Part shown: positions 1-34,866 of the stretch, piece after piece
Numbering within the stretch: position 1 is the stretch's first letter
How the letters are laid out: each line of letters begins with the position of its first letter
The notes under the pieces: model-generated
Told to the model about the DNA's origin: nothing
The model's database searches: none
The model's input: the letters and a program-made list of their open reading frames with translations, nothing else
Origin: Candidatus Saccharimonadota bacterium
GTDB taxonomy: Bacteria > Patescibacteriota > Saccharimonadia > Saccharimonadales > VXPC01
Length of the DNA stretch: 34,866 nt
Assembly: GCA_026707815.1 (NCBI GenBank)
Contig: JAPOWB010000004.1
Span: 1 to 34,866, forward strand
Direction: 5' to 3'
Translations under genes and position numbers: made by a program

Positions 1-31
1 AGTTACCAGCTAAGTCAATTATTTAAACTAG

Positions 32-292
32 CTAGTTAGTTTCGAGATTCGCGTTATACCACTCTAAATTACCATCAGTATCATAGCGTTCTGTTTTAAT
101 CTCATTACCATTGGCATCATATTCTAATCTGTCATACCCCTCTAAATTACCATCTACATCATAGAGTCCTGCTTTAATCAAATTACCATTAGCATCATAT
201 TGTTTTTCTATATTATCTTTAGGAGATTGAATAGTATTTTTATTTTTTATCATAGTGGTAGCAATTATACCATTTTTACAGATAAAAATCAA
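32..292 (-). CDS. YDADGN-repeat small protein (RHS/YD-like repeat), start may be internal (MIKNKN)
   Basis: ORF track; repeats YDANGNLIKAGLYDVDGNLEGY / YDANGNEIKTERYDTDGNLEWY. Confidence 0.6.
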   Translation of the reverse strand: MIFICKNGIIATTMIKNKNTIQSPKDNIEKQYDANGNLIKAGLYDVDGNLEGYDRLEYDANGNEIKTERYDTDGNLEWYNANLETN

Positions 293-322
293 TCCTACTT
301 AATGTAATTCTGTTTATGTTAA

Positions 323-330
323 GGGGGGGG
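323..330. repeat. G8 homopolymer between divergent YDADGN-repeat genes
   Basis: Direct reading. Confidence 0.9.
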
Positions 331-370
331 CTTGTTTTTTGGTAATTGATATGAGATATACTTATATTCA

Positions 371-1012
371 ATGAATAAAAAGCTAATCATTATTCTTACC
401 AGCATCATTGTCTTACTGCTCGTAATTGGCATAACCATCTATGCTTTAACCAGTGATGATGAAGTAAAAATAGTAAAATCTGATGATATCACAAACAATA
501 CGCCAGATACAGATAAAGAAGCTCAAGCTAGTGAGCCAGTTGATAAAGCTCTAGCTGACAATAATTTAGTTGAAACTATCCCACTTAAAGAAGTAAAAGA
601 TGAAGTAAAGCCAGTTGATACCCCCAAAGATGAAACAGAATGTCCTAAAGATACAGATACTAGAAAATATATTTGTGATGCTGATGGTAATGTGATTAAA
701 AGGGAAGACTATGGTGCTGATGGTAATTTAAGGGGATATAATAAGTCTGAATACAATGCTGATGGTAATAGGATTAAAAGAGAACGCTATAATGCTAATG
801 ATAGGTTGATTGGTGCTGAATGGTATGATGCAGATGGTAATGTGATTAAATACGAAGAATATTATGCAGATGGTAATTCACAGGGGTATGTTCAGTATGA
901 ATACAATGCTGATGGTAATTTGATTAAAGCAGAATACTATAGTGGTGGTATTTTGATTGGTACTGAACACTATGATGCTGATGGTGATTTAGTAAATACC
1001 CAGTCTTACTAA
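371..1012 (+). CDS. membrane-anchored YDADGN-repeat protein
   Basis: N-terminal hydrophobic anchor MNKKLIIILTSIIVLLLVIGITIYAL followed by about 7 YDADGNxIKxExY repeats. Confidence 0.8.
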   Translation: MNKKLIIILTSIIVLLLVIGITIYALTSDDEVKIVKSDDITNNTPDTDKEAQASEPVDKALADNNLVETIPLKEVKDEVKPVDTPKDETECPKDTDTRKYICDADGNVIKREDYGADGNLRGYNKSEYNADGNRIKRERYNANDRLIGAEWYDADGNVIKYEEYYADGNSQGYVQYEYNADGNLIKAEYYSGGILIGTEHYDADGDLVNTQSY

Positions 1013-1094
1013 TTGATTTTTATAAGGCTTTAGCAATTCAGCTTTAGTAAAAGGCTTTACTCTTTGCGACATAGCTTGATTACCCCCTTAAAAT

Positions 1095-1128
1095 CCTACT
1101 TAATGTAATTACAATTATGTTAAGTAGG
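1095..1128. repeat. inverted repeat CCTACTTAA...TTAAGTAGG; left arm and loop also present at 291-325
   Basis: Direct reading: aatcctacttaatgtaattacaattatgttaagtagggg compared with aatcctacttaatgtaattctgtttatgttaagggggggg. Confidence 0.75.
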
Positions 1129-1293
1129 GGTTATATAACATTGACACCGTTTCATTGGCTTGACACTTATTTTTAACTAGTAGAATAAAGCAAATATTTT
1201 AAAGATTTTAATCTAATATATTTTTTAAATTAAGATGCTTAAAATAATGATTATCATTGTGTAAGAGGTAAAAGAGTTTGAAATGTAATTGGA

Positions 1294-1674
1294 TCACCGT
1301 CTATGTAGTGTACTGATTAACTCACCATCAGCATCAAAGTGTTCTTGTTTAATTAAATTGCCGTAAGCGTCAAGATGTTTTCGTTTAATTAGATTACCAG
1401 CCTCATCATATTCATGCTCGGTATATCCCCTTGAATGACAGATGGTGCAAATATTGCCCTCAGCATTATAAATTTCTATTTGAGCCAATTTACCCTCAGT
1501 CTTATGCTCATATCTCTGGATTGTATATAAACTACCATCAGTGTTATAGTATTCTTTTTTAACCAAAAAACCATCAGCATCATATTCTCTGATTGTCTTT
1601 GTGTCATCAGTATTATGACATTCCAAGAATTTGTTTTTATTCATAGTCCAGCATATTAATGGAGCAAAAATCAA
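1294..1674 (-). CDS. YDADGN-repeat protein (start may be internal, MNKNKF at about 1641)
   Basis: ORF track; EYDADGFLVKKEYYNTDGSLYTIQRYEH... and EYDEAGNLIKRKHLDAYGNLIKQEHFDADG repeats. Confidence 0.65.
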   Translation of the reverse strand: MIFAPLICWTMNKNKFLECHNTDDTKTIREYDADGFLVKKEYYNTDGSLYTIQRYEHKTEGKLAQIEIYNAEGNICTICHSRGYTEHEYDEAGNLIKRKHLDAYGNLIKQEHFDADGELISTLHRR

Positions 1675-2163
1675 TTAGTGAATAAATAGGTAAATCTTCT
1701 TTGATTGACCATCAGCATCAAAGTCTTCTATTTTATGATTGCCATCAGCATCAATGCCAAAGCGAGTATAATCCCTTAATTGACCATCAGCACCATATTT
1801 ATAACAAACACGTTCTAGTGCGTGACTATCGGTATCATATTGTTCTTTCTCAAGCAATTTACCATCAGTATCATATCTGTATTTTTCAATGGCTTTTGAT
1901 ACCCCATCAGCATCAAAGTAGAATTGCTCTACTGTTTTACCATCAGTATCATATTGGTATTGAGAATAGCTTGTTAAATTCCGGTCAGCATCGTAGTATT
2001 CTGTTTCAAGCAATTTACCATCAGTATCATATTCAAGTTGGATACAATTCTCGAATTGACCATTAGCATTATATTTTTCTATTTTCCAATTCCCGTCAGC
2101 ATCACGCCACACTCTTTCGGTGGGAGTATTAGCTTTATTGTCTAATCTATTCATAATCAGCAT
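1675..2163 (-). CDS. YDADGN-repeat protein
   Basis: ORF track; at least 7 (Y/F)D(A/T)DGK/N repeats. Confidence 0.7.
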   Translation of the reverse strand: MLIMNRLDNKANTPTERVWRDADGNWKIEKYNANGQFENCIQLEYDTDGKLLETEYYDADRNLTSYSQYQYDTDGKTVEQFYFDADGVSKAIEKYRYDTDGKLLEKEQYDTDSHALERVCYKYGADGQLRDYTRFGIDADGNHKIEDFDADGQSKKIYLFIH

Positions 2164-2222
2164 ATTATATCATACAATTGATTATAAGCAAATAAAGAGA
2201 GGTTTAGTTTTGATTTAAATGG

Positions 2223-2624
2223 CTATGTTCCAGCATCTAATGTATCTATCTTTTCTGGAGAATCCAAAATCTGTTTATCAGCAGTAATAAGCTTACTATG
2301 TGTAATTAATGCAGTGACAATAATAATTCTATCTGCAGGGTCATTATTGCCATATTTTAAAGCAACTGATTTAATGCCTATTAATCCATCAACAGATATT
2401 TCTAAGAGACCTTGTTTAAGTAATTCTTGTCGCCACCAAGAAATGCTTTTTTTAAAATTAATTTTGCCTTTTTTAGATAATAATTCCATTTCCCAAAAAG
2501 TAATAGAGGATACATATAATTGGTTTTTACGTAAAGCTTGATCTATAATTTCAGAAATATTACTTTTTAATTTATTGCTAGCTAAGATATACCAGATTAA
2601 AATATGGGTATCTAGTAAAATCAT
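2223..2624 (-). CDS. vapC: PIN-domain toxin, VapC family
   Basis: MILLDTHILIWY N-terminus, conserved acidic residues (…NDPADRIIIVTALITHSKLITADKQIL), preceded by a Phd-like antitoxin. Confidence 0.88.
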   Translation of the reverse strand: MILLDTHILIWYILASNKLKSNISEIIDQALRKNQLYVSSITFWEMELLSKKGKINFKKSISWWRQELLKQGLLEISVDGLIGIKSVALKYGNNDPADRIIIVTALITHSKLITADKQILDSPEKIDTLDAGT

Positions 2625-2881
2625 TATAAATTTTTAAATCTTCTATCTGTTTGTGAATCCCAATCAATATCAAGTGGAGAGATAATATCACCTGTGATTT
2701 TACCTTGATTTTTTGCTATACCAAGTAAACTATTAGTTTTCTTGATGTAAGGTGTTAATTTAGCTACTGGTTTCTGATTCTTAGTAATAATCAATTCTTG
2801 ACCACTATCAGCCACATCATCCATTAATTTAAGACATTTAGCTTTGAATTCAGATGCCTTGATGGTTTGAGTCTGCTTCAT
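2624..2881 (-). CDS. antitoxin, Phd/YefM family
   Basis: KASEFKAKCLKLMDDVADSGQELIITKNQKPVAKLTPY is Phd/YefM-like; abuts the VapC-type toxin. Confidence 0.85.
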   Translation of the reverse strand: MKQTQTIKASEFKAKCLKLMDDVADSGQELIITKNQKPVAKLTPYIKKTNSLLGIAKNQGKITGDIISPLDIDWDSQTDRRFKNL

Positions 2882-3026
2882 TATAATATAAGAATACCAT
2901 GGTCATGATTATAGTCAAACATTACTCCCTAGATTAATCGAAGATTTCTTTTAATTTTATGCAACAGTCTTCATTTACATACATATTCAAATTGACAATA
3001 ATATATACATAACATATAGTATAGGC

Positions 3027-3284
3027 ATGAAGAAATTACAGTATACTATAAGAAATATCCCCCCAGATGTCGATCAGATTATTAGAAAGCGAGCTCAACG
3101 AACTGGCAAATCGTTCAATACTACAGTCATTGAAGCTTTGACAATTCAAACACTGGGTAGTACAGATATCAAAAAGGCAAAGAAGAATATCTTCACCCGA
3201 TTACAAGGAATTAATAGTCTTGATGATAACTTTGATCAGGCAATCAAAGAGCAATCCGAAATAGACGACAAATTATGGCTCTAA
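3027..3284 (+). CDS. antitoxin, FitA/RHH-like
   Basis: MKKLQYTIRNIPPDVDQIIRKRAQRTGKSFNTTVIEALTIQTLG; overlaps a downstream PIN-domain gene. Confidence 0.75.
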   Translation: MKKLQYTIRNIPPDVDQIIRKRAQRTGKSFNTTVIEALTIQTLGSTDIKKAKKNIFTRLQGINSLDDNFDQAIKEQSEIDDKLWL

Positions 3285-3679
3285 AATATGTTTTAGATAC
3301 CAGTGCCTATTCGGCTTTTAATCGCAACCAACATAATTTGGGAAGATTTATAAATCCAAACAATGAAATTTTCATTCCCTTAATCGTCATTGCCGAGCTA
3401 CGAGCTGGATTTAAAACTGGCAGCCGAGAGCAATTCAATGAATTGTTATTATCTAATTTGTTAGATGCTCCGAATATCACCATACTCCAACCAAGCGAGA
3501 AAACAACCAAAAGTTATGCTCAGATTTACAGTCAACTTCACAGAATAGGCAAACCAATTAGCACTAACGACATTTGGATTGCAGCCCTATGTCTCGAACA
3601 TGAACTGCCTATACTAACACTTGATACAGATTTCAGGCATATAAAAAACCTTGTTTGCATTGATGTATTAAAATCTTAA
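3275..3679 (+). CDS. vapC: PIN-domain toxin, VapC family
   Basis: YVLDTSAYSAFNR…IVIAELRAGF…STNDIWIAALCLEHELPILTLDTDFRHI pattern. Confidence 0.88.
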   Translation: MALKYVLDTSAYSAFNRNQHNLGRFINPNNEIFIPLIVIAELRAGFKTGSREQFNELLLSNLLDAPNITILQPSEKTTKSYAQIYSQLHRIGKPISTNDIWIAALCLEHELPILTLDTDFRHIKNLVCIDVLKS

Positions 3680-3822
3680 GCTCACTAACACAACTCAACA
3701 ATATTATTCAATTAAGAAAACAGGAGTAAAACAGGATTAACCTTGCTTCACTCCGAGCTCAAATCAGCAAGTCCAACTTCCTCAGAATTCTTTCCAGCTC
3801 TTGGGTTAAATTATTGAAATAC

Positions 3823-3943
3823 CTACCTCTTAGAGAAGAAATATCTTAAGAGTCCATTAGTATTTTCATTATAGCCTCTTTGCCATGAATGATAAGGTGT
3901 ACTATGATAAACCTTCCGTTTTAACGAATTCTCAATAACTTCA
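3823..3943 (-). pseudogene. IS30-family transposase C-terminal remnant
   Basis: Own reverse-strand translation: NEVIENSLKRKVYHSTPYHSWQRGYNENTNGLLRYFFSKR*, matching the IS30 signature WxRGxNENTNGLLR; no upstream transposase body. Confidence 0.85.
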
Positions 3944-3944
3944 T

Positions 3945-4199
3945 TTATGGTGCTTGTTTTAAACGCCCACGATTAATAGTAAACTGAGGTGAATCTGCAT
4001 AGAGAATAATTAATTCAACTAGTGCATCATAAGTTAAAACAATCTCTTCTTTTTCGTCATCGACTTGACCATTACAAATCGTTCTAAACATTTTGATATT
4101 TTCTTCTTGATCAGCTCTATGATGTTTACCAACATATTCAGCTATCCAATGTCGTTGACCATCAGCCTCAAGGTAGTACCAACTACATATATTGTGCAA
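3945..4199 (-). CDS. hypothetical protein
   Basis: ORF track; 84 aa, no recognised domain. Confidence 0.4.
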   Translation of the reverse strand: MHNICSWYYLEADGQRHWIAEYVGKHHRADQEENIKMFRTICNGQVDDEKEEIVLTYDALVELIILYADSPQFTINRGRLKQAP

Positions 4200-4289
4200 T
4201 GTAGTTTTTATTTAGGGTTTTTTAATAACGGATAGATTAACTACAAACTCTATTGATTTTGGTTTGTTTTTTAGGCAATTTACTGTCTA

Positions 4290-4445
4290 CTATTTTTTGG
4301 ATTGTTTTTCAGCTTTAGCTAGTTTTTTATTAGCACTCTTAAGAGTCTTTTCCTGTAACTGTGTTGAAAGCTTAACCACTTTCATGAGAGCCTTTTCATT
4401 AATCTGATTGTCTTTGGTAATAATTGATATCGGTTTAATTTTCAT
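4290..4445 (-). CDS. small lysine-rich hypothetical protein (51 aa)
   Basis: Own translation: MKIKPISIITKDNQINEKALMKVVKLSTQLQEKTLKSANKKLAKAEKQSKK*. Confidence 0.4.
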   Translation of the reverse strand: MKIKPISIITKDNQINEKALMKVVKLSTQLQEKTLKSANKKLAKAEKQSKK

Positions 4446-4478
4446 AGCTTTATTGATTGTATTCAAAGATTATATTAT

Positions 4479-5136
4479 TTAGTAAGATTTTTTCAACATA
4501 CCTTCGATCAATTCGGCATCATTAATAGTTGTTAGGCGTCGATTGGACGGCTTATCCACTAAGATAAACAAAAACTTGGAATTGTCCTTGTAAGTTTGAA
4601 AAATATCTAATAAATTAGGTTTAATTTTCTGGCAAGTCGCTTTAAATCCTCCCTTATCTATTGGTCTGCCAGTTTCTACTTCCCTTTTGACGGTGAAATC
4701 CCAAGCTTTATCTTTTGATTGTAGAATATAAACGACTATTACCAAATAATCTTTATTTAGAGTTCTTTTAATATGTTTAATTGACTCTTTATTTGATAAA
4801 GTCCCATCTAAGATAAAAGACAGTTGTTTCTTAAAACAAGTATTCAGCAATTTAGTCACTAAGATATTACCAAATTGACAATAATCATAATAATGTTTGG
4901 GTTGATATTGAGGAAGATAGCTTAATAATTGATCATGCTCTATAAGAACAATGTCTTTTCGTTTGATAAATTGTACAAATTGGTTTTACCAGCTCCGGGA
5001 ATGCCAGCCACAAAAAATGCTCTCTTAGAATTTGACTAATATCTCTAATAGCACTATTTATAATCTTGTCTCGTTGAACTTTGTCTTTAACGAACTGCTC
5101 GATTTGACTGACATTCATGCTTTTACTGTATCTCAA
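4479..5136 (-). pseudogene. zeta-toxin-like P-loop kinase with two frameshifts
   Basis: Reading frames can be joined to …SQILREHFFVAGIPGAGKTN-(L/F)VQFIKRKDIVLIEHDQLLSYLPQYQP…FILDGTLSNKES…VKREVETGRPIDKGGF…; breaks near 5012-5017 (A6/T6 run) and about 4975-4982. Confidence 0.75.
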
Positions 5137-5287
5137 AAAACGCAGTTAAGATAAGTTATAGTTGGATAAATAGCAAAAACAATTAGATCATTAATATATT
5201 TTTAGAAGATAAATTAACTAGAAGAGAAGCCCTATAACAAGAGTCAAACTGATTACAACTAACCTGAATGTATTTTTTACAACCAAT

Positions 5288-5299
5288 CCCCCCCCCCCC
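5288..5299. repeat. C12 homopolymer upstream of ORF 5351
   Basis: Direct reading: caaccaatCCCCCCCCCCCCgaatttgttacaat. Confidence 0.9.
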
Positions 5300-5307
5300 G
5301 AATTTGT

Positions 5308-5313
5308 TACAAT
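5308..5313 (+). promoter_or_regulatory. candidate -10 element TACAAT for ORF 5351
   Basis: TACAAT about 40 bp upstream of the ATG, immediately downstream of the C12 tract. Confidence 0.45.
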
Positions 5314-5350
5314 AGGTTCACAATTATAAAAATAAAAAACTACAAAACAA

Positions 5351-6280
5351 ATGAGGTTTATAACAAAACTACATAATAATAAACTTTATTGTCTATTAAT
5401 CTTACCAGTTCTGCTATTATTAGTGGTTGGCTTAATCCGTGCAAGCCATAATGATATAGAGGCTTCAACCACTCTGACTAATTTACAGCTAATTGGTTTT
5501 AAGCAAACAGCAGGCGACAAACAACTCTTTGTAGAAAGCTGTTATGCGAAGCAAAATCAACATGAAGATTTACTAGACTACAATACATCATCAGATACTC
5601 ATAAACATATTGAGGCAGATGCTCTCTTATTATGTACTATAAACCTCACCAATAGTGGTAATGCCCTTACTGTTAATATGAAATCAGTAAGTATTGATTA
5701 TGGTAATAATATGTTTGCTAGTCGGGGTGGCTTAACAAGATTAAATACCAAAAAACAAGCAGATTTTCTAGTCCATATAAAAGATGCTTTTAGCGGAACT
5801 ATAATCAGAAGTCTAAAGAACTGCTATGTTGGAGATGGTATTGAAGGAGATGTGCCAGTCAATCACGATAATCTTGGAGATTTTGCTAGGCTGCAGTGTT
5901 ATAACTTGGGTAATGTAAAAAGAGATGAAGGTAATAGTGTTCGGCAGTTTTTAACTATCCAAACTCCACTTTACTATGACAGAATGAAGCCAGCAGGGGC
6001 ATCAGTTCATCTTAATCTAACCCTAAAGAATAAGAAGCAATATACTTGGGAAGTTATTTTACCAGAGATTACTACAGCTCACTACAATTCATCACATCAC
6101 ACTAAAGAGAAAATCCAAACTAAAAAAGATGAAGCTAAAGTTAAAGCTTGTGAGAAGCTAGAAAACCCTTACACAGCTATTGAGTATCGTCTGTTGGGCT
6201 GTCATCAAAGCCGATTAAATGAAGCAGAAGCTATCCTATATGAAGCAGTCTTGGATATTCCGTGGCAAGAGCAAGAATAA
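5351..6280 (+). CDS. exported/membrane-anchored hypothetical protein
   Basis: N-terminal hydrophobic segment CLLILPVLLLLVVGLI; long ORF. Confidence 0.75.
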   Translation: MRFITKLHNNKLYCLLILPVLLLLVVGLIRASHNDIEASTTLTNLQLIGFKQTAGDKQLFVESCYAKQNQHEDLLDYNTSSDTHKHIEADALLLCTINLTNSGNALTVNMKSVSIDYGNNMFASRGGLTRLNTKKQADFLVHIKDAFSGTIIRSLKNCYVGDGIEGDVPVNHDNLGDFARLQCYNLGNVKRDEGNSVRQFLTIQTPLYYDRMKPAGASVHLNLTLKNKKQYTWEVILPEITTAHYNSSHHTKEKIQTKKDEAKVKACEKLENPYTAIEYRLLGCHQSRLNEAEAILYEAVLDIPWQEQE

Positions 6281-6345
6281 ATATATTAATCCCTATGGGA
6301 TGATTGTAATAACTCAAATCAAAATAAATGATATCCTTGCGGCAG
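6275..6345 (-). pseudogene. short VirD4/TraG-like remnant
   Basis: Reverse-strand translation *KRNFCRKDIIYFDLSYYNHPIGINIF resembles PKNRIKDVIYFNPSDYNHPIGINLLE in the VirD4-like gene at 20717-22999. Confidence 0.7.
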
Positions 6346-6537
6346 AAATTTCGTTTTTACAAGAAGTCGTTTATAAGAAGGTCAGTGAATAATTACTGAA
6401 TGATACTCATCTCTTTCTCATATGAAAGGTATTGTTGAGTGATTTATCCATGGCAGAAGCAACCACAATGATCTCCAATTTTCGAAAAATATACTATAAT
6501 AGGTGTAACTAATATAAGTAGGTATCACTAGCGGATT

Positions 6538-7149
6538 ATGAGTCTTACGAAAACTAAAGAAAAACAGATACTATTTTGGATATTAATTGGTTTAGTTGCT
6601 TGGATTGCGATTGTTGTGACTGTGTTAGTTTTTATTTACGATAACGAAACAGAAAATCAATCTAGCAATGATATTCCAAATAAGGTGGAATCTAACAGTA
6701 TGGAGACTTATGTACTTCTGGATAAAGAAACTGCCAAGAGTTATTCACTTCTAGATGAATACATTGCAGAGAATTACCAGCGATGTGATGATTTTGAGCC
6801 GATCACAACCAAGGGGTTTGGTATTTTTGGTGAATCACGTTATTGTCAGAGGCAACTCAAGGGTCAAGCTAACTATGATTTGCAAATAACCCGTTTCAAT
6901 GCTGAGCGTGACTACTTGTTGACAATATTGCGTAAAAACGAAGATAGATGTCTCGAAAAGAATTACTACCTTGCTTCTGTCGGACATGGCTTCGGTATAT
7001 CAGTTTGGTTATATTATGAAGATGGAATATCAGAACCTAAATTTTATAGCACAGAGTATACAGAAAAATTAAATCAGCGAACTAAAGAAGAGCATCAACT
7101 GTTAGAGGAAGCTGGTCTAGAAGTAGATCTTGTCAATGTCTGTAAGTAG
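6538..7149 (+). CDS. membrane-anchored hypothetical protein
   Basis: Single N-terminal TM helix ILFWILIGLVAWIAIVVTVLVFIY. Confidence 0.7.
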   Translation: MSLTKTKEKQILFWILIGLVAWIAIVVTVLVFIYDNETENQSSNDIPNKVESNSMETYVLLDKETAKSYSLLDEYIAENYQRCDDFEPITTKGFGIFGESRYCQRQLKGQANYDLQITRFNAERDYLLTILRKNEDRCLEKNYYLASVGHGFGISVWLYYEDGISEPKFYSTEYTEKLNQRTKEEHQLLEEAGLEVDLVNVCK

Positions 7150-7164
7150 CGTGAGCAAGATAGA

Positions 7165-7189
7165 AGTTGTTTTATAACAACTCATTTTT
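7165..7189 (+). terminator. candidate intrinsic terminator after ORF 6538
   Basis: AGTTGTT-ttat-AACAACT followed by cattttt. Confidence 0.5.
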
Positions 7190-7302
7190 GTGGTGGTACA
7201 CTTTTTTACAAACTACTAACGTATACAAATTGGTCGGTGAAAAACTTGGAATTTCGATTGCGACCACCCGAATTACGAAATTAAGTCTAACCTCTTAGAC
7301 AT

Positions 7303-7491
7303 CTAATAACCTAGTAGAACTCTAAAATAATGGACTAAATAACCTCGAATACTCCTAGGATAAGAAGTCACCAACGAGAACTTTTGCTTAAGAATGCCAA
7401 AGACAGCTTCGATTTTAGAACGCTCTCTTAAAAGCTGTCTATCTTCTAAGGTCGTTAAGCTTAGTCTTTTGGCTGAAATGAGCTGAAGCAA
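7303..7491 (-). pseudogene. IS982-like transposase C-terminal remnant
   Basis: LLRERSKIEAVFGILKQKFSLVTSYPRSIRGYLVHYFRVLLGY resembles the IS982-type C-terminus; N-terminal and catalytic part absent. Confidence 0.65.
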
Positions 7492-7582
7492 TAATTTTTA
7501 GACCCTACTTTTTAACAATGGTTCGAGTTAGCAGCGCTTTTGTGCTAGTATATGGCTAAAATAGCTGGAGAGGAATCAGACC

Positions 7583-7903
7583 ATGACTAAAAGAGAAATC
7601 AAGATGCTCGGGGACTTGCTTGAGTACGAAATCTTCCATCTGGAAGGCGTTGTCAATGCTTTCAATTCTAAAGAAAGCAATAAGAGTCTGCGTGATCTGA
7701 AATCAATCCGCAAAGTTTTGCAAAAGCCTGATGTCCGAATCGGTGGCTCTCTGAACAAAGACCAGAAAGAGATTCTACTCAACCTGATCAAGCAAGCCCA
7801 ACTGGAAGCTCAACGCATCTTGGACAAACAAGAGAAGATTAGAAAGATCCAGCAGGATTCGAGCATCTTAAACAGACTAGAAAAATCCCTGCACGCCGCC
7901 TAG
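7583..7903 (+). CDS. small helical hypothetical protein, first gene of GC-richer cassette
   Basis: ORF track; 9 bp upstream of the DUF3800 ORF, same strand. Confidence 0.65.
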   Translation: MTKREIKMLGDLLEYEIFHLEGVVNAFNSKESNKSLRDLKSIRKVLQKPDVRIGGSLNKDQKEILLNLIKQAQLEAQRILDKQEKIRKIQQDSSILNRLEKSLHAA

Positions 7904-7912
7904 GAGCAGTCA

Positions 7913-8656
7913 ATGTTCCTAGTTATCGATGAGAGCAAGAGTGGGAGTAGCACGACTGTCGGTTGCCTGTGTCTGCCTGATTCAGACTTCGCCAAAGCCG
8001 AAGCTATGGTTTTGGATGCCAGAATCCGCGAAAGGTGCTGGGGTGAGATTAAATGGCAGGATGCCCGGGGCGATTATGCCTCCAAATATACTAGGATCCT
8101 TGCCGATTATTTCAATTGCTCAGACAGGGTAACTTTTCATTCGCTGACTTATAAAAAACTGGGCTCGCAAGCTAAATCTCGGCTCAAGCGTTTGTTTCCG
8201 GACAGATCGTGGGACGAAGAGAGGGTTCTAGACCGCCGGACTTACCAGCTGATTCGCACCGTCATTTGGAAGTGCAGGCAAGCCGGGTATGATTCCAACT
8301 ATTACATCATCGGCGACCGGCGTGGCAGTGATGACAACTCGGTCTACCGGACAATCGGCGACTTATTGGCCAAAGACAGCAAAGTTAGGATTAAGCCGCA
8401 GTTTTGCTCAACAGGCACCTCAGCCGTACTGGGATCACTGCAAATTGCTGACCTGTGCGCCGGAGCTATCGCCTCCTGTTATGAAGCCAGCTATCACCAA
8501 CTCGACACGCAGCAGATTAAAGCAAAGTTAATCGAGATAAACAAGAATGTAGAACTCACTTATTCTCCATCTCGGCTACCCAAGTTACATGACCACCGCC
8601 TGCACCATTGGCTATTCGACGAAACCAGAAGCAGATTTTACGGACTAATCAAATAG
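7913..8656 (+). CDS. DUF3800-domain protein
   Basis: MFLVIDESKSG…GEIKWQDARGDYASKY…GSLQIADLCAGAIAS motifs typical of DUF3800. Confidence 0.8.
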   Translation: MFLVIDESKSGSSTTVGCLCLPDSDFAKAEAMVLDARIRERCWGEIKWQDARGDYASKYTRILADYFNCSDRVTFHSLTYKKLGSQAKSRLKRLFPDRSWDEERVLDRRTYQLIRTVIWKCRQAGYDSNYYIIGDRRGSDDNSVYRTIGDLLAKDSKVRIKPQFCSTGTSAVLGSLQIADLCAGAIASCYEASYHQLDTQQIKAKLIEINKNVELTYSPSRLPKLHDHRLHHWLFDETRSRFYGLIK

Positions 8657-8658
8657 CC

Positions 8659-10182
8659 TTAGCCCTCTGAGGTAACACTTGGAGTCACCAGATAATCTAT
8701 AATTCTGGTCATAATCTCCTCAAAAGACTCTTCGTGTTCAGTCTTCAGATTCCCCAACTTATCAAAACAACCCCTAGGTCCGTCTCTTTTACACTTGCAA
8801 TCACACTTTTTGTCGCATTTGGAGCATCTGTTCTTGTCTCTGATGTCTTCGGTAGGCAACTGAAAGAATCTAAATCCCTCTTTTCTTAGAAACTTTTTCC
8901 GAGCTTTCGCTATAGCCTCCGATTCGCTAGCGCCACCGTCATATAATGCTGCCACCCTCCCTATTCTCAAATCTTTAGCCATCGCCAGAAGTTTCTCTAT
9001 CTTTTGGAAACCACCCGCACCATACCCGAATATATTGAGGGTTATACCTCCTCGGTTTTTAGCCAACCATTTTCGTATTAGCCCGACATCTTCCTGACCC
9101 TCTACAAAGAGAATGCTATTGGCAAACATTATTTCTTTGGCCACCGTATCCATGAGTTGTGGTTTCATCCACTCTTCTTTAATCAGCGAGGGGGTATATT
9201 TGGCAGGCTTTTTGAGTTCCGAAATCACGCATCTCCCATCATCGATCTTATTAAGCCTGACGAATTTTGCACCATTCTTATAATCATTCCAGTTCACGAA
9301 ATAAGGGGAATGGGTGCAGACTATTATTTGTTTGTTTGCCGATGACTCCGAGATCAGTCTGGCCAATCCGGACTGGGCTACTGGATGCAAAGACAGTTCA
9401 GGTTCATCTATGATTAGCACGGGAACTTCATCGGGCTTATCATCCATGAGGTGTAGGCAAATTCGGAAAAGCGACAATGTGCCGTCACCGAGCAAATCAG
9501 CCCTATGTGCGCCCTTACTGGTTACATATTCCAAATAATCTTGGTTGTCTGACCCGGTGTCTATATCCCAATCCGTGAAACCTGGGATTAAGGTTTTTAG
9601 CATATCGTCCAGTCTTTGCTTTTTATCTTTATCGTCACGTATACTACCCAGCTTTCTGAATGTCAGACTATCGCCCGTGGCTTGACGCAGTTTCATGTAG
9701 TTCGTAACCTGATTCCCGTATTCCGGGAAATCCCGAGTTCCATACCGCGATAAGTCATCGACAATAGACCAGTGTCTCCTTGAGGCAACAGCCTCCAAGT
9801 TCGGTGCTGGAATGTTAGCAATCTCGCCATTGTCATTGTAAATTGTATAGTCTCGGTATGACCCCTTGCCCTGATTGGTAATCGCTACCCTGTATCTACC
9901 ATGAGAAGAATTTTCAAAGCATATATTTATCTTTGGTTTATTGTTCTCGTGTCTATCTGGCTGTCTAAATTTTTGTAAGTTATCTTGCCGCATTTGCAAC
10001 AGCGCCTCTAGTACTGATGTCTTACCAGCATTGTTCGGACCCACGACTAAGGTTAGTCCACTCCCTGGCTTGCCGGCAGGTATTCCGAAGTTAAACGATT
10101 GCTCGTCAAAGAAACCCCTGTAGTGTTCGATTTTAAGTTTTGTCAGTCGTTGTTTTTCAGAATCTTGCATAAAGAGTACCAC
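8659..10182 (-). CDS. OLD-family AAA ATPase with TOPRIM-like domain and Cys cluster
   Basis: Walker A VVGPNNAGKTSVLEALL; signature/Walker B …LLGDGTLSLFRICLHLM…VLIIDEPELSLHP; ILFVEGQEDVGLI TOPRIM-like; CSKCDKKCDCKCKRDGPRGC. Confidence 0.88.
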   Translation of the reverse strand: MVLFMQDSEKQRLTKLKIEHYRGFFDEQSFNFGIPAGKPGSGLTLVVGPNNAGKTSVLEALLQMRQDNLQKFRQPDRHENNKPKINICFENSSHGRYRVAITNQGKGSYRDYTIYNDNGEIANIPAPNLEAVASRRHWSIVDDLSRYGTRDFPEYGNQVTNYMKLRQATGDSLTFRKLGSIRDDKDKKQRLDDMLKTLIPGFTDWDIDTGSDNQDYLEYVTSKGAHRADLLGDGTLSLFRICLHLMDDKPDEVPVLIIDEPELSLHPVAQSGLARLISESSANKQIIVCTHSPYFVNWNDYKNGAKFVRLNKIDDGRCVISELKKPAKYTPSLIKEEWMKPQLMDTVAKEIMFANSILFVEGQEDVGLIRKWLAKNRGGITLNIFGYGAGGFQKIEKLLAMAKDLRIGRVAALYDGGASESEAIAKARKKFLRKEGFRFFQLPTEDIRDKNRCSKCDKKCDCKCKRDGPRGCFDKLGNLKTEHEESFEEIMTRIIDYLVTPSVTSEG

Positions 10183-10199
10183 CTAGTATTCTACCATAG

Positions 10200-10610
10200 T
10201 TGAACAACTCAAAGATAAGCCGACAAATCAGCACCAAAGAAGCTCAACTTGTAAAAGCCGTTGAACTCAGACTCAATGATGAAATAGATGAAAGTGAGCT
10301 TAAAACTATTAGAATTAAAAACAAAGACAGCCTAGACAAACTTCAATCACAGCTTGATTCTATCAATAAACTTTTAAGCCAAGAATCTAATCAAGTCTTA
10401 GATTTGGCTTCAATTATAAATGAATGCATTCACCTCTATAAATTAGCCAACAAACAAGAAAAAGGTTCGATACTTAAAATTGTCTGTTCGAACCTCTTTT
10501 TTGACGGCAAAAATATTAATTTACATCTGTCAAATCCCTTCAATTTGCTACAAGAATGTCATACTAGTTCACTATGGCGACTCCAAGTGAATCTATTTCG
10601 AACACTCTGA
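10200..10610 (+). pseudogene. serine recombinase C-terminal remnant
   Basis: Coiled coil plus …NECIHLYKLANKQEKGSILKIVCSNLFFDGKNINLHLSNPFNLL resembles the C-terminus of large serine recombinases; no resolvase domain. Confidence 0.7.
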
Positions 10611-10709
10611 CTCATTATATTGAATTATTCAATGATTTAGAAAAGAAATGTAATTTTGAATTAAACAAGAACCAAGAATTAACTTGTTTTATTTGCGAAA
10701 GGGGTTGCA

Positions 10710-11174
10710 ATGTTTAGTTTCTTACATAATCCGTCTCCTCAGCAACAACTATTATCTTCTAAGCTTTATAGTGAGGCAAACTTTTATAAAGCTTTTATCA
10801 AAGATTTAAAACAAGCCAAAAGAAACATTATCATTGACAGCTCTTATCTGACAGAGACAAGGGTCAAATATTTAGCTCCCTTACTTCAAAAATTAACCAA
10901 ACGCAAAATCAAAGTCAGAATCAATACACGAGATTTTGACCATCACAACCATGCTATGAGGCTTCAAGCCTGCAAGGCTCTCCAAATTCTCAAAACAACC
11001 GGAGTCAATGTCTATGCTTACAAAGACAGACGGCATTTTAAATTAGCCATCATAGACAAAGCTATTCTTTGGGAAGGTAGCCTCAATATTTTGTCTCACT
11101 CCAACAGCCGAGAAGTCATGCGTCGCAGTCAATCATCCAAACTGTGTCACCGGATGATTAAATTTATTAACTAA
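10710..11174 (+). CDS. PLD-like phosphodiesterase/nuclease (single HKD-type motif)
   Basis: RRHFKLAIIDKAILWEGSLNILSHSNSREVMRR. Confidence 0.8.
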   Translation: MFSFLHNPSPQQQLLSSKLYSEANFYKAFIKDLKQAKRNIIIDSSYLTETRVKYLAPLLQKLTKRKIKVRINTRDFDHHNHAMRLQACKALQILKTTGVNVYAYKDRRHFKLAIIDKAILWEGSLNILSHSNSREVMRRSQSSKLCHRMIKFIN

Positions 11175-11192
11175 CTAAGATATACTAAAATT

Positions 11193-11408
11193 ATGAATGG
11201 CTATAAGATTACGGAAAAAGACATCCAAACTGTCATCAATTTTTTAAAGCGAGAAGATCCGAATAACGCCAACCGCCAGTATGCCCTCGAAGTGCTAGAA
11301 ATCCTTCATGCTACCATTAAAACCGCCGTTTCAAACGACCCCGACTTTGCCGAAGAACTATACAAAGCCCTCAAGCAAAAGCAGGGCTCAGACAAACAAA
11401 AAGACTAA
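11193..11408 (+). CDS. small hypothetical protein
   Basis: ORF track; closely follows the PLD-like gene. Confidence 0.5.
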   Translation: MNGYKITEKDIQTVINFLKREDPNNANRQYALEVLEILHATIKTAVSNDPDFAEELYKALKQKQGSDKQKD

Positions 11409-11620
11409 AAAGGCAGAATATCTGAAGCCTGAACTTTCAAAGCTTTGACCAATAAACCAAGCGTAAATATATTAGGAGTTGTCTCCCCTCTCTCAATTCG
11501 AGCATAATGACTAACATTAAGCCCCGTCTTTTCAGCCAACTCCAACTGAGTCAAACCTTTACTGAGCCTAACTTTCCTTAAATTCTTACCGATTGTTCTA
11601 ACTAGCTTATCCTGATTCAT
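11405..11620 (-). CDS. XRE-family HTH transcriptional regulator
   Basis: IGKNLRKVRLSKGLTQLELAEKTGLNVSHYARIERGETTPNIFTLGLLVKAL. Confidence 0.92.
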   Translation of the reverse strand: MNQDKLVRTIGKNLRKVRLSKGLTQLELAEKTGLNVSHYARIERGETTPNIFTLGLLVKALKVQASDILPF

Positions 11621-11808
11621 ACTAAGACCCAGTATATCTTAAAAGACCAAGACCCACCAACAAACAAAACAAACCAAACTTTAAATACAAAGAGAACTCG
11701 TTATTACCCACTCATTCTATACATAATCCCCCAAAAAGCAAATAAATCTCACCCAACAGATATAAACACTCCAAAACCCAACCACTGCAAACCGAAAAAC
11801 AACCTAAA

Positions 11809-11913
11809 ATAACAAAATATAGCTAAATTAGAACAAAAAATGCCACTTCTAGAACAAATTAGACCTGCTTTGGAACAAAAATAATCAGATTTAGGACATA
11901 AACCCAAATTTAT
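11809..11913. repeat. about 5 imperfect copies of a 21-bp direct repeat, consensus rGaACAaaa
   Basis: Copies start at 11809 (ataaca), 11830 (agaaca), 11851 (agaaca), 11872 (ggaaca), 11893 (aggaca), exactly 21 bp apart. Confidence 0.65.
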
Positions 11914-12054
11914 TGAGATCTAATTTAGGTTTGAATTGAATTATTAGCCCACCTAACAACTATATTTATGTTAGACTTCGATTAGGCTTGGTGTTATTTT
12001 GCCTGAATCGCAATAACGCTAAATCAATGTTCAGGCTGTCTAATAAATAATGAT

Positions 12055-14289
12055 ATGAAACTAAATAAAATACAGTACATAAACTTTGCCAGTTTTAAGG
12101 ATTTTGAATGTAGCAAAGACACTAAAGAATTCAGAAATATAAATATCATTTTGGGATGGAACGGCTCGGGTAAGACAACTCTATCTAAGGTTTTACGTTC
12201 CCTAGAATTAGAATTGCCCGAGGAAGGTATGAGCTTCCAATTAAAAATAGATTCAAGAAGATACACCGAATCTAACATGCCCCCGAATTCAACAAGCAAG
12301 ATAAGAGTGTTCAATAATGATTATGTGAAAAAGGTATTAGCATCTAATTCAGCAATCCCCTATGTATTTTACATCGGAGAAGAGGGTGTTGATTATGCCG
12401 AAAAAGAGCAAGAGTTACAAAGTAAGCAAGATAACTTAGACGGGCTGAAGTGTGATGCTGATAATCATGACCGTATAGCGACGGACACAGCTGGAAGAAT
12501 AAGAGATGTCGCAGGAATTAATATAATTCCTCGACCTCTTTCCGATGGTAAATATGGCGATTATGACAAAAGGGATTTTATATACCGCATTAAGTTTTTC
12601 GAGAATGAATTTGAAAAAGAAGGGTCGAAAATGCTCCCGGCGCAATACATAGAGAAAACCTATTTATTAACAGAGGATGAAGTAAAGAATTTCAGGAAGC
12701 AAATAAACAATTCTGAGCAGTTTAACAAAGTTGAACAGAAAACTAAGGAGATAATCGGCTGGATTAAAGATAATGAAGAACCCCTAAATTCCCTTTTGCA
12801 AAAGACCCCCGAACGGAGATCATCACAACGCATTGAAGATATGGATGCGGCGGAACAAGAATGGGTGCAATTAGGTGTAGGCATTCATTTCCCTGATAAT
12901 GACAACGATCCCAGGACAAAATGCTTGTTTTGTGCTTCGGATATTAAAAACGAAGAGGAGCTTCGTCTACACTTTTCTAAAGAAGTACTTGAGTTATCAG
13001 GCAGGTTGGAGGGCTTCGAAAAACAGATTGCCGAACATCAACAAACGCTAAATAATTTATCCGTTATAGATGCCGACCAGAAGACAACCATTAAAACTTT
13101 GAATGACCATCTTGATTCAGTACTTGAAAAAGTAAAAGAAAAAAGTGAACAAATTCCTGCTGCTTTAGACCCCTTGGAGCCATTCAATCCTAAACACCTT
13201 ACAAAGACCAATATTCCCGAAACAAGAACAGCGAACAGAGAACAATTTTGGGCTCAAAAGATTGAGTGTCATTATGTCGCGAAAGTAGTCGGGAAATATT
13301 TAGACGAAAAACAGCAATACGAAAAATGTGAAGAAGAACGCGGGGAATTATCACAAGAGATAGAAAAGTTAAACGAAGAGGTAGCTGAACTTAGGCTTAA
13401 AGCTCAGAATAAGCATGAAGCAGCGCAAAAGTTGAGTGATACATTTAAAGCTATTTTCCCATACGGACAAATAACAATACAGGATAATGATGAAAATACA
13501 GGGTACAAGCTCACAAGGGGTGGTGTTCCTTGCGATTTATCCAGTTTAAGCGAAGGAGAACACAATTTGCTGGCTCTGATGTATTTCTTAATTGCATTGA
13601 ACGATGAGAATCGTAAATTAGATGATAATGCCCTAATCGTCATTGACGACCCTATATCCAGCCTAGATAAGAACTCCATCTACCAAATTTTCTCTCTCAT
13701 AGTAGATGAAATTGAGAAGAATAAAGATAGCCGACAATACATTCTAATGACACATAGCTTAGATTTTCTGGGACATCTGCTTGAGCATTACAGAAAGAAA
13801 ATCAACGAACAGGAAGAAGAAAAGCAGACTGTCTGCCTCTACAACGTATCTTTATCTTCCGAGGGCTCGGAGATTACAAATATGAACAGTTTGTTACAGA
13901 AATATAAGTCTGATTACTATTATTTGTTTGACATCTTAAGGCGGAAGTTAAAAGGTTGTCCACCCGAAGAGAACTACTTAATAGCTAATCTTTTGAGAAG
14001 ATGGCTGGAAACTTTTCTCAACTTCAAATTTTCGTCTGACGGGAATTTCCAAGGTCTTTTAAGTAAAGCTCATAAAACAAGCGGGCTAGATCAAGACTCC
14101 AACTATCAGATAACAGCGTTGCGCAGATTCCTTGATTCTGGCTCCCATGGACTACCAGACACAGAAACATCAAACAACAGTCTCTTTGAGGATGATGTGA
14201 CCTCAATGATAAAGATGGCTTTTAAGCTGGTTGAAAAGACAGACAAGGATCACTTCTCTAAATTAAAGAAGGTGCTAGGTGAAACTTGA
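12055..14289 (+). CDS. AAA_13-type ATPase, RloC/PrrC-like putative anticodon nuclease
   Basis: Walker A LGWNGSGKTTLSKVL; IRVFNNDYVKKVL…YVFYIGEEGVDYAEKE; CLFC; SLSEGEHNLLALMYFL; ALIVIDDPISSLD; C-terminal LLRRWLETFLNFKF … SGSHG. Confidence 0.8.
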   Translation: MKLNKIQYINFASFKDFECSKDTKEFRNINIILGWNGSGKTTLSKVLRSLELELPEEGMSFQLKIDSRRYTESNMPPNSTSKIRVFNNDYVKKVLASNSAIPYVFYIGEEGVDYAEKEQELQSKQDNLDGLKCDADNHDRIATDTAGRIRDVAGINIIPRPLSDGKYGDYDKRDFIYRIKFFENEFEKEGSKMLPAQYIEKTYLLTEDEVKNFRKQINNSEQFNKVEQKTKEIIGWIKDNEEPLNSLLQKTPERRSSQRIEDMDAAEQEWVQLGVGIHFPDNDNDPRTKCLFCASDIKNEEELRLHFSKEVLELSGRLEGFEKQIAEHQQTLNNLSVIDADQKTTIKTLNDHLDSVLEKVKEKSEQIPAALDPLEPFNPKHLTKTNIPETRTANREQFWAQKIECHYVAKVVGKYLDEKQQYEKCEEERGELSQEIEKLNEEVAELRLKAQNKHEAAQKLSDTFKAIFPYGQITIQDNDENTGYKLTRGGVPCDLSSLSEGEHNLLALMYFLIALNDENRKLDDNALIVIDDPISSLDKNSIYQIFSLIVDEIEKNKDSRQYILMTHSLDFLGHLLEHYRKKINEQEEEKQTVCLYNVSLSSEGSEITNMNSLLQKYKSDYYYLFDILRRKLKGCPPEENYLIANLLRRWLETFLNFKFSSDGNFQGLLSKAHKTSGLDQDSNYQITALRRFLDSGSHGLPDTETSNNSLFEDDVTSMIKMAFKLVEKTDKDHFSKLKKVLGET

Positions 14290-14390
14290 CAGTTATACAT
14301 TCAGTTCAAAATAAGCTTCAGCCCATGATGAAATTTTCACATCAACCAGCTATCTCTCAAATAAAGAGTTAAACCTCATCACTGATTGAT

Positions 14391-14996
14391 GTGTATAATA
14401 ACAGTTACTTGTTGCATTTAAGCAATTTAATGGATTACAATTTGGTCATAACTATCACGATTAGCCTTTTCTCTGTCCTTGTGACAATCATAGTCACTGA
14501 ATATATCAGATATATCTTAAATAAAGAATATAATGGAATAGTCTTAGCCAACTTTGTCAACAGCTGTATTGAAATCAGTGATGGATTAGAAAAAGCTATT
14601 AAAAAAGGAGAGCCAGAAAAAATGCTCTCAGTAATTAAAATGTTTAGCAAATTGAAACATGAATATCTTAAAAATATTAGAACAGACTTAATTACGAGAT
14701 ATTTTTTTGAACAGAGAATATTTAAAAAAATGAGGGTCAAAACATTAACTAAGAAGGATTTAGAGTTTAATAAAAAATCCTTATTCGAATCTGCCCAGAC
14801 GATTAAATTATCTATTTTAGATATGAGTCAAATTAAGAATATTAAAGAATTGAAACTTGAAAAAGGCGAAGGAAATTCATGGCGGATAATGATAAAGAAT
14901 AAGTACGGGTTTCCTTGCAAGTTTTCCGGTAGTTATTCCTCCAAAAAGAAAGCTAAACAGGTCTTAAAGAGAATTAAAAAGCATCAGGTTGATTAA
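14391..14996 (+). CDS. hypothetical protein with N-terminal TM segment
   Basis: ORF track; LVITITISLFSVLVTIIVTEYI; C-terminal WRIMIKNKYGFPCKFSGSYSSKKKAKQVLKRIKK. Confidence 0.6.
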   Translation: MYNNSYLLHLSNLMDYNLVITITISLFSVLVTIIVTEYIRYILNKEYNGIVLANFVNSCIEISDGLEKAIKKGEPEKMLSVIKMFSKLKHEYLKNIRTDLITRYFFEQRIFKKMRVKTLTKKDLEFNKKSLFESAQTIKLSILDMSQIKNIKELKLEKGEGNSWRIMIKNKYGFPCKFSGSYSSKKKAKQVLKRIKKHQVD

Positions 14997-15057
14997 TACC
15001 TAGCTCTGTCAAAACACGTGATAGGTTGAAGATTTTTGTTTTTTGTTATATTAGCAT

Positions 15058-17910
15058 CTAATTTAAAAACTCTGTTGTCTCAAGGTCTGGAGTATCTACC
15101 ATAAAAACATCTATTAAATTCATAACTTCCTTTTTAACCCTTTCAATGATTGGTCGCCTCTTAAGAATTCGTGGCTTATTATTTAATATATTGGCAATTT
15201 CCTCATTAAGGGGTTCACGACCATGAAACATGAAGTTTGCAATAATTTCTTCTAGTTTCTGTCTGTCAATATTTTCACTTTCGCAAAATTGATTAAAAGC
15301 TAACTGCTTCTCTTCTTCCCAATAATCAACGAATTTTTCTAAAACTTGTTCTGGGTCTTCAATTATTGGCAAACTATTGTCTATGAATTTTTTAATCAAT
15401 CCTTGCTTGCTTCTTAAAACTACTTCGCTAGATATAAGTGTTAATATTTGTTCTTTTTGCCGTTGAATTTCTAGTTCAGATTTCATTTTATTCATCTTAG
15501 ATATGAGTTTAAGGATATAAGCTACGTTAATGTTATCTCTATGGATTAACTCAACTTCAAAATCAACATCTTCAAGAATAGATGCCTGCTCTTTCTGAGT
15601 GTCTGTCCTGACTTTATCCCATATGTCCAGATATTTACTTTTGTAATCCTCAAACTGTTGTTCGGCAATATTCAGATCAGAAAATTTAAAATCAGAAAAT
15701 CCAATCAAATCGTTCATAAATCTCAATAAATTTCTAAAAGCTTGGACAAACCGCATTTCATCGTCTTCCGATGGTAATTTATTCACGCTTTCAACGGTTG
15801 GGGTGATTGAATATAAAATTTCAATAGCTTCATTAAATTTATCAACATAGTAACTATATGGTTCTGTAAAAATAATTTCAGGGGCATCTTTATTAGAATA
15901 TAAAGCTATAGCATCATCTGTGTTCTTTTTTAAATTTCTAAAGCAAACAATATTGCCATGGGATTTCCTTTCATTAAGAATGCGATTAGTTCTAGAAAAA
16001 GCTTGAATTAAACCGTGATAGCGTAAGTTTTTATCTACATATAAGGTATTTAAATGAGGGCTATCGAAACCAGTTAGAAACATATTGACCACTAACAAAA
16101 TATCAATTTCCTGATTTCTTACTCTTTTGGCAATATTTTGATAATAATCGTAATAAAGCTTTCCATCTTTAGTCGAATAGGCAGTATCAAACATCTTATT
16201 ATAGTCATCAATAAATTCGTCTAATTTTTCGCGAAAATGAGTATTAATCTTTTTGCTTTCAATAACAGACAAAACATCATCTTCTAGCAACTCGTTATCC
16301 TCTTCACTTTCCTGATTAGCTCCATAAGAGAATATAGTAGCTACTTTTAAATCATGCTTACCTTCACTCTTCTTGGTTTGAAAAAGCTCATAATATTTAA
16401 TCAGGACATCGATTGAATTGACGCATAAAATGGCTGTAAAAACTTTGCTATGAGTTTTACGATCATGATTGACTAAAATATAATCGATAATTTTTTCAAT
16501 CCTCTTTCTTGACTCCATTAATTCTTTGGTATCTATAGCCTCAACTTCAATATCTATTTCATTATTGCTAGAAATTTGCCTATATCTGCCGACGTATTCA
16601 TTAGAAAATCTAAGCACGTTTTCGTCCTTTATGGCATCGGTAATCGTATAACGATGCAGTTGTTTATCAAATAAATCCTTGGTGGTTTTCTTGCTGATGG
16701 CATTTTCCGCTAGGATAGGTGTTCCAGTAAAACCGAACATTTGTGATTTTAAGAAATGGTTTTTAATTTTGGCGTGAGTTTCACCGAATTGGCTGCGATG
16801 ACATTCATCAAAAATAAGAACGACCCTTTTATTTTTTAGTTTTTCCATAATATTTTGATGACGACTATAAGAAACAGCATTGTTCAATTTTTGTATAGTA
16901 GTAACAATTAATTTAGTGTTGTCTGTTAATTGTTTGACTAAGGCTTTTGTATTGTCTGTGGCATCAGCAGAATTGGCTTTGTAAGCATTAAATTCCTGAA
17001 TTGTCTGATAATCCAAATCTTTGCGATCAACTACAAAAATAATCTTTTTTATTTCAGGCAAAGCAGATAATAGTTGGCTGGCTTTAAAGGAGGTTAAAGT
17101 TTTCCCCGAACCAGTAGTATGCCAAATATAGCCGTTTTTATCTGAGTTTAATACTCTATCAATAATTGATTCTACTGCGTAATATTGATAAGGTCGCAAA
17201 ACCATCAATTTTCTCTCAGTTTCATTTAAGACTGTATATTGAGCGATCATTTTTGACATATGGCAGGGTTCTAAGAAAATATCTGTAAACTCACTTAATT
17301 GAGTGACGGAAACATTATCTTTATCTGACCAGTAAAAAGTCTGTTTAAAAAACCGCCTTTTATTATTAGCATAATATTTGGTGTTAACTCCATTACTAAT
17401 TACAAAAAATTGAATGTATTGGAATAAGCCATAACCAGCACTATAAGAGTGTTGTTGGTAGCGTTTAGTTTGCTTAAAAGCCTCCTTGAGTTCTAAGCCC
17501 CGCCTCTTCAACTCTATTTGCACCAACGGTAAGCCATTCACTAATAGAGTAACGTCATATCTGTTTTTATACCTTCCCTCCATCTCTATTTGTTGGGCAA
17601 CTTGAAAAATATTTTTGCACCATTTATCTATGTCAAAAAATTCAATCCATTCTAAATCACCATTGTCGCGAGTAAGTTGCATCTTGTCTCGCAAAATCTT
17701 CGATCTCTCAAAAATATTGCCTTTATTTAAATGATTTAAAATATAACTGAACTCCTTATCGCTAAAAACAGTTTGATTATGTTTGCTAAGCTGGATTCTC
17801 AAATTAGCTACAATGTCAGCTTCATCTTTAATTTCAATTTTGCCGTAACCCAAATCAACTAATTGATTAATCAGTTTCCTTTCTAGTATTGCCTCTGACT
17901 CCCTGTTCAT
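15058..17910 (-). CDS. hsdR: type I restriction enzyme R subunit (HsdR); ORF open to 17955, likely start MNRESEAI at 17910
   Basis: IWHTTGSGKTLTSFKASQLL, VLIFDECHRSQFGE, FTGTPI, GLIQAFSRTNRIL; N-terminal nuclease region QIELKRRG; ATGA overlap with hsdS stop. Confidence 0.95.
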   Translation of the reverse strand: MNRESEAILERKLINQLVDLGYGKIEIKDEADIVANLRIQLSKHNQTVFSDKEFSYILNHLNKGNIFERSKILRDKMQLTRDNGDLEWIEFFDIDKWCKNIFQVAQQIEMEGRYKNRYDVTLLVNGLPLVQIELKRRGLELKEAFKQTKRYQQHSYSAGYGLFQYIQFFVISNGVNTKYYANNKRRFFKQTFYWSDKDNVSVTQLSEFTDIFLEPCHMSKMIAQYTVLNETERKLMVLRPYQYYAVESIIDRVLNSDKNGYIWHTTGSGKTLTSFKASQLLSALPEIKKIIFVVDRKDLDYQTIQEFNAYKANSADATDNTKALVKQLTDNTKLIVTTIQKLNNAVSYSRHQNIMEKLKNKRVVLIFDECHRSQFGETHAKIKNHFLKSQMFGFTGTPILAENAISKKTTKDLFDKQLHRYTITDAIKDENVLRFSNEYVGRYRQISSNNEIDIEVEAIDTKELMESRKRIEKIIDYILVNHDRKTHSKVFTAILCVNSIDVLIKYYELFQTKKSEGKHDLKVATIFSYGANQESEEDNELLEDDVLSVIESKKINTHFREKLDEFIDDYNKMFDTAYSTKDGKLYYDYYQNIAKRVRNQEIDILLVVNMFLTGFDSPHLNTLYVDKNLRYHGLIQAFSRTNRILNERKSHGNIVCFRNLKKNTDDAIALYSNKDAPEIIFTEPYSYYVDKFNEAIEILYSITPTVESVNKLPSEDDEMRFVQAFRNLLRFMNDLIGFSDFKFSDLNIAEQQFEDYKSKYLDIWDKVRTDTQKEQASILEDVDFEVELIHRDNINVAYILKLISKMNKMKSELEIQRQKEQILTLISSEVVLRSKQGLIKKFIDNSLPIIEDPEQVLEKFVDYWEEEKQLAFNQFCESENIDRQKLEEIIANFMFHGREPLNEEIANILNNKPRILKRRPIIERVKKEVMNLIDVFMVDTPDLETTEFLN

Positions 17911-19076
17911 TGTATAAATAGTCTTTGCATTAACCCTTTTTTGTATAGCTTCCAATATATGATATTGGTCTTTGCAATTGATGCTATTTTGTCCAAAATA
18001 TTTAACACTTGCTCTATTCTTTCTTGCTCTTTAATTGCTGGTATTGAAATCTGCAAATATTGGTATTCTGAAATCCAATGTCTTTTATGTCCTCGTGGTT
18101 TGTATTGTATTTGAGTTAGTAGCTCGTATATAACCTTAGGTCGAATGTTTTTATTAAATTTTAAAATTTTCATAGCAGAGGATTTAACCTTGAATTCAAA
18201 ATTTACAAATTGTTTAGATGTGGTAAAGTCATCAAATATTACAACCGGTAGCTTTGTAAATCTGTTGTCAGATTCATTAGTATAGCCTAGTATGAAAGTT
18301 TTGCCAGCAGTTAGAATCGGCATAGAACCCTTCTCACAATATTGCTTACAAGTGGTGATATATCTAGTTGGTTGTTCATAAGTTAATAACTCTTTTAATC
18401 TATAGGTTTGCCAGTTGGGGTAGTTATACCCCCCCCCGTCCTTGAATCTAATCTTTTTATTAAAGATTTGTTGCATTAACCCTTTTTTATATTGCTCAAA
18501 CTGATATTTTTGTTGCTCTAAGAGATTAAGCTTGTTATTCACAGTATCAAAAAAATCAGCTATCTTCTCTTGCTCTTCAATACAGGGTATTTTTAGTTTA
18601 AAATCTGCTAGGGTACTAAAATCAAGAGAATCCCTCACTGATCCTAAAGTGCCAGTTTTTATTAAATGCTGAAAATAATGAGTTTTTAAAATATGTTTTA
18701 AAAAATTTTCATTTAAATTATTACTACATCTAAATACGATATACATAGGACTAATAATTCCAATATCAAATTCTGTTAGATTGGCAATAGAACCCACATT
18801 GATTCTCGATGGATTGTAAGCGAAATCACCCCTCTCAACAATTTTATAATTCAAGGTATCTCTACTTGCAATTCTGTGATTATTAAAATATTCAGATTGT
18901 TCTATAAATCCATGTAAATTGCTAACAGTTAATAGCCTATTTATTTCGCCGTTTTTGTTGCGAATAGATTTATGAGTAATGAGTTCTCCCAGTCTAATTT
19001 TTTCCCATTCAGGGTAATCCTTACCATTCTTGTCCTTAAATCTTAAATGAGGAATATATTCAGAAGATATTTTCAA
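17907..19076 (-). CDS. hsdS: type I R-M specificity subunit (HsdS), two TRDs
   Basis: RLGELITH…, EQEKIADFFDTVNNKLNLLEQQKYQFEQYKKGLMQQIF…, EQERIEQVLNILDKIASIAK…KKGLMQRLF. Confidence 0.93.
   Translation of the reverse strand: MKISSEYIPHLRFKDKNGKDYPEWEKIRLGELITHKSIRNKNGEINRLLTVSNLHGFIEQSEYFNNHRIASRDTLNYKIVERGDFAYNPSRINVGSIANLTEFDIGIISPMYIVFRCSNNLNENFLKHILKTHYFQHLIKTGTLGSVRDSLDFSTLADFKLKIPCIEEQEKIADFFDTVNNKLNLLEQQKYQFEQYKKGLMQQIFNKKIRFKDGGGYNYPNWQTYRLKELLTYEQPTRYITTCKQYCEKGSMPILTAGKTFILGYTNESDNRFTKLPVVIFDDFTTSKQFVNFEFKVKSSAMKILKFNKNIRPKVIYELLTQIQYKPRGHKRHWISEYQYLQISIPAIKEQERIEQVLNILDKIASIAKTNIIYWKLYKKGLMQRLFIQ
18429..18437. repeat. C9/G9 homopolymer in hsdS between the two TRD halves (in frame)
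   Basis: Encodes KDGGGYNY on the minus strand; gac GGG GGG GGG tat. Confidence 0.95.
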
Positions 19077-20614
19077 TTCCTAACTCCTTTGTATATTGAT
19101 TAATTTGAGCCTGAATCTTAATTCTTTCTTTTTCTAAATCTCTAATATTGTCAGATATTTCATCAATATCAATAAATTTCTCTTCTTCAAATGTATCTAC
19201 ATAAATGGGAATATTTAGCATATAATTATTTCTTTCAATATCGTCTAATTTGACAAGATGGCTAAACATTTTTATTTCAGATCTTAATCTATATGTTTGA
19301 ATAATTTTATCTATATGTCTAACCAACAATTTATTTTTCTTTTTAGTTTTTTCAAATTCTTTAGAAGCATCAATAAATATTATATTGTCATCGGTTTCAC
19401 GACATTTTTTAAAAATCAAAATACAAGCAGAAATATTTGTTCCATAGAAAAGATTAGGAGGTAAACCAATCACAGCATCTAGATAATTTTTTGTTTCAAT
19501 TAAATATCTTCGTATATGTGCTTCGCCCCCCCCCCCGAGACAAAGCACCATGAGACATAATAGTTGCCATAACTCCATTTTCATCTAAGGAATGTATCAT
19601 GTGTTGTATAAAAGCATAATCTGCATATTTTTTGGAAGCCAATCTACCATATTGTGAAAATCTATCATCACTTTTAAAAAGTGGGTTAGCTGACCAATCT
19701 GCTGAAAATGGAGGATTTGCTACCACCGCTTCAAATTTTCTATCTTTGTGCATGGGTCTTTCTAGGGTATCAGCTTGTTTAATATCAAACTGATTATAAT
19801 GAATATCATGAAGAATCATATTCATTCTAGCTAAGTTATAAGTTGTCAGCACTTTCTCTTGACCAACGTATTCACCCACCTCCTTAACTTCCTTAGCTAC
19901 ACGCAATAATAATGATCCTGAACCGCAAGTTGGATCATAAACGTTTTTTAATTTGTTTTTACCAGTTGTTACAATTTTTGCCAATACTTTTGAAACTTCT
20001 TGTGGGGTATAAAATTCTCCAGCTTTCTTGCCTGCTCCAGCAGCAAACTGACTAATTAAATATTCATATGCATCTCCTAAGATGTCGATACTGGAGTTTT
20101 CAAGTTTAAAGTCGATGTCATCTAAATGAAGCAGTATTTTAACAATTAAGTTATTTTTCTCATTTTCAGTTTTACCTAATTTAGGAGAAGATAAATTTAA
20201 TCCTTCAAATAAATTATCAAAATCATCTTCACTATTTGTCCCCATGGTGCTTGATTCGATGTTTTTGAGGATTTTTTGTAAATCTTCTAAGATAAAATTA
20301 TCCTTTCCTTTTTCAGCAATGGCATGAAAAAGTTCGGATGGTTTCAAAAAATATCCCAAAGAATCAAGAGTCTCGATTTTAATTTCTTCCAATATATTCT
20401 TGCCTTGCTCAGCATTTTCATCTACATCTTCGTAATTGCAATTATCTTGTTGGAGTAATTCATTAGCTTTGATATGTAATTTTTCAGATAGGTACTTATA
20501 AAAGATAAAACCAAGAATATAATCACGAAATTCATCTGCATTCATCTGACCCCTGAGAGTGTTAGCTATATTCCAAAGTTGTTTTTCTAGCTGGTGTTTT
20601 TGATCTTCAGACAT
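19060..20614 (-). pseudogene. hsdM: type I R-M modification subunit (HsdM), split into two ORFs by a G11 tract (possibly phase-off)
   Basis: N part 19496-20614 (…ILGDAYEYLISQFAAGAGKKAGEFYTPQEVSKVLAKI…DPTCGSGSLLLRV…VVANPPFSADWS…HGALSRGGG) continues in another frame in 19060-19584 (GGGEAHIRRYLIETKNYLDAVIGLPPNLFYGTNISACILIFKKCRE). Confidence 0.95.
19526..19536. repeat. C11/G11 homopolymer inside hsdM
   Basis: Direct reading: cttcgCCCCCCCCCCCgagac. Confidence 0.95.
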
Positions 20615-20716
20615 TAATTATGTTTATTTTTTTAAATATTGTCGTCTTATTACAGTTATACCTAAAATCAAATATTTTATCAATATGACAACTGCTAAGC
20701 AGATATGCCTCTTTTA

Positions 20717-22999
20717 TCATTTTGATTTGTCAACAAACTTTCTTCTCGAGGATTGAATAACTGCCTGTCTTCTCTGTTTATAAGGAGGAGTTGGAGTTAA
20801 TTTAGTTATACCAGAGATTGGTTCTTTAGGTGTAATAGCAGACAACTTAGCATAGAAATTATATGCTGGCAGATTAAGAAATTCAGGCAGAGAGATATAT
20901 GGCTCGAATAGGGGCAGTATTAATCTGGCATCCATAGGTGAGCCAGACCTAAAAGCAATGATGTTGCCGACATTAGCTAGTATGACTTCGGTTAGTTTTT
21001 GGCTGTCTTGTTGCTGGGTCGATTGTTCGGCAAGTATAAGGTTAAGCTTGTATTTTCTGGATTCAGACAACATTTCAATGAAGCCTTTGGTGATGAAGTT
21101 TTGAAATTCATCGACATAGAGATAAAAAGGAATTCGCTTGTTTTCGCTCATGTTAGCCTGCTCTAAGATTGCCAGCTGTATTTTAGCGAGTATCGTTGCT
21201 CCAAACAGTCTGGAAGTATCTTCTCCCAGCAGTCCTTTAGAAAAATTACAAATTAGGATTTTACTAGAGTTAATGACTTCTTTGAAATTCAGACAGTTAT
21301 CTGTTTTCTCAAAAACGCTTCTGGTAGCTTGAGAGAACAAGAATCGACCCATCTTGGCAGTTACTCCGGCTTGCATCTTGACCCTTTGGTATTCCCCGGC
21401 TTTATGGATTTCATTAAGCCAGAAGTTCTTTAAATTCTCATCTTTTAAAACGCTGTGGACAATCTTCTTGTTATAACTGTTATCATTTAAGAGCTTAAAT
21501 ATCGTAAAGAAAGTGGCGTCTTCAATGCAAAGAGCGGTATGAACGGTATTTCTTAAGACGTATTCTATCCGGTGTCCGCCTTTGTTTTCCTCAGTGAAGA
21601 CTTTCCTGAAAATTGAGACGACCGTTTCAGCTACCAAGTCTTTAGCTCTTAATAATTCCTTGTCTTTTAACTTGGGCGGAATCTCCAATAAATTAATTCC
21701 TATGGGGTGATTATAGTCGCTCGGATTAAAATAAATAACATCCTTTATTCTGTTTTTGGGGATGTATCCCAACAACTCAGTTGACAGATCTCCGTGAGGA
21801 TCGACTACTGCTACTCCTCTATCTGATTCAATATCTTGAATGATTTTGTATTTTAGGAGAGTAGTCTTGCCAGATCCTGTGCCGCCAATGATATAAACAT
21901 GGCGACTTCTCTCTAAGGCACTTAGGCTAATTGGTGTTCTTCTGTTTTGATGGACATTCTCTCCAATGATTACTCCATCTTCTTTAGATTGATTCGTCTT
22001 GGGATGAGCCGGCAGAGTCTTGCTTAAAGTCGTATCTAAATTCTCAAAGGATACTGATCTTAAATCAGGCAGATGATACAAGCTTGCCAATTGTTCGGCA
22101 TTCAAATAAAGACCGCTCTTCAAAGGCTCTATTAGTCTTAACCTAAAGCAAGCCAAATTAAATTTGCCAGTTTTATAACTCACTTTGAATTTAGCCAGCA
22201 AATCCAAGGCTGACCTCAAGCTTTGAGTATATTGGTTTAAGACTCGCTGACTAGAAGCTTGAATCAGGCATCTTAAATTGATTTGAAATAATTCATCAGG
22301 CTTGCTGGTCGGCTTACTAGTTGATATCTTTGCGACCTCAACTCCTTGGATAGGATGAATGATATTGGTCAGCAAACTGAGTGGCATCTGCCCTAGCTTA
22401 GATAGCAACGAACTGAATAAACCGGCAGCTCCAGCCTTTATCGGCTTATAAACAATCTGATACACAATTTGATCACCATCTTCAAGCTGAACCATGCCAC
22501 TAAGCAGATAGCTCAAAGAATCATGATTCTCCCGATCTTTGAAGGTTTTAACATCCGCTTGTTTGGAAGCAGACTTAAAATTTAGCAACCTTATGAATTT
22601 AGTTTCCAACCACTGGTAATCGGAAACTTGGCTAACTCTGATTGTCCAATCATAGGAAGCAATCAGTCTCATGACTGTTTGTTTTTGATGCCGAGGCACT
22701 ATCAACAAGAAACAGATACCCTCGGATTTGTTGGCGACTATTTCTAAACTGTAAAATGATCGCTTGGCTAAAAACTGCGTCTTATTAGCAAAGCTTAGAT
22801 GATGCAGGGCTTGAAACAATGTCTTCATATTGTTCAAGGTACTGATCTCAGCATTAGAATTGGGCTTAATTTCCAAAACGATTCTGGGAGTCAGCCTTCT
22901 TTTCGCCCAAGCCAACTTTATTTTTTGCCAGTTAAAAATCAGTATCATACTCAATACCAGACTCAGTATTGAGCAGCCAACTATAATCGACAAGTTCAC
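20717..22999 (-). CDS. type IV coupling protein-like ATPase (VirD4/TraG/DUF87)
   Basis: HVYIIGGTGSGKTTLLKYKIIQDI, GVAVVDPHGDLS, FYLYVDEFQNFI. Confidence 0.9.
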   Translation of the reverse strand: MNLSIIVGCSILSLVLSMILIFNWQKIKLAWAKRRLTPRIVLEIKPNSNAEISTLNNMKTLFQALHHLSFANKTQFLAKRSFYSLEIVANKSEGICFLLIVPRHQKQTVMRLIASYDWTIRVSQVSDYQWLETKFIRLLNFKSASKQADVKTFKDRENHDSLSYLLSGMVQLEDGDQIVYQIVYKPIKAGAAGLFSSLLSKLGQMPLSLLTNIIHPIQGVEVAKISTSKPTSKPDELFQINLRCLIQASSQRVLNQYTQSLRSALDLLAKFKVSYKTGKFNLACFRLRLIEPLKSGLYLNAEQLASLYHLPDLRSVSFENLDTTLSKTLPAHPKTNQSKEDGVIIGENVHQNRRTPISLSALERSRHVYIIGGTGSGKTTLLKYKIIQDIESDRGVAVVDPHGDLSTELLGYIPKNRIKDVIYFNPSDYNHPIGINLLEIPPKLKDKELLRAKDLVAETVVSIFRKVFTEENKGGHRIEYVLRNTVHTALCIEDATFFTIFKLLNDNSYNKKIVHSVLKDENLKNFWLNEIHKAGEYQRVKMQAGVTAKMGRFLFSQATRSVFEKTDNCLNFKEVINSSKILICNFSKGLLGEDTSRLFGATILAKIQLAILEQANMSENKRIPFYLYVDEFQNFITKGFIEMLSESRKYKLNLILAEQSTQQQDSQKLTEVILANVGNIIAFRSGSPMDARLILPLFEPYISLPEFLNLPAYNFYAKLSAITPKEPISGITKLTPTPPYKQRRQAVIQSSRRKFVDKSK

Positions 23000-23675
23000 C
23001 TCCTTTTAAAAACAAATACGGATCAACATTAATATCTGAGACCTTAATCATCAGATAAAAATGAGGATTGCTAAAACCCAAAGTCTCACCTAAATAACCT
23101 ACGATTTCACCAGCTTCAACTATTCGGTCTATTTCAAGTTCCTCATTAATTTCGCTCAAAAAACAATAAAAGGCTTTCAAGCTCTCAGTTTGAATAACCA
23201 CTGATCTGCCGCAATCCTTATCTGTCTTGTTATCATTAATAGCTATGATTCGCCCATCAAATACAGCTTCCACTCCCAAATCATAGAAGTCATACTTTTG
23301 AGCAATGATCAGCCCTTGCTTTAGATGGGGCTGAATTGCTTGATTGTATCTTAAAACCAGTTGTTCTCTGTTTAAGAAACTGTCATTCTTAGGCAGAGTC
23401 GTTACTATTTGTCCGTTAACATCCAGCAGCTCAACGTATGTTTCTTGGTCTTTAACTAAGGCTTGTTCAACTTCAGCTATTGATTGATGACTAACAATGA
23501 TCAAAAAGACAATCGGCAAAAGCAAGATGCTAACCAAGATCAAGCCCAGCAAGACATAGATTTGGATAACCGTAGATCTAAGCATGGCTCTCCCCGTCTT
23601 GAGGCTTTGTCGTAATGACGGGATGTTCCTGATTGGAGGCAATAATCTTAACGGTCGCATGTTGCTGATCAGCAA
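22932..23675 (-). CDS. membrane-anchored M23/LytM-like protein of T4SS cluster (likely start MLRSTVIQ at about 23585)
   Basis: TM helix then YDFYDLGVEAVFDGRIIAINDNKTDKDCGRSVVIQTESLKAFYCFLSEI…VEAGEIVGYLGETLGFSNPHFYLMIKV; metal ligands incomplete. Confidence 0.7.
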   Translation of the reverse strand: MLISNMRPLRLLPPIRNIPSLRQSLKTGRAMLRSTVIQIYVLLGLILVSILLLPIVFLIIVSHQSIAEVEQALVKDQETYVELLDVNGQIVTTLPKNDSFLNREQLVLRYNQAIQPHLKQGLIIAQKYDFYDLGVEAVFDGRIIAINDNKTDKDCGRSVVIQTESLKAFYCFLSEINEELEIDRIVEAGEIVGYLGETLGFSNPHFYLMIKVSDINVDPYLFLKGGELVDYSWLLNTESGIEYDTDF

Positions 23676-25767
23676 TGATTAAGGCTTGCCCGACGGAACA
23701 AGTCAACAAGAAGTGCTTCTCATACTCGCTTAGATAAAACTGATCCGTTACTTCATCAATCGTAATCGCATCCTGTTTGAGTAAAATCTTAAGGCTGCTC
23801 TGGGCAATCAGAGCCTGACCATAGTTTGAATTTAAAAAATCCGAAGCTTGCTGAGAGATTAAACAAACTCCCAAATAATACTTCCTTGCTCTTCTCACCA
23901 AACTATTAATCGATTGACCGCACAAATCATCGGCTACCAGCGACCAAGCCTCATCGATAACCAGCAGTCTTTTCTGCAAATTATATTTAATCTGATTGCT
24001 AATGAAATAAGTTAGTATCAGCATTAGTGATGGTTTTAGCTCAACTGATATATTTTGTAAATTAAAGCTGATTAGACGATTATTCGTCGCCAACTTGGTT
24101 GAGACATTAAAGATTGAAGCCAGCGAGCCGGTCGTAAAACGCTTCAGCCTTAAACTCAACCCGGAACTTTTACTTTTAACCAACTTATATAAATCAATCA
24201 ATAGCGGTTGATCATTATCTTCATACAGTTTTAGCAAAGCCTCGTCTAAAACAGCTTTGTCATCTTTTTCTAAACCTTCCAGCATAACGCTCAGAATCTG
24301 AATTACTTGGGCAATATGTTCGCTTAAATCCAGTCCCTGATTAAGCGATATATCCAAGAAATTGATGGCGACTTGGTCGCTTTTGGTAATATCCAAGGAT
24401 CTACCCCTTAAGGCTGTAACTAAAAACCGATATTCGTTTTCAGGATCTAAGATGAAGATTTGCACCCCATGGTTGAATTGCCTCAGTATCTCAACTTTCA
24501 TGCAGTAACTCTTGCCGGCTCCCGACTGAGCCAAGATAACGCTGTTGGCATTGGGCAGGCTGAAACGATCAACGATAACCAAAGAATGATGATTCTGATT
24601 GATACCGTACAAAATCCCGTCTGGATGAATAATTTCTGTGTTCGCAAACGGGAAAGTCAGTGCCAGCGACGAACTATCCAGATTCCTAGTTACTTTTAGC
24701 TCATCCCTTTGATAAGGCAAACAAGCCTGCCAAGCTGGCAGTTGTTGGTAAGAATTAACTTGTCCGGCAAACAGATTGGTTCTTAAAATATTTTGCACCG
24801 TTGCCGTTACTTGATCGAGTTCTGCTTCGGAATCAGCGTAAATACTGATATATAAGGCTAACTCAAGCAGTGACTCTTGTCTCTTTTGGAGTTTTGATCT
24901 CAAACTTAAGGCTGAATCAAGCGGACTGGTTAAGGTTTCATCGATTAGCCGTCCGCTTTTGAGCTGGATTCTTTTAGAACTTTCCATCTCGGTAATTTTC
25001 CGAGTCAGCCTATATAAAGCCAGCTGACTATCCAAAGGCTGAATCTGATAACTCAAATCTAAATTCAAATTGGCTTGAATCAGGCTGTTTAAACAGTTTG
25101 CCGTTAGCTTGGCGGGGTAATCGGCGATGCTCAACGTCCTCACGTAGCCGCCATTGAGCCTGAGATGATGAATATTCTCTTCTAATGCCTTATAACCGAT
25201 GAAAGACAGCAACTTGTTAAAGGACTGGTCAGCCCTGATCTTTAAGAACTGAGATAGAGTGGTTTTGCGAGGGGCATGATAGCTGTCAAAAAGCAAATGC
25301 AAGACTTCGTCGGTATCCAGGATTTGGCTGACCAAATTCAGATTAGACAGCCCCTTGGTCAGCAGATTCACTTGGAGATGCAGCTGATTTATAGTTTCTA
25401 CTTCTGTAACCGAAGCAGTTTTGGGCTGAGAGAGAATAATATAAAAGTTGCGACTAAAAATCTGCCAATCCTTAAGCAGACTGGGTAGGTTATCAGCATT
25501 CTTTAAAGACTGAAAACCATTCTTTTGGTCAAGCTCTCTGATTTGAATCAGTATCTGAATCTTATTAGTTAGTCCCGTTAGCCATTTCTGATACAAGCTC
25601 AGCAAAACATCCTGTCTGGCAAAAGAAAACAGTTCGAAGTTGAGAGGCTGGATTCTTAAGATTAGCAAATAATCGTCCTTAGTTTCCAAAACACCATGTT
25701 TAATTGATCTGATGGGAATTTGCCGAAAGCTACTGACTAATTTATCTCTTTTGGTTAACATCCACAT
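23578..25767 (-). CDS. virB4: VirB4-like T4SS ATPase
   Basis: SVILAQSGAGKSYCMKVEILRQF, QIFILDPENEYRFL, LLVIDEAWSLV, GVCLISQQASDFL. Confidence 0.93.
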   Translation of the reverse strand: MWMLTKRDKLVSSFRQIPIRSIKHGVLETKDDYLLILRIQPLNFELFSFARQDVLLSLYQKWLTGLTNKIQILIQIRELDQKNGFQSLKNADNLPSLLKDWQIFSRNFYIILSQPKTASVTEVETINQLHLQVNLLTKGLSNLNLVSQILDTDEVLHLLFDSYHAPRKTTLSQFLKIRADQSFNKLLSFIGYKALEENIHHLRLNGGYVRTLSIADYPAKLTANCLNSLIQANLNLDLSYQIQPLDSQLALYRLTRKITEMESSKRIQLKSGRLIDETLTSPLDSALSLRSKLQKRQESLLELALYISIYADSEAELDQVTATVQNILRTNLFAGQVNSYQQLPAWQACLPYQRDELKVTRNLDSSSLALTFPFANTEIIHPDGILYGINQNHHSLVIVDRFSLPNANSVILAQSGAGKSYCMKVEILRQFNHGVQIFILDPENEYRFLVTALRGRSLDITKSDQVAINFLDISLNQGLDLSEHIAQVIQILSVMLEGLEKDDKAVLDEALLKLYEDNDQPLLIDLYKLVKSKSSGLSLRLKRFTTGSLASIFNVSTKLATNNRLISFNLQNISVELKPSLMLILTYFISNQIKYNLQKRLLVIDEAWSLVADDLCGQSINSLVRRARKYYLGVCLISQQASDFLNSNYGQALIAQSSLKILLKQDAITIDEVTDQFYLSEYEKHFLLTCSVGQALIIADQQHATVKIIASNQEHPVITTKPQDGESHA

Positions 25768-25772
25768 ATCCC

Positions 25773-26060
25773 CTATTTCCTAATATATTGTTTCGGACGA
25801 CGATAGAATTTAAACATGATGACCAACCACTGATAAAGCAGTCTCTTCTGAATCCTTATGGCTAACAGGCAACAAATAAAACCTAATTCAAAGACAATTA
25901 AACTCTTATAGGCATGCCAACTAAAAGTGGGTGGCAAAAAGATCAGCAATAACCCGACAATAACCGGCAGAATTAGCAGTCCAGCTTGTTTGGGAGAGAT
26001 AAAGCCAACGATTCGATCTTCCTTGTTTAAAACTTCAGCCGGTATATCTTGATCTCTCAT
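25773..26060 (-). CDS. PrgI-family/VirB3-like membrane protein
   Basis: MRDQDIPAEVLNKEDRIVGFISPKQAGLLI…; two TM helices; gene order before VirB4. Confidence 0.8.
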   Translation of the reverse strand: MRDQDIPAEVLNKEDRIVGFISPKQAGLLILPVIVGLLLIFLPPTFSWHAYKSLIVFELGFICCLLAIRIQKRLLYQWLVIMFKFYRRPKQYIRK

Positions 26061-27334
26061 GCTACTTGCCTGCCTTTAATCTTTTCTTCTTCCTTGGCTC
26101 TTTGCTTTTTAACTTCTTCAATCGTTTTGCTGATATGACTGACTCCGCTAATAAAATGACCGCCGATTCTCTTTAAAGCCTTAGGAGTCACGCTGGCATA
26201 ATGCAGTTGATTAAGCAGTCCTTGAGTCTTTAAGACCGCCACCAAAGTGGCGATTCCTAAAACCAAGCTCATCAGCGTCGCTCCCCCGCTACTGGTTTGT
26301 ATGCCCGCCAGCAAACTGCCACTTAAGATAAACAGGATGGTATGAACGAACAAGACGAAGATATGGCTTAGGTATGTCTTAAAACTAATGAAGGCAAAAT
26401 CCCTAAAGGCTGGTAGCAAACCTAACAAAACAACCAGTGGCGACAGAATCGCTCCGACATACAAAGTAATCAGCCTCATAACGTAATAAACCATCAGAAT
26501 AAAAGCCAAAACCACAAACAGCAAAGAGATGATCAGCAGAGCTATGCTCAAAGTTCCACTATTGCCAAAGAGCTGATTCAAGCTAACCCAGAAGGACTCA
26601 AAATCAAAACTGAGTTTTAAGGCTTCAATCATGCCGTTGGAGAGATTGATTAAAACGTCTATGATAAACAGTGAGGCGTTCATTAGCAAAAAGACGGCTC
26701 CGATTTTAGGTAGCAGTTGCTTGAAGCTTAATTCCTCAAAACCTAGGACGGAAGCCGTCATCATCTGAAAGCCGAGCAGAGTTACTATCAAAATAAGCAA
26801 GCCGTTAGCAATGCCAAGTACTGCCAGCCACATCTTCAAAACGACTCCGTTATCACTCATAAAGGGCGTGCTTTGAGACAAGTACTCCAAAGCCTGCATG
26901 AAGGGACTGAAAATGCTGCTTAAGATATTTTGCAAGAATCCGACCACGGTTTGGGTAATTAAATCCAGCAAACTGCCACTGCTGGGATTTACTTCTACTT
27001 CACTGATGTTTGGCAGATAAGATTGATCGACGTATTCGGCTCCGCCGTAAGAAGTGGTCAGCAAATGAACCAAGACACCTGCCCCTATAACCAGCACCAG
27101 TCCCAACAGAGCATTCTTCAAAGTTCGTTTGGCAGTTTCGAGCTGGTCAACTTTGCCAGCCGAGATCATATATAAGATACCCGACCATGAGACAAAAAAG
27201 ACGGAGACTAATCCGGCTATGCCGATTAAAGCATAAAGCAGGGGTGCTAAGTAATGATCTAAAAAGTGGCTGTTAATAACCGCCACTGAAACTGTTGCCT
27301 CTGCATTGCTTAAAAGAGAGGCAACCAATTCCAT
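26057..27334 (-). CDS. VirB6/TrbL-like polytopic membrane protein
   Basis: Multiple TM segments; VirB2-like N-terminal segment; gene order. Confidence 0.8.
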   Translation of the reverse strand: MELVASLLSNAEATVSVAVINSHFLDHYLAPLLYALIGIAGLVSVFFVSWSGILYMISAGKVDQLETAKRTLKNALLGLVLVIGAGVLVHLLTTSYGGAEYVDQSYLPNISEVEVNPSSGSLLDLITQTVVGFLQNILSSIFSPFMQALEYLSQSTPFMSDNGVVLKMWLAVLGIANGLLILIVTLLGFQMMTASVLGFEELSFKQLLPKIGAVFLLMNASLFIIDVLINLSNGMIEALKLSFDFESFWVSLNQLFGNSGTLSIALLIISLLFVVLAFILMVYYVMRLITLYVGAILSPLVVLLGLLPAFRDFAFISFKTYLSHIFVLFVHTILFILSGSLLAGIQTSSGGATLMSLVLGIATLVAVLKTQGLLNQLHYASVTPKALKRIGGHFISGVSHISKTIEEVKKQRAKEEEKIKGRQVA

Positions 27335-27340
27335 GAATAT

Positions 27341-27679
27341 TTAACTCCCGAAAGTTTCTACGGCTAAATCATTAATAATCCCGGACAAAGCGAAAGCTCC
27401 AATGACTATTACCAAGCCCAAACTGGCAAAGACCAAAGTCTTCTTGGCTTTTTCCAGTGCCACCGGATTGCCGCTGCTAGTAATGAAGCTCAGTCCGCCA
27501 AGCACGAAAAAACCGGTCGCAATCAGACCGGCTATTCCTGCTACTATCTTAATTAGATTTTCTATGAAATTATTGACTTGTTCGACCCCTTGAGATGTTT
27601 GAGCCAAAACTTCAGGCGATGAAAGAAACCAACTGCTAAGCGTAATTCCGACAATCAAGCTGATAATTAATCTTTTCAT
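27341..27679 (-). CDS. VirB2/TrbC-like pilin
   Basis: Signal peptide plus two TM helices; FIENLIKIVAGIAGLIATGFFVLGGLSFITSSGNPVALEKAKKTLVFASLGLVIVIGAFAL. Confidence 0.8.
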   Translation of the reverse strand: MKRLIISLIVGITLSSWFLSSPEVLAQTSQGVEQVNNFIENLIKIVAGIAGLIATGFFVLGGLSFITSSGNPVALEKAKKTLVFASLGLVIVIGAFALSGIINDLAVETFGS

Positions 27680-27839
27680 AATTTAACTCAAACTTAAATT
27701 GTCTAAACTATACCAGAATATTTTATTAAATGCAAATTAGTTGTATACTTAAGAAGTTTGGATTAAATATCACAGTAGTTTACAGCAAGTCATAATTTAG
27801 ATATATTTAAGAATAGGAAGGTATCAAAAAATATAAATT

Positions 27840-27986
27840 ATGCCCAATATATCAAAAAGAGATGAGTTGCATGTTCCCCTATTGAAAGTCATGCAACAGT
27901 TAGGAGGTAGGGTTAAAACCAAGAACGCTGTTGAAGAAGTAGCAAATTTTTGGCAACTTCGGATTTTAGAATTTAACATTTTTTAA
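27840..27986 (+). pseudogene. short Mrr_N-like winged-helix remnant
   Basis: Own translation: MPNISKRDELHVPLLKVMQQLGGRVKTKNAVEEVANFWQLRILEFNIF*. Confidence 0.45.
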
Positions 27987-28045
27987 TGTTTAATTTCTTG
28001 TTAACATAAATATAATAAATTCCGAAAACACAAGTTTAAATAGTA

Positions 28046-29179
28046 ATGCAAGATTCCATCCAAACAAAGTATCATAAGCAAGGTGTCTCATCTGTGAATC
28101 ATATTATTCTTGATGAAACACCTACAACTCGTCTAATCTTTTATCCCAAAGTACACGATAGCGGCGTGAGAGGAGATATAGTGCGCCAAAAAATCGGTTC
28201 TGATGGGCAATGGAAAGACAGAAACGACATTGATTTCAGATCATTAGAGGCAGACAAGGGTGTCAAAATTCCAATTAGCACCAAGGCGACTGATTTATTA
28301 TTTAACAAGCTTAGATCTTTATATGAAATTGTTAAAAAAGGAGCGCCTCGCTCTAACAAAGAACTTATAGTTACAGAATCAGATAAAGCTTTGACTATAG
28401 ATGACAGAAATAAACAAAGAATTCTTCAGCAAATTATAAATCAAAATTATTCTGAGTCATTTTGGGAGGAATTATCAAAAACAAGTCCTAAGCTTGCGAC
28501 GCAATTCTCTATAGATCGAATCCAATTAGATAGACAAGAAGTAATTAAAGAGTTCAAAACATCATTAATTCAGCATGCTAATGAAGAAAAATATTGGCAA
28601 AAATTTTTTGAGGATAATCCTTGGATGCTACAAGTAGCATTTGGGGCTTCTATATTTATGTTGGCGGGGGAAACATATTTAGGTGGTAAATCAACTAAAG
28701 GCAAGCAGGGGCGTGGTGGCGTCTCAACTGATTTTCTTTTCGCTGATGAAAGTACTAAAAGCTTTGCAGTTATGGAAATCAAAAAACCAAAATCTAGTTT
28801 AATGTTAAAATCTGCATATCGAGGCAAACTAGGCTCTAATCTCAAAAATGAAATTTATAGTTTAGGTTCTGAGCTTTCAGGAGCCATTGTTCAGGCACAA
28901 AGCCAATTAACAGTGGCAATCGAAAATTTTCAATCTTTATTAGGAGATAATGCTGAATTTTCTTACAAGATTAATCTTATAGATCCTAAAGCTATTCTAG
29001 TTATTGGCATGTCAGGTGAATTACAGCAACAAAGACAAAAAGATTCGTTTAATCAATTTCGTTCAGGGCTTCATAGCCCAATAATAGTTACTTTTGATGA
29101 ACTATATCATAGGTTAAGTCAAATATATGGAATCAGTTCTCAGGATGAAGATATAGACTCAAATGATATGCCCTTTTAA
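28046..29179 (+). CDS. sduA: Shedu-type immune protein (DUF4263 nuclease)
   Basis: EKYWQKFFEDNPWMLQVAFG…STDFLFADESTKSFAVMEIKKPKSSLM (PD-(D/E)xK-type D…ExK) and IVQAQSQLTVAIENF… typical of DUF4263. Confidence 0.85.
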   Translation: MQDSIQTKYHKQGVSSVNHIILDETPTTRLIFYPKVHDSGVRGDIVRQKIGSDGQWKDRNDIDFRSLEADKGVKIPISTKATDLLFNKLRSLYEIVKKGAPRSNKELIVTESDKALTIDDRNKQRILQQIINQNYSESFWEELSKTSPKLATQFSIDRIQLDRQEVIKEFKTSLIQHANEEKYWQKFFEDNPWMLQVAFGASIFMLAGETYLGGKSTKGKQGRGGVSTDFLFADESTKSFAVMEIKKPKSSLMLKSAYRGKLGSNLKNEIYSLGSELSGAIVQAQSQLTVAIENFQSLLGDNAEFSYKINLIDPKAILVIGMSGELQQQRQKDSFNQFRSGLHSPIIVTFDELYHRLSQIYGISSQDEDIDSNDMPF

Positions 29180-29193
29180 TTATAATCATTGAT

Positions 29194-29502
29194 ATGGCTA
29201 GAAGATACAATAAACGAAGCAATTATCATAGAATCAAGAAGAATTATAAACGACATAGAAACAGTAGGCAAAAGGATAATTTAGAAGACTTTCTATCTAA
29301 TAAAGATGTTTTAGTATTCATATCTAAAATTATAATTACTATACTTCTCATTATTACTGTAGTCGGGGGTGTTTTGTTCGCTGTTTATAAAATTTGGCAT
29401 CAAGCCGAATGGCTTAAATTAACAAAGATTATCTTAACGGCAGTTACTGTGCTGGCTGGTGCTAGCATTTTATACGGAGCATACCATTTTTTGATTAGTT
29501 GA
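29194..29502 (+). CDS. small basic membrane protein
   Basis: Arg/Lys-rich N-terminus plus two TM segments. Confidence 0.6.
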   Translation: MARRYNKRSNYHRIKKNYKRHRNSRQKDNLEDFLSNKDVLVFISKIIITILLIITVVGGVLFAVYKIWHQAEWLKLTKIILTAVTVLAGASILYGAYHFLIS

Positions 29503-29580
29503 TTAATATAATGATTTGTTAACATATCATGCTAGTTTAATGCTTCAGAAATTTATTAATTTGCTAGAATATTAAGTGTA

Positions 29581-30168
29581 ATGAAAATAGAAAAGTATAC
29601 AGTTAATCTAGATGGCAATGATTTAGTCATTAAAGTTGCTCATCTAGATCAGAGTGATGGTCAAATCTTTAAAGAATTATTTGATTTATGGAAGAAGCTC
29701 AACGACGGACTTAAGCAATATGGTCGGATGGCGACCTTGCCAGAAGTCATCTCGGAAGGTATGTTTTGTGTTTTCACAGGTTCAGCGAGATATCAGGAAA
29801 GAGTTAGTGGCAAGAGTTCTGTATCTTTTGATGCTATTAATACGCAGAACAATCGTAAAGAACAAATTAAAGCTTCCAGCGTTGAAGAAGATCTAACTTC
29901 TTTCAGCCCGAATTCTAGCTGGGATGATTTGTATTTTATGGATTTTTATAACGGTGGTAAATTAGATGGTTCATTTAATTTATACCAAATCCCTGATCAA
30001 TATATTCGATCTATGAAAGTTAGTCAACAGCAAACTTTTAGAGACCAACAAGCTCAAGGCAGAAGACCAAGATTTAGTATTACCAAAGATATTATTAAGA
30101 AGTATGACTTGCAACCAATTGCAACTGACGTACGGGTTTGGCATTCTGATAATCAAAAGCCTGGGTAA
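29581..30168 (+). CDS. Bsp6I-family type II restriction endonuclease
   Basis: Family resemblance (FKELFDLWKKLN…MATLPEVISEGMFCVF…QIKASSVEEDLTSFSPNSSWDDLYFMDF…DGSFNLYQIP) plus adjacent cytosine methyltransferase. Confidence 0.8.
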   Translation: MKIEKYTVNLDGNDLVIKVAHLDQSDGQIFKELFDLWKKLNDGLKQYGRMATLPEVISEGMFCVFTGSARYQERVSGKSSVSFDAINTQNNRKEQIKASSVEEDLTSFSPNSSWDDLYFMDFYNGGKLDGSFNLYQIPDQYIRSMKVSQQQTFRDQQAQGRRPRFSITKDIIKKYDLQPIATDVRVWHSDNQKPG

Positions 30169-31093
30169 TTTGTCTAGCAACAGCCTGAATAACCGGCACA
30201 CTGACACTGTTACCAATCTTGTGATAAAGAACAGTATTACTTAATTCTTCAGGCAAAAGATAGCTATCATCAAAGCCTTGTAATCTAGCACATTCTCTAG
30301 GGGTTAATTTTCTTAGACCTCGTCCATCTTGAACAAGAGGGACATTATGTCCACCCGTTCCCATATTAGCTGTTAAAGTTGGACAAACACCTTTTTGGTT
30401 CTTTCTAATATATTTTCTCCGCCACTGGTAAACTTGTCCTTGCTTGAAAGGATAATCTTTTAAAGATTCAAATAAAGGCTTATCATTGTAATAGTATTTA
30501 TCATCAATATCTTGGGGGTCATCTAACATATCTTGAATGGTTTGAATTAGTGCAATTGGATTAGGAAAGATAAAATTATCGCAAAGCTTTGGATCCTTAA
30601 AACCAACTATGTAAATTCGCTCTCTATTTTGAGGCAGATTACCATACTCCATAGTATTCATCACTTGAGCTTGAAAATGATAGCCGACATCTCTTAAGGC
30701 TTGACTCATAATCCTAAAAGTTCTACCGCCATCATGACTTCTCATATTCTTCACATTTTCTAATAAAAACCCTAGAGGTTTTTTAACTTTTAAAATCTTA
30801 ATAATATTAAAAAATTGATTACCTCTCTCATCCTCTAAACCCTTCTGATAACCAGCAATGGAAAAAGCCTGGCAAGGAAAACCAGCTAATAAAAAATCAA
30901 AATCTGGTAAAGAGTGAGTCTTAATAGCTCCTATATCTCGTGTATCAAGTTGAGCTTCACTAAAATTAGCATCATAAATTAATTTACATCTTACATCGCA
31001 ATCATTAGCAAAGACTGTTTTAAAACCCAGTTGACTAAAACCTAATCTAATACCACCCATACCAGCGTATAAATCAATTGATTTTAAATCCAT
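30095..31093 (-). CDS. dcm: C5 cytosine-specific DNA methyltransferase
   Basis: IDLYAGMGGIRLGF, LLAGFPCQAFSIAGYQKG, FLLENVKNMRSHDGGRTF, RERIYIVGF, KIGNSVSVPVIQAVARQI. Confidence 0.96.
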   Translation of the reverse strand: MDLKSIDLYAGMGGIRLGFSQLGFKTVFANDCDVRCKLIYDANFSEAQLDTRDIGAIKTHSLPDFDFLLAGFPCQAFSIAGYQKGLEDERGNQFFNIIKILKVKKPLGFLLENVKNMRSHDGGRTFRIMSQALRDVGYHFQAQVMNTMEYGNLPQNRERIYIVGFKDPKLCDNFIFPNPIALIQTIQDMLDDPQDIDDKYYYNDKPLFESLKDYPFKQGQVYQWRRKYIRKNQKGVCPTLTANMGTGGHNVPLVQDGRGLRKLTPRECARLQGFDDSYLLPEELSNTVLYHKIGNSVSVPVIQAVARQITQAFDYQNAKPVRQLQLVASHTS

Positions 31094-31224
31094 CGTAATC
31101 CCCTTAAATTACATTTCTATTTCAATTGTATCATTAATTTCATATTAGACATAAAACTATTGACATTGTCCTTATAGGTATAGTAAAATGTACTTAAAAG
31201 CATAGTTAACAAGGGTTTCGTGGG

Positions 31225-31335
31225 ATGGTCAATAAAAGTAATCAAACTATCAATTTATCTCTAGAAGATAGATTAACTATCTTGGCTGAACTGTTCCTAG
31301 AAATTATTTTAGAGGAAGGTAATGATAGCGACTGA
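31225..31335 (+). CDS. small ORF translationally overlapping the serine recombinase
   Basis: Own translation: MVNKSNQTINLSLEDRLTILAELFLEIILEEGNDSD*; overlaps the recombinase ATG at 31322. Confidence 0.5.
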   Translation: MVNKSNQTINLSLEDRLTILAELFLEIILEEGNDSD

Positions 31336-33013
31336 ATCAACTGCTAAAACTATTAATGCCGTCGGAGCTATCAGAGTTTCCAGCGTTAAACAGGGCTTGA
31401 AAGGTGATTCTCCCGAAGCTCAGAAAGAACAAATTGAACAATTTGCCCAAAACAAGGGTTTCAACATTAAGAAATTCTTTGTTTTCATGGAATCGGCATC
31501 TAAGGAGCAACAACCAATGCAGGAAGCTATAGATTATTGCAAAGATCCCAACAATCAAATTAGTCATTTTATTATTAAATCTATCGATAGATTTACTAGG
31601 GGTGGTTCACTGCCTTACGACTTGCTTAAAAACCAGCTAGAAGCTTCCAAAGTTAAACTAATAGATATCTACGGTATCATTGGCTCAAACCAAGTTAACA
31701 CATTGGAACATTTAGGAGTTGAATATGGGTGGAGTGTTTATTCTCCTTCCAAGAAATCTGAGATCTTAGAGGCTGAAAGATCGAAGGACGAGCTGCGAGA
31801 TATTATGACTCGCATGGTCGGAGCTGAAGTCCGTTATACTAGGCTTGGTTATTGGATGAGAAGACCGCCATATGGCTATGCCAGTCAAAAAAATCACACT
31901 GATCATGGCAAAAGAACTATCTTAGTTCCACATCCTAATGAATCCAAGTTTATTATTGAAATATTCCGACTTCGTTCTTTGGGTCAATACAGCGATAAGG
32001 AAATAGCCAACAAAATTAACGAAATGGGTTATTTAGGACGCATTAACCCATCTAACACTTTAAAACATACTTCCTTGAACGCTTCTAAAGTATGGCGAAT
32101 AGTCAGAAAACCTATTTACACCGGCATTAATAATGAAAAATGGACTAACAACCAACCGGTTAAATGCGTTTTTAAAGGATTAGTGTCTATTGAAACTTTC
32201 AATAAAGCTAATAAGGGCAGAAGAATTATCAGGGAATGCAATGGGGAAATTATAATCAAAGACACAAAAGCTGAGCGTTATTCAACTAGGCAAGGCACTA
32301 GAAGTCAGGATTTCCCTTACAAGCAATTTGTTATGTGTCCCAAATGTGAATTACCCCTTTCTGGTAGCTATTCAAGGGGTAAAAGTGGCAAGCGTTATCC
32401 CGCTTATCACTGCAATCGCCAAGGGCATTATTTCAGAGTCAGAAAAGAAAAATTGGAAGACAAAGTTCATCAACTCATCCTCTCGCTTCAACTATCTCCC
32501 AAACATGTAGATAAGCTAACTCACAGCCTAGAATCAGTTTTCAAGGTTATTGAACAGCAACATCAAGCTAAATTATCTAGCTTAGATGCACGAATCAGTT
32601 CAGTGGAAAATGAAATCAAAGCCATAGTCAATAAATTCAAAATTCTTACCAACCAATTTGCTATCAAACATTTGGAAAATGATTTGGAAGAATTGGAACA
32701 ACGATTGACTCTGCTAAAGAGTAAGAAGCTTGAGCTTGCCAAACAAAAACCCTTCAATTTAGGAGATTTTGCCACTAAGCTTAAACACGTTTTCGAACAC
32801 CTAGACAAGAGCTTCGTCCAACAGATGTCAGAGGCTAAGAAAGCCAAACTTTTCAGCTTGCTTTTCAACAAATTGCCGACTTACGACAAATTAGAGTTTC
32901 GAACACCCAAAGATCCAATTTTTACAGATGTAAATCCGTTATTTTCAATTAAAAATTCTAATTTATTACGTTTGGTGACCCCAGGGGGAATCGAACCCCC
33001 GTTTCCAGGATGA
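31322..33013 (+). CDS. large serine recombinase (resolvase/recombinase/zinc ribbon)
   Basis: AIRVSSVKQGLKGDSPEAQKEQIEQFAQNKGF, SIDRFTRGG, recombinase domain RRPPYGYA…, CPKCELPLSGSYSRGKSGKRYPAYHC zinc ribbon, C-terminal coiled coil. Confidence 0.95.
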   Translation: MIATESTAKTINAVGAIRVSSVKQGLKGDSPEAQKEQIEQFAQNKGFNIKKFFVFMESASKEQQPMQEAIDYCKDPNNQISHFIIKSIDRFTRGGSLPYDLLKNQLEASKVKLIDIYGIIGSNQVNTLEHLGVEYGWSVYSPSKKSEILEAERSKDELRDIMTRMVGAEVRYTRLGYWMRRPPYGYASQKNHTDHGKRTILVPHPNESKFIIEIFRLRSLGQYSDKEIANKINEMGYLGRINPSNTLKHTSLNASKVWRIVRKPIYTGINNEKWTNNQPVKCVFKGLVSIETFNKANKGRRIIRECNGEIIIKDTKAERYSTRQGTRSQDFPYKQFVMCPKCELPLSGSYSRGKSGKRYPAYHCNRQGHYFRVRKEKLEDKVHQLILSLQLSPKHVDKLTHSLESVFKVIEQQHQAKLSSLDARISSVENEIKAIVNKFKILTNQFAIKHLENDLEELEQRLTLLKSKKLELAKQKPFNLGDFATKLKHVFEHLDKSFVQQMSEAKKAKLFSLLFNKLPTYDKLEFRTPKDPIFTDVNPLFSIKNSNLLRLVTPGGIEPPFPG

Positions 33014-33047
33014 AAACCTGATGTCCTAACCACTAGACGATGGGGTC
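32973..33047 (-). tRNA. tRNA-Glu (anticodon TTC), CCA encoded
   Basis: GACCCCA TCGTCTAGTGGTTAGGACA TCAGG TTTTCAT CCTGG AAAC GGGGG TTCGATT CCCCC TGGGGTC A CCA cloverleaf. Confidence 0.96.
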
Positions 33048-33106
33048 AAAAGTAGACTCAAATCAACTTTTTCATTTTATAAGAATAATTAGTCTCTGAC
33101 AAATGC

Positions 33107-33140
33107 AAAAAGCACTCCCTTTTTATTAGGAGTGCTTTTT
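33107..33140. terminator. bidirectional intrinsic terminator
   Basis: aaaaagcactcc…ggagtgcttttt perfect 12-bp inverted repeat with A/T flanks. Confidence 0.9.
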
Positions 33141-33223
33141 GACTTATGGTAACACTTAAGCTATATCAGATTATTCAATCTTAATATTGCTCTTTCTCTG
33201 TAATTATTGAATAACAATTTCTC

Positions 33224-34024
33224 TTACTGAGAGTGACGATGAGCCATCGCTAACTGGCGATGAGCAATTGTCGCTACAGTAATCGTACCAATGATAAGTA
33301 AAGCTAGTGTTAAAGCTTGGCTTTGAGAACCAGTTTCAGTTAGTTCTGGAGGCATCTCTACCTCCTGCTCCTCTGCTTGTTCAATGACACTAACAGTCAA
33401 TTGAACATTGATGCGAGCTCGGTATTGCCAACAGCCGGGAACTATGCCCTCAGCTTCATCTGACTGATAACCTAACAAAGCACCATTTAAGATATTAGAA
33501 GCATCAAAGTTGAAATTACCAAGCGTTTTCAAAGCCGGAGCTTTGTGTCCAAAATCACTAACAGTCTTGTAAGCTACTTTAATTTGCTTACCTTCCTGAT
33601 TACAGGTAATGGTTACACCATCAGTAATCGGACTAGTTTGATCAGAATCAATACTGGCAACCACTGAATGCGATTGACCAACAGCACTTTCATCTATATC
33701 AAGAGCAATCTTGGTATTAGTTGCCACTCCAGGACCACTAAAGTCACTGTAGTTGGCTTCTTCAGAAGTTGAGTTATGAACATAAAGCCACAAATCAACA
33801 ACTTGACCGTCTTTACAGACTTCAATTTCGTTGCCTAGTTCACCCCGAGTTCCTAAACGCAAAAAATCCTGTTCAGATCCAACGCCATAATGAAGCTGAA
33901 CTGTTTCATAGGCATTAAAAATAGCAGTAGTTTTAGGATTGATTGCATTAACACCCGTAGCAATAGCTACAGATAATATTAAACCGGCGACAACTAAGCC
34001 ACTTAACTTAATTATCTTATTCAT
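33224..34024 (-). CDS. secreted surface protein with sortase-like C-terminal signal
   Basis: Signal peptide MNKIIKLSGLVVAGLILSVAIATGVNA; C-terminal PELTETGSQSQALTLALLIIGTITVATIAHRQ (LxxTG, TM, basic tail). Confidence 0.8.
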   Translation of the reverse strand: MNKIIKLSGLVVAGLILSVAIATGVNAINPKTTAIFNAYETVQLHYGVGSEQDFLRLGTRGELGNEIEVCKDGQVVDLWLYVHNSTSEEANYSDFSGPGVATNTKIALDIDESAVGQSHSVVASIDSDQTSPITDGVTITCNQEGKQIKVAYKTVSDFGHKAPALKTLGNFNFDASNILNGALLGYQSDEAEGIVPGCWQYRARINVQLTVSVIEQAEEQEVEMPPELTETGSQSQALTLALLIIGTITVATIAHRQLAMAHRHSQ

Positions 34025-34413
34025 AGTAAAAATCTCCTTTCATTAAACTTTAATACATTAGTTTATCAGGTTTGAGCTTAAAAATACAATATAAGCATTT
34101 TCTAATTAGTCAATCATTAGATAACATTTTAGATGAGACTCATATTAAGATATATAGAGCATTCAAAAATTCTTGAATTAAACCTTCTAAATTTTAGGTA
34201 AATGTATTTTACAAACGTATATACAGCTTATCTAAAAGATACGATTTTAATTTTCTATAAAAGAAAATTGTCATCCAAATTGTAAAAATACATCGTTATT
34301 CATTATGAGTAAAATAATAAACAAGTTTTTAAGTCTTAATATTTTGCTTTTATTTTCAAAGGTGTAACTTCAATGTGTTACAGAAAATTTTTTCCAAAGA
34401 AAAAGAGTTTGAA

Positions 34414-34463
34414 GGTTGTTACCTCCCCCTCTCCGCCAATGGCGGAGAGGGGGGGCAACAACC
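34414..34463. repeat. large GC-rich hairpin (13 bp perfect core, 3-nt loop, extended outer arms)
   Basis: ggttgttacctCCCCCTCTCCGCCaatGGCGGAGAGGGGGggcaacaacc. Confidence 0.85.
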
Positions 34464-34490
34464 CCGGATCCTCTGAGGAGGCTTTCTTCC

Positions 34491-34866
34491 TTAGAAGTCT
34501 GCCCCCGGATCCTCTGACTTGCAGTTGCCGAAGGGATCGGATGTCCCAGATGAACAGCCCCCAGACCCATCATCAGACGGACCTGGATCGATGGCTGGAC
34601 GCCCATCATCATCTTCATCGCCGTCAAGCGAATCAGGATTAATGGCTGGACGCCCATCATCATCACCAGATACTGGATCAGAATCCTGACCAGTTGGGTT
34701 GTCTCCACCACCACCGGTGGTGGATTCTTGCCCTACATCTGTAGATGTGTCTCTGGACTTGCAGTTGCCGAAGGGATCGACAACCGTCCCATCTGGGCAT
34801 TCTTCCGTTGGCTCGACAGGCTGGGCTTCAGTAGCAGGTTCGGGAGTGACCTCCATCTCCGGCTCA
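34491..34866 (-). CDS. C-terminal part of Asp-rich repeat protein, 5' end outside window
   Basis: Frame stays open to the window edge; repeats DPFGNCKS and DDDGRPAI(N/D)P; stop at 34491. Confidence 0.65.
   Translation of the reverse strand, partial: EPEMEVTPEPATEAQPVEPTEECPDGTVVDPFGNCKSRDTSTDVGQESTTGGGGDNPTGQDSDPVSGDDDGRPAINPDSLDGDEDDDGRPAIDPGPSDDGSGGCSSGTSDPFGNCKSEDPGADF

Follow-up and report, generated by a model that had tools for sequence, protein, structure and literature searches.

The window analysed here, a stretch of 34,866 nucleotides from a small genome (692 kb, nine contigs), contains three close-set open reading frames (positions 7583–10182) inside a GC-rich block. This block is probably imported cargo in a defence island and would comprise two separate accessory units of putative defence function: a solitary OLD-like gene, and a pair of genes coding for a 106-residue protein and a DUF3800 protein. 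A first-pass annotation of the same DNA had called these three reading frames, which were confirmed with their coordinates and strands. The features of the region are the following.

7303–7491, minus strand: transposase-like fragment of 62 residues at the left edge (DDE_Tnp matches with E 0.003–0.09, all under the Pfam cut-offs).
7505–10195, no strand: GC-richer block, GC 0.454, limits approximate.
7567–7582, plus strand: strong ribosome-binding-site-like sequence (GGAGAGGAATCAGACC) before the 106-residue frame, read from the sequence.
7583–7903, plus strand: orphan protein of 106 residues, helical, encoded by the upstream gene of the pair (open reading frame; GC at codon positions 1/2/3 of 0.51/0.24/0.55, coding-like).
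7913–8656, plus strand: divergent DUF3800 protein of 247 residues, a predicted RNase H-fold nuclease (Pfam, PADLOC and alignment).
8659–10182, minus strand: OLD-like ABC ATPase and TOPRIM protein of 507 residues with a GTG start, convergent and separate (Pfam, PADLOC and homologues).
10209–10610, plus strand: C-terminal part left from a large serine recombinase, at the right edge (alignment with intact recombinases).

The jump in base composition that had first drawn attention to the block is real but not unique. The flanks have GC contents of 0.338 (left) and 0.358 (right), and the same-genome background is 0.363 over about 114 kb, sampled as nine stretches of the source genome of which four were picked for other reasons; GC at least as high as that of the block occurs in 21 of 906 equal-size windows of this sample. 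The T4SS genes in the same window reach 0.42. The packing is as tight as had been claimed, with nine bases between the 106-residue and DUF3800 frames and two between the stop codons of the DUF3800 and ATPase genes. The block had further been described as lying between an IS982 remnant and a beheaded serine recombinase, and only the second of these identifications stands. The recombinase remnant matches intact serine recombinases of 490–505 residues from the same order from about residue 363 onwards, with its start at positions 10209–10215, so that the block adjoins a gene without roughly its N-terminal three quarters; the missing part was not found elsewhere in the window. For the 62-residue fragment, IS982 or any other IS family name is unproven because the Pfam matches are sub-threshold. 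No convincing flanking repeats or block ends were found, and 60 relatives yielded neither a second copy of the block nor an unoccupied site. A foreign origin of the block is supported.

The eight best homologues of the ATPase, at 28–36% identity (L003/L023, L022 and L092–L097), come from another member of the phylum (35%), a plasmid of the actinobacterial genus Hoyosella and six viral contigs. None of the eight has a DUF3800 gene or a relative of the 106-residue protein beside it in the flanking sequence covered, which is partial for some of them (L094 and L096 reach a contig end). Conversely, no OLD gene of the family of the window ATPase lies beside a DUF3800 gene at the sampled DUF3800 loci of the phylum. 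The homologues in L093 and L095 are found among P2-like baseplate and tail genes, together with a tail-completion gene in L093, and that in L094 adjoins a tape-measure gene. In L092 (3358–5359) the OLD homologue is directly preceded by a same-strand open reading frame of 214 residues, the start of which resembles a DNA-binding domain by eye.

Within the block, the ATPase gene is set apart from the pair by its convergent orientation and its lower third-position GC (0.46, versus 0.55 for the 106-residue gene and 0.57 for the DUF3800 gene). The three genes could instead form one defence system, with the OLD-like ATPase as sensor and nuclease, the DUF3800 and 106-residue proteins as effector and regulator, and convergent transcription as the link between them. 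Their common GC-rich block, close spacing and nearly abutting stop codons agree with such an arrangement, and the common block also with joint acquisition, but the lack of either partner at any of the eight homologous loci, the lack of such an OLD gene at the sampled DUF3800 loci of the phylum and the unlike third-position GC of the two units make a single system very improbable. The proposal of a single undescribed three-gene module was therefore not borne out, the search for co-occurrence of the trio in other genomes having been negative.

The first of the two units would be a stand-alone Class 1-like OLD gene. Its earlier assignment as an OLD–TOPRIM ATPase was upheld: the AAA_21/AAA_15 match in Pfam is strong, the OLD-like TOPRIM match (19.1 bits) falls just under the cut-off of 23.2 and the nearest solved structure is 6p74 (E 1.4e-21), the Class 1 OLD protein of T. 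scotoductus (TsOLD; PMC10568477). The PADLOC models AriA, NsnB, Old and GajA all match the protein (among the best 25 of 157 matches), AriA being the top model through a match that spans the general ABC ATPase region. All eight aligned sequences keep the motifs of Walker A, Walker B and the H-loop (GxNN[AS]GK, IDEPELxLHP and THSPY). Judged by the fit to the homologues, which is better than for the GTG, the true start is likely to be an in-frame ATG at 10170. In the eight-row alignment of the ATPase with its homologues Glu361, Asp365, Asp415 and Asp446 are invariant, and the second aspartate of the DxD motif is replaced by glycine (DxG) in the window ATPase, L003 and L092, as read from the alignment and not from a structure. 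The metal-A ligands at the equivalent positions in TsOLD are Glu377, Asp431 and Asp433 (PMC7049728). The window protein thus has Glu361 and Asp415 of this Glu, Asp, Asp set and a glycine in place of the third ligand, and for this reason it is named Class 1-like and is not a proven member of Class 1. A six-cysteine stretch near the C-terminus (residues 453–472) is absent from the aligned homologues.

As judged from the gene order, the ATPase is laid out like the stand-alone OLD proteins of Class 1, P2 Old among them: it is encoded by a single gene with neither a UvrD-like helicase nor a reverse transcriptase as partner, and its neighbours are the convergent DUF3800 gene and the recombinase remnant. 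Like P2 Old and TsOLD, it has an N-terminal ABC ATPase and a C-terminal TOPRIM domain, and its homologues are cargo in tailed-phage contigs; P2 Old, the Class 1 archetype, is itself prophage cargo (PMC10568477), and the P2 hotspot is described in PMC9122126. It differs from Class 1 in the DxG at metal A of its clade, in the cysteine stretch, in being only about 30% identical to its own nearest relatives and in its location in a defence island, a setting that a review describes as unusual for Class 1 (PMC10568477). Gabija also contains an OLD-type ATPase/TOPRIM protein (GajA), but no UvrD-like helicase gene (gajB) is adjacent to the window ATPase, and the GajA models fit it worse than AriA or Old among the best 25 of 157 matches. 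PARIS comprises an AriA ATPase and an AriB TOPRIM protein, separate or fused, and the scanned neighbours in the window match no AriB. By analogy with P2 Old, the ATPase may sense an infection-linked state and then bring about DNA damage or growth arrest.

The second unit would be a two-gene operon of the 106-residue helical protein and the divergent DUF3800 protein. The two genes look like one operon because they share a strand, are separated by the nine-base gap, have ribosome-binding sites and match in third-position GC. An equally long open stretch arose in 54 of 2000 shuffles of the region of the first gene, so its length alone is only modest evidence. Structure prediction gives three helices for the 106-residue protein (mean pLDDT 78, pTM 0.43), for which fold and family searches gave nothing significant and which matches no PADLOC model; searches for relatives in plasmids, phages and 192 genomes of the phylum returned only coiled-coil-like matches. 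A likeness to YchF (E 9e-5 in one genome; E 1.7 in the fold search) was rejected as a chance resemblance between helical hairpins.

That the second gene belongs to the DUF3800 family (PF12686), as first annotated, is confirmed by a Pfam match of 25.8 bits, weak but above the cut-off of 21, and by a firm match to a profile of 26 members from the phylum (E 1.4e-8). The protein also matches the PADLOC candidate PDC-M04A (E 2.8e-9), and Asp6, Glu7, Glu45, Asp135 and Asp180 are conserved in an alignment with PDC-M04A-like proteins. It is very divergent but, by this alignment, appears to retain the acidic set of an RNase H-like site. Unlike other members of the family, it reads IDESKSG where FIDESG is usual, has diverged so far that it cannot be compared directly in sequence with any sampled DUF3800 protein, and has the orphan small protein as its partner. 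A single-sequence structure model has a pLDDT of 35, too low to show the fold. Searches of genome contigs, plasmids, phages, viral contigs (queried with the single sequence and a four-row alignment) and 287 genomes of the phylum and 325 of the order yielded a chance match at most. Such searches are weak at this divergence, as three other DUF3800 genes of the same genome were not linked by them either, so the result means only that the pair has no close relatives. With no relatives of the pair recovered, the link between the two genes rests on one locus. DUF3800 genes elsewhere in the phylum mostly stand alone or are preceded by a variety of genes, so that no general partner is evident. In L078 (1450–3164) a DUF3800 gene lies directly downstream of an open reading frame that resembles a reverse transcriptase by eye.

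The block might also be degenerate cargo, its genes being passive passengers that drift without function between the transposase fragment and the truncated recombinase. Both flanking mobile genes are indeed broken and one TOPRIM metal ligand is replaced. However, the three frames are intact with a coding-like codon-position GC, the ABC motifs and the DUF3800 acidic residues are retained, and the DxG is common to three divergent sequences, the window ATPase and two relatives, and therefore does not reflect recent or local decay. We consider this explanation very unlikely.

DUF3800 has been described as an RNase H fold and is reported beside type V and type VI CRISPR effectors (PMC12669027, PMC10910872). 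On the favoured reading of two independent units, the DUF3800 protein could, to go by its predicted site, be a nuclease with RNA or an RNA/DNA hybrid as its substrate, and the helical protein encoded upstream might bind, restrain or target it in the manner of toxin–antitoxin or small defence pairs. It is possible but unlikely that the pair is a hitherto undescribed two-gene system against phages or plasmids, with the RNase H-like nuclease kept inactive by the helical protein until infection. The two units could also be separate while the pair is neither a defence nor a toxin–antitoxin unit but selfish or RNA-associated, in the way of DUF3800 genes that have structured RNAs linked to them. This is quite unlikely: DUF3800 has been linked to putative noncoding RNAs (PMC10910872) and DUF3800 RNA families exist in Rfam, but none of these families matches here at E values up to 10, and the region upstream of the pair folds as its shuffles do (z 0.00). 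No structured RNA was found at the pair either with the Rfam DUF3800 families or by folding against shuffles.

The defence-island setting proposed for the block is supported, as the window encodes a type I restriction–modification system, a Bsp6I-like restriction enzyme with a C5 methylase, Shedu and a PDC-S06-like ATPase, as well as T4SS genes. By this company, a defence role of the block is plausible. The Shedu gene (SduA) adjoins those of the Bsp6I-like enzyme and the C5 methylase (28046–31093), and an AAA_13 ATPase at 12055–14289 matches the PADLOC candidate PDC-S06 with E 1.3e-102. The type I methylase gene hsdM (19060–20614) is split over two overlapping frames of 372 and 174 residues and may therefore be frameshifted; the hsdS and hsdR frames beside it look intact. 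A gene for a serine recombinase of 563 residues (31322–33047) has its end within a tRNA-Glu gene of the opposite strand (32973–33047), so this element seems to be integrated at the tRNA. Degenerate repeats with 78-base and related spacings (53–2163) code for repeat proteins of RHS/MORN-like type and have inverted copies on the two strands.

As found, the block is an unremarkable assortment of defence-island accessory genes. DUF3800 is an RNase H-fold family that occurs widely and has no known role; a pair that proves functional would offer a compact two-gene setting in which to test DUF3800 toxicity and protection. The DxG clade of lone OLD proteins would be useful for testing the need for the TOPRIM nuclease, a question raised by Escherichia coli YbjD, in which the TOPRIM domain is dispensable for the anti-phage effect (PMC13261556).
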